Assembly: GCF_003610535.1 (NCBI RefSeq)
Contig: NZ_RAPN01000006.1
Location: 1 to 64,000 of the forward strand
Source: Mangrovibacterium diazotrophicum
GTDB taxonomy: Bacteria; Bacteroidota; Bacteroidia; Bacteroidales; Prolixibacteraceae
Direction: 5' to 3'
Length of the DNA stretch: 64,000 nucleotides
This document shows positions 1-64,000 of this stretch, piece by piece; within the stretch, counting starts at the first letter, position 1; each line of letters opens with the position of its first letter. Made by a program: the position numbers and the translations under genes. Under the pieces are notes generated by a model. The model saw only the letters and a list, made by a program, of their open reading frames with translations. It made no database searches and was not told the origin of the DNA.

Positions 1-2313
1 GACTGCCGGGGCAACTTTATCTTCGACTGTTACAACTGCAGTGCATGTTGATACGTTTCCGTTGACATCAGTTACAGTCAGTTCAACATTATTGGGTCCG
101 ACGTTATCACAAGTGAATGTGTCATTATCGATTACGCTGGAAGCAATACCACAAGCATCTGATGCTGATTTTGTAACATCGGCTGCGGTGATGGAAACAT
201 TGCCTGTTTCATCCAGCTGAACGGTGATGTTCTGGCATTCGACAGCCGGGGCAACTTTATCTTCAATAGGAGTAGTTAAATGATCGCTATTATCTGTTTC
301 ATCAGCATCGTTATAGTCACCTTGTGCAAAGGCTTTATTCGTCACCGAACTCCCCACCATGCTACACTGATTTGCCTGCACTGCCAATAATCCCACTCTG
401 GTCTGACCTGCACCTAGTTGTGCCACATTCCATGTATAAATTCCATTTCCCAGGTCATTAGCAGAATAGCTATTCGTAACAGTCAGTCCATCAGGAATAG
501 TGTCCGTAACAACAACGTTGTCTTGAGCAATAATACCAATATTCTCAACCGATATTTGATAAACGTAATCTACACTGGGCTCCAAATAAGACGGATCCCC
601 CACGATCGACTTTTCAACTTTAAGATTCGGCAATTTATATACATATACAATCCATGAACTAAAGTTATTCTGATCATCATCCTCTTGATCCGAACAATCT
701 ATGGAAGCTAAGTTGATGACCGGAGTTGTTCCTGGGTTAAAATTTAATGCATCCTTAATTGTCAGGGTATAGGAAACTGAACCTGACTCGCCTGGCTCAA
801 TATCCGGAACCGTCCAGATAATTTCGCCAGCACTTTCTGTTCCTCCATTACTGGCAGAAGTGAAAGTTGCGTGTGAACTATCGAAAATATCAGCAATGCC
901 GACGCTAGTAGCCGTACAAGTTCCAATATTTTCATAAGTCAATGTATACGTCACAGCTTCGGCAAAATCAGCTTCAGAAACATTGGCTGTCTTCTTCAGT
1001 TGAAGATCTGGTTTATTTTCAACTGTCGTCGTCGTTTTTATTGTCCCCGACGTCGGATAACGACCGGTAGAGTTATTTCCATAATTATAGGTAGCATAAG
1101 CATTGTTTACGATCGAACCAGTGCAAGAAAAATTAGCTAAATCATTGACAAGCACTTTCACTGTTATCGTCTTTGAACCAACCAATCCATAATTTAAAGT
1201 TCCCAACGACCAAGTCGCTGTAGAACCGCTACCTGTAGTTGCACTCGGAGATGAAGACAAAAACGTCACATTTGAATCAAACTCATTAGTAACAACAAAG
1301 TTATTCGCTACGTTTTTATCGTTTGAGTTGTATGCAAAAATTGTATAAGTAAGTGTATCACCGCTCTGAACAGGATCTTGATCGTCAATTACAGATAGAT
1401 TGACTAGTGGATAATTCGGGCTACCAACGATTTCCGTTGTTATGGTTTTTTCAGCTGATACTTGATCGTCTAATACGGAAGTAGCTGTAACATCGTGACA
1501 GCTCCATTTCCCTGGGTTTGACCCTATCGGCGCTGTAAGTTCGAATAAAATAATTCTGGATTCACCTGGTTCCAACCAACCAATACTCGTTATTGGATTA
1601 CCTGAAATATCCAAGAATCGGAAGTCTAACGGATCAAACTGAAGACTTGAATCACATTGGCGATTTACAGCAGCTAAATCATATTTATCATACACATTCC
1701 CCTTATTTGTTACCTGCAATTGGTATACAATGACAGTTCCAGTGGATGATTTTATAACTCCTTGCAAATTATCTATCAATTCGACCGACTGACTTTCGAC
1801 AACCGCTGTAGTCTGAATAGGATTTGTTACAACTGGAGTAGTCGTACCATCGCTTTGAATAGAAGCTGATAAATTCAATGAATTCGTTCCGCTTTGTGGC
1901 ATGTAATAACCGGCAGACCCATCCGCTGTATGGGACTGAGTTCCGGCAATTATGCTAAAAGAAATCGTATGGGCCCCTGCACCTAGGCTCTCCAAATAAC
2001 CAATTTGACTCTTATCCCATGTAATGTGACCTCCAGCAACTGTTCCTGCCGGAGAAGACGAATCAAAAGTATATTGCCCCGCAGTCGATGGCAAAGTTAC
2101 ATCAATTGCCACATTTGCTGCTGGAGTAGTACCTGCGTTGTAGAATAGCACCGTATAGGTAAGATGTTCACCAGGATCTGCCTCATCAGGACCAGAAATT
2201 GTGATTCTTAGGTCTTCATCTGCAAAAACCGTCAAAGAAGAAATCAAAAGTACGATTGAAAAAGCTAGCGCCTTAACATACTTCCAAAACACGAGGTAAA
2301 TATTCGCTTTCAT
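1..2313 (-). CDS. Large secreted DUF11/HYR repeat surface protein (3' end outside window)
   Basis: Reading the minus strand from the ATG at 2311-2313 gives 771 codons with no stop before the window edge, so the C-terminus is missing. A hydrophobic signal peptide covers about residues 12-31 and ends VFA before DEDLRITI. Four DUF11-type Ig-like modules follow at about 33-150, 295-410, 430-540 and 558-670, each opening with words such as GEHLTYTVLFYNAG or AVTYTLTYENIGT. From about residue 684 a HYR-like module begins (VAPAVECQNITVQLDETG), and a second copy of the same words starts exactly at the window edge. Such proteins are normally exported and held at the cell surface; a T9SS sorting domain would be expected in the missing end but cannot be seen. 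Adhesin or surface-layer role is inference. Confidence 0.85.
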   Translation of the reverse strand, partial: MKANIYLVFWKYVKALAFSIVLLISSLTVFADEDLRITISGPDEADPGEHLTYTVLFYNAGTTPAANVAIDVTLPSTAGQYTFDSSSPAGTVAGGHITWDKSQIGYLESLGAGAHTISFSIIAGTQSHTADGSAGYYMPQSGTNSLNLSASIQSDGTTTPVVTNPIQTTAVVESQSVELIDNLQGVIKSSTGTVIVYQLQVTNKGNVYDKYDLAAVNRQCDSSLQFDPLDFRFLDISGNPITSIGWLEPGESRIILFELTAPIGSNPGKWSCHDVTATSVLDDQVSAEKTITTEIVGSPNYPLVNLSVIDDQDPVQSGDTLTYTIFAYNSNDKNVANNFVVTNEFDSNVTFLSSSPSATTGSGSTATWSLGTLNYGLVGSKTITVKVLVNDLANFSCTGSIVNNAYATYNYGNNSTGRYPTSGTIKTTTTVENKPDLQLKKTANVSEADFAEAVTYTLTYENIGTCTATSVGIADIFDSSHATFTSASNGGTESAGEIIWTVPDIEPGESGSVSYTLTIKDALNFNPGTTPVINLASIDCSDQEDDDQNNFSSWIVYVYKLPNLKVEKSIVGDPSYLEPSVDYVYQISVENIGIIAQDNVVVTDTIPDGLTVTNSYSANDLGNGIYTWNVAQLGAGQTRVGLLAVQANQCSMVGSSVTNKAFAQGDYNDADETDNSDHLTTPIEDKVAPAVECQNITVQLDETGNVSITAADVTKSASDACGIASSVIDNDTFTCDNVGPNNVELTVTDVNGNVSTCTAVVTVEDKVAPAV
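241..264 (-). repeat. DNA repeat marking HYR-like module boundaries
   Basis: The 24 bases here are repeated at 1-24 with a single mismatch (positions 4 and 244). The two copies encode the linker EDKVAPAV between HYR-like modules, 240 bp (80 residues) apart. The module therefore repeats in tandem across the window edge, and more copies probably lie to the left. Confidence 0.8.
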
Positions 2314-2397
2314 AGTCTAACATTTTTTTTCACCAAAGTTTCGTGCCGGTTGAAAAGAATAATTGCGTTAAACAGTCAACAGGCACAATAGCATAGT

Positions 2398-2811
2398 CTA
2401 GTCGAGTATCTTAAGAGATTTGTCTTCTTCGCCGTCAAGCAGATTGCGACAATCTCTCAGATGAGTACTATCTAAATAATTCACATTAAACTTCTTAGCA
2501 AATGACGCTCGCACTAATTGTGTAAAAAGCGATTCAACGCCATCCGACCCCTTTGGCAAAATGCGACAATACGAAAACTTGAATTTGGAAATCAATGAAA
2601 TAATGATGTCCGCAGGAAAGTTGTCTTGTTTCCAATTTAACTTCTCATTTCTGATTGTAATAAAAAAAGCAGAAACAAAACATAATTCACCAGTTAAATA
2701 AAAATTCCACGTAGAAATTTCATTCATACACTTTCGCTTAGTCTGTCTTGCGGCAATTTCAAGCACACCGCATTTGCTTTTTTCCCACGTATCGCTTCTA
2801 GAAATTTTCAA
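2398..2811 (-). CDS. Hypothetical protein, 137 aa
   Basis: An open frame from the ATG at 2809-2811 to the stop at 2398 encodes 137 residues. I recognise no family. The central stretch (about residues 40-52, ELCFVSAFFITIR) is hydrophobic and the C-terminal third is charged (SLFTQLVRASFAKKFN, then RDCRNLLDGEEDK). No signal peptide or catalytic motif is visible. It lies between the large surface protein and the omega-amidase with no obvious operon partner. It could be a decayed fragment or a chance ORF. Confidence 0.3.
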   Translation of the reverse strand: MKISRSDTWEKSKCGVLEIAARQTKRKCMNEISTWNFYLTGELCFVSAFFITIRNEKLNWKQDNFPADIIISLISKFKFSYCRILPKGSDGVESLFTQLVRASFAKKFNVNYLDSTHLRDCRNLLDGEEDKSLKILD

Positions 2812-3134
2812 CAGTAGATTATGTTGAAAACTGTATGAGCAAGATACGGCGATGCGCAGATTAAAATCAATAGGCAGCTGCGAAGAGCCCCTCGATATTG
2901 GACAAATGGAGTATTTGAGGTACCAAAATAGGCAAATGGGGAATCGAAATATTTAGTATTGTTAACAAATAAGGCGAAAAAAACTGTTTTTCCGTGTGAT
3001 TTTATGTTAAAACAAGTCCTTAAAACGTCAGATTTTTGTCAATTCTGAAAAAAAGTACGGGATTTTCCGGATATGCGAAGACCGCATATTTACAATAAGT
3101 TCGGCTAAATCAGTCCATTAATACGAGGAGCCAT
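2812..3134. other. Gene-free gap with one small hairpin
   Basis: No convincing reading frame in either direction. The only structure I see is a 7-bp inverted repeat (ATATGCG, loop AAGAC, CGCATAT) at 3071-3089. It has no adjacent T-run on either strand, so a terminator role for the omega-amidase gene ending at 3135 is doubtful. Confidence 0.5.
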
Positions 3135-3923
3135 CTAAAGACTTATTGTAAAATTGTCTGCATCCTGCAAAACAGGGAACTTCCGGCGAAAATCATGGAG
3201 TAAATTCAACGAAAGCTTCGTTGACAAAATCTGTGTGGATCCGCTTGCTTCTGCGAGCACAGAACCGCGGGCGTCAAAAACAACACTACCTCCGCTATGA
3301 ATAATTCCATTGCCGTCGTTACCGATACGATTTACCCCCGCAACATAAACCTGATTCTCAATAGCCCGGGCTTTTAGCAAACACTCCCAAACCGCTTGTC
3401 TGGGTGCCGGCCAGTTCGCGCAATTCAAATATAGATCGTAATCGTTCCGATTTCGTGCAAAAACAGGAAATCTCAAATCGTAACAAACCTGGGGTAAAAT
3501 CCGAAAACCTTTCAATTGGATGATCTTCCGCTCTTTACCGGGCATGAAATGGAAATCCTCCTCCCCAATCGAAAATAAATGTCGCTTATCGTAATATTCA
3601 ATCTCGCCGCAAGGTTTTACAAAAAGAAAGCGGTTGTAGAATTTCGTTTCCTGCCGAATCATCAAACTACCCGCAACAACCGCATTCCGCGAAGTAGCTT
3701 GTTTTTTCATCCATCCAACGGTTTTTCCATCCATCGTTTCGGCAAAATCGGAAACCTGCATCGAAAAGCCAGTAGAAAACATCTCAGGCAATACCACCAG
3801 ATCAACATCAGCGGGAAGATCCTGAAATAAAGCTTCAAAATTGGCAAGATTGGCCGCTACATTCTCCCAAACCAAATCAATTTGGATTAGGGAAAGTGTC
3901 AATATTTGATCTGATTCAGCCAT
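3135..3923 (-). CDS. Omega-amidase of the nitrilase family (YafV/Nit2-like)
   Basis: A 262-residue carbon-nitrogen hydrolase with the complete nitrilase Glu-Lys-Cys triad: E47 in LPEMFSTGF, K113 in YYDKRHLFS and C147 in QVCYDLRFP. Length and motif spacing fit the omega-amidase subgroup, which removes ammonia from alpha-ketoglutaramate and related omega-amides made by glutamine transamination (methionine salvage repair); the substrate is inferred from the subgroup. No signal peptide, so cytoplasmic. It is followed 11 bp on by no partner but preceded 11 bp away by the acyltransferase stop, so it likely shares a transcript with the next two genes. Confidence 0.85.
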   Translation of the reverse strand: MAESDQILTLSLIQIDLVWENVAANLANFEALFQDLPADVDLVVLPEMFSTGFSMQVSDFAETMDGKTVGWMKKQATSRNAVVAGSLMIRQETKFYNRFLFVKPCGEIEYYDKRHLFSIGEEDFHFMPGKERKIIQLKGFRILPQVCYDLRFPVFARNRNDYDLYLNCANWPAPRQAVWECLLKARAIENQVYVAGVNRIGNDGNGIIHSGGSVVFDARGSVLAEASGSTQILSTKLSLNLLHDFRRKFPVLQDADNFTISL

Positions 3924-3934
3924 ACCAAAAGAAA

Positions 3935-4486
3935 TTAATCGTCGAATGTAGACATGTCTGGATGCTTACCAATTAATCCGCGTGTACGGTAGTAAGCTTT
4001 CATACGTTTAATGTCTTCCTGCGGGTTATCGGTCAATTCCAGCGTCTCGTACCAGCCAATTTCCTTTCTGCCAAAATCGAAGAAGCCCAGGTAAACGACT
4101 GCGCCCGTTGCTTTTGCGATGGTATGAAAACCAGCTTTCCATCTGGTCGTTTTCTCCCGAGTTCCTTCAGGGGTAATGGCCAGGTGCATCACTTCCCGCT
4201 TATTCATTTCTGCGATAATCTGTTTAACGACCGATGCTCCTTTGGAGCGATCGATAGGAATAGCACCGGCTTTACGCAAGAAGAAGCCGACCGGCCAAAA
4301 GAAAAACTCTTTTTTGATGACAATATTCGCGACTCCGCCAACCGAAGTATAATACAAATAAGAAATAATGAAATCCCAGGCGCTTGTATGAGGCACGCCG
4401 ATGATAATCGCTTTTTTGTGGGGCATCACTCCACTCACGGCTTTCCAGCCCAGGAGCTTCAACAAAAAACGACAAATAGCTTGCAT
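3935..4486 (-). CDS. 1-acyl-sn-glycerol-3-phosphate acyltransferase-like protein (PlsC domain)
   Basis: 183 residues that are nearly all PlsC/LPLAT domain. The catalytic HX4D motif reads HTSAWD near residue 32, followed by the substrate-binding block GAIPIDRSKGAS and the third block TPEGTREKTTRWK. The family transfers acyl chains to lysophospholipids at the inner membrane. This is the short Bacteroidota variant that is often simply called acyltransferase, so the exact acceptor is uncertain. It sits 4 bp after the B3/B4 gene and 11 bp before the omega-amidase on the same strand, implying one operon. Confidence 0.82.
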   Translation of the reverse strand: MQAICRFLLKLLGWKAVSGVMPHKKAIIIGVPHTSAWDFIISYLYYTSVGGVANIVIKKEFFFWPVGFFLRKAGAIPIDRSKGASVVKQIIAEMNKREVMHLAITPEGTREKTTRWKAGFHTIAKATGAVVYLGFFDFGRKEIGWYETLELTDNPQEDIKRMKAYYRTRGLIGKHPDMSTFDD

Positions 4487-4490
4487 AATA

Positions 4491-5156
4491 TTATACAGTA
4501 ATTTGATAAGTTTCGAAATAAGTTGCTGACGCGTAATCGCTTAGTAGTTTCACGGCAATCTGGCTGGGTTCGTAAAGCATGTGCACGCCTTTGTACGACA
4601 CCAAAATCATCAGGAATCGTTTGGTATCAGGCCTCACGCCAGTGCGTTCCGAATCGGAAGTCGGCGTACCGAAAGCTCCAATTTCATCACGAAAAACAGG
4701 CATTCCTTCAATGTTCAGCTCTCCCCGACCTAAACCTTCGTAAGGCTCATTCGCTTTTCCGATTCCCATCGTCACTTTTCCTTTAATCTGATCGGCATCG
4801 TAACCGCCGATAGACAAACCGGAACTGATGGAAACAAAATTGAGCGCATCAACCACATTGTTAATCTGGTAGAGGCCCTTTTTACTCACCACGCGGCGGA
4901 GCAATGCTTCGGCTGAAAGGCGATAGCGAGCCGGATCCTTACCACAAGTTTTGTAGGCATCGCGCGATGTCGCAATGGCTTCGATGTGCCGAATGTCTTC
5001 AACTTCCATTCGAGATGAAATTTCCCGACACTTGGCTTCGATCAACCGCCATAAATCTTCCCGAAACAATTCAACCCTAACATTACATTCAATGCACGAC
5101 AAATAAATGTCGGGGCATTTATCGGCCAGTTCTTCTGAAATCTTAATATTCTTCAT
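4491..5156 (-). CDS. B3/B4 domain protein (stand-alone PheRS-beta-like editing domain)
   Basis: 221 residues matching in style the B3/B4 fold of the phenylalanyl-tRNA synthetase beta chain, here without the synthetase. Useful words are SAEALLRRV, NNVVDALNFVSISSGLSIGGYD, and GAFGTPTSDSERTGV toward the C-terminus. In PheRS this domain hydrolyses Tyr mischarged on tRNA-Phe; free-standing copies are suspected to edit tRNAs or bind nucleic acid, but that is not shown for this gene. It is the first gene of a tight three-gene minus-strand run with the acyltransferase and omega-amidase. Confidence 0.78.
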   Translation of the reverse strand: MKNIKISEELADKCPDIYLSCIECNVRVELFREDLWRLIEAKCREISSRMEVEDIRHIEAIATSRDAYKTCGKDPARYRLSAEALLRRVVSKKGLYQINNVVDALNFVSISSGLSIGGYDADQIKGKVTMGIGKANEPYEGLGRGELNIEGMPVFRDEIGAFGTPTSDSERTGVRPDTKRFLMILVSYKGVHMLYEPSQIAVKLLSDYASATYFETYQITV

Positions 5157-5240
5157 CTTGAAAATTCATCGCTCCGGCTTTAATCCGGATACTTTTATGA
5201 TTTGAGTATCCGAGAGCGAAACAGATTAGCAAAAATAAAA

Positions 5241-5263
5241 AATAGCAGCGCTTGGCTGCTATT
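5241..5263 (-). terminator. Rho-independent terminator of the lipA-reductase operon
   Basis: A 9-bp perfect stem (AATAGCAGC / GCTGCTATT) with a 5-nt loop. Read on the minus strand it is followed by a near-continuous T-run (complement of 5231-5240). It lies about 50 bp beyond the stop codon at 5312 of the flavin reductase. Confidence 0.8.
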
Positions 5264-5311
5264 CTTCTCTAAAAATGTAACTTCTTAACTATAAATAGGC
5301 AATGTAATTTC

Positions 5312-5962
5312 TTAGAAAAACACTTCAGAACGAATATTTTCGGCACTAACTCCGAATTGTTCCAACAGGTCGGTCACTTCTTCAATCATATCCGAATTAC
5401 CACAGAGATAACAGATTGTATCCTTTTCAACCGGGTTCTCCTTCAGATAGAAAGTAACGCGACCGAAGTAATTTTCGCTTTCCTCGCGCGATGTGCACAA
5501 GCAATAACGATAAGGTTTAAATGCTTCGCGCCCGTAGGCTTCATCAGCGAAATGAACGCCGTGCAGCAAACGGTAATTCAGACTTGGGTAACTGCGAACG
5601 AAAGAACGAAATGGTGAGATGCCCGTGCCCGTTGCAATAAAAAGCGTCGGGTGGCCGTCTCTCACCTTATCGTCCAACACAAAAAATCCGCGGGGCCCTT
5701 CAATTTGAATATTCGAACCAACTTTCAGGTGACGCAAGTAACGCGAAAACTCGCCGTCCTCCACCTCACGAATCAGGAAAGAAAGCCGATCTTCTTTATC
5801 CGAACTGTAAATCGAATATTCTCGTCCTTCTCCTGTTTCGGGGTTGCGCAGTACAACGTACTGACCGGGTGTAAATTGAAAACCTGCACGATCGAAATGC
5901 AGGACAAAAGTTTCCGGCGTGAGCTCCTCTAACTCAATTAGTTTGTGTATTGACTTATTCAT
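5312..5962 (-). CDS. FAD-dependent oxidoreductase of the ferredoxin-NADP reductase family
   Basis: 216 residues with the two-domain FNR layout. The FAD domain (1-100) carries the isoalloxazine-binding REYSIYS and GPRGFFVL; the NAD(P) domain (105-216) carries GTGISPFRSF and CGNSDMIEEV, and the chain ends in aromatic residues (SEVFF), as FNR proteins do. It would pass electrons between NAD(P)H and an iron-sulfur protein or flavodoxin in the cytoplasm. It starts 12 bp after lipA on the same strand. Because lipoyl synthase needs reduced clusters and an electron donor, this reductase may serve LipA, which is an inference from neighbourhood only. Confidence 0.83.
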   Translation of the reverse strand: MNKSIHKLIELEELTPETFVLHFDRAGFQFTPGQYVVLRNPETGEGREYSIYSSDKEDRLSFLIREVEDGEFSRYLRHLKVGSNIQIEGPRGFFVLDDKVRDGHPTLFIATGTGISPFRSFVRSYPSLNYRLLHGVHFADEAYGREAFKPYRYCLCTSREESENYFGRVTFYLKENPVEKDTICYLCGNSDMIEEVTDLLEQFGVSAENIRSEVFF

Positions 5963-5974
5963 AAGTAAAATGGT

Positions 5975-6838
5975 TTATGCATTCACGTGTCTCTCGGCAT
6001 GGTAGGACGAGCGAACCAGCGGGCTGCTCTCCACATAACGGAAACCACGTTTGTAGGCTTCTTTGCGATAAGTTTCGAATTGCTCCGGTGTAATGTACTC
6101 AACCACTTTCATCAGGTGCTCGTCGGGTTGCAGGTATTGCCCCAATGTCAACACTTTACAGCCGGCAGCTTTCAAATCGTCCATGGCTTCCAACACCTCC
6201 TCCGGCGTTTCACCCAATCCCAGCATGATACCCGATTTTGGTACAATTCCGGCTTCTGCGATGTAAGAGATTACTTTCAAACTCCGGTCGTAACGCGCCG
6301 TGCTCCGAATCTTCGGGGTCAGCCGTTTTACGGTTTCCAGGTTGTGCGAAATTACTTCCGGCTTGGCATCGATTACTTTTTGCACCAATTCCTTCTTCGC
6401 GTGAAAATCAGGAATCAAAGTCTCCATCGTTGTGTTCGGGTTCAATTCTTTGATCTGACGAATTGTTTCAGCCCAAAAACGTGCACCTCCATCGGGTAAA
6501 TCGTCCCGGTCAACCGAGGTAATCACACAGTGCTTTAAGTTTAACGTTTTAATGGTTTCTGCCAAACGGCGCGGTTCATCCCAATCCAGCGGATTTGGAA
6601 TCAGGTTCGAAACATAACAGAATCGGCAGTTACGGGTACAACGGTCGCCCATAATCATAAAACTAGCCGTTCCGGCATTCCAGCATTCGCCCTTGTTCGG
6701 GCAATTTCCGCTGGTACAAATCGTATTCAGTTTGTGTTCAGTAATCAGTCGTTTTACTTTCGAATAGTTCTCGCCACTAGGCAGTTGCGATTTCATCCAC
6801 CGGGGCAATCGCTCCCGCGCATTTGAGATATCAGTCAT
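5975..6838 (-). CDS. lipA: Lipoyl synthase
   Basis: 287 residues with the full LipA signature. The auxiliary cluster ligands are C41, C46 and C52 (CTSGNCPNKGECW), the radical-SAM cluster ligands are C67, C71 and C74 (CTRNCRFC), and the C-terminal RSSY that donates the serine ligand is at about 275-278. The enzyme inserts two sulfurs into octanoyl chains on the E2 and GcvH proteins to make lipoate, using two SAM. Length is normal. Start chosen at the ATG giving MTDISNARERLPRW. The neighbouring flavin reductase is 12 bp downstream. Confidence 0.96.
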   Translation of the reverse strand: MTDISNARERLPRWMKSQLPSGENYSKVKRLITEHKLNTICTSGNCPNKGECWNAGTASFMIMGDRCTRNCRFCYVSNLIPNPLDWDEPRRLAETIKTLNLKHCVITSVDRDDLPDGGARFWAETIRQIKELNPNTTMETLIPDFHAKKELVQKVIDAKPEVISHNLETVKRLTPKIRSTARYDRSLKVISYIAEAGIVPKSGIMLGLGETPEEVLEAMDDLKAAGCKVLTLGQYLQPDEHLMKVVEYITPEQFETYRKEAYKRGFRYVESSPLVRSSYHAERHVNA

Positions 6839-7044
6839 TTCCTTTATTTATTTCTTCAACCTACATTTCTTTAATTCTCGTATGCTGCTGCATTTCATTT
6901 TACTGCATCGACAACGAACGGAACTCACCATAATAAACACCCCTCACGGGATATTTTATGTTGATGGCTCGTTTCAAAATAAGTTTTGACCTGTAAACAA
7001 GAAAATAGCGAGCTTGTTCATAAAAAAAGATGCAGAAGTCCGGC

Positions 7045-8334
7045 TTATTTTCGTCCGAACAGTGGGATTACATATTCGAATCCGATCTGGAAATCGGGTG
7101 CATTGTTAATGTAGAAGAAATCTTCGCCAACGTAAAAGTTGAATTGATGCGCATTGCGCTGCCAGCCGATGACAAAAAACGCTTTGTACGAAAAATAATA
7201 CAACGAAGCAGGAGTAATCCGGGCCAACCAAAATTCCTGGCTAATCTCCTCACCTTCCCAGATATCGCCAGCCTCGAGGAAGCCAATACCAATTTGGTCG
7301 TAGCCCTCCTGCCCCCAATTGTTATGGCCCCCCTTCATTAAAGCGCCTTGGATATTATTCAGCAGACCAAACTGAAGAACGCTCTTTTGAGAAACAGCAA
7401 CATTGGCTCCGAAATATATTTTATAGGCCTGACGAAATGCCTGATCAATCGCATTGACACTTGTGCCGGTTTTAAGGAAAGTGGGATTGGTAAATCCCAG
7501 ATCGCCAGCCAACGTAACCGACGTTTTTTCACTCGTCAACTTATCCAGCCGAAACCCCGCCGACAAACCCGGAATAATGTACCGATGCAAACTATTCAGC
7601 GGCAACGACAAATGCACTCCACCATTGACCTGGATGTGTGTGTTCTCCGTATTTCGGTTAAACAACTGTCGGTAATAATGCATGTCGACAACACTCGTAA
7701 ACCAATCACCTTTATCCTTACGATAGGTATTACCTTCTTCGTCTATAAACTGAATGTTGGCTCGATTAAACGGGTACAACTTTCGGCCATAATTGTCATC
7801 AACCGCGAAACTGGAATGAAAAGCTTCAATGAAATGATCGCTCACCAAATAATGCAGCGGAGAGCCTCCTCCACTCAGCAAATGCGCATTCATGTTCAAG
7901 ATGAAACTGTTTTTCTCCTTCCACTTTCGAATCCACGCAAACCGAAAGTGCTGCAAAACCCCGTCGGATTGAAAAGTCTTCACTTCAGTTTCGGCACCAA
8001 CCGTCTCAAAGTAAGTTGGACGCCAGGTCATGTAAAGTTCGCTGTTTACCTTTTGCTGTTCGGGCGTCAGGTTCTGCGGGTAGTAAAACCAAGCCTGGGG
8101 ATGCCAGGTGTTGGCCATTGAATACGAAAGCGAGAACTGATTTTGGGGACTATTATCGGCCGGAAAATAGAAAGGCAGATCGAGCTCAAAAATCCCAATA
8201 GCATGGTCGGGATTAATCCCCGAAAAATAAATCGGGAACTGCAACATCCTGTTTTGGCTCTCAACAACCTGCGACTTTGCTGCAAAAGCAAGTAACAGGA
8301 AACTGAGTGTGAAAAACCGGAATCGCAAAACCAT
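7045..8334 (-). CDS. Predicted outer-membrane beta-barrel protein, possibly DUF3187
   Basis: 429 residues with a signal peptide (FFTLSFLLLAFAAKSQ). The rest is rich in alternating aromatic and polar strands, such as NQFSLSYSMANTWHP, KIYFGANVAVSQKSVLQFGLL and AHQFNFYVGEDFFY, and ends with IGFEYVIPLFGRK, as outer-membrane barrels do. The opening after the signal (FPIYFSGINPDHAIGIFEL) and overall length fit my memory of DUF3187 barrels, but I cannot confirm it. It is divergent from the FRG-domain gene, separated by about 165 bp. Confidence 0.65.
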   Translation of the reverse strand: MVLRFRFFTLSFLLLAFAAKSQVVESQNRMLQFPIYFSGINPDHAIGIFELDLPFYFPADNSPQNQFSLSYSMANTWHPQAWFYYPQNLTPEQQKVNSELYMTWRPTYFETVGAETEVKTFQSDGVLQHFRFAWIRKWKEKNSFILNMNAHLLSGGGSPLHYLVSDHFIEAFHSSFAVDDNYGRKLYPFNRANIQFIDEEGNTYRKDKGDWFTSVVDMHYYRQLFNRNTENTHIQVNGGVHLSLPLNSLHRYIIPGLSAGFRLDKLTSEKTSVTLAGDLGFTNPTFLKTGTSVNAIDQAFRQAYKIYFGANVAVSQKSVLQFGLLNNIQGALMKGGHNNWGQEGYDQIGIGFLEAGDIWEGEEISQEFWLARITPASLYYFSYKAFFVIGWQRNAHQFNFYVGEDFFYINNAPDFQIGFEYVIPLFGRK

Positions 8335-8391
8335 ATTTATTCTTTCGGTATGAGTTTTCTAAAATAGCGCTTTCAATTGTAAAGAAAGTGT

Positions 8392-8413
8392 AAAATTGAC
8401 GGTTTTCAATTTT
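8392..8413. promoter_or_regulatory. Inverted repeat in a divergent promoter region
   Basis: AAAATTGA and TCAATTTT form an 8-bp perfect inverted repeat with a 6-nt spacer in the gap between the divergent barrel gene (start 8334) and FRG gene (start 8499). It could be an operator for either gene or a small hairpin in the leader of the FRG gene. No regulator is apparent nearby. Confidence 0.35.
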
Positions 8414-8498
8414 ATGCTCAACGAAAATTGATAACTTTCGTTGGTTTTTGGTAGCCTTTCTACCAACCATAATCAATAACTTGAACGAAGAAAACCGG

Positions 8499-9317
8499 AT
8501 GGAAGCCAAAGCAATTTATCAAAACGACTACGTCGTTAGCAGTTGGGAAGAATTGTGCGAAGAAGTGTATCACGATGCCTGGAAACCGGGCATGGGCCGG
8601 TACCGCTCTGATTACGCTTTCCGGGGGCTTTCCGACAGCAGCTACGAACTAAAAAACAGCTTTTTACGCAACTGCGGTTCACGGCCGGAACTAGAGTATC
8701 ACTTGCTGCGAAACTTCCGGAAATATTCGATTTCGAAAGAAGCACAACTGTCCGGTTCGTTTTGGCGCGCACTTGTGATGGCGCAACACCACGGGCTGCC
8801 TACCCGCCTGCTCGACTGGACTTATTCGCCGTTCATTGCCATGCATTTTGCAACCACGAACACGGAAAAATACGATCTGGATGGTGTGATTTGGAAAGTC
8901 GATTTTGTAAAAGCGAATCGACTGATTAGCGACCCGCTTCATCAAAAACTGTTTGAAGAAAAGTGCAATGCCTTTACGATTGAAATGCTGGAAGAAAACA
9001 TCCAGTCGCTTCCTGACTTCGAAAAGGTGATGGGCAATAACCAGGTTGTCTTCTTCGAACCGCCATCTATGGACGAACGCATCGTAAACCAGTTTGCTTT
9101 CTTCTCGGTCATGTCCAACCCTACGGCTATTTTGGATGAATGGCTGATCCAGCATCCCGATCTCTACCGACGGTTGATTATCCCCAAGGAATTGAAATGG
9201 GAAGTCCGCGATAAACTCGACCAGGCCAACATTACCGAGCGGGTGCTTTTCCCTGGTTTGGACGGACTGGCACATTGGCTGAAACGTCATTACAAACCAG
9301 CTTCGGATATGGTTTAA
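8499..9317 (+). CDS. FRG-domain protein
   Basis: 272 residues. The FRG domain covers about residues 30-150: an opening YAFRGLSDSSYEL contains the family F-R-G triplet, and AQHHGLPTRLLDWTYSPF is the strongly conserved second block. FRG proteins are a poorly characterised bacterial and phage family, sometimes found in defence loci; no function is established for this subgroup. I chose the ATG at 8499 because the only upstream start (TTG at 8448) adds 17 residues with no conservation pattern. The C-terminus ends in a basic, helical stretch. It stands alone, about 190 bp before the next gene. Confidence 0.8.
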   Translation: MEAKAIYQNDYVVSSWEELCEEVYHDAWKPGMGRYRSDYAFRGLSDSSYELKNSFLRNCGSRPELEYHLLRNFRKYSISKEAQLSGSFWRALVMAQHHGLPTRLLDWTYSPFIAMHFATTNTEKYDLDGVIWKVDFVKANRLISDPLHQKLFEEKCNAFTIEMLEENIQSLPDFEKVMGNNQVVFFEPPSMDERIVNQFAFFSVMSNPTAILDEWLIQHPDLYRRLIIPKELKWEVRDKLDQANITERVLFPGLDGLAHWLKRHYKPASDMV

Positions 9318-9505
9318 ATGCGACAACTGCCGGAATCGCTAGGTTATGTCGCACGAACTTCCTAAATAATTTCTCAGGTAAAAACTGCACTTATCATCAC
9401 AAATTGGCTTTTTGAAACAACTATTTTTTAATGAGATAGTATAAATTTCTCAGGATAATACCGAAATTGTAAAGTAAAATAGAACCTTGCACTAAGCTAT
9501 TCCTG

Positions 9506-10231
9506 ATGAGAAATTTAATTCGGGTTTTTCGAATAAAACTGCCTAAAAACGAAAAATTAATCAGCTATATTAAATATGCGCTTGGAGAGGTTGCGCTGAT
9601 AATCGTTGGTATATTAATCGCGTTACAAGCAAATAATTTAAGCGAGAATCGTAAATCCGAAAGGTACGGGTTACTCCTGCTGAACGAAATGCATACTTCC
9701 CTCTTAAAAGATTCGACCGAACTATCCAAACTGATTGTGACCCTGCGGGAACTACAAACCCTTTCTGAAAGCCTTAAAACAACGATGCAAAGCCTGGCCG
9801 AATACAACGATACGCTTTCCAAAAGTTTCGCAACTATTTCCACTATAAAAACCTTTTCAGGAAACAATGTTGCCTACCAAAATCTGAATTTAACCAACTT
9901 GACGAAAATCCGAAATAACGAACTACGACAATCTATTTTGCACTATTACACAGCATCGGCACACACTGAAAATGTTTCGCTTGAGTTTAAAGCAACAACT
10001 TATTGGCGTCAAAATATTTACCCCAAATATTTCAAGTCGTTCCGCACCTTGGAAAAAGCGGAACCTGTAAACTATGAGCAACTGCGAAGAAGTTCCGAAA
10101 TATTTGTCGCATTGGACTATGTTTACAATGACTGCGCCTATCTCATTCGAAAATACAAACAGCAACTTCAGTTAAATTCAGAATTGCGCGTTATCACCGT
10201 AAAAGAACTGCAGAAAAGAGGCTACCAATAA
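9506..10231 (+). CDS. DUF6090 family membrane protein
   Basis: 241 residues. A short basic N-terminus (MRNLIRVFRIKLPKNEK) leads into ISYIKYALGEVALIIVGILIALQANNL, the typical KYxxYAxGEIxLVxxGILIAL membrane segment of the Bacteroidota DUF6090 family. The remainder is predicted helical and extracytoplasmic or cytoplasmic, with long heptad-like stretches (about 55-110). Function is unknown for the family. It is followed by the DMT gene 57 bp on, and a promoter-like box lies in that gap, so they are probably separate units. Confidence 0.75.
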   Translation: MRNLIRVFRIKLPKNEKLISYIKYALGEVALIIVGILIALQANNLSENRKSERYGLLLLNEMHTSLLKDSTELSKLIVTLRELQTLSESLKTTMQSLAEYNDTLSKSFATISTIKTFSGNNVAYQNLNLTNLTKIRNNELRQSILHYYTASAHTENVSLEFKATTYWRQNIYPKYFKSFRTLEKAEPVNYEQLRRSSEIFVALDYVYNDCAYLIRKYKQQLQLNSELRVITVKELQKRGYQ

Positions 10232-10239
10232 CGATACTC

Positions 10240-10270
10240 TTTTCCGGCCAAAGCATAAAATATACCTTTG
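10240..10270 (+). promoter_or_regulatory. Candidate Bacteroidota promoter for the DMT transporter gene
   Basis: TACCTTTG at 10263-10270 matches the Bacteroidota -7 consensus TAnnTTTG. A TTTT run at 10240-10243 sits 19 bp upstream, the correct distance for the -33 element, although that element is not a perfect TTTG. The start codon follows at 10289. Confidence 0.4.
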
Positions 10271-10288
10271 TGAGAAAAAGTAATTCTC

Positions 10289-10732
10289 ATGAAGATTATA
10301 TACACGTTCATCGTTCTGGTTATTGGAACCTTTCTGGCTATCCAGGGAAGTATTAATACCCAGCTGACAACCTTCTTACGTCATCCGCTGCAGGGTGCAT
10401 TGGTCAATTTTATGGTCGGCTTTATCTGTTTGGTCGGGCTCAATTTCATTTTCCGAACTCAAGTCCCTGATTGGGGAACTGTGAGGACAGCTCCCTGGTA
10501 CCTGTTTGCCGGTGGTATGCTAGGCGCAATTTTTGTCTCGTCGGTTATCTTTTTCATTCCCAAAATCGGCGTTACAACAGTGCTGGCAGCAGCAATTGCA
10601 GGCCAACTCATTGCAGCTTCCTTCATCGATCACTTTGGATTGTTTGGACTGGCAGTGCACCACATCAACCCCGGACGAATAGCCGGGATTCTTTTATTGC
10701 TTGGCGGAATCTTTCTGATTCAGAAATATTGA
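10289..10732 (+). CDS. DMT-superfamily transporter, DUF606/YdcZ type
   Basis: 147 residues with about four or five membrane segments: 5-25, 35-55, 70-92, 95-115 and 128-146. Motifs typical of the YdcZ/DUF606 branch are GTFLAIQGSINTQL at the N-terminus, the charged GRIAGILLLLGGIFL at the C-terminus and a central VSSVIFFIPKIG. These four- or five-helix proteins probably act as dimers in the inner membrane to export or import small metabolites; the substrate is unknown. Confidence 0.85.
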   Translation: MKIIYTFIVLVIGTFLAIQGSINTQLTTFLRHPLQGALVNFMVGFICLVGLNFIFRTQVPDWGTVRTAPWYLFAGGMLGAIFVSSVIFFIPKIGVTTVLAAAIAGQLIAASFIDHFGLFGLAVHHINPGRIAGILLLLGGIFLIQKY

Positions 10733-10778
10733 CAATCAGCTCTGCTGACAAAACATTTTTAACACCTCTTACTAAAAA

Positions 10779-10814
10779 TTGACTTGCACCGATACGTATT
10801 ATTCGTTAACTTAA
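10779..10814 (+). promoter_or_regulatory. Weak promoter candidate for the DUF4251 gene
   Basis: TTG at 10784-10786 and TAACTTAA at 10807-10814 are separated by 20 bp, approximating the TTTG-(19-21)-TAnnTTTG Bacteroidota promoter. The -7 box departs from consensus at its end. It precedes the ATG at 10833. Confidence 0.3.
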
Positions 10815-10832
10815 GGTTCTAATTATTTCGTT

Positions 10833-11393
10833 ATGAAACATTTACTTTCATTATCACTGATTTTGACTGTATGCCTGTTAGCAAACAGTGCAAATGCACA
10901 GGAACAGGACAAGAAATCGAAGAAACAAGCGAAAAAAGAAGAACGGGCTAAAATTGAGCAACAAAACATTGCCATGGTTGCGCTGGCAATCGACTCGTCC
11001 GCTTATGTGCTGGAAGCCGACCGTTTGCAAAGCAAACGCGGCGTAACGATAAACGTGCCCTCTAATCTTAATTTTATAGCCGTCCACGGGGAATCAGCAT
11101 TTATCCAAATTGGCTCAAATTCGGCGGTTGGTACAAACGGTGTTGGCGGAGTCTCGGTCGATGCCCGAATTACTAAAATGGAAGTCAAAAAGAATCCCAA
11201 AAACGGAGGCTACTCGATTCAGATGACCTGCATGTCCAGCGCCGGAATTTACGACATCAACATCAGCAGTAATGCCGATGGTCAGGCTGTTACCGCAACC
11301 ATTGGCAGTACCCGGAGCGGAAAACTTACCTACCTGGGACAAATAGTTCCACTGCCACTGTCACGTGTTTATAAAGGTACACCCAGATATTAG
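10833..11393 (+). CDS. DUF4251 secreted protein
   Basis: 186 residues with a clear signal peptide (LSLSLILTVCLLANSANAQ) and a lysine-rich linker at about 26-45. The DUF4251 core follows: SAYVLEADRLQSKRG, NLNFIAVHGESAFIQIGSN and NGVGGVSVDARIT are the hallmark blocks. The family is restricted largely to Bacteroidota, probably periplasmic, with no known function. It is a single gene between a promoter-like box and a strong terminator shared with the convergent bglX. Confidence 0.88.
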   Translation: MKHLLSLSLILTVCLLANSANAQEQDKKSKKQAKKEERAKIEQQNIAMVALAIDSSAYVLEADRLQSKRGVTINVPSNLNFIAVHGESAFIQIGSNSAVGTNGVGGVSVDARITKMEVKKNPKNGGYSIQMTCMSSAGIYDINISSNADGQAVTATIGSTRSGKLTYLGQIVPLPLSRVYKGTPRY

Positions 11394-11412
11394 GATTAAT
11401 TTTCAGGACAAT

Positions 11413-11440
11413 AAAAAAGCCGACTTTCGCCGGCTTTTTT
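11413..11440. terminator. Bidirectional terminator between DUF4251 gene and bglX
   Basis: AAAAAAGCCG and CGGCTTTTTT pair perfectly around an 8-nt loop. T-runs are present on both strands, and the site lies between two convergent genes ending at 11393 (plus) and 11476 (minus). Confidence 0.88.
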
Positions 11441-11475
11441 GCTATGGTTGTAAATCTACTGGAGAAGTTTACACT

Positions 11476-13749
11476 CTATTTCAGTTTAAACTGGCCTTTC
11501 AAGCCCGTTTGCGAATTTGTTCCCACCCAAAGGTTGAAATCACCGGCCTCAGCTTTCCAGGTCTTATCAGCCCCGAAGAAAGCAAGATCGGCTGCACTGA
11601 TTTCAAATTCAACAGTTTTACTTTCGCCGGCTTTCAAGGCGATCTTCTCAAATCCCTTCAGCTCTTTTACCGGGCGGGCAATGCTTCCGTAAAGGTCCTG
11701 CACATACAACTGCACCACTTCTTCGCCTTCTACACCACCAATATTTTTCACACTGACGCTTACTTTTAACTTTTGATCACCCGTAATCTCATTAGCGCTC
11801 AATTTCAAATCTGAATAATCAAAAGTGGTATAACTCAGACCATAGCCAAACGGGTAGAGCGGAGTGTTTGATTCGTCGGTATAATGAGACCAGAAAACGG
11901 TTCCGGTATCGTCGGCACGGCCAGTACTAAAGTGGTTGTAATAAATCGGGCATTGGCCAACCGAACGCGGGAATGACATTGGCAACTTCCCGCTTGGGTT
12001 GTAATCGCCAAACAGCACGTCAGCAATCGCATTACCGGCTTCAGAGCCTAAATGCCATGCTTCTACAATGGCCGGAACATGTTCTGCCATCCAGTCAATC
12101 ACCAGCGGGCGGCCGTTCATCAACACGACTACAACATTTTTATTCACCGCGTAAACAGCTTCCAATAATTGCTGTTGATAGCCTTTCAATGTAATGTCTG
12201 TTTGGCTACGACCTTCACCGGTCTGGAAACAGTTTTCGCCCAAAGCCATAACGACGACATCCATCTTTTTAGCCAATTCAACGGCTTTATCAATTCCGGA
12301 CGGATCAGTTTCGTTGTATTTCAAATGTTGAGTAAATACCGGATCGTTGGCGACAAACACTGGTCCCTGTTCAAATACAACCGAACTTTTATCGGTCACT
12401 GCGTTTTCGACTCCTTCCAGCAACGAAACTGCCGAACCGGTAATCGCTTGCGCACGCCAACTTCCCAGCGGCGAATCTTTATCGTCAGCCAAATCGCCAA
12501 TTACAGCAATTTTCTGTCCTTCTTTTTTCAGCGGCAACAAGCCCGCTTCATTTTTCAACAAGACGATACTCTTCTTTGCTACTTCACGAGCAGCTGCCAG
12601 ATTTTCAGCGTTCATCACAAGCCCTTTTTCGTCAAGCTTGCTGTATTTGTAAGGATCGTCGAATAACCCCAACTCAAACTTCACCCGCAACACACGGCGT
12701 GCAGCATCGTCAATCAAGGCTTCATCAACCAGTCCTTCTTCAACCAACTCTTTCAAATAAGGGACATAAGCATATCCTTCCATATCCATGTCCGAACCGG
12801 CATTCATCGCCAGACGGGCAGCTTCTTTCAAGTCGGGAGCCACACCGTGATTCTTGATCTCGCCAATCGAGTTCCAGTCCGAAACCACGAAACCTTCAAA
12901 TCCCCAACCATCTTTCAACATATCGCGCAACAAATGCGGATTGGCAGTAGAAGGCACGCCGCCGATCACATTGAAAGAGTTCATCAACGTCGCTACGCCA
13001 GCGTCAACTGCAGCCTTGAAAGGTGGCAGCACGACATTTTGAAGTGTGTATTCTGAAATATCAACTGTGTTGTAATCGCGGCCAGCTTCGGCAAAACCAT
13101 AAGCAGCAAAATGTTTGGCACATGCAGCAATGGTGTTGTCCGAATTCAGATCGTTACCCTGAAAACCTCGCACCTGCGCAGCAGCCATTTTTTCACCCAG
13201 GTAAGTATCTTCACCTGCACCTTCCATCACACGTCCCCAACGGGCATCGCGCGAAATATCAACCATTGGCGCAAAAGTCCAATGCACACCCGAAGCGGCT
13301 GTTTCAACCGCAGCCACATGAGCGCTCAACTCCGCAGCCGAAGGATCCCAGCTGGCAGCCGTTGCCAACGGAATAGGGAACATGGTTTTGTACCCGTGAA
13401 TAACGTCGTATCCAAAAATTAAAGGAATGCCCAAACGGGTATTTTCTACAGCCAGCTTTTGAGCTTTCATCGTCGCATCAGCGCCGGTAACATTCAGCAT
13501 CGAGCCCACCTTGCCACTTTTAATCTCGTCCAAGAGTTGCTGTTCACTGCTACCTGCCGGTGCCGGTCCAGTCATTTCCCAACGAGCCGTATACTGATTC
13601 AACTGGCCTATTTTTTCATCCAGTGTCATTTTCGACAACAGGTCCTCGACCTTTTTGTCTATGTCCGAAGTTTTCTGATTGTTTTGTGCCTGTACCCCGC
13701 CGAAACCGACAAGAGTAAACAAGGCTACGGAAAGCAATTGTTTAAGCAT
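11476..13749 (-). CDS. bglX: Beta-glucosidase, glycoside hydrolase family 3
   Basis: 757 residues with signal peptide (LLSVALFTLVGFGGVQAQ), hence periplasmic. The GH3 N-terminal barrel spans about 35-350 and includes KHFAAYG and the nucleophile aspartate in GFVVSDWNS near residue 290. The GH3 C-terminal sandwich follows at about 395-625, and a fibronectin-III-like domain at about 670-745 (KVSVSVKNIGGVEGEEVVQLYVQD). Order and length match BglX, which releases glucose from beta-linked oligosaccharides. Neighbours rhaB and a CE15 esterase, on the same strand, suggest breakdown of plant cell-wall material. Confidence 0.93.
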   Translation of the reverse strand: MLKQLLSVALFTLVGFGGVQAQNNQKTSDIDKKVEDLLSKMTLDEKIGQLNQYTARWEMTGPAPAGSSEQQLLDEIKSGKVGSMLNVTGADATMKAQKLAVENTRLGIPLIFGYDVIHGYKTMFPIPLATAASWDPSAAELSAHVAAVETAASGVHWTFAPMVDISRDARWGRVMEGAGEDTYLGEKMAAAQVRGFQGNDLNSDNTIAACAKHFAAYGFAEAGRDYNTVDISEYTLQNVVLPPFKAAVDAGVATLMNSFNVIGGVPSTANPHLLRDMLKDGWGFEGFVVSDWNSIGEIKNHGVAPDLKEAARLAMNAGSDMDMEGYAYVPYLKELVEEGLVDEALIDDAARRVLRVKFELGLFDDPYKYSKLDEKGLVMNAENLAAAREVAKKSIVLLKNEAGLLPLKKEGQKIAVIGDLADDKDSPLGSWRAQAITGSAVSLLEGVENAVTDKSSVVFEQGPVFVANDPVFTQHLKYNETDPSGIDKAVELAKKMDVVVMALGENCFQTGEGRSQTDITLKGYQQQLLEAVYAVNKNVVVVLMNGRPLVIDWMAEHVPAIVEAWHLGSEAGNAIADVLFGDYNPSGKLPMSFPRSVGQCPIYYNHFSTGRADDTGTVFWSHYTDESNTPLYPFGYGLSYTTFDYSDLKLSANEITGDQKLKVSVSVKNIGGVEGEEVVQLYVQDLYGSIARPVKELKGFEKIALKAGESKTVEFEISAADLAFFGADKTWKAEAGDFNLWVGTNSQTGLKGQFKLK

Positions 13750-13973
13750 TTTCGTTCGATTATTGATTTAGATATACTACAAATATAGGAATATGTGTCG
13801 CCCGAACAAACAGCTTAAACTACTTCTAAAACAAGCAAATATGAATAGGGGATTTCAAAAATACGGGAATAAAATCTGATCTTACTGTATTTCAAACAGA
13901 AAGACGATCAAAACAAGCCAAAATCGGAACGAAAAATTTCCAATTTACGTCTCAAATTAATCTGCACAAAAAG

Positions 13974-15440
13974 TTATTCGCTTGTTTTAATTTGATAAGC
14001 CTTGCGCCAGCTTTGGTCTCCCGAGGGCTGAAATATTTTGAGCTTGAACGACTCCCGAACAATCTTTCGAATTTCGTTCAAGGAGCTAAGCACACCAAGT
14101 GCTTTGGCCTGCATCAGAATATTCCCTGTGGCTGTCGCTTCTGTTGGCCCGGCAAAAACAGGCAGTTCACAAACATCGGCAGTGAGTTGATTCAGAAAAT
14201 CGTTGTTACAACCACCACCAATCATGTGAATTCGTTCAATCCTCTTATCCGTCACCGAACGGATCTCATCCAATACCTGCCGGTATTTCAGCGCCAAACT
14301 ATCGTAGATGCAGCGAATAATCTGAGCATGCGACTCCGGCTTGCCCTGTCCCGTTTCTTCACAAAACACAACCACGGCTTCCGGCATATTCTCGGGGTTT
14401 AAGAATCTGTTGTCATCCGGATCAATTACAAAACGAAAAGGTTCGGCGGTCTTTGCAAGTTCCACCATCTCGGGCCAGCTGTACTCTTTCTCCCTCGCCC
14501 AAATCCGGCGGCACTCCTGGATCAACCACATCCCCATAATGTTTTTCAGAAAACGCGTAGTCCCTTCGACTCCACCTTCATTGGTGAAATTCAGTTCAAG
14601 CGTTTTGTCCGAAATAATTGGCTCCGTTGTTTCAATACCAAAAATCGACCAGGTGCCGGAACTAATGTAGGCGAAATTCGCGTCCTCCGCCGGAACCGAG
14701 GCGATGGCTGAAGCTGTATCGTGCCCGGCAACAGCAACAACTGGTATTTGGCTGCTTCCTGTTTCTTCAGCGATCTCAGGCAAAAGTGTCCCAATCTGCT
14801 GACCGGGAAGAATCACCTTGCCCAAAATATTCAATGGAATACCGGCAGCTTCTATCAAATTCTTCTGCCATTCACATTTACCGGGCACCAACATCTGACT
14901 GGTGCTGGCAATGGTAAATTCAGTAGCCGCCACTCCGGAAAACAAATAATTCAGCGCGTCGGGCGTAAACAAAATCTGCTTCGTAACCGGCAGCAGCGAA
15001 CTGCCGGATTTGACCATTGAATAAAGCTGAAACAAACTGTTGAACTGCATAAATTGAATTCCGGTCTGTCTGTAAACCTCATTCTTTGGAACCAGCTGAA
15101 ATAGATCATCCATTGCCGAATTGGTCCTCGGATCCCGGTAGGCATAGGGCAACGAAAGAATCATTCCGTCGGCCCCAATATGTGCGAAATCAACTCCCCA
15201 GGTATCCACCGCAATTGATTCTGGTTGAATACCCAACTCACGCACGCACTTGCTCAAACCTGTTTTCAACTCCTGAAAAAGGCTGAAAATATTCCAGAAA
15301 TAATGACCGTTGATCCGTTGCATTTGATTCACGAAACGGTGTACTTCGGTAAGTTGAAGATTCGATTTTTCGAGTGTTCCCAGGATGGCACGTCCGCTGG
15401 AAGCTCCCAGGTCGAAGGCCAGAAAATGATGCGTTGGCAT
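13974..15440 (-). CDS. rhaB: Rhamnulokinase
   Basis: 488 residues of the FGGY sugar kinase family. The phosphate-1 motif is FLAFDLGASSGRAILG, followed by RFVNQMQRINGHYFWNI, SIAVDTWGVDFA and YAYRDPRTNSAM, which distinguish RhaB from xylulokinase, and the adenosine motif IHMIGGGCNN lies near the C-terminus. It phosphorylates L-rhamnulose in the cytoplasm. I chose the ATG at 15438-15440 because the preceding 16 codons of the open frame encode an unconserved tail. No rhaA or rhaD is in the window, so the rest of the pathway must be elsewhere. Confidence 0.92.
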   Translation of the reverse strand: MPTHHFLAFDLGASSGRAILGTLEKSNLQLTEVHRFVNQMQRINGHYFWNIFSLFQELKTGLSKCVRELGIQPESIAVDTWGVDFAHIGADGMILSLPYAYRDPRTNSAMDDLFQLVPKNEVYRQTGIQFMQFNSLFQLYSMVKSGSSLLPVTKQILFTPDALNYLFSGVAATEFTIASTSQMLVPGKCEWQKNLIEAAGIPLNILGKVILPGQQIGTLLPEIAEETGSSQIPVVAVAGHDTASAIASVPAEDANFAYISSGTWSIFGIETTEPIISDKTLELNFTNEGGVEGTTRFLKNIMGMWLIQECRRIWAREKEYSWPEMVELAKTAEPFRFVIDPDDNRFLNPENMPEAVVVFCEETGQGKPESHAQIIRCIYDSLALKYRQVLDEIRSVTDKRIERIHMIGGGCNNDFLNQLTADVCELPVFAGPTEATATGNILMQAKALGVLSSLNEIRKIVRESFKLKIFQPSGDQSWRKAYQIKTSE

Positions 15441-15537
15441 AGTCAGATTTGATTGGTTTGAAAACCGAAAATAACGATTTCCACTCAACTATGCTGATGT
15501 GTGCTGATATTTCTTTGAAAAATTTGAATTTCAGGAT

Positions 15538-16806
15538 TCAGTGAACCACGTATTCCTTGGCCCATTGGAGATATTGTTCCCAATCGAAAGGCTTTACAGC
15601 GTGCTTGCCGGTACGAAGATGATAGGAAAGTACACCACCAACCGGGTGCTCAGGACTAGGCATCTGCTCATCGTCAATCGCAGTCAATCCGTACAAACGA
15701 TAGACTGCTGAGGCCGCTTGTGCGGAAAGAAATTCACCTTTGGGGTCGCTCCACAAGTCTTCGGTGGCGCTCGCCACATACAATGGCCGGGGAGCAATCA
15801 ACGCAAGCAACATGTGCTGATCAATCGGAAGGTAATCCTCGAAACCACTGTACTTTTTAAAATTACCGCAAAACCACTGTGGGAAGTTTTTATTGGCAAT
15901 GCCAATTGTTTCGCCAAACCGACGACGGGACAATGCCGCCCCCATACAACCGGAATCATTTGAAATACAAGCCGCAAACCGCTGATCGCTCGCCACCGCC
16001 CAAAGCGCTGTTTTTCCGAGTCGGGAATGTCCGAAAACAATGACTTGCTTTGCATTTACATCCGAATCGGTCTCTAAATAATCCATCACGCGGGATAGTC
16101 CCCAGGCCCAGGCCCCAATCGACGCCCACTCGTCAGCCGCAGGATGATCCTGTCCTTCTTTGTAAAAAAGTGGATGAATGCCATTCTCAAAATCATCGTA
16201 ATCCGGGTCAACTTCACCATAATACACCGTAACCAGTCCAAAACCTGCATCCAGCATTTTTTCAACCGGCCAACTCTCTGCATCGAATCCACGCGATTGT
16301 TCGGTAAAATGATTATTTACGATTCCCAGTGAAGGATTATTCCTCACCCACGACTCGCTAATCCTAATTTCCGGATCATCAACAATTGCGTGATTTCCCA
16401 GAAAATTATATCCCAAGATTACCGGCGCAGGTGAAGCTGCTTTAGGCAGATACATCAGTACTCCAACCGAAAGCGTTCGACCGTTTCCTTCGAAGACCAA
16501 ATCAATTTGTTTGCGGATCGCTTTCCCACCAAAAGCCTCTCCACGATCCTCGTAAACGATAACTTCAGGCGGTGCAATCTCCCCGGGCACTTTGCCATAA
16601 ACTTCCTGCACAAACAGATGAAGTATCTCTGGTCGGCGAATCTTTTCCCATTGTTCCGGCTTTTTAATCTTTCGTCCTTTTTCACTCACCAAAATCTCGG
16701 GCAACTCATATTGCGGTACCAACTCTTCATCCACATTCGATTTGGTAGATTGGGCATGCGAATTCAACAATAGGAAAACGAACAGGAGTGTCAGTGAAAG
16801 TTTCAT
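15538..16806 (-). CDS. Glucuronoyl esterase-like protein (carbohydrate esterase family 15)
   Basis: 422 residues with signal peptide (LTLLFVFLLLNSHAQ). An alpha/beta-hydrolase with the CE15 signature GHSRLGK carrying nucleophile S261, the following NDSGCMGAALSRRRFGE block and the catalytic His H402 in SYHLRTGKHAVKPFDW. CE15 enzymes cut the ester between glucuronoxylan methyl-glucuronate and lignin alcohols. Some bacterial members show acetylxylan esterase activity instead. Its place next to rhaB and bglX supports a role in xylan or pectin-like material. Confidence 0.85.
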   Translation of the reverse strand: MKLSLTLLFVFLLLNSHAQSTKSNVDEELVPQYELPEILVSEKGRKIKKPEQWEKIRRPEILHLFVQEVYGKVPGEIAPPEVIVYEDRGEAFGGKAIRKQIDLVFEGNGRTLSVGVLMYLPKAASPAPVILGYNFLGNHAIVDDPEIRISESWVRNNPSLGIVNNHFTEQSRGFDAESWPVEKMLDAGFGLVTVYYGEVDPDYDDFENGIHPLFYKEGQDHPAADEWASIGAWAWGLSRVMDYLETDSDVNAKQVIVFGHSRLGKTALWAVASDQRFAACISNDSGCMGAALSRRRFGETIGIANKNFPQWFCGNFKKYSGFEDYLPIDQHMLLALIAPRPLYVASATEDLWSDPKGEFLSAQAASAVYRLYGLTAIDDEQMPSPEHPVGGVLSYHLRTGKHAVKPFDWEQYLQWAKEYVVH

Positions 16807-16833
16807 GAAGTTAGGTTTTGGTTCGCTTTAGGT

Positions 16834-18042
16834 TTATTCAGGAAGACTCTCGGCAACATCGCCATTCTGCTTTTTTCGATCGATGATTAGCGCGCCGGCC
16901 ATAATGATACTGGAGGCCATGATGACCAACAGCAATGTGCCGCTTTCAAACTCATCGACCACAAATTCCTTGGGAATGGCATAAAACAACAGGATCGAAA
17001 TCAAACCGCGTGGGGCCAAAAAGATCTGCGGAATAATATCTTTCCGGTCGATTGCCCAAAACAAGATAACCCGAATCACATAGAGGATAAGAATTAGAGC
17101 ACCGCTCAACATCCAGATCTCAGGATGCGTCAACGTTTCGAGCGAAAAGCTGATACCGAAGACCACGAAAAAGAAAGTCCGGACAATGAAAGAGGTCTCG
17201 ATGGTAATCATCTTAAAATTTTCAAACAGCCCGTCGATTGCGTCAGCTTTCAGCCATCGCTTCAGTTTCCCCCAAAGCAATACTTTGTAATTCCCCAACA
17301 GTAAACCAAATACCAAGATGATTAACAGCGAGGAAAGGTGGAAAAGTTTGGCGACAGCATACATGAGTACCAAGACCGACAGGAACAGGAAAAAACGTGC
17401 TTGTGCCGTTATATTCTGCATAATCAGGACGAGCAAATAACTAAGCACAAGTGCCAGACCAATTGTCAGCACAAGGTTTCCACTAAAGACTAGTGCCACT
17501 GCACCCGCACCATCAAGATTGAAATTTTCGACCAAAAAATAGAAGAACATGATTCCCAGGATGTCTGAAAAAGTACTCTCGTAAATCATGAATTCGCGCT
17601 TGTACTTCCCGAGGTTATTCACACTGGGGATGATAATGGCGCTGCTCATAATCGAAAATGGTATGGCGTAAATAAGTGCCGGTAAGAACCCGATATTCTG
17701 AATAAACATTTGAATCAACCAGCTAATCATCAAGCTGGAACCGATCAGCGAAAACAGGGCAATCAGCAACGATTTCCAGATAATCGGCCATTTTTCGCGA
17801 CTCAATTGCAAATCCAGCGCTGCCTCGAGCACAATCATGATCAACCCGACAATTCCAAGCACCTCGAGGGTGTTGAAATATTCGGGCTCAGTGCCGAAAT
17901 GGTTTAAAAGCTGGCGTAAACCCATTCCCAGAAAAATCAACATTAACACGCTGGGAACATTCGTTTTGCGGGCAATAATATTAAATATGAATGAAATTAT
18001 AATGACGACGCAAAGGCCTATCACGAAGAGGTAAGAGCTCAT
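16834..18042 (-). CDS. Cation:proton antiporter (CPA1, sodium/hydrogen exchanger family)
   Basis: 402 residues with about 12 membrane helices. The N-terminal half has LIFLGMGLRQLLN and IGLIMIVLEAALDLQLS, the usual discontinuous-helix region; LAPRGLISILLFYAIP near the C-terminus is the other conserved half. It exchanges Na+ or K+ for protons at the inner membrane and controls pH or ion balance. It has no CPA1 tail domain (ends after REDUCED C-terminal KKQNGDVAESLPE). The ion specificity cannot be read from sequence. Confidence 0.83.
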   Translation of the reverse strand: MSSYLFVIGLCVVIIISFIFNIIARKTNVPSVLMLIFLGMGLRQLLNHFGTEPEYFNTLEVLGIVGLIMIVLEAALDLQLSREKWPIIWKSLLIALFSLIGSSLMISWLIQMFIQNIGFLPALIYAIPFSIMSSAIIIPSVNNLGKYKREFMIYESTFSDILGIMFFYFLVENFNLDGAGAVALVFSGNLVLTIGLALVLSYLLVLIMQNITAQARFFLFLSVLVLMYAVAKLFHLSSLLIILVFGLLLGNYKVLLWGKLKRWLKADAIDGLFENFKMITIETSFIVRTFFFVVFGISFSLETLTHPEIWMLSGALILILYVIRVILFWAIDRKDIIPQIFLAPRGLISILLFYAIPKEFVVDEFESGTLLLVIMASSIIMAGALIIDRKKQNGDVAESLPE

Positions 18043-18128
18043 AAAATTTCTGGTTTTAACTTCAGAAAGATACTAATATCTTCTGTTAACTTTCAAAACA
18101 GGAATAAATAAATCGGAAATTGAAGACA

Positions 18129-19226
18129 CTACAAATCCATTCGGGGAGCGTATTTCCGGGCTTTCAGTTCACCGCGGGCTACCATCAGTGCATTCATGGC
18201 TAAAGCTTCCAGTTCATCCTCACCCGGATACACGAAAACGGAAGCGATAAAACCGACACGCTCCTTAATCTGGTTCACCAGCGTTTCATTGTAAGCCATA
18301 CCACCGGTCAAGAGGATGCCGTCAACCTGCCCGGTTAACACCACAGCCATTTCACCGATCGATTTGGCAACCTGGTAGCCCAATGCCTGCTCAATCATCC
18401 GGGCTGCTTCATCACCAGCCTCTGCCCGATTCTTAACTTCCAGCGCGTTGTTTGTGCCCAGGTAGGCAACGTAGCCGCCCTCGCCAACAATCATCCGGTA
18501 AATTTCGGCCTGAGAATATTTTCCGCTATAACACAGATCGATCAACTGCCCTACCGGCAAGGACCCGGATCGTTCAGGACTGAATGGTCCATCACCGTCA
18601 AGCGCATTATTCACGTCAACCACCCGGCCGTTTAAATGGGCTCCAACTGAAACGCCACCGCCAAGATGGACAACAATCAGCCGCATTTCCTCGTAGGCGC
18701 GCCCGGTTTTGCGGGCATGCACCCGAGCTGTTGCTTTTTGATTCAATGCATGAAATATGGAGCGTTTCCGGAATTTGGGATGACCGGTTATGCGGGCAAT
18801 ATCTTCAAGCTCGTCAGTAACAACCGGGTCTGCAATGTAAGCGTGGGCTCCCGGAATTTGACTGGCAATGTAATCGGCAATAATAGGCCCGAGGTTGCTG
18901 GCATGTTTTCCGTAAATACCGGCCCGGGCATGTTGAAGCATGAGCTGGTCGACCAGGTAAACACCCGATTCGAGCGGGTAGGTCAATCCTCCCCTACCTA
19001 TAATATTTTTGATTCGATCAATCTCGATCCCTTCTTCTACCAAGGCATCAATAATCATCCCTTTACGGTAACCAAACTGTTCGATGATATCGGCATAAGC
19101 TGACAACTCATCCACAGAATGACGTAAGGTTTTATTCAGCACACACTGTTCGTTTCGGTAAACGGCAAACTTCGTGGATGTAGATCCGGGGTTTATCGCT
19201 AAAATATGATGCTCACTCATAGACAA
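18129..19226 (-). CDS. buk: Butyrate kinase
   Basis: 365 residues of the acetokinase superfamily. Opening LAINPGSTSTKFAVYRN is the phosphate-binding loop, NPGSTSTK being the butyrate kinase form; later VHLGGGVSVGAH and ILLTGGMAYNE are the adenosine and Mg-ATP motifs. It interconverts butyryl phosphate and butyrate with ATP. It follows ptb by 53 bp on the same strand, forming a phosphotransbutyrylase/butyrate kinase pair used for butyrate formation (or branched acids). Confidence 0.94.
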   Translation of the reverse strand: MSMSEHHILAINPGSTSTKFAVYRNEQCVLNKTLRHSVDELSAYADIIEQFGYRKGMIIDALVEEGIEIDRIKNIIGRGGLTYPLESGVYLVDQLMLQHARAGIYGKHASNLGPIIADYIASQIPGAHAYIADPVVTDELEDIARITGHPKFRKRSIFHALNQKATARVHARKTGRAYEEMRLIVVHLGGGVSVGAHLNGRVVDVNNALDGDGPFSPERSGSLPVGQLIDLCYSGKYSQAEIYRMIVGEGGYVAYLGTNNALEVKNRAEAGDEAARMIEQALGYQVAKSIGEMAVVLTGQVDGILLTGGMAYNETLVNQIKERVGFIASVFVYPGEDELEALAMNALMVARGELKARKYAPRMDL

Positions 19227-19279
19227 TCAATACTATTTCTTACAAATCATTCCTTCATTGTTAGGATCGATCTGTTTTA

Positions 19280-20182
19280 TCAGCTGCTTAACAAAGCTGC
19301 CAATGCAATTGAATTTAGTTTGGTTTGAACACTATCGCCACGAGAAGACAGCACTGCGGGAACCCTGGCACCTACGACAACCGCCGCCTGGTTGGATTCA
19401 CATAATTTCGTGCTTAATTTATAAAACACATTTCCCGCGTCAATGTTGGGGAATAGTAAACAATCTGCATCTCCGGCCACCGGCGAACTAATTTTTTTAA
19501 TGCGGGCCGACTCCTCATCGATAGCGACATCCAGCGCCATCGGGCCATCAACCAGTGCTCCGGTAATTTGCCCGCGATCAGCCATTTTCGACAACATGGC
19601 TGCTTCAACACAAGCCGGAATGGATGGTAAAACCTGCTCCGTAGCTGCAATCAAAGCTACTTTGGGCAAATCAATCCCGAACTTATTTGCTGTTTCAATC
19701 AGGTAACTGATCATCACGGTCTTTTGCTTTAAATCCGGGTATGGAATGATCGCGACATCACTTACGAAAAGAAGTTTGTGGTAATTTCGATTTTCAACGA
19801 CAGTTACATGGCTCAACAGCCCTTTCGAACCAATCATGCCAAGCTCTTTATTCAACAGGGCGCGCATGTATTTGTCGGTACTGATTAGGCCTTTCATGAT
19901 GCAGTTTGCTTTACCCTCGGCAATCAATTCCAAAGCCAAACCCGCGGCTTCGTCTTCCGTTTTTGCGTTGATACATTGAAACGTGTTTGTTGGAATTTCC
20001 AGCTCCCCGCAAATCTGTTCAATCTGTTGCTGATCGCCCGTCACAATGACATCTACCAAGCCCAAATCAGCCGCCTTGGAAGCTGCTTCGAGGCTATGTG
20101 CATCGATACCATTTACCAACACCATTTTTTTGCGCACCTGACTTTGCGCCGCAACGATCAGTTCGTCGAGATTTTTAATCAT
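19280..20182 (-). CDS. ptb: Phosphate butyryltransferase
   Basis: 301 residues of the PTA/PTB family. The chain opens MIKNLDELIVAAQSQ, typical of Ptb, with VDVIVTGDQQQIEQIC, NCIMKGLISTDKYMRA and LLFPNIDAGNVFYK, the last a Ptb hallmark. It transfers a butyryl group from CoA to phosphate. I chose the ATG at 20180-20182 rather than one 12 codons upstream (20218) because family members begin near MIKN. It forms an operon with buk. Confidence 0.93.
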   Translation of the reverse strand: MIKNLDELIVAAQSQVRKKMVLVNGIDAHSLEAASKAADLGLVDVIVTGDQQQIEQICGELEIPTNTFQCINAKTEDEAAGLALELIAEGKANCIMKGLISTDKYMRALLNKELGMIGSKGLLSHVTVVENRNYHKLLFVSDVAIIPYPDLKQKTVMISYLIETANKFGIDLPKVALIAATEQVLPSIPACVEAAMLSKMADRGQITGALVDGPMALDVAIDEESARIKKISSPVAGDADCLLFPNIDAGNVFYKLSTKLCESNQAAVVVGARVPAVLSSRGDSVQTKLNSIALAALLSS

Positions 20183-20276
20183 AGCAACCAGATTTTGTAG
20201 TGAAGTTACTACATCCACGAAGATTATTCCCTAAAATTTGTCAATGTTTCATTACATCTCCGCTGCTATAAAACAA

Positions 20277-20306
20277 AAAATCCGACACTTGGCAGTGTCG
20301 GATTTT
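20277..20306 (-). terminator. Terminator of the pta-hydroxyacyl dehydrogenase-ackA operon
   Basis: AAAATCCGACACT and AGTGTCGGATTTT form a 13-bp perfect stem with the loop TGGC. On the minus strand a T-run follows. It lies about 55 bp beyond the ackA stop at 20361 and separates that operon from ptb-buk. Confidence 0.9.
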
Positions 20307-20360
20307 CAAAATTATTTACAGCTTTTATCTTCTTTTACAGTCTAAAAGAAAACAAAGGCT

Positions 20361-21572
20361 TTAAGCTTTCACTTTTTCTTTGACGATTTTTTCAGTGTCC
20401 AAAGCAATCATCAATTCTTCGTCGGTTGGAACAATCATTACTTTAACACGCGAACCTTCTTTGCTAACGATACCTTCATCGCCGTACACCGAAGCGTTTT
20501 TGTCGACATCCAATTCAACGCCCAGGAACTCCAAATCAGAACAAACGTTCTCACGAACATAAGTTGCAAACTCACCAATTCCTCCGGTAAACAGAATCGC
20601 ATCTACGCCACCCATTGCGGCGATGTATGATCCGATGTACTTTTTAATTTTATAGCAATAGATATCAATCGCCTCCAGTGCTTTTTCGTTGCCATTTTGA
20701 GAAGCTTCACGAATCTCCCTCATGTCCGAAGAAATTCCGGTCAGTCCCAACATACCGCTATGCTTGTTCAACAGCGTATTCAGGGTTTTCATACCGATGT
20801 CTTCTTTTTCCATGATGAAAGTAGCGGCACCAACGTCCAGGTCACCTGAACGGGTTCCCATAATCAGACCTTCAAGCGGCGTGAATCCCATTGACGTATC
20901 AACAGACTTACCGTTTTTAATGGCTGCAATGGATGCACCGTTACCCAAGTGGCATGAAATAATCCGGGTTGAATTGTAATCGCGGCCCAGGATTTCGCAG
21001 GCACGGGCCGACACATAACGGTGGCTGGTACCGTGGAATCCGTAACGACGAATACCGTATTTTTTGTACAACACGTAAGGAATGCCGTACATGTAGGCTT
21101 TTGCGTCCATGGTTTGGTGGAAGGCCGTGTCGAACACACCAACCTGAGGAATGCCCGGAATCAATTCTTCCATGGCGTTGATACCTTTAATGTTTGGCGG
21201 GTTATGCAACGGAGCTAAATCTGTACATTTTACCAAAGCATCGATTACTTCATCGGTCACAAACTCACTCGAGCTGAAATATTCGCCACCATGCACCACA
21301 CGGTGTCCAACAGCATCAATCTCGTCGAAGCTTTTCAAACAGCCGTATTTTTCGCTGGTCAAAATACCCAGTACGTATTCAACGCCCGCTTTGTGATCCA
21401 AAATTTCACCTTCGAAAACGATGGTTCTTCCATCCTCGGTTTTGTGCTTCAGGAACGACCCTTTCATGCCCAACTTTTCAATACCACCTTTGGCTATTAC
21501 GTGGCGGTCTTCCATATTGAAGAGCTGGTATTTTATTGAACTACTTCCGCAGTTTAGTACTAAAATTTTCAT
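20361..21572 (-). CDS. ackA: Acetate kinase
   Basis: 403 residues, normal length. The phosphate loop ILVLNCGSSSIKYQLFN, the catalytic VFDTAFHQTM and RYGFHGTSHRYV, and the adenosine motif LFTGGIGEFATYVRE are all intact. It makes ATP from acetyl phosphate and is the last gene of the pta-(hydroxyacyl dehydrogenase)-ackA run; the stop is 55 bp before a strong terminator. Separate from ptb-buk. Confidence 0.97.
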   Translation of the reverse strand: MKILVLNCGSSSIKYQLFNMEDRHVIAKGGIEKLGMKGSFLKHKTEDGRTIVFEGEILDHKAGVEYVLGILTSEKYGCLKSFDEIDAVGHRVVHGGEYFSSSEFVTDEVIDALVKCTDLAPLHNPPNIKGINAMEELIPGIPQVGVFDTAFHQTMDAKAYMYGIPYVLYKKYGIRRYGFHGTSHRYVSARACEILGRDYNSTRIISCHLGNGASIAAIKNGKSVDTSMGFTPLEGLIMGTRSGDLDVGAATFIMEKEDIGMKTLNTLLNKHSGMLGLTGISSDMREIREASQNGNEKALEAIDIYCYKIKKYIGSYIAAMGGVDAILFTGGIGEFATYVRENVCSDLEFLGVELDVDKNASVYGDEGIVSKEGSRVKVMIVPTDEELMIALDTEKIVKEKVKA

Positions 21573-21586
21573 TTCTTACTGATTTA

Positions 21587-22558
21587 CTAGCATTTTGCAT
21601 CTGTTTGAACAATCCGGTTTCCTTCTTCGTCATATTCGTAGAAACCTTTACCGGTAACTTCGCCCAGCTGTTTGGCGCGAACCAAACGTTTGATATATGG
21701 AGAAGGCTTGTAACGGACATCGCCAAATTCGTTGTAGATATTATCCATCCAACGGACGATTTTGTCCAATCCCATTTTATCGGCCATCGCGAATGGGCTA
21801 AGACGCATACCAAAACCAATCCGCATGGTTTCGTCGATGTGTTCAATCGATGAAATTCCTTCCATCAGCATTTCGCAAGCTTCATTCAGCATGACTACGA
21901 ACATACGCACGGCAATCAAACCGGCTGATTCTTCAACAGGAATAACTTTCCGGTTAATCAGTTGAACGAACTTGCATACTTTTGCATAAGCTTCTTCTGA
22001 AGTATACAAACCTTTAACAACTTCGACCATTTTGGCTTCTGAAGAAGCGATCAGGAAGTGGATACTTACGCAGCGTTCGCGATGAACCAATTCTGAAGCC
22101 AGCTCGGTGATCACAATCGTTGTTGAGTTGGTGGCGATGATACAATCTTCGTCAACCACCTGTTCGATTTGTTTGAAGATCGCTTTGCGTTCTTTCAGTT
22201 TACCTCCGCGGTCAACCGCACGAATAGCTTCAACCACAAAGTCGCAACCAGCCAGATCTTTGTAATCCAGCGAGCCTTTAATACGCGACAGGATCGCACG
22301 TTTTTCACCGGAAGTCAAGCCCCAGTGTTCGATGCGTTGATCCAGCACTTTACCAATATTGCGATAAGCTTCGCGAATTTTTTCTTCGCTAACTTCGATA
22401 AATACAACTTCAATTCCGTAGAAACTGGCAACGCGGGCAAAATTTTGTCCGACAATACCACATCCTACGATCCCGATTTTTGAAAACAGGGTTTTCGATT
22501 TCTCTTTCTTTATTAAGCCAAAGTCCTCAATGGCTTCGTATAAAACTTCGCTCGACAT
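21587..22558 (-). CDS. 3-hydroxyacyl-CoA dehydrogenase family protein
   Basis: 323 residues with an N-terminal Rossmann domain (IGIVGCGIVGQNFARVAS) and a C-terminal helical domain ending TGKGFYEYDEEG, the 3HCDH plan. The probable catalytic His is in SIHFLIASSEA and its partner Glu in MVEVV. The usual HFFNPAP motif is changed after the HF, and the usual Asn in the G-F-V-x-N-R block is replaced (GLIAVRM). It may act on hydroxybutyryl-CoA in butyrate synthesis, but the altered residues leave substrate or even activity uncertain. Lies between pta and ackA with 5- and 14-bp gaps, so co-transcribed. Confidence 0.82.
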   Translation of the reverse strand: MSSEVLYEAIEDFGLIKKEKSKTLFSKIGIVGCGIVGQNFARVASFYGIEVVFIEVSEEKIREAYRNIGKVLDQRIEHWGLTSGEKRAILSRIKGSLDYKDLAGCDFVVEAIRAVDRGGKLKERKAIFKQIEQVVDEDCIIATNSTTIVITELASELVHRERCVSIHFLIASSEAKMVEVVKGLYTSEEAYAKVCKFVQLINRKVIPVEESAGLIAVRMFVVMLNEACEMLMEGISSIEHIDETMRIGFGMRLSPFAMADKMGLDKIVRWMDNIYNEFGDVRYKPSPYIKRLVRAKQLGEVTGKGFYEYDEEGNRIVQTDAKC

Positions 22559-22563
22559 AACTT

Positions 22564-23568
22564 CTAGTTTTCAAAGGCAGCAGCCTGGTTACAGGTTATG
22601 GCAACCAAATTCACGATATCACTCACAGAACAACCTCTCGACAAGTCGTTGATTGGTGCAGCCATTCCTTGAAGGATTGGTCCAATTGCTTCGGCACCGG
22701 CCAAACGTTGTACCAGTTTGTAACCGATATTAGCAGCTTCCAATCCGGGGAAAACCAATACGTTGGCACGTCCGGCAACTTCGCTGTCCGGAGCTTTCAA
22801 CTTGGCAACTTCAGGCATCAGGGCAGCATCCAACTGCATTTCGCCATCAATTTTCAAGCTTCCGTCCATTTCTTTGGCGATTTTTGTTGCATTGGCAACT
22901 TTGTCAACCAAGGGGTGAGAAGCACTTCCTTTTGTTGAGAAGCTCAACATGGCAATACGTGGTTCCATACCAACGATTGCCCGGGCAGTTTTTGCAGTTG
23001 TTACAGCGATTTCTGCCAATTGACGTTCGTCCGGATCAGGCATTACAGCACAGTCGGCAAACATCAGGATACCATCGTGTCCAAAATGAGGATCGTTCAC
23101 GAACATGATGAATGCTCCGGAAACGACGCTCACACCTGGCAAAGTTTTTACAAACTGGAATGCCGGGCGCAACACATCGCCTGTCGCATTGATCGCACCG
23201 GCGATTTCGCCATCTGCATCACCACATTTAATCATAACCGGTGCAAACACCAGCGGATCATTCAACATATCCAAAGCTTGTTCTTTAGTCAAGCCTTTTG
23301 ATTTGCGAATTTCAACCATCACATCAGCATAAGCGCTGCGACGGCTGTCTGTTTTTGGGTCAACAATAACGGCGCCTTTAATGTTAACGCCGATTTCTTC
23401 GGCAACTTTGGCGATTTCTCCTGGATTTCCCAGCAGAATAATCCGTGCGATATTATCTTTTAAAATGATTTCGGTCGCTCTCAAAGTACGTGGTTCGGTT
23501 CCTTCCGGAAGAACGATTCTCTTTTGGTACTCCTGAGCATTTTTAATGACACGTTCAAGTAGTTTCAT
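22564..23568 (-). CDS. pta: Phosphate acetyltransferase
   Basis: 334 residues of the short, single-domain Pta. RIVLPEGTEPRTLRA at the N-terminus and later VVSGAFIMF, MLSFSTKGSA, and VFPGLEAANIGYKLVQRL are conserved Pta blocks. It makes acetyl phosphate from acetyl-CoA. First gene of a three-gene minus-strand operon with the hydroxyacyl dehydrogenase and ackA; 5 bp before the next gene. Confidence 0.96.
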   Translation of the reverse strand: MKLLERVIKNAQEYQKRIVLPEGTEPRTLRATEIILKDNIARIILLGNPGEIAKVAEEIGVNIKGAVIVDPKTDSRRSAYADVMVEIRKSKGLTKEQALDMLNDPLVFAPVMIKCGDADGEIAGAINATGDVLRPAFQFVKTLPGVSVVSGAFIMFVNDPHFGHDGILMFADCAVMPDPDERQLAEIAVTTAKTARAIVGMEPRIAMLSFSTKGSASHPLVDKVANATKIAKEMDGSLKIDGEMQLDAALMPEVAKLKAPDSEVAGRANVLVFPGLEAANIGYKLVQRLAGAEAIGPILQGMAAPINDLSRGCSVSDIVNLVAITCNQAAAFEN

Positions 23569-24008
23569 TTGTATAGAGCTATATTTATTATACCTTTTTA
23601 ATCTTCTCTGTTATCCCGAAGTGAAATGATTATCCAGGTACTTGCCTATTCGAAGCTACCAAGAAATTTCAACGGGTAAAACGGGGTAAAACGTCTTCAA
23701 AAACTGGTCAGTCTGTAAATTCTTTAAAGGCTGAATTGTACTGTTTGCAAAAGTAACGAAAATTAGCCGAGCCTATACAGATAACCGGCTTTTTAATTGA
23801 AAACACCAGCAAAAATCGAACTTTTAATGATATTCGTCTACAATTCAAGGAAGCTTGTGCAATCGATTGTATTGTATTTAGAAGTAATTGCGAATTTTAA
23901 CCGTCAATATTAATTTTTCTTAAACTTTACATTCGATCATTCTGAGCATATACCCGGCTCCCGACAAATTAAATGGTTACCTTTGTTTTCGTCCTACTTC
24001 CAAAAATT
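23569..24008. promoter_or_regulatory. Divergent promoter region between pta and the FAD/Fe-S dehydrogenase
   Basis: 440 bp without a gene between divergent start codons. TACCTTTG at 23978-23985 fits the Bacteroidota -7 consensus TAnnTTTG and lies 23 bp upstream of the dehydrogenase ATG, but no TTTG is seen at the matching -33 position. No obvious operator or riboswitch. Confidence 0.4.
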
Positions 24009-26924
24009 ATGAGCCAAATTGAAACCTACGATATTTTAAAAGAAAAACTCACCGGAGATCTTTTTACTGAAAATGTTCAACGCGTATTGTACGCCACCGA
24101 CGCCTCGTCGTATCGTGAAATTCCGCAAGCTGTTTGCAAACCCAAAACGGCCGACGATATCCGCGCCATCATCAAGTTTGCTGCCGACAAAGGCACGTCT
24201 GTCATTCCTCGCGCTGCGGGTACATCGTTAGCCGGGCAGGTTGTTGGTCCCGGCATTGTGGTCGATATTTCGAAGTACATGAATAAGATCCTGGAATTCA
24301 ATCCAACCGAACAGTGGGTTTGGGTTGAACCGGGTGTAAACCTTGCCGAACTGAACCAGTTTTTGGCGCCGCATGGTTTACAATTCGGGCCGGAGACGTC
24401 AACCGCCAATCGCTGCTGTATTGGTGGCATGGTTGGTAACAATTCGTGCGGCTTGCATTCGCTGGTTTACGGCAGCGCCCGCGATCACCTGCTGGAAGCC
24501 GACTGCATTCTGTCCGACGGATCATCCGTAACGTTCAAAGCACTTAGCAACAAGGAATTTGAAGCAAAATGCGAAGGCGACCCTGCCCTACTGGAAACAC
24601 GCATTTACCAAAATATTTTCGAAACCCTTTCAACCAAACACAACCAGGAGCAAATTCGAAAAGAGTTTCCCGACCCGAAAGTGAAACGTCGCAACAATGG
24701 TTATGCCATCGATGTGTTGCTCGAAACCGATCCGTTTACCGGAAACGGTGAGCAAATAAACGTTTGTAAGTTGTTGGCCGGAAGCGAAGGTACACTGGCT
24801 TTTTCAACCCGCTTGAAATTAAACCTCATTCCATTGCCTCCGTCACACCGAGGTTTGGTTTGCGCCCATTTCTCAAGTTTGAAAGAAGCCTACCATGGCA
24901 ACCTGATTGCATTGAAACATGGCCCTACTGCAATTGAGCTGATGGACGAAATCATCATGAATTGCACGAAGGAAAATATCGAGCAACGCAAAAACCGTTT
25001 CTTTGTATCGGGCGATCCTGCAGCGATGCTGATGATTGAGTTTGCCTGCGAAACCCTGGAGGAACTGCTTCAAAAAGCTGCCGACCTGGAAGCCGACTAC
25101 CGCATTGCCGGACTGGGCTACCATTTTCCTTTGGTACAGGGCGATGACAACATTAAGAAAGTGTGGGCCTTGCGTACTGCCGGACTTGGATTGCTTTCCA
25201 ATATCCCTGGTGATAAACGCAGTGTTACCGTTATTGAAGATACCGCTGTTGCTCCCGAATACCTGCCCGACTACATGGAAGAGTTTGACCAGATTCTTGC
25301 CAAATACGGATTGAGCTGCGTGAAATATGCGCACATTGCCACCGGAGAAATTCACCTGCGCCCCCTACTAAATTTGAAGGATGATGCCGATGTGGACCTG
25401 TACCACACCATTGCCAAAGAAATTGCTGCTTTGGTGAAGAAGTTCAAGGGATCGCTTAGCGGCGAGCACGGCGACGGACGACTGCGAGGTGAATTCATCC
25501 CGTTTATGTTGGGCGAACACAACTACAGGTTGATTAAAAAGCTGAAAAAGACCTGGGACCCGCAGAATATTCTCAATCCCGGAAAAATTGTCGATACACC
25601 GCCAATCACCGAAAACCTGCGTTACCTGGTAGGCAAGCAACCTGAATTTAAAACAACTTTCGATTTCGCCTCCAACGAAGGACTGCTTCGAGCCGTTGAA
25701 ATGTGTAACGGCTCGGCCGATTGCCGCAAAAGTGTTCTAATTGGCGGTACCATGTGCCCGACCTTTATGGCCACCAAGGACGAAGACAAATCCACTCGCG
25801 GACGGGCGAACGTACTGCGCGAGTTTTTAAGTCGTTCGGGAAAAGCGAACCGCTTTGATCACGAGGAGATTTACCAGGTAATGGATCTGTGTATTTCCTG
25901 TAAAGCTTGTAAAGCCGAGTGTCCGTCGAATGTGGACATGGCGAAGCTGAAAGCTGAGTTCTTGCAACACTACTACCAGGAACACGGTATCCCAATGCGA
26001 ACAAAACTCATCGCCTACCTGCCGCGGCTTTACCGAATCGGTCGTCCTTTCCGACCAATCACCAATAAAATCAGCAACGCAGCCTGGTTCAAAAAAGCCA
26101 TTGGTTTTGCACCGGAACGCGAAGTCCCGCAACTATCGAAACTCACACTTCGAAAATGGTACCGGAAACCGGCCGAGTTAAACGGCAATGTGTTGGGCAA
26201 AGTGTACCTGTTTGCCGATGAATTCACCAATGAAAACGAAAGCGACATTGGTGTTAAAGCAATCCTTTTACTGAATAAGCTCGGATACGAAGTGGTTATT
26301 CCGAAGCATCGCGAAAGTGGTCGCACGTTTTTGTCGAAAGGTCTATTGAAGACCGCCAAAGAAATTGCCCGCGAGAATATTGAGATGCTCACAGATTTGA
26401 TTTCTGCGAAAACACCACTGATCGGGATTGAACCTTCGGCCCTGCTCACCTTTCGCGACGAATATCCGGATTTATTGGAGGGCGAGCTAAAAACAAAAGC
26501 ACAGGAACTGGCAAAAAACACTTTGCTGATTGATGAGTTTTTGGCGGGACAACATGAAAAAGGAAAAATAAACAAGCATCTTTTCACCCTGGATAAAGTT
26601 GGCATCAAGCTGCATGGACATTGCCAGCAAAAGGCGGTCGCCTCTACCGGGCCAACCCGAAAAATGCTCGAAATACCATCGAACTACAAAGTGACTGAGA
26701 TCCAAACCAGCTGCTGCGGAATGGCAGGCTCATTTGGCTACGAAAAAGAACACTATGAACTAAGCATGAAAATCGGCGAGATGAAACTTTTCCCTGCCGT
26801 GCGCGAAGCATCCGCCAAAGAACTGATTGCTGCTCCGGGAACTTCGTGTCGCCACCACATTAAACATGGAACCGGTCGGGAAGCTTTGCACCCGGTGGAG
26901 ATTTTGTACAACGCGCTGAAGTAG
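24009..26924 (+). CDS. FAD-linked oxidase/Fe-S fusion (D-lactate or glycolate dehydrogenase type)
   Basis: 971 residues. The N-terminal half is a PCMH FAD domain with VIPRAAGTSLAGQVVGPGIV and ETSTANRCCIGGMVGNNSCG, followed by the FAD-oxidase C domain ending LSGEHGDGRLRGEF and DPQNILNPGKIVD. The C-terminal half has the GlcF/Dld-type Fe-S region: cysteines in MCNGSADCRK and TMCPTFMAT, then CISCKACKAECP, and a CCG domain with HGHCQQKA and SCCGMAGSFGYEKEHY. The family oxidises D-lactate, glycolate or D-2-hydroxyglutarate and passes electrons to quinone. The ATG at 24009 fits family start better than the in-frame ATG 12 codons earlier. Confidence 0.87.
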   Translation: MSQIETYDILKEKLTGDLFTENVQRVLYATDASSYREIPQAVCKPKTADDIRAIIKFAADKGTSVIPRAAGTSLAGQVVGPGIVVDISKYMNKILEFNPTEQWVWVEPGVNLAELNQFLAPHGLQFGPETSTANRCCIGGMVGNNSCGLHSLVYGSARDHLLEADCILSDGSSVTFKALSNKEFEAKCEGDPALLETRIYQNIFETLSTKHNQEQIRKEFPDPKVKRRNNGYAIDVLLETDPFTGNGEQINVCKLLAGSEGTLAFSTRLKLNLIPLPPSHRGLVCAHFSSLKEAYHGNLIALKHGPTAIELMDEIIMNCTKENIEQRKNRFFVSGDPAAMLMIEFACETLEELLQKAADLEADYRIAGLGYHFPLVQGDDNIKKVWALRTAGLGLLSNIPGDKRSVTVIEDTAVAPEYLPDYMEEFDQILAKYGLSCVKYAHIATGEIHLRPLLNLKDDADVDLYHTIAKEIAALVKKFKGSLSGEHGDGRLRGEFIPFMLGEHNYRLIKKLKKTWDPQNILNPGKIVDTPPITENLRYLVGKQPEFKTTFDFASNEGLLRAVEMCNGSADCRKSVLIGGTMCPTFMATKDEDKSTRGRANVLREFLSRSGKANRFDHEEIYQVMDLCISCKACKAECPSNVDMAKLKAEFLQHYYQEHGIPMRTKLIAYLPRLYRIGRPFRPITNKISNAAWFKKAIGFAPEREVPQLSKLTLRKWYRKPAELNGNVLGKVYLFADEFTNENESDIGVKAILLLNKLGYEVVIPKHRESGRTFLSKGLLKTAKEIARENIEMLTDLISAKTPLIGIEPSALLTFRDEYPDLLEGELKTKAQELAKNTLLIDEFLAGQHEKGKINKHLFTLDKVGIKLHGHCQQKAVASTGPTRKMLEIPSNYKVTEIQTSCCGMAGSFGYEKEHYELSMKIGEMKLFPAVREASAKELIAAPGTSCRHHIKHGTGREALHPVEILYNALK

Positions 26925-27189
26925 CAGGGAGCAGAGAGCAGAGAGCAAGGAGCAGAGGGCTTGGGGCGAAGAGCGAAGAGCACTGGGAGGGTGAGAACTG
27001 AGAAGAAGTGGTCAGTCGCAGTATTCAGTTTTCAGTTTATGCAAAACACTGCACCTACTTTGCATTCTCTGCGATTCCGAAAACCGAACAATTCAACAGT
27101 TCAGCGGTTCAACAATTCAACAAGTGCCAATAGCTTGAAACGTGGAACTCAAAACCCGAAACTCGTAACTCGTAACTCGTAACTCGAAT
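26925..27189. repeat. Simple-repeat intergenic region with AACTCGT heptads
   Basis: Three kinds of simple words fill this gap. At about 26925-26985 there are AGAGC/AGCAG-rich runs; at about 27086-27122 there are imperfect TTCAACA/TTCAGCGG units; and at 27147-27187 the 7-bp unit AACTCGT is repeated several times before the methyltransferase ATG at 27190. A period of 7 excludes coding. Similar words recur before other genes in the window. Confidence 0.7.
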
Positions 27190-27783
27190 ATGAACAACTT
27201 TTGGAACGAACGATATGCTGCCGAAGATTATGCTTACGGCACTGAGCCGAACGCATTTTTAAAAGAACAGCTTCAACGACTGCAACCCGGTAAGATTTTA
27301 TTCCCTGGAGAAGGCGAAGGCCGCAATGCTGTTTTCGCGGCCCAAATGGGTTGGGAAGTCACTGCATTCGACAGCAGTTCCGAAGGGAAAGCAAAAGCGG
27401 AGCGGTTGGCAAAATCAAAAGATGTTGAAATCGACTACCAGTTGAAAGCCTATCACGAGGCCAATTTCCAAGCCGAAAGCTTCGATGCATTGGTCTTAAT
27501 TTACACCCACATTCCGGCCCAAATGCGCCGGGAATATCATCAGAAGTTTGCCCGCTTCCTGAAGCCCGGTGGTTACCTTATTTTGGAAGGTTTCTCGAAA
27601 GAACAAATCCACAACTCAACCGGTGGCCCGAAAGACATTAACATGCTTTGGTCGCAAGAAGAACTGGAGGGTGATTTTGCAGCCCTTTCAACGTTGAAAA
27701 TTGAACTGTTGGAAACGGAATTGCAGGAAGGTGAATTCCACAGGGGAAAAGCAGCTGTAATTCGGGCTGTCGGGACGAAGTAA
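27190..27783 (+). CDS. Class I SAM-dependent methyltransferase
   Basis: 197 residues. MNNFWNERYAAEDYAYGTEPN is the opening seen in TehB-like or thiopurine-like methyltransferases, and the SAM-binding loop is ILFPGEGEGRNAVFAAQ with acidic D in VTAFDSS. FDALVLIYTHIP and LKPGGYLILEGF complete the Rossmann fold. The substrate is unknown. Single gene, convergent with the beta-propeller gene, whose end lies 17 bp beyond. Confidence 0.85.
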   Translation: MNNFWNERYAAEDYAYGTEPNAFLKEQLQRLQPGKILFPGEGEGRNAVFAAQMGWEVTAFDSSSEGKAKAERLAKSKDVEIDYQLKAYHEANFQAESFDALVLIYTHIPAQMRREYHQKFARFLKPGGYLILEGFSKEQIHNSTGGPKDINMLWSQEELEGDFAALSTLKIELLETELQEGEFHRGKAAVIRAVGTK

Positions 27784-27800
27784 GTCGATTCTCCTTTTTG

Positions 27801-28673
27801 TCAATCGTCGAGTTGCAAGGCAATGACCTTATTGGACATCAACTGCGGAATGATAATGAGCTTACTTTCCGGTATAAACTCAAAATCAGCGAGGAAATCG
27901 TTTTTGTCGTCCAATTCATACAACAACTTTTTGTTGCCTTGTTCCAGTAGGTACAATTCCGATTTCCAGGATAACAAATAGCCATCCTTGCATTTCTTGA
28001 TCCCATCGATGTTGTCCGATAGCTCGTTCGCTATAATTGTTGCCGTTTTATCTTTCAGCGAAATGGAAAGGAGATTCTCCACCCCCCTGTTCCCCACCAG
28101 CAGATGCCCGTTGTCAATCAGTAATCCGTTCGACGATTTCATAAGACTGTCGGCGTACCACACTTCGCTTATTCCATCTTTCAACCGGTGAATACAAGGC
28201 TTAAAGGTGTCGGAAATATAGACCGTGCCATCCTGATCCACCGCAATGTCGTTTAGAAAAACAGCATCTGTAACAGGTGTTCGTTTTTCAATCTTTTGAT
28301 TTTCCAGATCCACAATGGTGAGTCCTTCCCGTTCAACAATGTACAGTTTGTCGTGAAAGATGGTCATTCCGGTTGGATTGTGTAAATGATCAATCCATCT
28401 CAGCTCTTCCAGCTTTCCTTCCGGGCTGAGTTTCGAAATAAACTCGTTGCGCAAGGTATCGGGCTTTTTAATAAAGCCTCCTTCATCGTTGAAATTACTC
28501 ACATACAAACAATGACGAATGGAGTCGAAGACTACCGATTCCGACGCCATAAACAGGGGTTGAGTTTCCCAAACTTTGGTTACCTGTCCGTAGGTAGTTT
28601 TAGCACCCAACATCACGGCAAAGCAGGTTGCAATTCCTAAAATTAGCCGGTTCGTCAGTCTTCGTTTTTTCAT
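27801..28673 (-). CDS. Secreted SMP-30/gluconolactonase-like beta-propeller protein
   Basis: 290 residues with signal peptide (LILGIATCFAVMLGAKTTYGQ). The remainder resembles six-bladed SMP-30-like propellers, with repeated strand pairs such as GTVYISDTFKPCIHRL, GLLIDNGHLLVGNRG and NDIAVDQDGTVYISD. SMP-30 relatives are lactonases or calcium proteins, but key residues cannot be confirmed here. Likely periplasmic. It is the left end of the long minus-strand run. Confidence 0.7.
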   Translation of the reverse strand: MKKRRLTNRLILGIATCFAVMLGAKTTYGQVTKVWETQPLFMASESVVFDSIRHCLYVSNFNDEGGFIKKPDTLRNEFISKLSPEGKLEELRWIDHLHNPTGMTIFHDKLYIVEREGLTIVDLENQKIEKRTPVTDAVFLNDIAVDQDGTVYISDTFKPCIHRLKDGISEVWYADSLMKSSNGLLIDNGHLLVGNRGVENLLSISLKDKTATIIANELSDNIDGIKKCKDGYLLSWKSELYLLEQGNKKLLYELDDKNDFLADFEFIPESKLIIIPQLMSNKVIALQLDD

Positions 28674-28786
28674 TTGTATTGGTTTTTATTTGTTACAACA
28701 TCGATTCGGGTTTGAATACCATGCTAAATGATTCGAGCGATAGCGGTGGTTTCGCCCCAATATTTAGCGGTAATAAGGTGTTTTCT

Positions 28787-29959
28787 TTATTTGTCTGTTA
28801 CTTTAAACCAAGGTATATCAAGAATACCGTTTCTAAAATAGATATTTACTTCGGCTCCAACCTCTGCTCTGTTGTAAAGTGCTTTGCTTACACTTACATC
28901 ATCAATTTCGTTTTGGCGCCCCCATGTCGAAAGCTTTAGATAGTAGGATCTAGATTTCCCCGAACTTATTCGTTTATCAAGTATTTTGGCGGTGTAGTGT
29001 TCTGCTTCCGAGTGGTCATAATAACAGTTGATGTGTATTACCGCCCCAAAACTATAGGCAAAAAGAATAAGCGCTAAAATTGAAACAGTTAAGTAATCAA
29101 CTTTCTTCTTAAAAGTAAATTCCTTTTGATTTATGAGCAGCAAAAACAAGAAAGCTAATGTAATCAGACCTGATACAGGCCAAACGTGTGAATAGTCAAA
29201 AATATCGAAGTCTAAAAGTACTCGAAGCATGATACCCAAAGAAGGGTAAATTAAAGCGTAAAATAACGAAGGGTATGCACTTCCCTTTTTCTCGTCAATT
29301 CTTATTAAACCATCGGAAAGCTTGACGACCGCCAATGCTACAATTGGAATAAGCATAGCAGCCAATATAGAATAACTATACGGGGTTGGATAGAAAAAAA
29401 TCCAGGCCGTCGTTAATCCACCAACCCAATTAAGCAGCTTCGCCCGCTGTCTGGCTTTCGCAAGTTTTTCTTCTCTCACTTCTTTTGTCCAACCAACAGA
29501 TTCATCTTGTAATATCTCTTGTTCTTCTTCAAGGGCATTTGTCACGTCGAGATCCGGGTAACTAAGCGAAAGCCAATGTAAAATTTCACGGTAACCGCCA
29601 GTGTATTTGCTGATTTTAATACTCTTTTTACTGCTACTGTTTGGTTCTACAAATATGTATTGCTCATTTACCGTATAACCTTTTATCTCCTCAAGTTTCA
29701 ATTCTCGTTTTGAAAGCGTGCTAATTGAGATTATCCTGTTTTTCCCAATAATCAGGCGTCCATTGTAAGCGTCTAAGACACCTATAATCATTAAAGCAAT
29801 CATCGCCAGCGCAACTGGAATCAAAAGCCAACCTAATTTCAATAAGAAATCCCCATTTTGAAAGGGAAGTATCAGAAGCCAAGCAAAAAGGCTCACTAGT
29901 ATTGGGGCCAATAGATATATAAAAATCGCCCAACCTTTTGCTAGTTTATATTCTTTCAT
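28787..29959 (-). CDS. Polytopic membrane protein of unknown function
   Basis: 390 residues. About eight membrane segments at 12-32, 40-62, 175-195, 198-215, 230-250, 262-280, 290-315, plus charged loops; a soluble region at about 85-150 contains a long lysine- and glutamate-rich helix. The C-terminal 60 residues (AKILDKRISSGKSRSYYLK) resemble the DUF3592 type of extracytoplasmic beta module, an unconfirmed impression. Minus strand, 113 bp from the beta-propeller gene. Confidence 0.6.
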   Translation of the reverse strand: MKEYKLAKGWAIFIYLLAPILVSLFAWLLILPFQNGDFLLKLGWLLIPVALAMIALMIIGVLDAYNGRLIIGKNRIISISTLSKRELKLEEIKGYTVNEQYIFVEPNSSSKKSIKISKYTGGYREILHWLSLSYPDLDVTNALEEEQEILQDESVGWTKEVREEKLAKARQRAKLLNWVGGLTTAWIFFYPTPYSYSILAAMLIPIVALAVVKLSDGLIRIDEKKGSAYPSLFYALIYPSLGIMLRVLLDFDIFDYSHVWPVSGLITLAFLFLLLINQKEFTFKKKVDYLTVSILALILFAYSFGAVIHINCYYDHSEAEHYTAKILDKRISSGKSRSYYLKLSTWGRQNEIDDVSVSKALYNRAEVGAEVNIYFRNGILDIPWFKVTDK

Positions 29960-30122
29960 TTTCGTTTATGTCGTTATTTATATTTTTCGTCAAAGTCCAC
30001 TTGTCAACAATCATTTCATCCCATTACATCAAAATAAATAGATTAATGTTTTGGTTCGTAAAAGCATCCTCATTTAACGAATTACGATTTACAAATCCGC
30101 GATAGCGGGACAACAATACTCG

Positions 30123-30350
30123 TTAGATTATGTATTCAAAAATAAGAACACCGGCTAATATGAAAATAACAACGAAAAGTAAAAACCTTCTGAATTTAGG
30201 ATGTGCAATGTTTATTTCTCCATTTCCAATGCCCCACCGATCCGGGACAACAACCCGGTCATCGTTTTCATTTGAATAAAACATCCCCAATTTATACTTT
30301 CCTTCGCTTTCCCGTTTACTCTTTTCAAAATTTGATTCTTCTAATCGCAT
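30123..30350 (-). CDS. Small membrane protein, DUF5808-like
   Basis: 75 residues. The middle KYKLGMFYSNENDDRVVVPDRWGIGNGEINIAHPK resembles the DUF5808 pattern (YkGifYyNpdDpRlfVPkrxGxG), followed by a single membrane helix (FRRFLLFVVIFILAGVLIFEY) at the C-terminus. The residues before the helix are charged. No function is known. It lies between two AT-rich genes in the palindrome-separated run. Confidence 0.6.
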   Translation of the reverse strand: MRLEESNFEKSKRESEGKYKLGMFYSNENDDRVVVPDRWGIGNGEINIAHPKFRRFLLFVVIFILAGVLIFEYII

Positions 30351-30390
30351 TGCTTTAATATTTTGAACTGAGACAAATTCAATTTTAACC

Positions 30391-30494
30391 GGATGTTACC
30401 CGCTAACGCACTAAAGTCTCGTGTGGTTATTAAACACGCTGTTAAGGGATTTTCGCGGTAGCAGGGACTATTTAATGCAACATTCTTGGCAACA
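30391..30494. repeat. Imperfect palindrome between DUF5808-like and HD-domain genes
   Basis: Left arm 30391-30420 and right arm 30464-30494 pair imperfectly: revcomp of the right arm reads TGTTGCC..GTTGCATTAAATAGTC, and the left arm reads TGTTACC..TAACGCACTAAAGTC. Several unpaired bases lie on one side only. This resembles the attC-type sites of integron cassettes more than a terminator; no T-run follows. Confidence 0.5.
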
Positions 30495-30498
30495 GTAT

Positions 30499-31089
30499 TT
30501 ATTTCTTTAAAATGCCTTTTTCAACGCTATCCTCAATAAGGCTTTCGGCATAATTCCATAGTTCTGTCGAACCATTTTTTATTATTTTTTTCTTTTCGTA
30601 AACCGCTTGATATTTCACGCCAAATTCTTCCCAAGTCCCACCATTATTTGATGTATTCTGTAATAAAGGTTCAAGCCGATCCATTGATCTGGCAAATTTT
30701 GCCTCATTAGAAATGCCATCTTCAAACTCTGTCCAGATTTCAATAAATTCTTTCGCTTGCTCTTCAGGTAGAATACCAAAAATCCGTTTGGCAGATTTCA
30801 GCTCTTCCTCGGTATTATCGTGATTTTTATTCTGGTCGTATATAAAGGTGTCGCCGGCATCTATTTCGACGATATCGTGTATTAATACCATCTTTACGAC
30901 CTTCATTAGATCAATTTCCGCATCAGAATATTCACTTAACACAATGGCCATCATGGCTAAGTGCCAACTATGTTCAGCATCATTTTCGTTTCGGTCGCTG
31001 GCAAACAATTTTGTCCTTCTCTGAATGTATTTGATTTTATCAATTTCTTTAATGAACTCGATTTGCTTTAATAAATTCTCTGGTATCAT
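30499..31089 (-). CDS. HD-domain hydrolase (YfbR/HDDC2-like 5'-nucleotidase type)
   Basis: 196 residues. The HD metal motif is spread as H in NDAEHSWHLA, HD in LIHDIVEIDAGDT, and D in ARSMDRLEPLLQN, the last two with family-typical spacing. The closest group by eye is the HD hydrolase of YfbR/HDDC2 type, which removes phosphate from deoxynucleotide monophosphates. Cytoplasmic. Flanked on both sides by attC-like palindromes. Confidence 0.83.
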   Translation of the reverse strand: MIPENLLKQIEFIKEIDKIKYIQRRTKLFASDRNENDAEHSWHLAMMAIVLSEYSDAEIDLMKVVKMVLIHDIVEIDAGDTFIYDQNKNHDNTEEELKSAKRIFGILPEEQAKEFIEIWTEFEDGISNEAKFARSMDRLEPLLQNTSNNGGTWEEFGVKYQAVYEKKKIIKNGSTELWNYAESLIEDSVEKGILKK

Positions 31090-31110
31090 TTCAGTTTCCG
31101 ATTTTTATAT

Positions 31111-31212
31111 TGTTACAACGGTTAGTAGTAGGTGGTCATGGCAGATTTACGATTAATCCGCCATTAACTATTGCGCAACACCGGCATGCCTTATGACCGT
31201 GTTAGCAACACG
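31111..31212. repeat. Imperfect palindrome between HD gene and 230-aa gene
   Basis: Left arm 31111-31143 (TGTTACAACGG ... GGTCATGGCA) pairs with right arm 31187-31212 (TGCCTTATGACC ... GTTAGCAACA). The stem is interrupted by unpaired bases present on one side only, TTAGTAGTAGGT on the left, as in attC sites. The words TGTTAC/TGTTGC and GGTTAG/GTTAGC at the arms also occur at the other palindromes of this region. Confidence 0.55.
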
Positions 31213-31224
31213 TTTCTTATTTTA

Positions 31225-31917
31225 TTACTTTATTTTATTCAAAATTTCTCTGATTTGCTTAAGTTCAAATATTTGTTTTCCACAATCAATTTTCTCGACA
31301 GGAAAGTTTTCCACAAAGTCATTAAAGTCTGAACAGTTTCTAAAAATATTAAATTCTTCGTTTTTTATGTCCCAGACAACGCCAGTGCCACCAAAGGTTG
31401 TTATTGGATAAGACTTATCAATGGCATTTCCTAATTCACTACCAATGATGCCACCAACTCCTTCGGCAACACCAGCACTAAATCCCGTTTGCCATGGATT
31501 TACGAATGCGCCTTCAGCGTATAAAAAGTTGTCTCCTCCGATTAGCACACGAACAAATGAATTCATAGATTCAACAGGTGAAACTGATTTGTCCTTTTGG
31601 CTTTTATTGTCCAAAATTGCCCAATTGCTAAAATAAAGCTGTCCATTATGAGAAATTGCAAATACCTTTTTGATTTTTTTATTGGTATCTTTCTCTTTAA
31701 AGAAACATCTACGCGCCAGAGAGTCTGAGTCATTAACCAATTTAATTTTGTCAATTGTCAGTTGCAGAAACAGAGAAGGTGTCTTTTTTAGAAAATCTTC
31801 TTTTGTCTGATAAAGTCCTTCTGGAAAGTTCGATTGATAAATTGCTTGCTTTCCAAAAGCTTGGTTCAGTCCAAAATATATTAATAGCAATATTAATTCT
31901 AGTCGCAGTTTCATCAT
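31225..31917 (-). CDS. Secreted hypothetical protein, 230 aa
   Basis: Signal peptide LILLLIYFGLNQAFGK, then EGLYQTKEDFLKKTPS, a phrase typical of the DUF6563-like Bacteroidota proteins (a guess). A small-residue-rich run near residues 145-170 (GFSAGVAEGVGGIIGSELGN) may form a membrane-active helix. No catalytic motif. AT-rich compared with the genes on either side of the 28-33 kb region, and flanked by palindromes, suggesting transfer as a cassette. Confidence 0.6.
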   Translation of the reverse strand: MMKLRLELILLLIYFGLNQAFGKQAIYQSNFPEGLYQTKEDFLKKTPSLFLQLTIDKIKLVNDSDSLARRCFFKEKDTNKKIKKVFAISHNGQLYFSNWAILDNKSQKDKSVSPVESMNSFVRVLIGGDNFLYAEGAFVNPWQTGFSAGVAEGVGGIIGSELGNAIDKSYPITTFGGTGVVWDIKNEEFNIFRNCSDFNDFVENFPVEKIDCGKQIFELKQIREILNKIK

Positions 31918-31931
31918 GATTTTAAATGTTT

Positions 31932-32067
31932 GCTGACAGTTGGTACATGTTGTCGTTGCGGATGTCGGAGAGCGTCCGACAGGACACGGAATTGCGAAAC
32001 GAGAATCCGCAGTTGGCGTACCACCTAAGCCCGCCTTGTAATATCTACTGTTTTGGCGGTATGTTGC
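31932..32067. repeat. Imperfect palindrome between two small genes
   Basis: Left arm about 31932-31966 (GCTGACAGTTGGTACATG...) pairs loosely with the right arm about 32029-32067 (...GTAATATCTACTGTTTTGGCGG). Inside there is also a perfect short hairpin TGTCGGA-GAGCG-TCCGACA (31964-31982). The overall size and place match the neighbouring palindromes, though the outer match is the weakest of the set. Confidence 0.4.
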
Positions 32068-32475
32068 TTATTTGATTTCAATTTTCCAATCAATTTTTTC
32101 TAACTCAACTAACTCATAATCTAGTCTTTTAACATAGCCATTATTCAATCTCAAACTATCCCAATCTGAGAGCAATACAGTCTCATAGTCAAATATATAA
32201 AAACTCATAGTAGTGTCTTTGCTTTGATATATTTTCCTTATCCACATGTCTGTACTGCCAGGTATTGAAATACTTCTTGTCTCGTTCGGTTGTATGCTAT
32301 TATTTAAAATGTAGTCTTTTCTGTTTGTTGAAGATACATCAAGAATTGTATCTAAATCATAATCATAACAGATTGGTTTATCAGTCTTGTTTGCAATCAC
32401 CAGACGATTATCATAATAATCACAACTTGATGCGATAAGAATTATAACAATTACCTGAAATAATTTTTGTGTCAT
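32068..32475 (-). CDS. Putative lipoprotein, 135 aa
   Basis: The N-terminus has a short hydrophobic signal with a lipobox-like LIASSC (cysteine about residue 18), so probably a membrane-anchored lipoprotein. The rest is a compact, polar, beta-rich protein (RLVIANKTDKPICYDYDL, TRSISIPGSTDMWIRKIY) with no recognised family. AT-rich. Next to an attC-like palindrome on each side. Confidence 0.6.
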   Translation of the reverse strand: MTQKLFQVIVIILIASSCDYYDNRLVIANKTDKPICYDYDLDTILDVSSTNRKDYILNNSIQPNETRSISIPGSTDMWIRKIYQSKDTTMSFYIFDYETVLLSDWDSLRLNNGYVKRLDYELVELEKIDWKIEIK

Positions 32476-32591
32476 GTTATAGATTTTCCTGTGGTAAATT
32501 CTGTATTTATCCTGAGCAATTATTCATTAGAATTACAAAAAGTTAGTGCTATAATAAATTGAGTCTTCGTTTGCATTATTTCTTTACAATT

Positions 32592-32725
32592 ACCGTCAAC
32601 GGAAAATTGGATGTTGCGTGGCGAATGCGGCGAGGGTCAGTGTCGACCGAAGGAAGGCCAGACGCGAGATGGAAAGCTACGCCCCCCCGGTTACCCGCCA
32701 TGCAATATTCCAAAATGTTAGCGGT
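32592..32725. repeat. Imperfect palindrome (clearest attC-like site)
   Basis: Left arm 32592-32623 and right arm 32696-32725. The revcomp of the right arm reads ACCGCTAACATTTTGGAATA then TTGCATGGCG; the left arm reads ACCGTCAACGGAAAATTGGA then TGTTGCGTGGCG. They share most bases with small shifts and extra bases on one side. The loop is about 72 bp and has a G/C-rich centre. This is between the 135-aa and 81-aa genes. Confidence 0.6.
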
Positions 32726-32731
32726 TGTTTT

Positions 32732-32977
32732 TTATTTTGTTTTCATAAAGTATCCTCTAAAAGAATAGTCTGGGTCTTTTAATTTCCATTTTTCATGGCA
32801 AAAATTACACTGATAAATATACTCTCCATCATCCTTATCCCTTATACCATCAGGCCTAAACTCAATTTGTTTCATTTTATCACTACCCAGTTTCTTTGTT
32901 AATTCAAGGTCAAATTTTAGCCAATCATCTTCACTGGGAAAAGAAGGAAATTCGTTGTCAAAGCAATGCTTACACAT
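32732..32977 (-). CDS. Small zinc-ribbon-like protein
   Basis: 81 residues with paired cysteines: CKHC at the N-terminus (C2, C5) and CNFC near residue 57-60 (YIYQCNFCHEKWKL). Four cysteines in two CxxC units suggest a zinc ribbon with a DNA, RNA or protein partner; the cysteines could instead bind iron-sulfur. No family recognised. AT-rich, lies between palindromes. Confidence 0.6.
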   Translation of the reverse strand: MCKHCFDNEFPSFPSEDDWLKFDLELTKKLGSDKMKQIEFRPDGIRDKDDGEYIYQCNFCHEKWKLKDPDYSFRGYFMKTK

Positions 32978-33076
32978 AACTTATAATTTTACTTTCCAAA
33001 AGCGTCAAGGAAAATTGTTGTCTTTCGTCTTGAAGTTTTCCTTCTACTTGCATTTTCTTTTTTGAACAAGTTTAAG

Positions 33077-33217
33077 TTACTCAATTTTGTCTTTGAATAT
33101 GATTGTTATATCTCTCTCATTCCCATTAAAGTCAACTATTGCAGAAATATATTTATGACCACCATCTGCTCCAGTTTCCTTTATTTTGTATTTTGTTAAT
33201 TCAAACTTCGTCATCAT
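33077..33217 (-). CDS. Very small hypothetical protein, 46 aa
   Basis: Frame from the double ATG (33212-33217) to the TAA at 33077-33079 gives 46 residues: MMTKFELTKYKIKETG, GGHKYISAIVDFNGNE, and DITIIFKDKIE. The pattern of alternating hydrophobic and polar residues is that of a small beta-rich protein. The start is 17 bp after the stop of the next gene. I support this only from frame, composition and spacing. Confidence 0.4.
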   Translation of the reverse strand: MMTKFELTKYKIKETGADGGHKYISAIVDFNGNERDITIIFKDKIE

Positions 33218-33234
33218 TTTTCGATATAAATTCC

Positions 33235-33453
33235 TCAAACACAATTAGAAAATCCGCCAGCGGCAAATTGAACCTTTTTAGTTCCTTCTATTATTTCATA
33301 AATCCTAAAAGTATATGATTGTCCATAGTTAGGGTCTTTTACTTTTATCGATTTTCCTACATATTTCCAGTCATATGACCAGATATTCATACCTTTTATT
33401 TTGAATGGTTCGCTGTCAATAACAGTCGCTTTATGTATCCAATTTTGCTTCAT
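33235..33453 (-). CDS. Small hypothetical protein, 72 aa
   Basis: MKQNWIHKATVIDSEPFKIKG, then NIWSYDWKYVGKSIKVKDP and TFRIYEIIEGTKKVQFAAGG. Predicted beta-rich, no cysteine pairs apart from the near-terminal C, no signal. First gene of the minus-strand run and followed 17 bp on by the 46-aa frame. No family recognised. Confidence 0.5.
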   Translation of the reverse strand: MKQNWIHKATVIDSEPFKIKGMNIWSYDWKYVGKSIKVKDPNYGQSYTFRIYEIIEGTKKVQFAAGGFSNCV

Positions 33454-33466
33454 TTAAATCACCGCT

Positions 33467-33493
33467 AACGTCGTTATAAAATTTTACGGCGTT
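33467..33493. repeat. Short palindrome upstream of the 72-aa gene
   Basis: AACGTCGTTATAAAAT pairs with ATTTTACGGCGTT with a few shifts. It carries the GCTAACG word, found also in the palindromes between the other genes of the run, and marks the right edge of that run. Confidence 0.45.
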
Positions 33494-33494
33494 T

Positions 33495-34420
33495 ATATCT
33501 GCTTTATCGGTTTCAAAGGTGCGTTCATAACATGAAATAACAGGAGTAAGGGCACCTTGTCCAGTTTGTTTCCGAATTTACAAAACCTCTCTTAAGTTTA
33601 CCTTAACCAAAAATAATTTATCCCCATTCCAAATAACTCAGCCAACGTAAAAAGGGAAGCTGTAGCCTCCCTTTTTTACTGGTTTTGTTGGTTGAGTCCT
33701 CGAAAACCGGATTGCTGTTGTTTGTTCTCCCCTATTATTGGTTTCACGTAGCCGGATAACAACACGTAACTGCTTACTTCGTCGCTCCAGTTACTCTGGG
33801 GGTTGCTCCCCATCGCCAGTACGCGAAAGCATATTGGTTTCCGCTGGTTAATCCGTTAATCAGAACTTTAGGTCTGGTAGCAAACGCGAATTACAAGTTT
33901 CCCCTTGCTTTTGTAGTAACAATCCGGTCCACAACCAGATCAAATGAAACATAATTTTACAAAACTCTCTGCGAATAGCCCACAAACACTCATTATTAGT
34001 TCAATCGAACAATCGTTTTGATTGCCCGAAACTCCTCTTTGAAAAGTGAAACACCAAAATGGGTTACCTTCCAGTTTAACAACCTTATGTTTCCTTGTCT
34101 TTTAGCCAGATTACCCCTAACTTTTTCTTCCGGAATTTTAAAAGCGTTATTACTTTATCCACCCCTCTTAAACTGGTTCAAATAAAATCTCCGGAACGTG
34201 GTGATCCGAATTCGGGTTATTGATTTTTCAGCGTAGTTCGATTGGTGGGAAAATCCGATGATGTTATTAGAACTACTTCTGGCGAAGTAGGTATGTGGTA
34301 TACTAAAATTGTCTGACTCTAAAAGCGTCATTCCGTTACTTCTTATCTCCTTTTTTATTCAGGATAAATCTGTCTTGGGAAGATTCCGTCCGTCAAAAAA
34401 CAATCTAACAATAAAACCGA
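33495..34420. other. Long gene-free region with RNA-like inverted repeats
   Basis: Over 900 bp with no convincing reading frame. Between 33737 and 33942 there are several short paired arms: GGGG/CCCC around 33798-33812, CCAG/CTGG at 33787-33799, TGGTTAA/TTAATCA at 33845-33862, and GGTCTGGT (33871-33878) with ACCAGATC (33934-33941). This is more structure than expected for a random gap. A terminator-like hairpin lies to the left. It could be a small RNA or the leader of the T9SS gene at 34421; I cannot name a family. Confidence 0.4.
33649..33677. terminator. Terminator-like hairpin in the gene-free region
   Basis: AAAAAGGGAAGC and GCCTCCCTTTTTT pair over about 11 bp with one mismatch around a short loop, and a T-run is present on both strands. 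No protein gene ends here, so it would terminate an unannotated transcript, possibly the structured region 33737-33942 read leftward, or another RNA. Confidence 0.55.
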
Positions 34421-37072
34421 ATGCTTATGAAAGCGAAAATTCTACCTCGTAAAACTGCATGGAAACTCTTGATGCTTATCGCTTATGTGGCGATGCTTGC
34501 GCCCACTGGTTTTGCCCAGGAAGTGACCATTTTCACAGATAAAGACGACTACTACCCCGGAGAATGGGTTGTTATTACCGGCTCGGGCTGGGAAAATGAC
34601 GAAAGTGTATTGATTAACCTAACACACATCGAGCCCAATATCCCGGATCATACGCATGATCCCTGGTACCTCTACCCCGATGCCAATGGCGAGATATATG
34701 ACGAATGGTTCGTATTTGATGATGAACTAGGAACTACCTTTTGGTTGACCGCAACCGGAACAACCACTGGCTTGTTTGCCGAAACAACGTTTACGGATGG
34801 TAGTGAACCAAAAATCAACAGTATCACACCTTTATCAGGTGTTGCGGGTGATGATATTACAATTGTATTAAATCAACCTGCGACTTCTATAAGTTCTGTT
34901 TTATTTGGATTAGACTATGGTACTAATATTTCTTTAGATGTTGATGGAAAAACTATAACAGTTACAGTGCCAAATGGATCGGGATTAGTTTATGTCACAG
35001 TTAATGGATATTGGGATAATAAGGGAACGTCAACATATTTTACAGATACTTTTAAAGATCAATTCAATATTGGTTGTTCCTCACCTACTGTTAATACCGA
35101 TCCGACTAATCAGACCATTACATATGGCAGTGATGCAACTTTTACAATAACCGCAAGTGGAACCGCTCCATTAGGTTATCAATGGCAGGTTGATGAAGGA
35201 AGTGGCTATATAAATATCGTAAATGGAGGTGTGTACTCCGGTGCAACATCTCCAACACTAACAATTACAGGCCCAACTGTTGCAATGAGTAGTTACCAAT
35301 ACCAGTGTGTTGTAACCGGGCAATGTAATCCGACTGCAACTTCAGCAGCGGCGACATTAACGGTGAATCCAAAAGCTCTTGAAGTGATTGCGGACAACCA
35401 AAGCAAAACTTACGGCTCTGCTTTCACTTTCTTAGGAACAGAATTCACAACTGTCGGACTGGTGAATTCAGATGCGGTAACTTCTGCTACCATTACTAGT
35501 GACGGTGCTCCCGCAACTGCCACGGTTGCCGGTTCTACATACGATATCAACATCAGTGCGGCTGTCGGCTCAGGGCTGGGTAACTATACAATCACTTACA
35601 CGAAAGGTGCTTTCACCGTTAATCCAAAAGCTCTTGAAGTGATTGCGGACAACCAAACCAAAACTTACGGCTCTGCTTTCACTTTCGCAGGAACAGAATT
35701 CACAACTGTCGGACTGGTGAATTCAGATGCGGTAACTTCTGCTACCATTACTAGTGACGGTGCTCCCGCAACTGCCACGGTTGCCGGTTCTACATACGAT
35801 ATCAACATCAGTGCGGCTGTCGGCTCAGGGCTGGGTAACTACTCGATCACTTACACGAAAGGTGCTTTCACCGTTAATCCTTACCAAATTTGTGCTCTGT
35901 ACAATGGATCTCTATTTGTTACCCAAGACGGAAGTTCCCCCGCTGTTTTCACGGTAAGCATTGATGTACAAGCAAATGATCTAGTTGGAAGTATGAATCC
36001 AGATGATGTTATTGTCACCTTCAATATTAAACCAGATGATAATCAAGCAGATGCTGAATCGTCGAGTTCTGTTCAACGCTCAGAATTACATAATGGTCTG
36101 TATACATATTCTCAAGACTGGTCAATTGATTTGGATGATATCGAGGGTTCACCTTTAGAGATTACCTGGGAATTATCAGGAAATTATACTCTTGGAGATT
36201 GCGATGAGGTGATGGCTATCGGGGCAGTTGCAAGACCAACAGATAATTTTGTTACTGGAGGAGGTTACTATTATCCTGATCCTGCAAATACAGGTGGTTC
36301 TATAGGAGCGGATGAAACATCTAGAGTCAACTTCGGCTTAGCAGCTAAAATGACAACAAAAGGCAAAAATCAAAAAGTTACCGGCGGAGTAAATATTATC
36401 TGGAGAAAAGGTGGCGAAAAGTGGCAGGCAAAATCGAATAGTGCTTCTCTACCATTTTTAATTTATGAATTAACTGACGAGGAGGGTGTTTATCGCGCTG
36501 AGGTTTTGTACACAAGTGCAAATGTCAGACAATTGGAAACCAACAATGCCGGCGGCGCTGAAGGTAGCGGGACGATAGCTATTTCAGTTGTTGATCGGAG
36601 TGAACCTGGTTCGAATGGGACACCAGATGGTGGGCCTGATGAAATTGGTATTGTAATAAAGGATAGTAAAGGAAACTTATTAGTATCCTATTACACTACG
36701 CCAGATCAGGCAAATACTCTCGAATTTCTAGATGGCGGCAATATTCAGGTTCATACCGGAAGTAAAAATAAATCTGCGGAAATTACTTCTTCTTTAATTT
36801 CGACCGTCGAGTCCCCGACCCTCACCGTGTACCCGAATCCATTCTCCGACCGTTTGCGTTTTGAGTTTGCTTCGCCGGAAACGGTTGATGCACGAATCGA
36901 TCTGTACGACATGAATGGGCGATTGGTAAAAACGGTGTTCGAAGGCACCATCGAAGGTAATGTGATGAATCAGGCGGACTTTATTCCGGCAGAACAGGTT
37001 TCCGGAACCTACCTCTATCATTGCACCATTGGTAATGAAACATTCACCGGCAAGGTAATTTTTAAACGCTAA
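34421..37072 (+). CDS. T9SS-exported surface protein with IPT, Ig-like and MBG repeats
   Basis: 883 residues. Signal peptide (LLMLIAYVAMLAPTGFAQ), an IPT/TIG-type module at about 130-205 (KINSITPLSGVAGDDITIVL), an Ig-like module at about 218-318 (PTVNTDPTNQTITYGSDATF), two nearly identical MBG-type modules at 317-401 and 402-486 (ALEVIADNQ, then GAFTVNP), and a C-terminal type IX sorting domain at about 797-883 (PTLTVYPNPFSDRLRFEF ... GTYLYHCTIGNETFTGKVI). It would be secreted through the outer membrane and fixed at the cell surface; likely binds polysaccharide or a surface, which is inference. A second Met in frame (34427) is an equally possible start. Confidence 0.85.
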   Translation: MLMKAKILPRKTAWKLLMLIAYVAMLAPTGFAQEVTIFTDKDDYYPGEWVVITGSGWENDESVLINLTHIEPNIPDHTHDPWYLYPDANGEIYDEWFVFDDELGTTFWLTATGTTTGLFAETTFTDGSEPKINSITPLSGVAGDDITIVLNQPATSISSVLFGLDYGTNISLDVDGKTITVTVPNGSGLVYVTVNGYWDNKGTSTYFTDTFKDQFNIGCSSPTVNTDPTNQTITYGSDATFTITASGTAPLGYQWQVDEGSGYINIVNGGVYSGATSPTLTITGPTVAMSSYQYQCVVTGQCNPTATSAAATLTVNPKALEVIADNQSKTYGSAFTFLGTEFTTVGLVNSDAVTSATITSDGAPATATVAGSTYDINISAAVGSGLGNYTITYTKGAFTVNPKALEVIADNQTKTYGSAFTFAGTEFTTVGLVNSDAVTSATITSDGAPATATVAGSTYDINISAAVGSGLGNYSITYTKGAFTVNPYQICALYNGSLFVTQDGSSPAVFTVSIDVQANDLVGSMNPDDVIVTFNIKPDDNQADAESSSSVQRSELHNGLYTYSQDWSIDLDDIEGSPLEITWELSGNYTLGDCDEVMAIGAVARPTDNFVTGGGYYYPDPANTGGSIGADETSRVNFGLAAKMTTKGKNQKVTGGVNIIWRKGGEKWQAKSNSASLPFLIYELTDEEGVYRAEVLYTSANVRQLETNNAGGAEGSGTIAISVVDRSEPGSNGTPDGGPDEIGIVIKDSKGNLLVSYYTTPDQANTLEFLDGGNIQVHTGSKNKSAEITSSLISTVESPTLTVYPNPFSDRLRFEFASPETVDARIDLYDMNGRLVKTVFEGTIEGNVMNQADFIPAEQVSGTYLYHCTIGNETFTGKVIFKR
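35369..35878 (+). repeat. Tandem 255-bp near-identical repeat inside the T9SS gene
   Basis: Unit 1 (35369-35623) and unit 2 (35624-35878) are the same length and differ only at a few sites, for example Ser/Thr in DNQSK/DNQTK, FLGTEF/FAGTEF and YTITY/YSITY. The identity at synonymous positions points to recent duplication or ongoing recombination. Each unit encodes one MBG module (85 aa). Confidence 0.9.
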
Positions 37073-37103
37073 CACGTTTTCGCTGATAGATTTCCTATTG
37101 CAG

Positions 37104-37123
37104 AGGCATCCAAGCGGGTGCCT
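37104..37123 (+). terminator. Terminator of the MBG-repeat gene
   Basis: AGGCATCC / GGGTGCCT form an 8-bp stem (one G-T pair) with loop AAGC, about 30 bp beyond the stop codon of the T9SS gene. A loose T-rich run follows. Confidence 0.55.
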
Positions 37124-37230
37124 TTGCTATTTTATTTATATCGAATACAAACTACTGATTGCCAAACATAAAAGTCAGCCCTGGCGCTCGTTTTTCCGTA
37201 AGCTATATATAATAAAAAAACCATCAGCTT

Positions 37231-39492
37231 ATGAGAAAACGTCTACTTAGCCTGCTACCGATATTTCTGGCTGTTGTTCTCATTGCAGCAGTATCGACCA
37301 CCCTCATCGACTTCTTCATGCCAGGATCACAGCCCGGCGAATCCGGGAACATTGAACATCCCGATAAATGCGATAACTGTCACGGAGGATATGACCAGGC
37401 TATAGAACCTGCCTTTAACTGGCGGGGAAGCATGATGGCACAGGCAGCCCGTGATCCTTTATTTTATGCTTGTCTGGCAATTGCCGAACAGGATGCACCC
37501 GGTTCGGGAGATCTATGTATTCGTTGCCATGCTCCCGATGGTTGGCTGGCAGGAAGATCTACACCAACTGACGGCTCAGCTTTAAACAACAACGACCGCG
37601 AAGGTGTGCAGTGCGACTTTTGCCACAAATTGGTCAAGCCAACCGATATCGGGCTTAATCCTTTTCCAGATGACATTGCTTACACCACCGGAACCTATCA
37701 ATCAGACCAGGACTATTTAGGGGTCATTACCCTGATTCCTCCCCAGTCGGGAAACGGCATGTACGTTGCTCATTCTTCCAATGCCAAACGAGGTCCGTTT
37801 ACGGATGCCGCTGCAAAACACCAGATCTTCTATTCACCATTCCATAGTCAATCAGATCTGTGCGGAACCTGCCACGATGTAAGTAGCCCCGCTATCGATA
37901 AGGACGGTAATTTCTCACTGGGTGGAATCAACAAGGACATCAGCGCTTTCCAAACCACCAATATGCTCCCCATTGAACGAACTTTCAGCGAATGGGAAAT
38001 GAGTGCTTTCAATTCGTCCTCAGGAGTCGCTTCTGCCGATTTCGGTGGCAATAAAACCAACGTCTCCACCTGCCAGGACTGTCACATGATGGATGTTTCG
38101 GGATATGCTGCCAACAAAAGAGGAACAGTGTATCGGGACAATTTACCCTTGCACGACATGACCGGTGGCAATACATTTATTCCGGATCTTGTTGCCCTGC
38201 TATACCCGGACGAAGTAAATGCATCCGCATTGGATGCAGGCAAACAACGCGCCATGTATATGCTGCAGCATGCGGCAAGTCTCCATCTATCCGTCGCCAA
38301 CGATGTGGCAACCGTAACGGTTACCAACAACACGGGACATAAACTCCCATCTGGCTATCCGGAAGGACGACGAATCTGGATTAACCTGAAAGCTTACGAT
38401 ACATCGGACAACCTGGTTTTCGAATCAGGAGCCTACGACACGGGAACTGCTGAATTGGATGAGGAAAACACCAAGATTTATGAAATCAATTTAGGGATGA
38501 CGGATGAAGTCGAAGCCGCTGCGGGCGTATCAGGTGACCCGGTTACAGGTGAGTCTTTCCATTTTGTACTGAATAACAAAGTGGTTAAAGATAACCGGAT
38601 TCCTCCCCTGGGATTTACCAACGAGAAATTCATTGCCATTCAATCGCCGGTTGTCGGCTACAGTTACGCTGACGGCCAAAACTACGACATCTCACAATAC
38701 GTGCTGCCGTCGGGAATTAGTTATGTGAAAGCAAGTTTACTGTATCAGACTGTTTCGAAAGAATACGTCGAATTTCTACGGGATGAAAATGCAACCAACA
38801 ATGCCGGGCAGCTCCTTTTCGATTTATGGGCAGCAAACGGGAAATCGGCTCCTGTCGTTATGTGCGAAGAAGAGTGGGGAACTCCACCGACTCCTCCCCT
38901 TATGCCGATCTATGCCAATATTTTGAGCTTCACCCGGGGATCAGCAAAAGGCAGCAAAGAGTATGTTACGGCCCTTGTAAACATGACCGACGATAACGGA
39001 GCAGGTATTTCCGGAGCTTTGGTCTCCGGCAGTTTCTCCGGGGCAACAAACGAAAGTGTAAGCGGAAGTACAGGTTCCGATGGAACTGTTACGTTAACAT
39101 CGCGTTCAATCCGCAGCCCGGTTGGTGAATGGTGCCTCGATATTACAGGAGTTTCCAAAGCAGGATTCGAGTTTAACTCACCGGTTAGTGCTTGCGAAAG
39201 CAGTCTGAAGTCTGCCAGTATGAAAGCTGCAACCGATGAACTTTTCAACGTCTATCCAAACCCGTTCACAGACAATATTTATTTTGAAATCAGCCGAACG
39301 ACGGACGACAATCTTCGAATCGAACTATTCGACCTCAACGGCAAGCTGATTCAACTGGTGAAAGAACAGGAGATAAAAGCAAATCAATCCTACAGGATCG
39401 AATGCAATGCCCAAAGTTTAAACAACGATGTCCTGGTTTACCGGGTAACATTGACAAACGAAACTTACAGCGGTAAATTAATCCGAAAATAA
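37231..39492 (+). CDS. Five-haem c-type cytochrome with T9SS sorting domain
   Basis: 753 residues. An N-terminal hydrophobic segment (SLLPIFLAVVLIAAVSTTLIDFF) is a signal or anchor. Five CxxCH haem sites: residues 47-51 (CDNCH), 96-100 (CIRCH), 128-132 (CDFCH), 211-215 (CGTCH) and 281-285 (CQDCH). Middle part includes LSVANDVATVTVTNNTGHKLPSGYPEGRR, a stretch often met in multihaem cytochromes. A T9SS sorting domain starts at about residue 669 (FNVYPNPFTDNIYFEIS). Haem attachment in the periplasm and export to the surface would make it a candidate for extracellular electron transfer; that function is not proven. Confidence 0.87.
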   Translation: MRKRLLSLLPIFLAVVLIAAVSTTLIDFFMPGSQPGESGNIEHPDKCDNCHGGYDQAIEPAFNWRGSMMAQAARDPLFYACLAIAEQDAPGSGDLCIRCHAPDGWLAGRSTPTDGSALNNNDREGVQCDFCHKLVKPTDIGLNPFPDDIAYTTGTYQSDQDYLGVITLIPPQSGNGMYVAHSSNAKRGPFTDAAAKHQIFYSPFHSQSDLCGTCHDVSSPAIDKDGNFSLGGINKDISAFQTTNMLPIERTFSEWEMSAFNSSSGVASADFGGNKTNVSTCQDCHMMDVSGYAANKRGTVYRDNLPLHDMTGGNTFIPDLVALLYPDEVNASALDAGKQRAMYMLQHAASLHLSVANDVATVTVTNNTGHKLPSGYPEGRRIWINLKAYDTSDNLVFESGAYDTGTAELDEENTKIYEINLGMTDEVEAAAGVSGDPVTGESFHFVLNNKVVKDNRIPPLGFTNEKFIAIQSPVVGYSYADGQNYDISQYVLPSGISYVKASLLYQTVSKEYVEFLRDENATNNAGQLLFDLWAANGKSAPVVMCEEEWGTPPTPPLMPIYANILSFTRGSAKGSKEYVTALVNMTDDNGAGISGALVSGSFSGATNESVSGSTGSDGTVTLTSRSIRSPVGEWCLDITGVSKAGFEFNSPVSACESSLKSASMKAATDELFNVYPNPFTDNIYFEISRTTDDNLRIELFDLNGKLIQLVKEQEIKANQSYRIECNAQSLNNDVLVYRVTLTNETYSGKLIRK

Positions 39493-39928
39493 ACACCTTG
39501 TCATTCTAAATAGAAGAAGGCCGATAGCGACATGTTGTTGGCTTTCTTTGCTATAGACAATGAAGAAAGCTGTTAGCAGATTGGGGTAAAAAAGAGGAGA
39601 ATCGGGGTAGTTTCGGGAAAGACGAGAAAAGTAGTTGATCTCGGTTTAGAGCAAAAAAAAGAGTAGATCTCTATCTACCCTTTTCAAACCTAACTAAACC
39701 AATAAAACTAATCAAACCTAAACTTATGAAATAAAATCTACGACAAAGATATGCTGAAAAACATGTCAAGCCGTTAACTAAACGTTAAAAATACATTAAG
39801 GGTAAATTTTAGCCTAAAAAAGCTCATCCGCGAGTACCGTTTAAAAAGCGTCTCCAAAAGAATTGACCACGACGCTACCTCATCATCTTCCTTTTTCTAA
39901 CTTTGAGTGCTTAATAAATTAAGATAGA
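39493..39928. other. Gene-free region with two terminator-like hairpins
   Basis: Stem 1: 39515-39524 with 39538-39547 (10 bp, two G-T pairs), followed by TTT, likely ends the cytochrome transcript. Stem 2: GTAGAT (39663-39668) / ATCTAC (39673-39678), extended by A-runs and a CTTTT, is also terminator-like on both strands. A very A/T-rich leader-like tract (39686-39740) containing a short ATGAAATAA follows. TAACTTTG at 39898-39905 matches the Bacteroidota -7 box ahead of the M48 gene. The tract between the two stems and promoter could hold a small RNA. Confidence 0.45.
39898..39905 (+). promoter_or_regulatory. Candidate -7 promoter box of the M48 protease gene
   Basis: TAACTTTG matches the Bacteroidota -7 consensus TAnnTTTG exactly and lies 23 bp upstream of the ATG at 39929. 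A matching TTTG at -33 is not obvious, so confidence is limited. Confidence 0.4.
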
Positions 39929-41161
39929 ATGACTACGATTTTCTGGCTAATCATTGCCATCCTTGTTTTTGATTTTGTGTTGGAACGTGTACTCGATTAT
40001 TTGAACACCACCCGATGGAGCGATCAGGTACCTCTGGAACTGAAAGGGATATATGATGAAGAAAAATATCGCAAACAGCAAGCTTACTCAAAAGTCAATC
40101 ACCGCTTCGGTATGTTAACCAGTTCCTTCAGCTTTCTGCTGATTATGGCGATGCTTTATTTCCAGGGCTTTGCCCTGGTTAACGCATGGGCCTTGTCTGT
40201 TTCAGAAAACCCGATTCTGTCGGCGATGGTCTTCTTCGGAATTTTGATTCTCGCCTCTGATATTTTAAATACCCCGTTCAGCCTCTACAGCACTTTCGTT
40301 ATCGAAGAAAAATTCGGCTTCAACAAAACCTCATTAAAAACCTTCATTCTGGATAAATTGAAAGCATGGATCCTCGGCGGACTAATTGGCGGAGGACTCA
40401 TGGCATTGATCATTTGGATTTACACGAAAACAGGCGAGAACTTCTGGCTGTGGGTTTGGTTGGTCATTAGCGGATTTTCGATATTCATGGCCATGTTCTA
40501 TTCCAGCCTCATTGTTCCACTATTCAACAAGCAAACACCGTTGGAAGATGGTGAGTTGAAATCGGCGATCAATGAATTTGCCACGAAAGTCGGTTTTAAA
40601 CTCGACAATATTTTTGTGATTGACGGATCGAAACGCTCAACCAAAGCCAATGCGTATTTCACCGGGCTGGGCAGTAAAAAGCGCATCGTATTATACGACA
40701 CGCTAATTAAGGACATGGAAATCCCCGAACTGGTAGCAGTTTTGGCGCACGAAATTGGGCATTACAAAAAGAAACACATCATCTGGAGCCTGATTCTGGG
40801 AATTCTGCAAACCGGGCTGATGCTTTATATTTTTTCGCTGGTTATCGATAGTCCGGAGTTATCGCAAGCCCTGGGCGTCGACAAAGCGTATTTCCATATC
40901 GGGCTGATTGCATTTGGAATTTTGTACTCTCCGTTGTCTTCAATCATCGGTATTGGCATGAATATCTTTTCGCGTAAAAACGAGTATGAAGCTGACGAAT
41001 TCGCTGCAAAAAATTATAGTGCCGAACCGTTGGCAACCGCGCTGAAAAAACTTTCGGTGAACAACCTGAGTAACCTCCGCCCACACCCGGCCTATGTATT
41101 CGTGCACTACTCGCATCCAACTTTATTGCAACGATTAAATGCGATGCAAAAAAACACATAG
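39929..41161 (+). CDS. M48 metalloprotease (Ste24/CAAX prenyl protease-like)
   Basis: 410 residues. The zinc motif HEIGH occurs in LVAVLAHEIGHYKKKH (residues about 273-277) and the third ligand glutamate lies in NEYEADEFAAKNY. Several membrane helices surround it (start region, 65-95, 155-195, 285-320). The arrangement matches Ste24-type M48A proteases that cleave in or near membranes. In bacteria they are thought to act in protein quality control of the inner membrane. Single-gene unit. Confidence 0.88.
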   Translation: MTTIFWLIIAILVFDFVLERVLDYLNTTRWSDQVPLELKGIYDEEKYRKQQAYSKVNHRFGMLTSSFSFLLIMAMLYFQGFALVNAWALSVSENPILSAMVFFGILILASDILNTPFSLYSTFVIEEKFGFNKTSLKTFILDKLKAWILGGLIGGGLMALIIWIYTKTGENFWLWVWLVISGFSIFMAMFYSSLIVPLFNKQTPLEDGELKSAINEFATKVGFKLDNIFVIDGSKRSTKANAYFTGLGSKKRIVLYDTLIKDMEIPELVAVLAHEIGHYKKKHIIWSLILGILQTGLMLYIFSLVIDSPELSQALGVDKAYFHIGLIAFGILYSPLSSIIGIGMNIFSRKNEYEADEFAAKNYSAEPLATALKKLSVNNLSNLRPHPAYVFVHYSHPTLLQRLNAMQKNT

Positions 41162-41221
41162 ACACAGAGTTCACAATAGATTTCTATTTTTTGAGAGCTT
41201 GTATAAACGATTGCAATCAAA

Positions 41222-41262
41222 GAAAACTCGAAACTCGTGACCCGTAACTAGTAACTCAATAC
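41222..41262 (+). repeat. AACTCG heptad-like repeat before cinA
   Basis: The 40 bp just before the ATG contain AAACTCGAAACTCGTGACCC, then GTAACTAGTAACTCAATAC. The same 7-bp words occur before the methyltransferase, moaE, nrtA and nrtB. No coding potential. Confidence 0.6.
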
Positions 41263-42522
41263 ATGAAAGCAGAAATAATTACCATAGGCGACGAAATCCT
41301 GATCGGTCAAATCGTTGACACCAACTCGGCCTGGATGGCTGAACAACTGAACTTGAATGGCATTGAAGTTTATCAGGTCACTTCAGTTCACGACGACCAC
41401 GAACATATTCTGAGAGCCTTCGCCGATGCAGAAAGCCGCGCAGATTTGATCCTGATTACCGGAGGCCTTGGTCCCACGAAGGACGATATCACGAAAAAAG
41501 CGCTGTGCGATTACTTTCAATGTGGCATGCATCGCGACGAAAAAACATTGCAGCAAGTTATCGAGCGATTATCGAAACGAAACGTCACCATCAACCAATT
41601 GAATAAGGACCAGGCTTTGGTGCCCGACGTTTGCACCGTTTTGCAAAATTCGAACGGAACTGCACCGGGAATGTGGTTTGAAAAGGACGACACCATTTTC
41701 GTTTCCATGCCCGGCGTGCCTTTTGAAATGCAAGGAATAATGGTGGAGGAAGTTTTACCCCGTTTAAGAAAGAACGGCAAACTAAAATCAATTTACCACC
41801 AAACTGTGCTGGTTTACGGTATTCCCGAATCGATGCTCGCCGAACAGCTCGATGAATGGGAGTCCGCCCTCCCCTCTTTCGTTAAACTGGCCTACCTGCC
41901 CAACCAACTGATGATCCGACTTCGGCTCAGCGCCTACGGAAACGATATGGAAGAACTAAAAGCGTTGGTTGATCAAAAAGTTCGGGAGTTGGAGCAACTC
42001 ATCCCCAATAATATTTTTGGTTACAACAATGACACTATTTCGGGCATCACCGGAAAACTGTTGCAAAAAACGGGCTCTTTCGTTGCAACTGCCGAAAGCT
42101 GTACTGGCGGAAATATTGCACACCTGTATACAGAAATCCCCGGTTCATCGGCCTACTTCCGGGGAGGTGTAGTAGCCTACTCCAACGAAGTAAAAATGGC
42201 TGCTTTGGGTGTAAAACCGGAAACATTGGAAGCTCACGGAGCAGTGAGCCGCGAAACCGCACTGGAAATGGTGCAGGGTGTAAAAAAAGCCCTCAACACC
42301 GATTATGGCATTGCAACGACAGGCATTGCAGGCCCGGACGGAGGCAGTGCCGACAAGCCGGTTGGAACAGTTTGGATTGCCGTTTCCGGAAAACAGGAAA
42401 CCGTCGTGGAACGCTTCGTTTTTCATCATAACCGCGAACGCAATATTCAACGAAGCAGCCAAACGGCACTAAATATGTTACGTCAGTTATTGATTTCGGA
42501 AATGAAGTCTGAATTAAAATGA
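41263..42522 (+). CDS. cinA: CinA family protein (NMN deamidase-related)
   Basis: 419 residues. The N-terminal molybdopterin-binding-like domain (1-170) has EIITIGDEILIGQIVDTNS and ITGGLGPTKDD; the C-terminal CinA/PncC domain (about 260-415) has FVATAESCTGGNIAHL, SSAYFRGGVVAYSNEVK and GIATTGIAGPDGG. The C-terminal half deamidates NMN to nicotinate mononucleotide in the pyridine nucleotide cycle. Full length is normal. Preceded by the AACTCG repeats. Confidence 0.93.
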   Translation: MKAEIITIGDEILIGQIVDTNSAWMAEQLNLNGIEVYQVTSVHDDHEHILRAFADAESRADLILITGGLGPTKDDITKKALCDYFQCGMHRDEKTLQQVIERLSKRNVTINQLNKDQALVPDVCTVLQNSNGTAPGMWFEKDDTIFVSMPGVPFEMQGIMVEEVLPRLRKNGKLKSIYHQTVLVYGIPESMLAEQLDEWESALPSFVKLAYLPNQLMIRLRLSAYGNDMEELKALVDQKVRELEQLIPNNIFGYNNDTISGITGKLLQKTGSFVATAESCTGGNIAHLYTEIPGSSAYFRGGVVAYSNEVKMAALGVKPETLEAHGAVSRETALEMVQGVKKALNTDYGIATTGIAGPDGGSADKPVGTVWIAVSGKQETVVERFVFHHNRERNIQRSSQTALNMLRQLLISEMKSELK

Positions 42523-42605
42523 GTTAAATAACGAACGAAAACGAAGCTTTCAACGTTATTGAGGCAGTAGCAACCCGAAACTTAAAACTTGAAATACATA
42601 TCGCC

Positions 42606-45080
42606 ATGAAAAAAGTCCTGCTGATTATTACCATCATTTTTGTTGTTCTAATCGGATCTGCCGTTTTAATTCCGGTATTGTTTAAAGATACATTGATGGA
42701 AAAGGTGAAAACCGCGATCAACAAGAATGTGAATGCCACAGTCGAATTCAATGATTTCAACCTAAGTCTTTTCAAAGCTTTCCCGAAAGTTCAGGCGGAA
42801 ATCGTCGACCTCAGCATAACCGGGAAAGACCAGTTCCAAACCGATACCTTGTTCAGCGCCGGCTCAATTGCCACGAATCTTTCGCTGTCAGATTTATTTA
42901 ACGCCAACGATTTGAAGATCTCATCCATCCTGATCGACAAGGCGAACATTAACCTGTTATCGACAGCTGATGGCCTGGTGAATTGGGATATCGCCATGCC
43001 AACCGAGGAAGAAACAACTGTTGACACGACCCAATCAGACATGGCAATTTCGTTGCAATCAATCGAAGTTCGTGGACTCAACCTGACCTATAACGATGAA
43101 GCCACAACCACAATCGTTCAACTAAAAGATGCCAACCTCGATGCTTCGGGTGAAGTGGAAGGTACAATTACCCGCTTTAAGCTCGATGCTGAAGTTGGTG
43201 AATTTGTATTGAATTACGATTCAACGCAATACATCGCGAATACAGTTTTGAAAGCGAACAGTGAGCTGACAGCCGATTACGATAAAATGGTCTTCGAATT
43301 TGGCGAATCCCGCCTTTACCTGAATGACCTGCCGCTCGACTTGAGTGGCCGCTTCGAAATGCCGTCCGACAGTATGTATTTCGATCTTCAGCTGAAGCAA
43401 CCCGAAAGTAGCTTCAAAACCTTACTGGCTTTGGTTCCGAAAGATTATCAATCTTACCTCGACGGTGTAACGGCAAATGGTGATGCCGGTTTCGAAGCCA
43501 GCGTGAAAGGTTGGTTCTACGAGGAAGATTATCCGGAGATCAATGCCCGCCTGTACATTAAAAATGCAGATCTGAAATACCAGGACCTCCCGGAGAAAAT
43601 CAGCGCAATTGCACTGGAAACTGCAATTACAAAGCCTCAAGGTGACCTGGATCTGCTGAAAGTTGAAATTTCGAAAGCCCATGCACAGATACGTGAAAAC
43701 CCGATCGATATGCACCTGCTGCTAACAACACCAATGAGTGATATGGCCTTTGACGCAGCCTTAAACGGTAAAATCGATTTCAGTACGTTGGCCGGAGCCA
43801 TTCCGATGGACAGCATCGACCTGTCGGGTGTTTTAGCGGGTAACCTGAGTTTGAAAGGAACCATGTCGGCCGTTGAAGCAGAAGATTTCACGAAAATTAC
43901 CTCGAATGGAAACTTCACCTTCAGTAACATCCATGTTCAAACGCCACAAATTACCAAGCCGTTTGAACTGAGCTCGGGAACGGTGAAAATAAATAATCAG
44001 GAAATTGCAGTGAGTTCTTTTGCTGCCAAAACCGGAAGCAGCGATTTTACACTTAACGGAAAACTGTCTAATTACCTCCCTTATTTCCTGAACGACCAAA
44101 CGCTTCGCGGCGATTTCAACCTGCAGTCCAACTACCTTAATCTGGATGAATTGTCGTCGCTGATGGCGGAAGATACAACGACAACAACCGCAACCAGCGA
44201 CAGCGTAATCGCTTTTCAGGTTCCGGGAAATCTCGATCTGACGTTCCGCTCAAAGATAGCCAAAGCAAGTTTTGACCAAATGGACATTAGCAATATCGAC
44301 GGTTTGATTGTCGTGAAAAATAAAATGCTGCAACTCCAAAAACTGGATATGAATATGCTTGGTGGCGAGTTAACCATCGACGGCAATTACATCAGCAGCG
44401 AGAAAAACCAACCCGATTTCGATTTTAATGTGCAAATCAATTCTTTCGATATTCCGGTGGCCTACCAGTCGATCGGAACCATGCAACACTACATGCCGAT
44501 TGCTGCGAAAAGTACCGGTAAAATTTCCTCGCAGATCAAGTTCAAAGGGAAAATGAACGAGTCGCTATCGATAATTCCAACTTCATTGAACGGAAATGGC
44601 TTTTTAAGTACGCAGAATTTGCAGATTGTCGACTCTCCTACTTTCGACCAGGTGAAAAACTTCATCAAAAGTGAAAAATTGAAAAATGTGAAGGTTGAAG
44701 ATTTCACGTCGAAATTCCGATTGGAGAACGGAAACCTGCTTGTTGATCCGTTCCAAACAAATATTGCCGACCAGGAAGTCACGGTATCCGGCCAGGTTTT
44801 GGTTGACCAAACGCTCGACATGGATTTAGCTTTCAAAGTCAACAAGGACGACCTGACCGGCGATATTTCCAATGCACTAAGCTTCCTGCCGGGAAGTAGT
44901 AATATTTCGAAGCTCGATATTGGTGTTGGTGTTACCGGAGAATTGAGCTCGCCCAAAGTTTCGCTGGATTTGAGCAAAGCCAAAGATCAAATTGCGGAGG
45001 AAGTTAAAAAGTCGACCAAAGAAGAACTTGAAAAATCAGCCAAGAAAATTGGTGATGAACTGAAAAAATTATTCAAATAA
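42606..45080 (+). CDS. AsmA family protein
   Basis: 824 residues. A short N-terminal anchor helix (VLLIITIIFVVLIGSAVLIPVLF) then a large beta-rich periplasmic domain; the AsmA N-terminal module spans about 1-200 and the AsmA-like C-terminal module about 560-760, including GDFNLQSNYLNLDELSS and NGFLSTQNLQIVDSPTFDQV. Such proteins are in the AsmA-like/VPS13-type family that may carry lipids between membranes. The C-terminus is charged helix (KDQIAEEVKKSTKEELEKS). Follows cinA by 83 bp. Confidence 0.87.
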   Translation: MKKVLLIITIIFVVLIGSAVLIPVLFKDTLMEKVKTAINKNVNATVEFNDFNLSLFKAFPKVQAEIVDLSITGKDQFQTDTLFSAGSIATNLSLSDLFNANDLKISSILIDKANINLLSTADGLVNWDIAMPTEEETTVDTTQSDMAISLQSIEVRGLNLTYNDEATTTIVQLKDANLDASGEVEGTITRFKLDAEVGEFVLNYDSTQYIANTVLKANSELTADYDKMVFEFGESRLYLNDLPLDLSGRFEMPSDSMYFDLQLKQPESSFKTLLALVPKDYQSYLDGVTANGDAGFEASVKGWFYEEDYPEINARLYIKNADLKYQDLPEKISAIALETAITKPQGDLDLLKVEISKAHAQIRENPIDMHLLLTTPMSDMAFDAALNGKIDFSTLAGAIPMDSIDLSGVLAGNLSLKGTMSAVEAEDFTKITSNGNFTFSNIHVQTPQITKPFELSSGTVKINNQEIAVSSFAAKTGSSDFTLNGKLSNYLPYFLNDQTLRGDFNLQSNYLNLDELSSLMAEDTTTTTATSDSVIAFQVPGNLDLTFRSKIAKASFDQMDISNIDGLIVVKNKMLQLQKLDMNMLGGELTIDGNYISSEKNQPDFDFNVQINSFDIPVAYQSIGTMQHYMPIAAKSTGKISSQIKFKGKMNESLSIIPTSLNGNGFLSTQNLQIVDSPTFDQVKNFIKSEKLKNVKVEDFTSKFRLENGNLLVDPFQTNIADQEVTVSGQVLVDQTLDMDLAFKVNKDDLTGDISNALSFLPGSSNISKLDIGVGVTGELSSPKVSLDLSKAKDQIAEEVKKSTKEELEKSAKKIGDELKKLFK

Positions 45081-45100
45081 TTCGGGAAATAATTCCTTGA

Positions 45101-45135
45101 AAGTCCAGATTCGATTGAATCCGGACTTTTTTTGT
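45101..45135 (+). terminator. Rho-independent terminator of the AsmA gene
   Basis: AAAGTCCAGATTC / GAATCCGGACTTT form a 13-bp stem with a single A/C mismatch and GATT loop, followed by a run of T. About 20 bp after the stop codon at 45080. Confidence 0.88.
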
Positions 45136-45451
45136 TTTTGTGATCTGTCAAAATGCAAGTTACAGCATCTGTTTTAGACCATTTTCGTCAATCGCCACTG
45201 ACACATTTCAAATTGACAAATTCAGCCTCACTTCCAAATCATCTTGTTAATATTTTCTTAACACTAAGCGCATTTTGATCTTAATTTCAATGAAAATCTA
45301 CCCAACTAACAAAACCACCAGCAGGACAAAAACACCTAAAACTCTATAAAACAGTTTATTAACACAGACAAACGACATAAAAACAAGCCACGAGTCATTT
45401 TATTTTATGGTTTTTATACATGTTTTTATTGTCTTTTAATCGTATTTATTT

Positions 45452-45466
45452 GTGATTTTAAATCAC
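45452..45466. promoter_or_regulatory. Palindromic candidate operator of a Crp/Fnr-type regulator
   Basis: GTGATTT-T-AAATCAC is a perfect inverted repeat with 7-bp arms, about 107 bp upstream of the narK-type start codon. GTGAT/ATCAC half-sites resemble Crp/Fnr-family binding sites. A regulator of that family lies in the same locus at 59480-60193. The position relative to the true transcription start is unknown. Confidence 0.4.
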
Positions 45467-45572
45467 TTTTTAAGCAAATCTACCTCTTTCTAATCTTTTT
45501 GAAAGAATTCATTTTGTTTCTTTGTAGATATAAAGACAAATCAGTCCTTTATTTGTAAAAAAGCAGATCGGT

Positions 45573-46964
45573 ATGGAAAATTTTAAATCTTCAAAAGCAA
45601 CTAAAATTGACTTGTTCAGTTTGAAATCTGTCCAAATGAAAACCTTTCACATTACCTGGTTTTCTTTTTTCCTCTGTTTCTTCGGATGGTTTGGGGTAGC
45701 TCCGTTGATGGCTGTTATTCGTGAAGAATTGATGCTCTCCAAATCACAAATCGGAAACATCATCATCTCTTCGGTGATGATTACCATTTTCGCCCGTTTG
45801 CTCATCGGTTGGATTGCCGATAAAATAGGACCTCGAATTACTTACACCTGGCTGCTGATCATCGGGTCGCTTCCGGTCATGCTAATTGGGCTCAGTAATG
45901 ATTATACATCTTTCCTGATTTTCCGTTTGCTCATCGGTGTCATTGGCGCATCTTTCGTGATTACCCAATTCCACACCTCGCTGATGTTTGCTCCCAATGT
46001 GGTTGGTACAGCCAATGCAACTACTGCAGGCTGGGGAAACCTGGGCGGAGGAGTAACGCAAATGGTGATGCCACTTATTTTCGCTGCTTTTGTGTCTCTC
46101 GGCTACGTTAGCAGCGAGGCCTGGCGCTATGCCATGGTTGTTCCGGGAGTACTCATGATTATTATGGGGCTGGTCTATTATAAATTTACGACCGACACCC
46201 CGGAAGGAAACCTGAAAGATCTGAAGAAAGCAGATCCGGATTTTGCCATCAAGAAAAAAGCTGAAAAAGGACAATTCCTGGCGGCGCTGAAAGATTACCG
46301 TGTTTGGGGCTTGTTCCTGATTTACGGCGCTTGTTTCGGTATTGAACTTACCATCAACAATATTGCCTCACTTTATTACAAAGACTATTTCAACCTCGAT
46401 GTAAAAACAGCTGGTTTAATTGCCGGTTTATTCGGATTGATGAACCTGTTTGCACGATCCCTGGGCGGTATCTTCGGCGACAAAGCCGGTATCAAATGGG
46501 GATTGAAAGGCCGGGTTTATTTCCTCTTTATTGTTCTTTTGCTGGAAGGATTCGCCTTGATTGCCTTCAGTAAAATGACAATCCTGCCAATCGCCATTTT
46601 CAGCATGATTGTGTTCAGCCTGTTCGTCCAAATGTCTGAAGGCGCCACCTTCTCGGTTGTTCCTTTCATTAATAAGAAGGCTATCGGAACTGTTTCCGGA
46701 ATCGTTGGTGCCGGCGGAAACGCGGGTGCAGTTGCTGCAGGATTCCTGTTCAAAATGGAAAACGTTTCCTACCCGCAGGCTTTGTTTATCATCGGGATAA
46801 TTGTCTGCGTCATCTCTCTGTTTGCCTTCCTGGTTCGATTTACAGAAGAGGCTGAAGAAGAAGCCCGCAAAGAACTTTCAGAGGTGTATTCGCTTAACGA
46901 TGTCGTTCAGCCAAAGCCTGTTTTCATCTACAGCTACGCTAAAAAAGGAATGTATAAAATCTAA
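45573..46964 (+). CDS. Nitrate/nitrite MFS transporter (NarK/NasA type)
   Basis: 463 residues with twelve membrane helices and the nitrate signature: FHTSLMFAPNVVGTANAT then AGWGNLGGGVTQM, and the second one in SVVPFINKKAIGTVSGIVGAGGNAGAVAAG. It imports nitrate or exchanges it with nitrite across the inner membrane. The N-terminus has a 25-residue cytoplasmic stretch before the first helix. Its stop lies 4 bp before the start of the nitrate reductase gene, so co-transcribed. Confidence 0.92.
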   Translation: MENFKSSKATKIDLFSLKSVQMKTFHITWFSFFLCFFGWFGVAPLMAVIREELMLSKSQIGNIIISSVMITIFARLLIGWIADKIGPRITYTWLLIIGSLPVMLIGLSNDYTSFLIFRLLIGVIGASFVITQFHTSLMFAPNVVGTANATTAGWGNLGGGVTQMVMPLIFAAFVSLGYVSSEAWRYAMVVPGVLMIIMGLVYYKFTTDTPEGNLKDLKKADPDFAIKKKAEKGQFLAALKDYRVWGLFLIYGACFGIELTINNIASLYYKDYFNLDVKTAGLIAGLFGLMNLFARSLGGIFGDKAGIKWGLKGRVYFLFIVLLLEGFALIAFSKMTILPIAIFSMIVFSLFVQMSEGATFSVVPFINKKAIGTVSGIVGAGGNAGAVAAGFLFKMENVSYPQALFIIGIIVCVISLFAFLVRFTEEAEEEARKELSEVYSLNDVVQPKPVFIYSYAKKGMYKI

Positions 46965-46968
46965 GACC

Positions 46969-49900
46969 ATGAAGGCCGGAGAATACAAATCAACTTGCTC
47001 TTATTGCGGAGTAGGCTGCGGAATCATTGTCTCAAAAATGCCCGACGGGAAAGTGACAGTGCGCGGCGACCGGGAGCACCCCGTGAACCAGGGAAAACTG
47101 TGTTCCAAAGGTTTGAATCTGCACTACGTTGTCAACAACCAGGACGACCGCCTGTTGGTTCCGCAAATGCGTTTGGGGAAAGGTCACCCGCTTAAAACAG
47201 TGGAGTGGCCCGAGGCAATCGCCCGCGTAGCCACCGTTTTTAGCTCATTAATCCAGAAATTCGGTCCCGACTCGGTGGCATTTTATGTATCCGGCCAATG
47301 CCTCACCGAAGAATACTACGTGGCTTCGAAACTGGCCAAAGGATTTTGGGGAACCAACAACATCGACACCAACTCGCGCCTCTGTATGAGTTCCGCAGTA
47401 GTTGGCTACAAAATGCAACTTGGAGAGGATGCTGTTCCGGCCTCCTACGAAGATATCGACCTGGCTGATTGCTTCTTCATTACCGGAGCAAACCCGGCCT
47501 GGTGCCACCCTATTTTGTTTCGCCGCATTGAAGCACGAAAAAACGCCAATCCGGACGTGAAGATCGTCGTTGCTGACCCTCGCCGCACACAAAGCTGCGA
47601 ATTGGCCGACCTGCACCTTCAACTAAAACCGGGCACCGATGTGTATCTCAACAATGCCATCGCCCGAGTGCTGCTTGAAAACGGCTATGCCGACTGGGAT
47701 TTCATCCGTCACCACACCAACGGCATTGAAGAAATGCAGGCTGAAGTGATGGCAACTTCGGTAGAAGAGGCCGCTGAAATTTGTGGTCTTGAAGCTGACG
47801 ACATTCGACTGGCAGCAAAGTACATCGGCGAAGCAAAAGGCTTTATTTCGATGTGGGCCATGGGCCTCAACCAAAGTGTGATTGGGGTGAAAAAGAACTT
47901 GTCGCTCATCAACCTTTCGCTCATCACCGGCAAAATTGGCAAACCGGGTAACGGACCGTTTTCGCTCACCGGGCAACCCAATGCCATGGGTGGACGCGAA
48001 GTGGGCGGCATGTGTAACCTATTACCAGCACATCGCAATTTGGACAACGAAAAACACCGCCGCGAAGTAGCTGAATTTTGGAACGTTGCCGAAGTACCAG
48101 CCAAACCGGGCTACAGTGCAACCGAAATGATTGATGCTCTGGAAAGCGGCCAATTGAAAGCAGTTTGGGTGATTTGCACCAACCCGATGGTGAGCCTGCC
48201 GAACTCGCACAAAGTAGAGCGTGCCTTGAAAAACGCCAAGTTCGTCGTGGTTCAGGACATCTCAAAAAACTCGGACACCGTGCCTTTTGCAGACGTTGTT
48301 TTCCCGGCTGCCGGCTGGTTAGAGAAAGAAGGTACAATGACCAATTCGGAACGCCGAATCACCTACCTGAGCCAAGTCGTAAAAGCACCAGGCGAAGCAC
48401 TCCCCGACTTTGAAATCATGTGCCGTGTGGCTCGGAAAATGGGCTACTCCGGCTTCAACTTTAAAAATGCACAAGAAGTATTCGACGAATATAAACAGCT
48501 GACACTCGGCACCAACATTTCAATTGGTGAGTTGAGCTACAACCACCTTCGTGAAAAAGGGTCGGTGCAATGGCCTTTTAGAAACGGCAGAAGCACCGCT
48601 CGTTTATTCGAAGACAAGAAATTTTACACTCCCACGCAAAAAGCAAACCTGTTTGCGGTGGAGCCAACCAACGATTCGGAAAAACCGAGCGATGACTATC
48701 CGTTCATCCTGACAACCGGCCGGATTCGTGACCAATGGCACACCATGACGCGCACAGGTAAAGTGAAACGTTTGCAGCAGCACATCGACAAACCATTCCT
48801 GGAAATTCACCCAACCGATGCCGAAAAACTGGGAATTGAAAACGACGATGTCGTCACCATTAAAAACCGGATGGGCGAAGTGAACGCTGCGGCCAAAGTG
48901 AGCGAGACAGTTCGTCCGGGCGTTGTTTTCCTGCCCATGCACTGGGGAAAAGTGTTGGCCGGGAATCATGCAAGAACAAATAACTTGACTTTCGATCGCG
49001 TCGACCCAAAATCGAAAGAACCAGATTTCAAATACAGTACTGTTCAAATTGAAAAATATGCCAAGCCAGCCGAGCAAATCATTGTTGTTGGTGCGGGCGC
49101 AGCTGCCCTTCAATTTGTACGCAGCTATCGCGAGAAAAATCAGGCCGACCAGATTTTGGTCATTTCAAAAGAAACGCATCCGTTCTACAACCGGGTTTTG
49201 TTGCCCGATTATATTTCAGGTAGCCTAAGCTGGCAAGCCCTGCAAAAAACGAACGACGACGAAATCAAAAGTCTGAATATTCAGCTTGAAGCTGGTGTGA
49301 GCATGAAGTCGATTGATGCCGAGGCAAAAACGGTGAAATGCTCGAACGGTAAAATTTATACCTACGGAAAACTCATTTTGGCAACCGGTTCGAGCCCCAA
49401 TGTTGCCAACTCAGCGTGGATGCAATTCCCGTCAACTTACACCATCCGGAACCGTTATGATGCCGATCGCTTCCGTAAAGAGATCAAAGCGGATCAACGC
49501 GTATTGGTTGTGGGCGGCGGTTTGCTGGGACTTGAAATGGCAGCATCACTGCTTGAGCTAGATGTCAACGTAACCCTGGTAAATCGGAACCCGCGCCTGA
49601 TGGATCGCCAGCTCGACAACGACTCGGCCATCCTTCTAAAAGAAATTCTCACTGAAAAAGGTGTACAAATCCTGTTCAACGACGAACTCAGTCAAATCAA
49701 TTATGACTGGCAGGATCAACACCAGGTGAGCTTTAAAAGTGGTAAACGACTGAATTTTGATGCCATTGTTTTCGCCATCGGTACAAAACCAAACATCGAT
49801 TTTGCGAAAAATGTCGTCGACACCCGTCGTGGAATCATTGTTAACGAACATCTGCAAACCAGCCGTGAAGATATTTATGCCATTGGCGAAATTGCAGAAC

Positions 49901-50466
49901 TGAACGGAAACCTTTTCGGCATTACTGCCGCTGCCGAGGAACAAGCCACCGTATTGGCCAACCACCTACTGGGCAACCCGATGAGCGAATATTACGGCAC
50001 GGTTTCCATGAACATCCTCAAATTCCCGGGCATTGATCTTTGTTCTGTTGGACTGACCTCCATTCCTGACGGATCGAAAGGTTTCGAGGAAGTTGTTTTC
50101 ATCGATAAAGCTGCCCGCTACTACAAGAAATGTATTGTGAAGGATGACGTTTTAATGGGTGCGATCCTGATGGGTGACAAAGCCGAATTTGCCGAGTTCA
50201 AAAAACTGATTGTGCAAAAAACGGAGTTGGCCGGGCTACGCAACAAACTGCTCAGAACAGGCAAACCGGTGGAACCGGTCATGGGCAAATTGCTTTGCTC
50301 GTGCAACAACGTGGGAGCCGGCAATATTCAAAAAGCCATCCGTGGCGGTTGTCAGAATCTGGATGCTGTTTGCGAGGCAACCGGTGCCGGATTGGGATGC
50401 GGAAGCTGCCGCCCCGAGGTTCAAAAGCTGTTAAAAGAAGAACTCGAACCTGTTAGCAGTAACTAA
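46969..50466 (+). CDS. nasA: Assimilatory nitrate reductase fused to NirB-type FAD/NAD(P)H and [2Fe-2S] module
   Basis: 1165 residues. The first about 690 residues are a Mo-bis-MGD oxidoreductase: Fe-S ligands C10, C13, C17 and C45 (CSYCGVGC, GKLCSKG) and the Mo-ligand Cys about residue 139 (NSRLCMSS). Then from about 703 a pyridine-nucleotide-disulfide-type FAD domain (IIVVGAGAAALQF, YNRVLLPDYISG), NAD(P) binding at about 845 (VLVVGGGLLGLEMA) and a BFD [2Fe-2S] domain at about 1110 (LLCSCNNVGAGNI ... GLGCGSCRPEV). The usual NasA and its NADH reductase subunit are thus joined. Start at the ATG 46969; an open frame upstream (46801) belongs to the shadow of narK. Reduces nitrate to nitrite in the cytoplasm. 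Confidence 0.92.
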   Translation: MKAGEYKSTCSYCGVGCGIIVSKMPDGKVTVRGDREHPVNQGKLCSKGLNLHYVVNNQDDRLLVPQMRLGKGHPLKTVEWPEAIARVATVFSSLIQKFGPDSVAFYVSGQCLTEEYYVASKLAKGFWGTNNIDTNSRLCMSSAVVGYKMQLGEDAVPASYEDIDLADCFFITGANPAWCHPILFRRIEARKNANPDVKIVVADPRRTQSCELADLHLQLKPGTDVYLNNAIARVLLENGYADWDFIRHHTNGIEEMQAEVMATSVEEAAEICGLEADDIRLAAKYIGEAKGFISMWAMGLNQSVIGVKKNLSLINLSLITGKIGKPGNGPFSLTGQPNAMGGREVGGMCNLLPAHRNLDNEKHRREVAEFWNVAEVPAKPGYSATEMIDALESGQLKAVWVICTNPMVSLPNSHKVERALKNAKFVVVQDISKNSDTVPFADVVFPAAGWLEKEGTMTNSERRITYLSQVVKAPGEALPDFEIMCRVARKMGYSGFNFKNAQEVFDEYKQLTLGTNISIGELSYNHLREKGSVQWPFRNGRSTARLFEDKKFYTPTQKANLFAVEPTNDSEKPSDDYPFILTTGRIRDQWHTMTRTGKVKRLQQHIDKPFLEIHPTDAEKLGIENDDVVTIKNRMGEVNAAAKVSETVRPGVVFLPMHWGKVLAGNHARTNNLTFDRVDPKSKEPDFKYSTVQIEKYAKPAEQIIVVGAGAAALQFVRSYREKNQADQILVISKETHPFYNRVLLPDYISGSLSWQALQKTNDDEIKSLNIQLEAGVSMKSIDAEAKTVKCSNGKIYTYGKLILATGSSPNVANSAWMQFPSTYTIRNRYDADRFRKEIKADQRVLVVGGGLLGLEMAASLLELDVNVTLVNRNPRLMDRQLDNDSAILLKEILTEKGVQILFNDELSQINYDWQDQHQVSFKSGKRLNFDAIVFAIGTKPNIDFAKNVVDTRRGIIVNEHLQTSREDIYAIGEIAELNGNLFGITAAAEEQATVLANHLLGNPMSEYYGTVSMNILKFPGIDLCSVGLTSIPDGSKGFEEVVFIDKAARYYKKCIVKDDVLMGAILMGDKAEFAEFKKLIVQKTELAGLRNKLLRTGKPVEPVMGKLLCSCNNVGAGNIQKAIRGGCQNLDAVCEATGAGLGCGSCRPEVQKLLKEELEPVSSN

Positions 50467-50467
50467 A

Positions 50468-51928
50468 ATGAAAAAGACAAACAACAAATATCTTTACCGT
50501 GTACTCAGCAAAGGTGGTGTTCTGTCGCCTGCCCTGTTTGCCGACGTGCTGAAACTGGCTGAAGAAGCCAGCAACAAGCATGTGCTGCTCGGCTCGCGGC
50601 AGGACATCCTTTTCGATCTGCCCAAAGATGCTACGCCAAAGATTGAAGGCTCGGGCATTTCAATCCAAAAGCGAAGCTCGGGGCTGCAAAATGTCGTTTC
50701 ATCCTACGTTTGTGTCGATATTTTGCCTTCTACCAACTGGGTGTATTCAGGAACCTTCCTGAAAATACTCGACCAATTCACGTTCGATCACCAGCTTCGG
50801 GTGAACATTGTGGATCCGCGGCAGAACATGGTTCCGCTATTTTACGGCCAGATTAATTTCATTGCTTCAGATGTGCCCAACTACTGGCACCTGTTTTTAA
50901 ATCTGAAAGATGGCAAGAGCCCTGAAAGCTGGCCGGGTTTGGTTTTTACCGAAGACATTGCAGAATTTGCAGCGAAGCTTGAAAACCTGATTTTAGTCGA
51001 TCAATTGAAATCGGTGAACGAACTAAGCACAGCCTTGGCTTCGACCAACCTGCAAAAAAACACGCTGGACAAGGATTCGAAGATAACGCTGCCAAAAGGC
51101 TTTTTCCCGTACTACGAGGGGCTGGTAAAAATGGACGGCAAAAGCCAGTATTGGGCTGGTTTTTACTGGCGAAGCAACCAATATCCAATTCAATTTTTGA
51201 AGGAGGTTTGCGAGCTGTGCATGAAAACCAATGTGGGAAAGATCAGCTTTACCCCCTGGAAAACGTTCCTGATCAAGGATATTGAGGCTAAAGACAAAAA
51301 GTATTGGGACGAGTTGATTGGTCGCTACGGCATTAACATGCGCCACTCATCGTTCGAGCTGAACTGGCATTTGCCATTGCTGGATAAGGAAGCTCTGAAG
51401 CTGAAACGCTACCTGGTTTCCGAGTTCGACAAGTTCGACATCCGTACATTCGGGCTCTCCTTTGCCATTCAAAACAAAACCGCGGGAAATTTCACAACCG
51501 TGGTCATTCGCAAAAATGGTCGGTTGCCTTTCCTGGGAAGGTTCGATTTCACCAGCAATTACAGTGTCGAACATGCATATGATTTCAACCCAAACAGCAA
51601 CCACTACCTGACTTTTCAATCACGCCTCAGTAAAAGTGAGTTACCAAATGCGTTGAGCGAATTGACCAAACGCTACTACGCCCGCTTGTTTGTGCAGAAA
51701 AACCCGGAGATAACCGGACGCCAGAAAGAAAATAAGGGTGCAAAACGCCTGGTTCACCAGTGTAGCTTTTGCAAAACGGTTTACGACGAGCGCTACGGTG
51801 ATCAGCTCGCCGATGTCCCGGCCGGCACTTCATTCGTGCTGTTACCGGAGACCTATTGCTGTCAGGTGTGCGAATCGCCAAAATCAACATTTAACGAATT
51901 GGAAATAACCGAAGCCATCAGTGCTTAA
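50468..51928 (+). CDS. Rubredoxin fused to a nitrite/sulfite-reductase-like domain without sirohaem ligands
   Basis: 486 residues, ATG 1 bp after the nasA stop. The first about 420 residues have half-domains of the sulfite/nitrite reductase type (SKGGVLSPALFADV, HVLLGSRQDILFDL, ISFTPWKTFLIKDI), but no CX5C...CX3C sirohaem/Fe-S set is present. The last about 55 residues form a rubredoxin: CSFCKTVYDERYGD then CCQVCESP, with iron ligands CxxC and CxxC. This suggests an electron carrier protein, not an enzyme, acting between a reductase and the Mo enzyme. Role is inference from position. Confidence 0.75.
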   Translation: MKKTNNKYLYRVLSKGGVLSPALFADVLKLAEEASNKHVLLGSRQDILFDLPKDATPKIEGSGISIQKRSSGLQNVVSSYVCVDILPSTNWVYSGTFLKILDQFTFDHQLRVNIVDPRQNMVPLFYGQINFIASDVPNYWHLFLNLKDGKSPESWPGLVFTEDIAEFAAKLENLILVDQLKSVNELSTALASTNLQKNTLDKDSKITLPKGFFPYYEGLVKMDGKSQYWAGFYWRSNQYPIQFLKEVCELCMKTNVGKISFTPWKTFLIKDIEAKDKKYWDELIGRYGINMRHSSFELNWHLPLLDKEALKLKRYLVSEFDKFDIRTFGLSFAIQNKTAGNFTTVVIRKNGRLPFLGRFDFTSNYSVEHAYDFNPNSNHYLTFQSRLSKSELPNALSELTKRYYARLFVQKNPEITGRQKENKGAKRLVHQCSFCKTVYDERYGDQLADVPAGTSFVLLPETYCCQVCESPKSTFNELEITEAISA

Positions 51929-51939
51929 AACTAAAATAG

Positions 51940-52911
51940 ATGTATCGAATTGAAGATCATATGGGAAGACGTTTTGAAAAGCTGCGGGTTAGCTTGCTGA
52001 ACACCTGCAATTTTTCGTGCACCTACTGTGTGAGCTCCGGACCGGATGCAACGCAAAACAGCCTGGTGCCGGCTTTCCGCGAGGAACAATTGGATACCAA
52101 CGACTTTGCCAAACTGATTGCAGCCGTGCACCGTGTTTGCGGACTGAAGAGCATCCGCCTGACCGGTGGCGAACCGCTGCTTTATATGAATTTGTTCCCG
52201 CTGATCGAACAGATCAGGAACATCGGAATTGAAGATATTCGCCTGACAACCAACGGCTACTACCTGAAGCAGACAGCCAATCAGTTGAGTAAATCAGGCG
52301 TGCGTTCCATCAACGTGTCCCTCGATGCCATTGATGCAGATTTAATGAAAACCATTTCCCGCCACCAGAATCCGCAAAAGGTTTTTGATGGCATTGAAGC
52401 GGCTGTTGAAGCAGGCTTGAATGTGAAGCTGAACGCCGTGATTATGCGCGGACAAAACGATTCGCAAATCATTCCGCTGCTGGACTACGCAGCAAAAATT
52501 GGCGTTAAAATTCGCTTCCTCGAGCTGATGAAAATGGGACACCTTTTCCAAGGACAGAATGAATTGTTCTTCTCCGAAAAAGAGATTCTCGAAACGATCT
52601 CCCGGAGCTACAACATTCAACCACTGGAGCGTAAAGCTTCGGACACGGCACACTACTGGTCGGCAGGAGGACAACGAACCTTTGGCATTATTGCCAACGA
52701 GTCGACCCCATTCTGCCACGACTGCAACCGGCTGCGCATGGACAGCCGCGGATACTTTTTCGGCTGCCTGAGTAACGCCCATGGCGAAAAGCTGGCGCCG
52801 TTCATTGAAGATCAGGACTTATTAATACAAAAGCTTCGTCAACTGCTGCTGTTGAAACAACCTGTGAAATTTCACGGGAGCAAGCTGTCGATGCGCAATA
52901 TTGGAGGATAA
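51940..52911 (+). CDS. moaA: GTP 3',8-cyclase (molybdenum cofactor biosynthesis)
   Basis: 323 residues. Radical-SAM cluster Cys 23, 27, 30 (NTCNFSCTYC), C-terminal Fe-S cluster CHDCNRLRMDSRGYFFGC, and a terminal Gly-Gly (MRNIGG), which is the family end motif. SAM-binding LTGGEPLLYM. It turns GTP into the 3',8-cyclo compound for cyclic pyranopterin. First gene of the cofactor set, 11 bp after the rubredoxin gene; moaC, needed next, is not in the window. Confidence 0.95.
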   Translation: MYRIEDHMGRRFEKLRVSLLNTCNFSCTYCVSSGPDATQNSLVPAFREEQLDTNDFAKLIAAVHRVCGLKSIRLTGGEPLLYMNLFPLIEQIRNIGIEDIRLTTNGYYLKQTANQLSKSGVRSINVSLDAIDADLMKTISRHQNPQKVFDGIEAAVEAGLNVKLNAVIMRGQNDSQIIPLLDYAAKIGVKIRFLELMKMGHLFQGQNELFFSEKEILETISRSYNIQPLERKASDTAHYWSAGGQRTFGIIANESTPFCHDCNRLRMDSRGYFFGCLSNAHGEKLAPFIEDQDLLIQKLRQLLLLKQPVKFHGSKLSMRNIGG

Positions 52912-52914
52912 CAG

Positions 52915-53163
52915 ATGGAATCAACCATTCAAGTAACCTGTTTCGCCGGCTTAAAAAAATACTTTGCAGGAGAGCTGACCTTAAACCTAGTTCTTCCCAC
53001 GGCTTACGAGAACGTGTTGGAAGAAATGAAAAGGATCAATCCCGAAGCAACCGAGATTCTGGATAGCTGTCGCATCGCCGCTTGCCAGACTTTCGTTCCG
53101 CTCAAGTCGCTAATGACTTCGGATGAACCGATTTTCATCGTTCCTCCTTCAAGCGGAGGATAA
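52915..53163 (+). CDS. moaD: Molybdopterin synthase small subunit
   Basis: 82 residues with ubiquitin-like fold words and the C-terminal VPPSSGG, whose Gly-Gly is thiocarboxylated to deliver sulfur. Starts 3 bp after moaA; overlaps no gene. It works with MoaE and is activated by the MoeB-like protein encoded downstream. Confidence 0.85.
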   Translation: MESTIQVTCFAGLKKYFAGELTLNLVLPTAYENVLEEMKRINPEATEILDSCRIAACQTFVPLKSLMTSDEPIFIVPPSSGG

Positions 53164-53236
53164 GCGAATTGAAGAATGATTAACGATTAGTGATTGCCGA
53201 TTAACTCGAAACTTGTAACACATAACCCAAACTCAA
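53164..53236 (+). repeat. Short AACTCG/AACCC repeat before moaE
   Basis: The 73 bp between moaD and moaE end in TAACTCGAAACTTGTAAC then ATAACCCAAACTCAA, words related to the heptads of other gaps. Also GATTAACGATTAGTGATT short direct words. It may affect moaE translation but no Shine-Dalgarno is visible. Confidence 0.5.
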
Positions 53237-53704
53237 ATGCAACATCTAACGCCAGATACCATCAATTATGCTGATCTGTTCGTCGATTTCCGCGATCCGA
53301 ACAGCGGTGCTGTTGTCCTGTTCAGCGGTGAAGTTCGCGACAACAACAAAGGACGAGCTGTGACCCATTTGGAGTACGAGGCTTACGAACCGATGGCTGA
53401 GAAAATGATCGCAGATATTCTGCGCGATGCTTTCGAAAAATGGCCGTTGAACAAAGCGATTTGTGTGCACCGGGTTGGAAAAGTTGAAATCTCGGGCTGT
53501 GCTGTGGTTGTGATCACGAGCTCGGCACACCGTGCAGCTGCTTACGAAGCAAATCGTTACATCATCGACCGGGTGAAATACGAGGCGCCGATTTGGAAAC
53601 ATGAGTTTTTTGCTGACGGAACCAGCGAGTGGGGACAAAACTGCGATTGCAGCTCTCCATCGCATCCGCATCATCACGAACACAAACACCAATACGCCAA
53701 ATGA
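53237..53704 (+). CDS. moaE: Molybdopterin synthase large subunit
   Basis: 155 residues. Conserved blocks VLFSGEVRDNNKGRAV, LEYEAYEPMAEKM and KYEAPIWKHEFFADG, the last with the lysine of the active site, plus ICVHRVGKVEISG. It puts two sulfurs on precursor Z using MoaD thiocarboxylate. The C-terminus is His/Ser-rich (CSSPSHPHHHEHKHQ), unusual and possibly metal-binding. The stop overlaps the next start by 4 bp (ATGA). Confidence 0.93.
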   Translation: MQHLTPDTINYADLFVDFRDPNSGAVVLFSGEVRDNNKGRAVTHLEYEAYEPMAEKMIADILRDAFEKWPLNKAICVHRVGKVEISGCAVVVITSSAHRAAAYEANRYIIDRVKYEAPIWKHEFFADGTSEWGQNCDCSSPSHPHHHEHKHQYAK

Positions 53705-54417
53705 GAACCTTGACGACAGAAGATCACAACCGCTTTTCTCGTCACATCTCGCTGGCCGAGATTGGCGAAAGCGGTCAGCAAAAGCTGAAAAATGCACGGG
53801 TGCTGGTAATTGGCGCCGGTGGCTTGGGCAGCCCGTTGCTGACTTACCTGGCTGCTGCCGGAGTCGGCTCCATTGCCATTGTTGACGATGACGTGGTAAG
53901 TGCTTCGAACCTGCAGCGACAGATTCTGTATGCCACGGCCCAGGTCGGGTTACGGAAAGTGGAGATGGCCGCACAACGGTTGGTCGAGTTGTATCCCGAA
54001 ATCCGGATTTTGGCTTACAACACGCGGCTGACAAGCGAAAACGCAGAAGAATTGATTTCGGATTGCGACGTGGTTGCCGACTGTTCCGACAACTACGCCA
54101 CCCGCGCACTGATTGGAAATGTTAGCGCGAGGCTGAAAAAACCGCTAGCCTACGCTTCGGTATTGAATTACGAAGGACAGGTGACTGTCTTCAACTATAG
54201 CGAAGGAGCGTCTTTCGGCGAGCTTTATCCAAGCTTACCGAAAGACGGCCTGTACAAAACTGATGAAATTGGTTTGGTAGGCGTGCTACCCGGAATTGCC
54301 GGTTGCCTGCAAGCCAACGAAGTACTGAAAATCATCACCGGATATGGTGAGGTGCTCTCCCGAAAACTGTTGGTTTTCGCCATTAACGAAAACCGTTTTC
54401 AGGTTTTTAATTACTAA
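53701..54417 (+). CDS. moeB: MoeB/ThiF-type E1-like adenylyltransferase without the zinc cysteines
   Basis: 238 residues, ATG overlapping the moaE stop. N-terminal HISLAEIGESGQQKL, ATP-binding VLVIGAGGLGSPLLTY, Asp/Arg residues VDDDVVSASNLQRQIL, and late VLPGIAGCLQANEVLKIITG are the MoeB marks. MoeB normally carries two CxxC zinc pairs (near GPCYRCLYPE and before the VLGVLPG block), but here those places read GASFGELYPS and YKTDEIG. So the adenylating fold is kept and the zinc site lost. Sulfur carrier likely MoaD. Confidence 0.87.
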   Translation: MRTLTTEDHNRFSRHISLAEIGESGQQKLKNARVLVIGAGGLGSPLLTYLAAAGVGSIAIVDDDVVSASNLQRQILYATAQVGLRKVEMAAQRLVELYPEIRILAYNTRLTSENAEELISDCDVVADCSDNYATRALIGNVSARLKKPLAYASVLNYEGQVTVFNYSEGASFGELYPSLPKDGLYKTDEIGLVGVLPGIAGCLQANEVLKIITGYGEVLSRKLLVFAINENRFQVFNY

Positions 54418-54989
54418 GCCAGAGCCATACCAACGATTCGTTTTACCGGCTCGGACAAGTTTAACTGTAAAGCAATTTCATGACCATGAGCAGACATTTT
54501 ACCCCAGGTTTTTTGCACAATCTGAACCAGCTGTTCGTCCGTTTTTCCGGGCATGAAATCAGCCATGTAGTTCTCGAGGAAAACCAGGCAAACAACATCT
54601 TCCAATTTCTGGGCTTCATCCAAACGATGAATATTCAGCTTTTTCAGGATGTCGCGCACTTCGGAAATAAAGTCGTCCGCGTAACCGGCTTCTTTCAGAA
54701 TAACAGCAGCCTTGTCGGCTTGGTAGTCGCCCAAAAAGTTACGCCACTGGTAATAACCGATTCGTCCTTCTGGATAAGTGCTGCGGGCAATTTCCCAGCG
54801 AAACAGGTGTTGGCACCAGGCAGAAATCGCCAAAGCTTCAGAAGCGTCGGCATAAACTTTCTGCAAACAATCAGCCAAACGCTGGCTATACAACAACTCC
54901 GCCGGTGTGCCTTCGGCCTCCAGGTTAGGATCTTGCTGATGAGCCGCTTTCAAAGCCTCAACAGCAACAGGGTAAACAGAACTATACAT
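54414..54989 (-). CDS. DUF4202 protein
   Basis: 191 residues from the ATG 54987-54989; a longer frame to 55166 would add 59 unconserved codons over the nirB start. DUF4202 blocks: EGTPAELLYSQRLADC, WCQHLFRWEIARSTYPEGRIGYYQWR, LEDVVCLVFLENYMADF. All-helical, cytoplasmic, function unknown. It is the only minus-strand gene in the nitrate locus; its end overlaps the moeB end by 4 bp and it is divergent from nirB (101 bp), which argues for its own regulation or shared with nirB. Confidence 0.85.
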   Translation of the reverse strand: MYSSVYPVAVEALKAAHQQDPNLEAEGTPAELLYSQRLADCLQKVYADASEALAISAWCQHLFRWEIARSTYPEGRIGYYQWRNFLGDYQADKAAVILKEAGYADDFISEVRDILKKLNIHRLDEAQKLEDVVCLVFLENYMADFMPGKTDEQLVQIVQKTWGKMSAHGHEIALQLNLSEPVKRIVGMALA

Positions 54990-55090
54990 GCTTGTCAATT
55001 TTAAAAGAAATAACAGGATGCCAACCAAAAAGTTACATGGCAACCTGAAATAACGTCGAAATAATAAAAACAAAATAACACAAAACTCAC

Positions 55091-57583
55091 ATGAAAAAAC
55101 GAATTGTATTAATCGGAAACGGGATGACCGGCTACAAATTCTGCGAGAAATTTGTGGCATCTCCACTGGTTCAGGACTACGAACTGCTTGTTTTTGGTGA
55201 AGAACCTCACCCTGCTTACGACCGGGTGCACCTGACCTCCTACTACACCGGAACTGTTCCGGAGGAATTGTTGTTGGCTCCGGCCGGCTGGTATACCGAA
55301 CACGGAATTGAACTGCGCACGCATGAACGAATTACGGGCATCGATCGCGAAGCCAAAACCATCCAGTCGGAAAGAGACTTGACTTATCATTACGACATCC
55401 TCGTGCTGTCAACCGGCTCATCTGCATTTGTTCCTCCCATTCAGGGAGTTGAAAAGAAAGGTGTGTTCGTGTACCGCACGTTCGACGATATCGACAAAAT
55501 AAAAGCTTACATCCCCGAAGCCAAAAAGGCGGCGGTAATCGGCGGCGGACTTTTGGGCTTGGAAGCTGCAAAAGCAGTACTCGACGACGGATTGCCAACC
55601 AGCATAGTGGAGTTCGCTCCCCGCCTGATGCCGCGTCAGCTTGACCCGCAAGGCGCCGAAATCCTAAAGTCGAAACTGGAAGAATTCAACCTGGAAGTTT
55701 TACTGAATAAAAGCACCGAATGCATCGTTGGGAATGGATCAATTCAAGGTTTGAAATTTACCGACGGAAGCAGCATCGACGCTGACCTGCTCGTGATTTC
55801 AGCCGGGATTCGTCCGCGTGACGAACTCGCTAAAAATGCAGGTTTGGAAGTGCACGCTCGTGGTGGAATTGTGGTAAACAGTAAAATGGAAACACTGGAC
55901 CCCAACATCTTTGCCATCGGTGAATGTGTGGTGGTGCATAATATGGTGTGGGGCCTGGTTGCGCCATGCTACGAAATGGCTGAAGTGCTGGTTAAAAACC
56001 TGCAAGGCGACTCTGCCGAATTCCTTGGCTTCGACCTGTCGTCGAAACTAAAACTGATCGGTACCGATGTGGCCAGCTTCGGCGACGCTCTTTCAGCACA
56101 GGAAGGAATGAAAACAATTGTGTACGAAAACAAGGCGCGCGGCGTGTATAAACGACTCAATCTTTCGGCTGACGGCAAATACCTGTTGGGTGGAATTTTG
56201 GTTGGCGAGGCCGACGAATACAATATGCTGAAGCAGGTGGTGAACAACAAAATGGTACTGCCTGAAAACCCGGAAGATTTCATTTTGGGTGCCCGCGGTG
56301 GCGAAGGTGGTGCCGGCATCAGCGTTGGCGACCTGCCCGACTCAGCCGTCATTTGCTCCTGCGAAAACATCACCAAAGGTCAGATTTTGCAGGCCATTGA
56401 AAAAGACGGTGCCGAAGCAGTTCCGTTGATTAAAAGGTGTACCAAAGCCGGAACCGGTTGTGGTGGCTGTGTGCCCATGATCGACGATTTGCTGACACAT
56501 TACATGAAGTCTCAGGGACGTGAAGTACGCAAAACCATTTGCGAACACTTCAACTACACCCGCCAGGAATTATATGACCTGATCAAGGTGAACGAGATTA
56601 AATCGTTCAATGAGCTGTTGCATGCCCACGGGAAAGGCTCTGGTTGCGAGATTTGTAAGCCTGTTACAGCATCACTGCTTGCCAGCATCTGGAACGAAGT
56701 GATTGCCAAGCACGATACCATTCAGGACACCAACGACCGCTTCCTGGCAAACATCCAGCAACGCGGCGTGTACTCCGTTGTTCCGCGTATTCCGGGTGGA
56801 GAAATTACCCCGGACAAATTAATTGTGATTGGACAAGTAGCAAAGAAATACGACTTGTACACCAAGATCACCGGCGGCCAGCGTATCGACCTGTTTGGTG
56901 CACGGGTTGATCAGCTGCCTAACATTTGGGAAGAACTGATTGATGCCGGATTTGAAAGCGGACACGCTTACGGTAAAGCATTGCGAACCGTAAAAAGCTG
57001 CGTTGGTTCAACCTGGTGCCGCTACGGAATGGACGACTCGGTGACTTTTGCTATCGACGTTGAAAACCGCTACAAGGGACTTCGTTCTCCGCACAAATTG
57101 AAAGGCGGCGTTTCGGGCTGTGTACGCGAATGTGCTGAAGCACGCGGCAAGGACTTCGGCATCATTGCTACCGATAAAGGCTGGAACTTGTTCGTTTGTG
57201 GAAACGGTGGTGCCAACCCGCGCCATGCCGACCTGTTGGCTTCCGACCTCGACAAAGAAACCTGCATCAAATACCTCGACCGCTTCCTGATGTTCTACAT
57301 CAAAACAGCCGGCCCGTTAACCCGGACCTCCAAATGGCTGTCGGAACTGGAAGGCGGATTGGGCTACCTGAAAGACGTCATTGTGAAAGACTCACTGGGC
57401 ATTGGCGAAAAACTGGAGCAGGAAATGGAAGAACTGATTTCGCATTACCAATGTGAGTGGACGACTGTTGTCCGCAACCCGGAAATGCGCCAGAAATTCC
57501 GCCACTTTGTCAACTCAGATCAAATCGACGAAAACATCAAATACGTACCGATGCGTGGCCAAAAAATGCCCGCCAAAGCATAA
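55091..57583 (+). CDS. nirB: NADH-dependent nitrite reductase, large subunit
   Basis: 830 residues. NADH/FAD module (1-300) with IVLIGNGMTGYKF and VIGGGLLGLEAAK; two BFD-type [2Fe-2S] regions at about 418-480 (VICSCENITKG ... GTGCGGC) and 480-535 (KTICEHFNYTR ... GCEICKP); the sirohaem domain has SCVGSTWCRYG (C637, C643) and GCVRECAEARG (C677, C681) ligands, and is intact. It reduces nitrite to ammonium in the cytoplasm with NirD. Normal length. Confidence 0.95.
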   Translation: MKKRIVLIGNGMTGYKFCEKFVASPLVQDYELLVFGEEPHPAYDRVHLTSYYTGTVPEELLLAPAGWYTEHGIELRTHERITGIDREAKTIQSERDLTYHYDILVLSTGSSAFVPPIQGVEKKGVFVYRTFDDIDKIKAYIPEAKKAAVIGGGLLGLEAAKAVLDDGLPTSIVEFAPRLMPRQLDPQGAEILKSKLEEFNLEVLLNKSTECIVGNGSIQGLKFTDGSSIDADLLVISAGIRPRDELAKNAGLEVHARGGIVVNSKMETLDPNIFAIGECVVVHNMVWGLVAPCYEMAEVLVKNLQGDSAEFLGFDLSSKLKLIGTDVASFGDALSAQEGMKTIVYENKARGVYKRLNLSADGKYLLGGILVGEADEYNMLKQVVNNKMVLPENPEDFILGARGGEGGAGISVGDLPDSAVICSCENITKGQILQAIEKDGAEAVPLIKRCTKAGTGCGGCVPMIDDLLTHYMKSQGREVRKTICEHFNYTRQELYDLIKVNEIKSFNELLHAHGKGSGCEICKPVTASLLASIWNEVIAKHDTIQDTNDRFLANIQQRGVYSVVPRIPGGEITPDKLIVIGQVAKKYDLYTKITGGQRIDLFGARVDQLPNIWEELIDAGFESGHAYGKALRTVKSCVGSTWCRYGMDDSVTFAIDVENRYKGLRSPHKLKGGVSGCVRECAEARGKDFGIIATDKGWNLFVCGNGGANPRHADLLASDLDKETCIKYLDRFLMFYIKTAGPLTRTSKWLSELEGGLGYLKDVIVKDSLGIGEKLEQEMEELISHYQCEWTTVVRNPEMRQKFRHFVNSDQIDENIKYVPMRGQKMPAKA

Positions 57584-57588
57584 CAACT

Positions 57589-57942
57589 ATGGAAACACAA
57601 GTAATCACAACAGTAAAAGAGTGGGTGAAAGCTGCGGCAGTAGAAGACTTTCCGCAGAACGGCGGCGCTGCAGTGCTGATCAATGGTGAGCAAATCGCGG
57701 TATTCAACTTTACGAACGAAGGCCGTTGGTACGCCACACAAAACCGCTGCCCGCACAAAGGTGAAATGGCCATCTCGCGTGGCCTCACCGGCGACTCGGA
57801 TGGTTTGCACAAAGTGGCTTGCCCGTTCCACAAAAAGACTTTTTCGCTCGAAGATGGCAAATGCCTCACCGACGAAGGTTACCAATTGAAAACTTATCCC
57901 GTAAAAATAGAAGACGGATTCGTTTATGTTGGGATTGAATAG
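57589..57942 (+). CDS. nirD: Nitrite reductase small subunit (Rieske)
   Basis: 117 residues. Rieske ligands in NRCPHKG and CPFHKKTF. Starts at the ATG 57589, 5 bp after nirB; the frame goes on upstream inside nirB but that part is not real. It is the small subunit of the NirBD enzyme. Confidence 0.93.
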   Translation: METQVITTVKEWVKAAAVEDFPQNGGAAVLINGEQIAVFNFTNEGRWYATQNRCPHKGEMAISRGLTGDSDGLHKVACPFHKKTFSLEDGKCLTDEGYQLKTYPVKIEDGFVYVGIE

Positions 57943-58085
57943 TTGATTAAGAAGGCAGTTGAATGCCTTTGAAGGCAATGGGAAGCATTGAAAACAATCG
58001 TGTTCAACTGCATTCAACACTTTCAACTGTTTCCAACTGTTTCCAAATTCAGCTATCTTTCAGGCCAACCTTGAAAAATTGAATT
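57943..58085 (+). repeat. Inverted TTCAACTG/CAGTTGAA repeats between nirD and the sirohaem gene
   Basis: GCAGTTGAATGCC near 57955-57967 pairs with TTCAACTGCATTCAAC near 58002-58018; GCCTTTGAAGGC is a small hairpin between. Then TTTCAACTG/TTTCCAACTG direct units up to 58046. A long potential stem-loop and simple repeats lie here before the next gene start at 58086. No coding role. Confidence 0.55.
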
Positions 58086-58577
58086 ATGCAACGCAAGTAT
58101 TTACCCATATCGCTTGACATTACCAACCAGAAAATCCTGATCATCGGAGCCGGGAAAAGTGCCTTTAGCAAAGGAACAATTCTGAAACGCTTCGATGCTG
58201 AAATTGAGTTCGTGGCACTGGAAATCTGTGATGAAATTAAAAACAGTGGCTGGCCCTACAAGCAAAAAGCTTATGAGCCGTCGGACCTGGAAGGTTACAT
58301 CATGGTGTACAGTTGTTCGAACAATCAAAAACTGGATTGCCAGATTCGGCGGGATGCCAAGCAAAAGGGAGTACTTTGCAACATTCACGACAAGCCGAAA
58401 ATGTGCCAGTACGTCTCTCCTGCCGTCTATCAATACAAAAACATGACGGTGGCTGTAGCCTCCAGCGGACGCGACGTATTCAAATCCATCAAATTGCGTA
58501 ATCATTTGCGCGACTACCTGGATCAGCACATCGAAGAAATTCTCGATTTCAGCCAATACGGCGAAGAAGGGATATAA
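58086..58577 (+). CDS. Precorrin-2 dehydrogenase/sirohydrochlorin ferrochelatase-like protein
   Basis: 163 residues, the stand-alone form of the CysG N-terminal or SirC/Met8p type. LPISLDITNQKILIIGAGKSA is the NAD loop (GAGKSA in place of the usual GGGxVA), IMVYSCSNNQKLD the region of the active site, and LCNIHDKPKMCQYVSPAV and AVASSGRDVFKS follow. Makes sirohydrochlorin and perhaps inserts iron, giving sirohaem for NirB. Domain missing: C-terminal methyltransferase (encoded next). Confidence 0.85.
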   Translation: MQRKYLPISLDITNQKILIIGAGKSAFSKGTILKRFDAEIEFVALEICDEIKNSGWPYKQKAYEPSDLEGYIMVYSCSNNQKLDCQIRRDAKQKGVLCNIHDKPKMCQYVSPAVYQYKNMTVAVASSGRDVFKSIKLRNHLRDYLDQHIEEILDFSQYGEEGI

Positions 58578-58658
58578 GGCAAACAGAGAAAGTAAAAAGG
58601 AAGAAGTAAACGTGGAGACTGATCAATTCAATTTGAACAGAAACGGAATTACAAGAGA

Positions 58659-59399
58659 ATGACAACAACACACTTAATATCAATCGTTGGCGCAGGGCCG
58701 GGAGATCCGGAGTTGCTGACCGTTAAAGCGCACAAACGCCTGAGCGAAGCAGACGCTGTACTGTACGATGCTCTGCATGGTTACGATATTCTGAAATTAG
58801 CTCGCGAAGACGCCGAAATGATCTACGCGGGCAAATTTCAGGGTGACGGCCAATGCCAGGCCAAACGCCAGGATGATATTCATCTGAAGATGGCGGAACT
58901 GGCTGCACTGGGCAAAAAAGTTGTTCGTCTGAAAGCCGGTGATCCGATGGTGTTCGGACGCGGAGCCGAAGAAATTCGTTTCTGCAAACAGCAAGGGCTG
59001 ACTTACGAAGTGATTCCCGGAATTACAGCGGGAGTTGCTGCAGCCGGCCTGCTCGAAGTTCCGATTACCGAACGCCAAAAAAGCCCGATGGTACTTTTCT
59101 ACACCGGACACCGCACCGACGACTCGCTTTCAAACATTGAAAGTGTGATTGAAGTGCTGAAAGCCGGCGGAACGGTTACCGTTTACATGGGGTTCAAGAA
59201 TATTGGTTTGCTTGCAGGCTCCATTATTGAAGCCGGATTGGATCCGCAAATGCCCGTTCAGGTGATGAGCCACGTTGGGCAGGAAGCGCAAAGCCTGCTG
59301 AGTTGTACCATCAGTAATGTTGAGCAATGCATTCTTGAAAAGAAACCGTCCACTCCTGCTGTTTTGTTCATCGGGAAATATGCCGACCCTATCGTTTAA
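58659..59399 (+). CDS. cobA: Uroporphyrinogen-III C-methyltransferase
   Basis: 246 residues of SUMT. LISIVGAGPGDPELLTVKA, DAVLYDALHG, VVRLKAGDPMVFGRGAEE, and VIPGITAGVAAAG are all in place. It methylates uroporphyrinogen III twice to make precorrin-2 in the sirohaem route. Works with the dehydrogenase gene before it, 81 bp away. Confidence 0.94.
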   Translation: MTTTHLISIVGAGPGDPELLTVKAHKRLSEADAVLYDALHGYDILKLAREDAEMIYAGKFQGDGQCQAKRQDDIHLKMAELAALGKKVVRLKAGDPMVFGRGAEEIRFCKQQGLTYEVIPGITAGVAAAGLLEVPITERQKSPMVLFYTGHRTDDSLSNIESVIEVLKAGGTVTVYMGFKNIGLLAGSIIEAGLDPQMPVQVMSHVGQEAQSLLSCTISNVEQCILEKKPSTPAVLFIGKYADPIV

Positions 59400-59479
59400 A
59401 TACGATTGATCTCTGAAGATTTTTCAAACCGAAATAAAATCGAAACCGAAGTTTTTTCACCACCTAGGAAATAAGCGTC

Positions 59480-60193
59480 ATGATTAAACACCGCATCGAT
59501 TGTCTGAGCTGTTCAAATTCGGAATGCCTGATCAAAAAGCATTGCGGAGATCCGGGTATTACATCTTACTTGAGTCGTAAAGTATCGATCCCCGCACGAA
59601 AAGGTCAAAACATTATCATCGAAGGCTCGCCAATCCACGGGTTGTACTTTGTTTATTCCGGAAGAGTCAAAGTATTAACCACCGGCATCAACGGGCGGGA
59701 ACAGATTCTGCGTTTTGCCAAGGAAGGAGAAATGCTGGGACAGCGTGGCTTCAGTACCCATCAGTACTACCCGATTGGTGCTTCAGCCCTGGAAGACACC
59801 ATCGTCTGCAACTTCTCGATGGAAGTGATGAAAGAGATGCTGCTCAACTTACCCAAACTCTCCTACGACTTCATTTCGTTTTACGCCGAAGAACTGCACC
59901 GCAGCGAAACCAAAGTCCGCATGTTTGCGCACATGACCGTTCGTGAAAAAGTAATCGATGCACTACTTTATATTACACGAAAATTTGGGTCGAAGAAAAA
60001 CTTCATCAACATCACGCTTAGCCGCAAAGAAATTGCTGATTTTGCCGGGACAACAGAAGAACAAGTCATCCGCGTACTTTCGTCCCTGAAAAAAGAAGAA
60101 TTAATCCTTCTTTCGGGCAAAAAAATCGGAGTTCCGGATGCGGATATTCTCAAAAAAGAGATCGCAGAGCATCATTATTTCATCCAAAGCTAA
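59480..60193 (+). CDS. Crp/Fnr-family regulator with FNR-like cysteines
   Basis: 237 residues. Cyclic-nucleotide-binding fold (about 25-140) and HTH_Crp (about 150-220, recognition part EEQVIRVLSSLKKE). Four N-terminal cysteines C8, C11, C16, C22 and C110 in IVCNFSMEV, which aligns with FNR C122, make an Fe-S sensor likely. It probably controls the nitrate locus in response to oxygen or nitric oxide. The HTH keeps a glutamate and an arginine typical of Crp readers. Ends at a terminator. Confidence 0.85.
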   Translation: MIKHRIDCLSCSNSECLIKKHCGDPGITSYLSRKVSIPARKGQNIIIEGSPIHGLYFVYSGRVKVLTTGINGREQILRFAKEGEMLGQRGFSTHQYYPIGASALEDTIVCNFSMEVMKEMLLNLPKLSYDFISFYAEELHRSETKVRMFAHMTVREKVIDALLYITRKFGSKKNFINITLSRKEIADFAGTTEEQVIRVLSSLKKEELILLSGKKIGVPDADILKKEIAEHHYFIQS

Positions 60194-60230
60194 AATCACA
60201 AATAGCTCACAATCAAAACAAAAATATTTT

Positions 60231-60257
60231 AAACCTGCTTTTTGGCAGGTTTTTTTA
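60231..60257 (+). terminator. Rho-independent terminator after the regulator gene
   Basis: ACCTGC/GCAGGT with a loop of about 6 nt, flanked by A-run and followed by TTTTTTT. About 40 bp past the stop at 60193. Confidence 0.85.
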
Positions 60258-60471
60258 TATCATATAGTCTGAAAACACATGTGAAAAAGACTAAAAAGAC
60301 AGTGCATATCCCATATTTTTCATGTTTTTCAACCCATACTTTTACTGTATCGAATTACATAAGTAAAACAGATCAGAAAGTAGGTTTCAGGTTGAATCAG
60401 TTAAAGCCCAAAGAATTCAAAAAGACGTTCAACCGACTCCATTTAGCAATTAAAATTAAAACTCTTATCGT

Positions 60472-61824
60472 ATGAAAACCTTATTTGCTTTAATCGTTTT
60501 GGTATTGACAGCTGGTGCAAGCTATGCACAATTTACTCTCGAAGGACAACTCCGTCCGCGCACTGAACTTCGTAATGGTTTTAAAAAACCAATCTTACCC
60601 GATCAGGAACCTGCCGTTTTCACGGAGCAACGCACCCGATTGGTTGCCGGTTACAAAGCCGAAAAATACGCCTTCAAATTATCGATCCAGGATGTTCGGA
60701 TTTGGGGTGAAACTGGTCAGATCAACAAATCGGACCAATTACTGAGTGCACACGAAGCATACGGCGAATATTACGCTTCCGGAAAATCAACGTTCCGCAT
60801 TGGTCGCCAGGAAGTCATTTACGACGGACACCGTTTGTTCGGTAGCCTCGACTGGGCGGCACAAGGTCGCTCGCTGGATGCATTGCGGTATTTATATAAA
60901 GATGAAAAAGGAAACCAGTTCGACCTGATGGCTGCCTGGAACCAGGCCGGTTACGGCGACGGATCACCAGAACCTGCCAAATTGGTTGGAAACGCCTACG
61001 TTATTACAACCGGCGGTGGCACAAACACCCGTATTTTCAACCTGGCGTTGCCAAAAGCGCAATTGATGGCGTACTATAAAAAGACCTTGAAATCAGGCGA
61101 CCTGGCCTTCATGTTATTGGATGATATTTACGATGTTGACGCCACTTCAGGCGAAAACTACAGCAATACAACATTCGGTTTTACCCCAAACTTTACAGCC
61201 GGAAAAGTAAAATTCGGCGGACAGTTCTTCTACACAGGAGGTGCTAACGGCAAAACCGAAACTGACGGCGAATACTCGAAAGTTGACTTGAGCGGCTACA
61301 TGGCTAATGCCTACGTGCAATTCACAGGTGTTACCGGATCTCCGCTTTTCGGTGTTGACTACCTGAGTGGCGACGACGAATCGACTACTGATAAAGTAGA
61401 AGGATGGGCTCCGAAATACGGAACCAACCACAAATTCTACGGTTTCATGGATTATTTCTACGTCGGAAACGGTCACGGTGGCGTTGATGCAAAAAGCGCC
61501 GGTTTGGTAGATATTTACCTGCAAACAGCGTTCAAACTGAGCGAAAAAGCGAAACTGGTTGGTCACCTGCATTACTTCTCGGCTCCGGAAGCCCGTACCA
61601 ACGCAACAACCGGCGAAAGCTACGACGGTTACCTGGGTACAGAACTTGACCTTGTATTCAATTATGCACTGACAAAAGGTGTTGTACTGAGCGCGGGCTA
61701 CTCTCAAATGTTCGGTATCTCCGACACAATGAAACAACTGAAATTGGGCGATCCGACAGCTAAAATCGGCGGCATGCAAAGCTGGGGTTGGTTGATGATC
61801 AACTTCTCACCTAAGTTCTTATAA
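60472..61824 (+). CDS. Outer-membrane porin, alginate-export-like barrel
   Basis: 450 residues with signal peptide (TLFALIVLVLTAGASYAQ). LEGQLRPRTELRNGF, the DVRIWGETGQI motif, STFRIGRQEVIYDGHRLFGSLDW and the C-terminal GVVLSAGYSQMF pattern fit the alginate_exp barrel family, often used as general anion porin in Bacteroidota. Here before nrtA it probably lets nitrate in. Own transcription unit is likely as a terminator precedes and about 210 bp of leader is present. Confidence 0.83.
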   Translation: MKTLFALIVLVLTAGASYAQFTLEGQLRPRTELRNGFKKPILPDQEPAVFTEQRTRLVAGYKAEKYAFKLSIQDVRIWGETGQINKSDQLLSAHEAYGEYYASGKSTFRIGRQEVIYDGHRLFGSLDWAAQGRSLDALRYLYKDEKGNQFDLMAAWNQAGYGDGSPEPAKLVGNAYVITTGGGTNTRIFNLALPKAQLMAYYKKTLKSGDLAFMLLDDIYDVDATSGENYSNTTFGFTPNFTAGKVKFGGQFFYTGGANGKTETDGEYSKVDLSGYMANAYVQFTGVTGSPLFGVDYLSGDDESTTDKVEGWAPKYGTNHKFYGFMDYFYVGNGHGGVDAKSAGLVDIYLQTAFKLSEKAKLVGHLHYFSAPEARTNATTGESYDGYLGTELDLVFNYALTKGVVLSAGYSQMFGISDTMKQLKLGDPTAKIGGMQSWGWLMINFSPKFL

Positions 61825-61929
61825 GAAGAAGATAAGAGACTTGAGTCGTGAGAAACGAGATTTTAAGACAAAAACTCGAAACTCGAAACTCGAAACTCAA
61901 CAAAAAGCAAACAACAAAAACAAAATATC
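61825..61929 (+). repeat. AACTCGA heptad repeat with inverted partner before nrtA
   Basis: Three to four tandem units around 61873-61900 (ACTCGAAACTCGAAACTCG...) are preceded by an inverted imperfect copy, TTGAGTCGTGAGAAACGAG at 61841-61860. A stem can form. The nrtA start follows at 61930. Confidence 0.65.
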
Positions 61930-63309
61930 ATGTTAAAATTGAAAAACCTCCAAATTCCGGCATTGGCAATGGCTACCGCTTTGTTCCTGCAATCGTGCGG
62001 CGGCTCCGGTAAAAAAGCTGAATCAACTTCTGCCGAAGCTCCAAAATCAGCTTTGATCATTGAAAAACCGCAGTTGACATTTGGCTTCATCAAACTGACA
62101 GACATGGCTCCGTTAGCGATCGCGAAAGAGCTGGGCTATTTTGAAGAGGAAGGCCTGTTCGTAACAATCGAAGCTCAGTCAAACTGGAAAAACGTACTCG
62201 ACCGTGTTATCGACGGCGAATTGGATGGCTCGCACATGTTGGCTGGTCAGCCGATCGCAGCACAAGCAGGTTTCGGTCGCCAGGCACAACTGGTTACCCC
62301 ATTCTCAATGGACCTGAACGGAAACGGGATCACCGTTTCCAACGCCATCTGGGATAAAATGAAAGCCAACGTTCCGACTGACGCCGATGGCAAACCGGTT
62401 CACCCGATTAAAGCTGACGCGTTGAAGCCTGTTATTGCAGAATACAAAGCCAACGGGAACCCGTTCAAAATGGGGATGGTATTCCCGGTTTCAACCCACA
62501 ACTACGAAATTCGTTACTGGCTGGCAGCTGCCGGAATCAACCCGGGCATGTACACGGCCGACAACATCCAGGGGCAGGTTGACGCTGATGTTTTGTTATC
62601 GGTAACCCCTCCACCACAAATGCCTGCAACACTGGAAGCCGGAACTATTTATGGCTACTGTGTAGGTGAACCCTGGAACCAGCAAGCCGTGTTCAAGCAA
62701 ATTGGTGTGCCGGTGGTAACGAACTACGAGATCTGGAAAAACAACCCTGAAAAAGTCTTCGTGATGACCCAAAAATTCATCGACGAGAACCCGAATACAG
62801 CTGTGGCTGTAACCAAAGCGTTGATTCGTGCCGGCAAATGGCTGGATGATCCGAACAACAGACCAAAAGCAGTTGGTATCCTCTCGAAACCTGACTACGT
62901 TGGAGCCGATTCTATTGTGATTGCCAACTCGATGACCGGAACATTCGAATTCGAAAAAGGCGACAAGCGTTCTTTGCCCGACTTCAACGTATTCTACCGC
63001 TACAATGCAACGTATCCGTTCTACTCAGACGCTGTTTGGTTCCTGACTCAAATGCGTCGCTGGGGTCAAATTCCGGAAGCAAAATCAGATGACTGGTACC
63101 TGGAAACAGCGAAAAAGGTTTACCGCCCCGAGATCTGGAAAAAAGCAGCTGAGTTGTTGGTTGAAGAAGGTAAAATTCCGGCATCGGATATTCCTGAAAC
63201 CGACGGTTTCAAACCCGCAACCACAGACTTTATCGATGGTGTTCAATACGACGGCAAAAAGCCAAACGATTACCTGACAAAGTTCAAAATAGGTAATAAA
63301 GATATTTAG
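61930..63309 (+). CDS. nrtA: Nitrate ABC transporter substrate-binding lipoprotein
   Basis: 459 residues. Lipobox LQSC with Cys 23. The core has [30 protein letters not shown] and [27 protein letters not shown], the NrtA/CmpA pattern, then [14 protein letters not shown] and [11 protein letters not shown]. It captures nitrate (or bicarbonate-like anion) in the periplasm and gives it to the NrtB permease encoded next. Confidence 0.92.
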
Positions 63310-63528
63310 TTTCAAGTTACGAGTTTAAAGTTTTGAGTTACTAAAAAGAAACCCCAAACGACAAACTCAGAACCCGAAACTCGAAACATCAAAATCTCAG
63401 TTTTTTAGTTGGTGAATTTCAGGAAGGTACAGCAATCCGGATTTACACGCTGTACCTTCCACTTCGCCGACTTGTCCAAATCATTTTCAGTCATTCAGAA
63501 TTTAACCAACTCAAAAAAGACATTCATC
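63310..63528. repeat. Heptad-repeat remnants plus perfect hairpin between nrtA and nrtB
   Basis: At 63309-63390 are inverted words (CAAGTTACGAGTTTAAAG... and ACCCGAAACTCGAAAC), relatives of the AACTCG family. Then the 12-bp perfect stem at 63422-63460. The rest to the start 63529 is unstructured. Confidence 0.6.
63422..63460 (+). other. Intercistronic 12-bp hairpin
   Basis: GGAAGGTACAGC (63422-63433) and GCTGTACCTTCC (63449-63460) pair perfectly with a 15-nt loop. No T-run follows, so it is likely not a simple terminator; an RNA-stability or processing element that lowers nrtB relative to nrtA expression is plausible. Confidence 0.7.
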
Positions 63529-64000
63529 ATGGGAAAAGCAATAATAGCCTCATTCAGATGGCTCGGATTCAGTTTTCTGGATCCTTTAATAAAACTGTTT
63601 CAGGGTGTTGAACCGAAGAAAAACGGTGGCCTGGTGTTGAAAAAAGTGGTCATCCCGATCGTATCAGTACTCCTTTTTTTAGGAATTGCGAACTTCTTTT
63701 CGAGCTACCTGTACAATATTGAACGCGACCGCAAGATTGAAAAAACACGCGAAACACTCGGCGATGCCGCCGCCCTGGAAATGCAGGAATGTATCGACTC
63801 GGGCGATTTGAGCTGCAAACCGAACTCCTTGCCATCACCGTCGGATGTTTGGCGTGCTGCGGAAACACTGGTCGCTGACCACAAAATGATCAGCGCCGAC
63901 AAAGCGGCATTCAAGGAAAAAACTGCTGCCATCAACGCGCAACGAGAAACACAAGGCCTGGCTCCAATTCGCTACACCGGACGTCCGTCATTCGTGGATC
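63529..64000 (+). CDS. nrtB: Nitrate ABC transporter permease (5' part)
   Basis: The first 157 codons, cut by the window edge. MGKAIIASFRWLGFSFLDPLIKLFQG, a first membrane helix (VVIPIVSVLLFLGIANFFSSYLY), and a periplasmic-like linker with LPSPSDVWRAAETLVADH, which is the NrtB/SsuC pre-permease region (PxPxxVWxAxxxL). The binding-protein-dependent transport domain itself must follow beyond the window. Same strand as nrtA. Confidence 0.85.
   Translation, partial: MGKAIIASFRWLGFSFLDPLIKLFQGVEPKKNGGLVLKKVVIPIVSVLLFLGIANFFSSYLYNIERDRKIEKTRETLGDAAALEMQECIDSGDLSCKPNSLPSPSDVWRAAETLVADHKMISADKAAFKEKTAAINAQRETQGLAPIRYTGRPSFVD

Follow-up and report, generated by a model that had tools for sequence, protein, structure and literature searches.

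Many assimilatory nitrate reductases are not, to our knowledge, known to need a chaperone. In Paracoccus denitrificans, NarJ serves the assimilatory NasC (PMC6618116), and NasG of Paracoccus is described as mediating electrons to both reductases (PMC4724949). Rubredoxin-type accessory proteins have been reported for formate dehydrogenase (FdhE; PMC10609526) and for hydrogenase (HoxR, PMC10583674; HupI/HoxR, PMC3772215). No paper on NarM was found in the open-access literature searched, and Haloferax NasC, considered as a relative, was rejected because its source describes it as MobA-like.

Here, we analyzed a 64,000-nucleotide stretch of DNA from Mangrovibacterium diazotrophicum (hereafter, the window), in which a nitrate assimilation cluster contains the gene for a protein, here termed RUBP, that joins a body with the predicted fold of sulfite and nitrite reductases (SiR/NiR) to a C-terminal rubredoxin (Table 1). 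As the original prediction had it, RUBP begins a single base after the fused assimilatory nitrate reductase NasA, and a rubredoxin lies at the C-terminus of a SiR/NiR-like protein: the Pfam models Rubredoxin (PF00301, E 4.8e-13, residues 430-475) and NIR_SIR_ferr (PF03460, E 1e-8, best stretch residues 5-59) both matched above their cut-offs, with PF03460 giving two stretches at a loose cut-off and one at E 0.01. In a family alignment of 32 members (the window protein, L059-L061 and L062-L089), PF03460 was matched in all 32 and PF00301 in 29 at E<=0.01. No match of RUBP to PF01077 was obtained at E<=1, no NCBIfam model scored above its cut-off, and a PHROGs search returned no match; identification as the precorrin-3B synthase CobG was rejected, since TIGR02435 scored 11.6 bits against a cut-off of 234.8. 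A relative of RUBP carries the name 'rubredoxin' in two annotated plasmid records (Spirosoma and Hymenobacter), and no description of RUBP was found in the open-access literature searched. RUBP is a real, unnamed family that combines two known parts.

Table 1. Features of RUBP and of the neighboring genes in the window.
Feature	Coordinates	Strand	Basis or remark
RUBP, SiR/NiR-fold body (predicted) and C-terminal rubredoxin, 486 aa	50468..51928	+	ATG start
RUBP body, residues 1-412	50468..51703	+	Residues 8-412 align to the NirA/SiR catalytic chain; without cluster cysteines
RUBP first ferredoxin-like half-domain (PF03460), residues 5-59, invariant R44-Q45	50480..50644	+	Pfam, alignment
RUBP invariant CxxC (C248, C251), helix of half-domain 2, family-specific	51209..51220	+	Alignment, predicted structure
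RUBP residues 289-300, IN-RH-ELNW signature, opposite the first SiR/NiR cluster cysteine	51332..51367	+	Alignment; Cys in no member
RUBP rubredoxin domain, residues 430-475, CxxC-29-CxxC	51755..51892	+	Pfam, fold search
NarK-type nitrate/nitrite transporter	45573..46964	+	Sequence; gene at the same place annotated NarK family in Spirosoma
Fused assimilatory nitrate reductase NasA: Mo domain, NirB-like FAD/NADH domain, BFD	46969..50466	+	Likely start 46969, inside a longer ORF from 46801; stop at 50466, one base before RUBP start at 50468
MoaA, molybdenum cofactor synthesis	51940..52911	+	TIGR02666 score slightly below the cut-off
Short ORF with terminal GG, judged MoaD-like from its position alone	52915..53163	+	No Pfam match at 1e-5
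MoaE	53237..53704	+	
ThiF/MoeB-like	53629..54417	+	
NirB, NADH nitrite reductase with sirohaem/4Fe-4S domain	55091..57583	+	
NirD, Rieske-type small subunit	57589..57942	+	
Tetrapyrrole methylase, probably uroporphyrinogen methyltransferase (sirohaem synthesis)	58659..59399	+	

AlphaFold modeling gave a pLDDT of 83.4 and a pTM of 0.67 for the whole of RUBP, and 85.1 and 0.78 for residues 1-412. When the whole model was compared with the PDB using Foldseek, 31 SiR/NiR chains ranked first, followed mostly by rubredoxins, and the best match was M. tuberculosis NirA (1zj8, E 1.3e-15). With the body alone, all 31 matches at E<=0.001 were SiR or NiR, among them 1zj8 (E 2.0e-15, TM 0.57 by query length; the rmsd of about 15 A in the model matches makes the relative domain placement in the predicted model unreliable), and dissimilatory sulfite reductase was a weaker match that ranked below this set. 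Compared by profile against 14 NirA/SiR proteins, RUBP residues 8-412 covered the whole catalytic chain over 387 columns (probability 96.3, E 1.9e-9, 12% identity), and a repeat with the body only gave E 1.7e-9. The similarity to SiR/NiR anticipated in the original prediction was thereby recovered by structure prediction, and both the overall fold and the order of the half-domains are present in the predicted model. The fold search, the profile comparison and the 32-member alignment support a body with the predicted two-fold SiR/NiR architecture and without the catalytic cluster site. This is consistent with the proposal that RUBP is a former reductase, although it is the fold that points to descent from a working enzyme, and no intermediate between RUBP and NirA/SiR was present in 395 sampled genomes, where the 29 members were followed by two partial matches at E 7e-4.

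The protein had also been proposed to lack sirohaem ligands, which held for the cysteines but not for all residues of the pocket. Three of the SiR/NiR cluster-cysteine positions can be aligned in RUBP (residues 298, 305 and 337), the fourth falling in an alignment gap, and cysteine was found in 0/32 members at each of the three. Stray cysteines after C251 occur in some members (column 331 in 7/32, column 306 in 3/32 and column 260 in 15/32), and no body cysteine after C251 is conserved family-wide among the 32. With these cysteines lost, the alignment indicates that a catalytic 4Fe-4S-sirohaem centre of the established kind cannot be assembled. As for the pocket, the equivalents of E. coli SiR R83, R117 and K217 (R11, R44 and K/R111 in RUBP) are basic in 31, 32 and 31 of the 32 members, the N154 equivalent is asparagine in all of them, and RUBP N75 is invariant. 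The equivalents of R85, Q121 and R153 are kept in 0/32, and that of K215 is basic in 18/32, with a one-residue gap near K215/K217 that makes the alignment uncertain there. R83, R153, K215 and K217 are basic substrate residues of the E. coli enzyme, and part of the basic SiR/NiR pocket appears to persist in RUBP as judged from the aligned residues. A reading in which the entire active site is lost was rejected upon recounting of the E. coli numbering, the R83 equivalent being the retained R11, and N113 was rejected as a nitrite-reductase-type asparagine because the profile alignment sets position 111, not 113, opposite K217.

The family also displays invariants of its own. These include a CxxC in the second half-domain (C248-x2-C251), which the original prediction had missed, as well as R235, E297 and a T262-P263-x-K265 motif in which W264 is kept in 31/32 members; R292 and H293 each occur in 31/32, and H293 precedes the position of the first lost cluster cysteine by five residues. 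In all, 33 columns are invariant across the 32 sequences, which are 30-81% identical to the window protein, and 39 of the 72 body columns conserved at >=90% fall within residues 214-335 (p 5e-6). Shared conserved columns between RUBP and SiR/NiR were not enriched (69 and 47 conserved, 10 shared, 414 aligned, in an alignment forced end to end; Fisher p 0.24), and this lack of coincidence suggests that the constraints are new and not those of a retained catalytic site.

While the body is present in 32/32 members, the rubredoxin is absent in one and shortened in two. The CxxC-28/29-CxxC arrangement is kept in 29/32; L087 and L088 have two CxxC motifs with 8 and 15 residues between them, respectively, and L089 has no rubredoxin CxxC. 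The tail of RUBP has both the CxxC-n-CxxC motif and the predicted fold of a rubredoxin, with Foldseek TM-scores of 0.84-0.95 by target length against solved rubredoxins. L089, whose gene sits at a contig start (contig 4 of genome G186; L119), is moreover alone in coming from a genome with no detected fused NasA (E<=1e-100) or NirB (E<=1e-60), and this orphan body looks like a relic or, less probably, the product of an assembly gap in G186.

Among the 395 sampled Bacteroidota genomes, RUBP was found in 29, and a profile of the body recovered the same 29 at E<=1e-143. The distribution is patchy: in 61 genomes of near relatives, a full RUBP occurs in three, all of one genus (G000, G002 and G003), another member of which (G001) is without it. 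A fused NasA, matched over most of both halves at E<=1e-100, was detected in 33 of the 395 genomes, 28 with RUBP and five without, and NirB was detected in 28, which are exactly those with both fused NasA and RUBP. In 30/30 fetched loci showing both genes (29 measured, plus L088), RUBP is placed downstream of NasA with the two on the same strand, and the arrangement first noted in the window extends to other Bacteroidota. The two genes are within 20 bp or overlapping in 14/29 loci, and the widest spacings are 606 bp (L086) and 954 bp (L088). Such constant genetic linkage to NasA is what would be expected of a NasA accessory protein. The nitrate cassette was also found on plasmids of Spirosoma and Hymenobacter, and RUBP and NasA also had matches on two Persicobacter plasmids. 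A search of 72,556 plasmid records, through which alone phyla other than Bacteroidota were covered, gave four that encode a nearly full-length RUBP, all from Bacteroidota, and the same four head the list of fused NasA matches at 54-57% identity; one Nonomuraea record matched 98% of NasA at 31% identity, in two pieces that may not be a true fusion, and gave no RUBP match.

In the window, moaA, a MoaD-like ORF, moaE and a ThiF/MoeB-like gene come right after RUBP on the same strand (51940-54417), and moaA is also directly 3' of RUBP in four relatives. At the cluster end lies a gene (59480-60193) whose sequence suggests a CRP-like regulator; one 52-56% identical to it was present in the fetched stretch of 10/28 loci (L062-L089), and given this recurrence it may be the regulator of the cluster.

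The five genomes with a fused NasA and without RUBP (G279, G110, G068, G215 and G239), none of which has a full-length NirB match, may represent a single evolutionary event. Their clusters (L096-L100; Pfam search on L099) have, in this order, NarK, a NirA-type reductase with an intact cluster motif, a flavodoxin, an FNR and NasA, and the flavodoxin and FNR were detected beside NasA in 5/5 of these loci and in 0/31 RUBP loci (tblastn, E 1e-10). In L096, a bacterial globin is encoded between FNR and NasA. In L100 (8398-12053), the coding sequence for the NasA of G239 is broken near the N-terminus into two overlapping frames, reflecting either a sequencing error or a pseudogene.

It had been asked why a second electron input would be needed if NasA takes NAD(P)H directly, and alignment of NasA makes this question sharper. 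The cysteines of the N-terminal 4Fe-4S site, of the Mo site, at the position we take it to occupy, and of the BFD domain are conserved in 34/34 aligned sequences (30 with RUBP and four without, the frame-split L100 being left out), indicating that NasA by itself would provide a complete route from NADH to Mo. On sequence grounds a second input appears not to be needed, and the completeness of the relay with or without RUBP speaks against RUBP acting as a required relay step.

From its linkage and its lost cluster site, we consider it very probable that RUBP is a non-catalytic accessory protein dedicated to the adjacent fused NasA. A tentative reading, held at somewhat below even confidence, is that it is a redox-active partner in the assembly (maturation or protection) of NasA, to which it would presumably bind. 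The reductase-shaped body may dock on NasA via its own conserved region, at about residues 214-335 and including the CxxC, and the rubredoxin iron site could supply or sense one electron while the Fe-S/Mo centres are inserted or kept active, by analogy with the roles proposed for HoxR in hydrogenase and FdhE in formate dehydrogenase. The downstream position of RUBP in every locus seen, a body more constant than the redox tail, and the placement of moaA right after RUBP in the window and four relatives fit this role. NarJ-family chaperones were found in 0/30 RUBP genomes and in 2/5 genomes with a fused NasA but without RUBP; since the other three of these five are also without NarJ, RUBP is a weak marker of missing NarJ, and NasA would not always need such a partner. 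FdhE was found in 0/21 genomes tested (16 with RUBP and five without). FdhD, another possible maturase, is present in 10/30 RUBP genomes, which counts against an assembly role, and its presence in 1/5 genomes without RUBP makes it uninformative as a discriminator between the two groups. Nor would the exact co-occurrence of RUBP with NirB be predicted for an assembly factor of NasA alone, but the five genomes with a fused NasA and without RUBP use a different nitrite reductase.

The original prediction had offered either an electron carrier or an assembly partner of the Mo enzyme, and the constant linkage to NasA fits this pair but does not decide between the two. A carrier role, comparable to that of NasG, we regard as possible though doubtful; in it, the rubredoxin would take electrons from the NasA FAD and/or NirB for nitrate reduction, while the body would serve as a scaffold for docking. 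Rubredoxin is a classic one-electron carrier, its cysteine spacing is kept in most members, RUBP co-occurs exactly with NirB, and flavodoxin and FNR stand beside NasA in the RUBP-less clusters and in none of the RUBP loci searched; however, that pair may just serve the neighboring NirA, the NADH-FAD-2Fe2S-4Fe4S-Mo chain of NasA is complete in every sequence aligned, and the rubredoxin is shortened or absent in three members. In both NasA and NirB, the FAD portion contains the rubredoxin-reductase C-terminal domain PF18267 and gives a NorW match below the NorW cut-off, but FAD domains of the NirB type generally show these two features. Moreover, rubredoxins usually have a high potential, whereas assimilatory nitrate reductases usually take low-potential donors.

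Quite improbable is a role as a tetrapyrrole or anion sensor or carrier, in which the body would still hold sirohaem or nitrite in the partial pocket and regulate or supply NasA/NirB. The retained basic residues (R11, R44 and K/R111), the invariant N75, the nearly invariant H293 close to the first lost cysteine position and the presence of NirB in all 28 cassette genomes of the sample are compatible with such a role, but R153, R85 and Q121 have no retained counterpart in any member, a basic residue stands opposite K215 in just 18/32, the axial cysteine is lost, and the conserved columns of RUBP and SiR/NiR do not coincide. That RUBP is a dispensable passenger, or a gene in decay, within a mobile nitrate cassette is very improbable: it does diverge faster than its neighbors (78% identity between the window and L059, versus 84% for NasA and 93% for NirB), and the cassette occurs on plasmids, but 33 columns have stayed invariant across divergent sequences, the 29 matches of the 395-genome search have no internal stops, and the sole member without a rubredoxin is the sole one whose genome showed no NasA or NirB. 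Slighter still is the chance that RUBP remains an enzyme that reduces nitrite or sulfite by means of a differently arranged cofactor, for which the complete SiR/NiR fold and the scattered, non-aligned cysteines of columns 306 and 331 might speak, but which is at odds with the absence of all aligned cluster cysteines and of any family-wide body cysteine after C251, with NirB already present in 28/28 cassette genomes, and with a separate SiR with intact motifs in the window genome.

Returning to the assembly reading, a more elaborate version, which we hold to be rather unlikely as a whole, is that a sirohaem-reductase fold, its catalytic cluster lost, has become a new class of maturation or redox partner for a molybdoenzyme, its pocket possibly holding a tetrapyrrole or anion with H293 as a possible new axial ligand, and the rubredoxin and invariant CxxC serving as redox centres that would make NasA active, or keep it so, alongside NirBD. 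Many Bacteroidota assimilatory nitrate reductases appear to have a dedicated partner that is hidden under the annotation 'rubredoxin'. If RUBP is an assembly factor, it would help explain how nitrate reductase matures in genomes without NarJ, and it would also exemplify the use of a sirohaem reductase body without its catalytic centre.

Compared with known systems, RUBP has in common with the NirA/SiR hemoprotein (PF03460 and PF01077; 1zj8 and 1aop) the predicted two-fold body, but at about 12% identity it is without the cluster cysteines, a PF01077 match and the R153/Q121 equivalents, and it adds its own CxxC, TPWK and RH-ELNW signatures and a rubredoxin tail. This tail has the same CxxC-29-CxxC and fold as rubredoxins (PF00301), but it is appended to a body that exceeds 400 residues. 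The NasG/NirD Rieske ferredoxin is likewise a small redox protein of nitrate assimilation clusters, but its centre is of the Rieske type and the RUBP cluster has its own NirD. With NarJ, the chaperone of NarG and of P. denitrificans NasC, RUBP may share the role of serving a cytoplasmic Mo nitrate reductase as its dedicated partner, but RUBP gave no match to NarJ/TorD (PF02613) at E<=1, and the fold of NarJ is a different one. We know of no reductase-like body in FdhE or HoxR/HupI, and RUBP gave no match to FdhE (PF04216) at E<=1; these proteins resemble the RUBP tail in placing a rubredoxin-type iron site in an accessory protein of a Mo or Ni enzyme.
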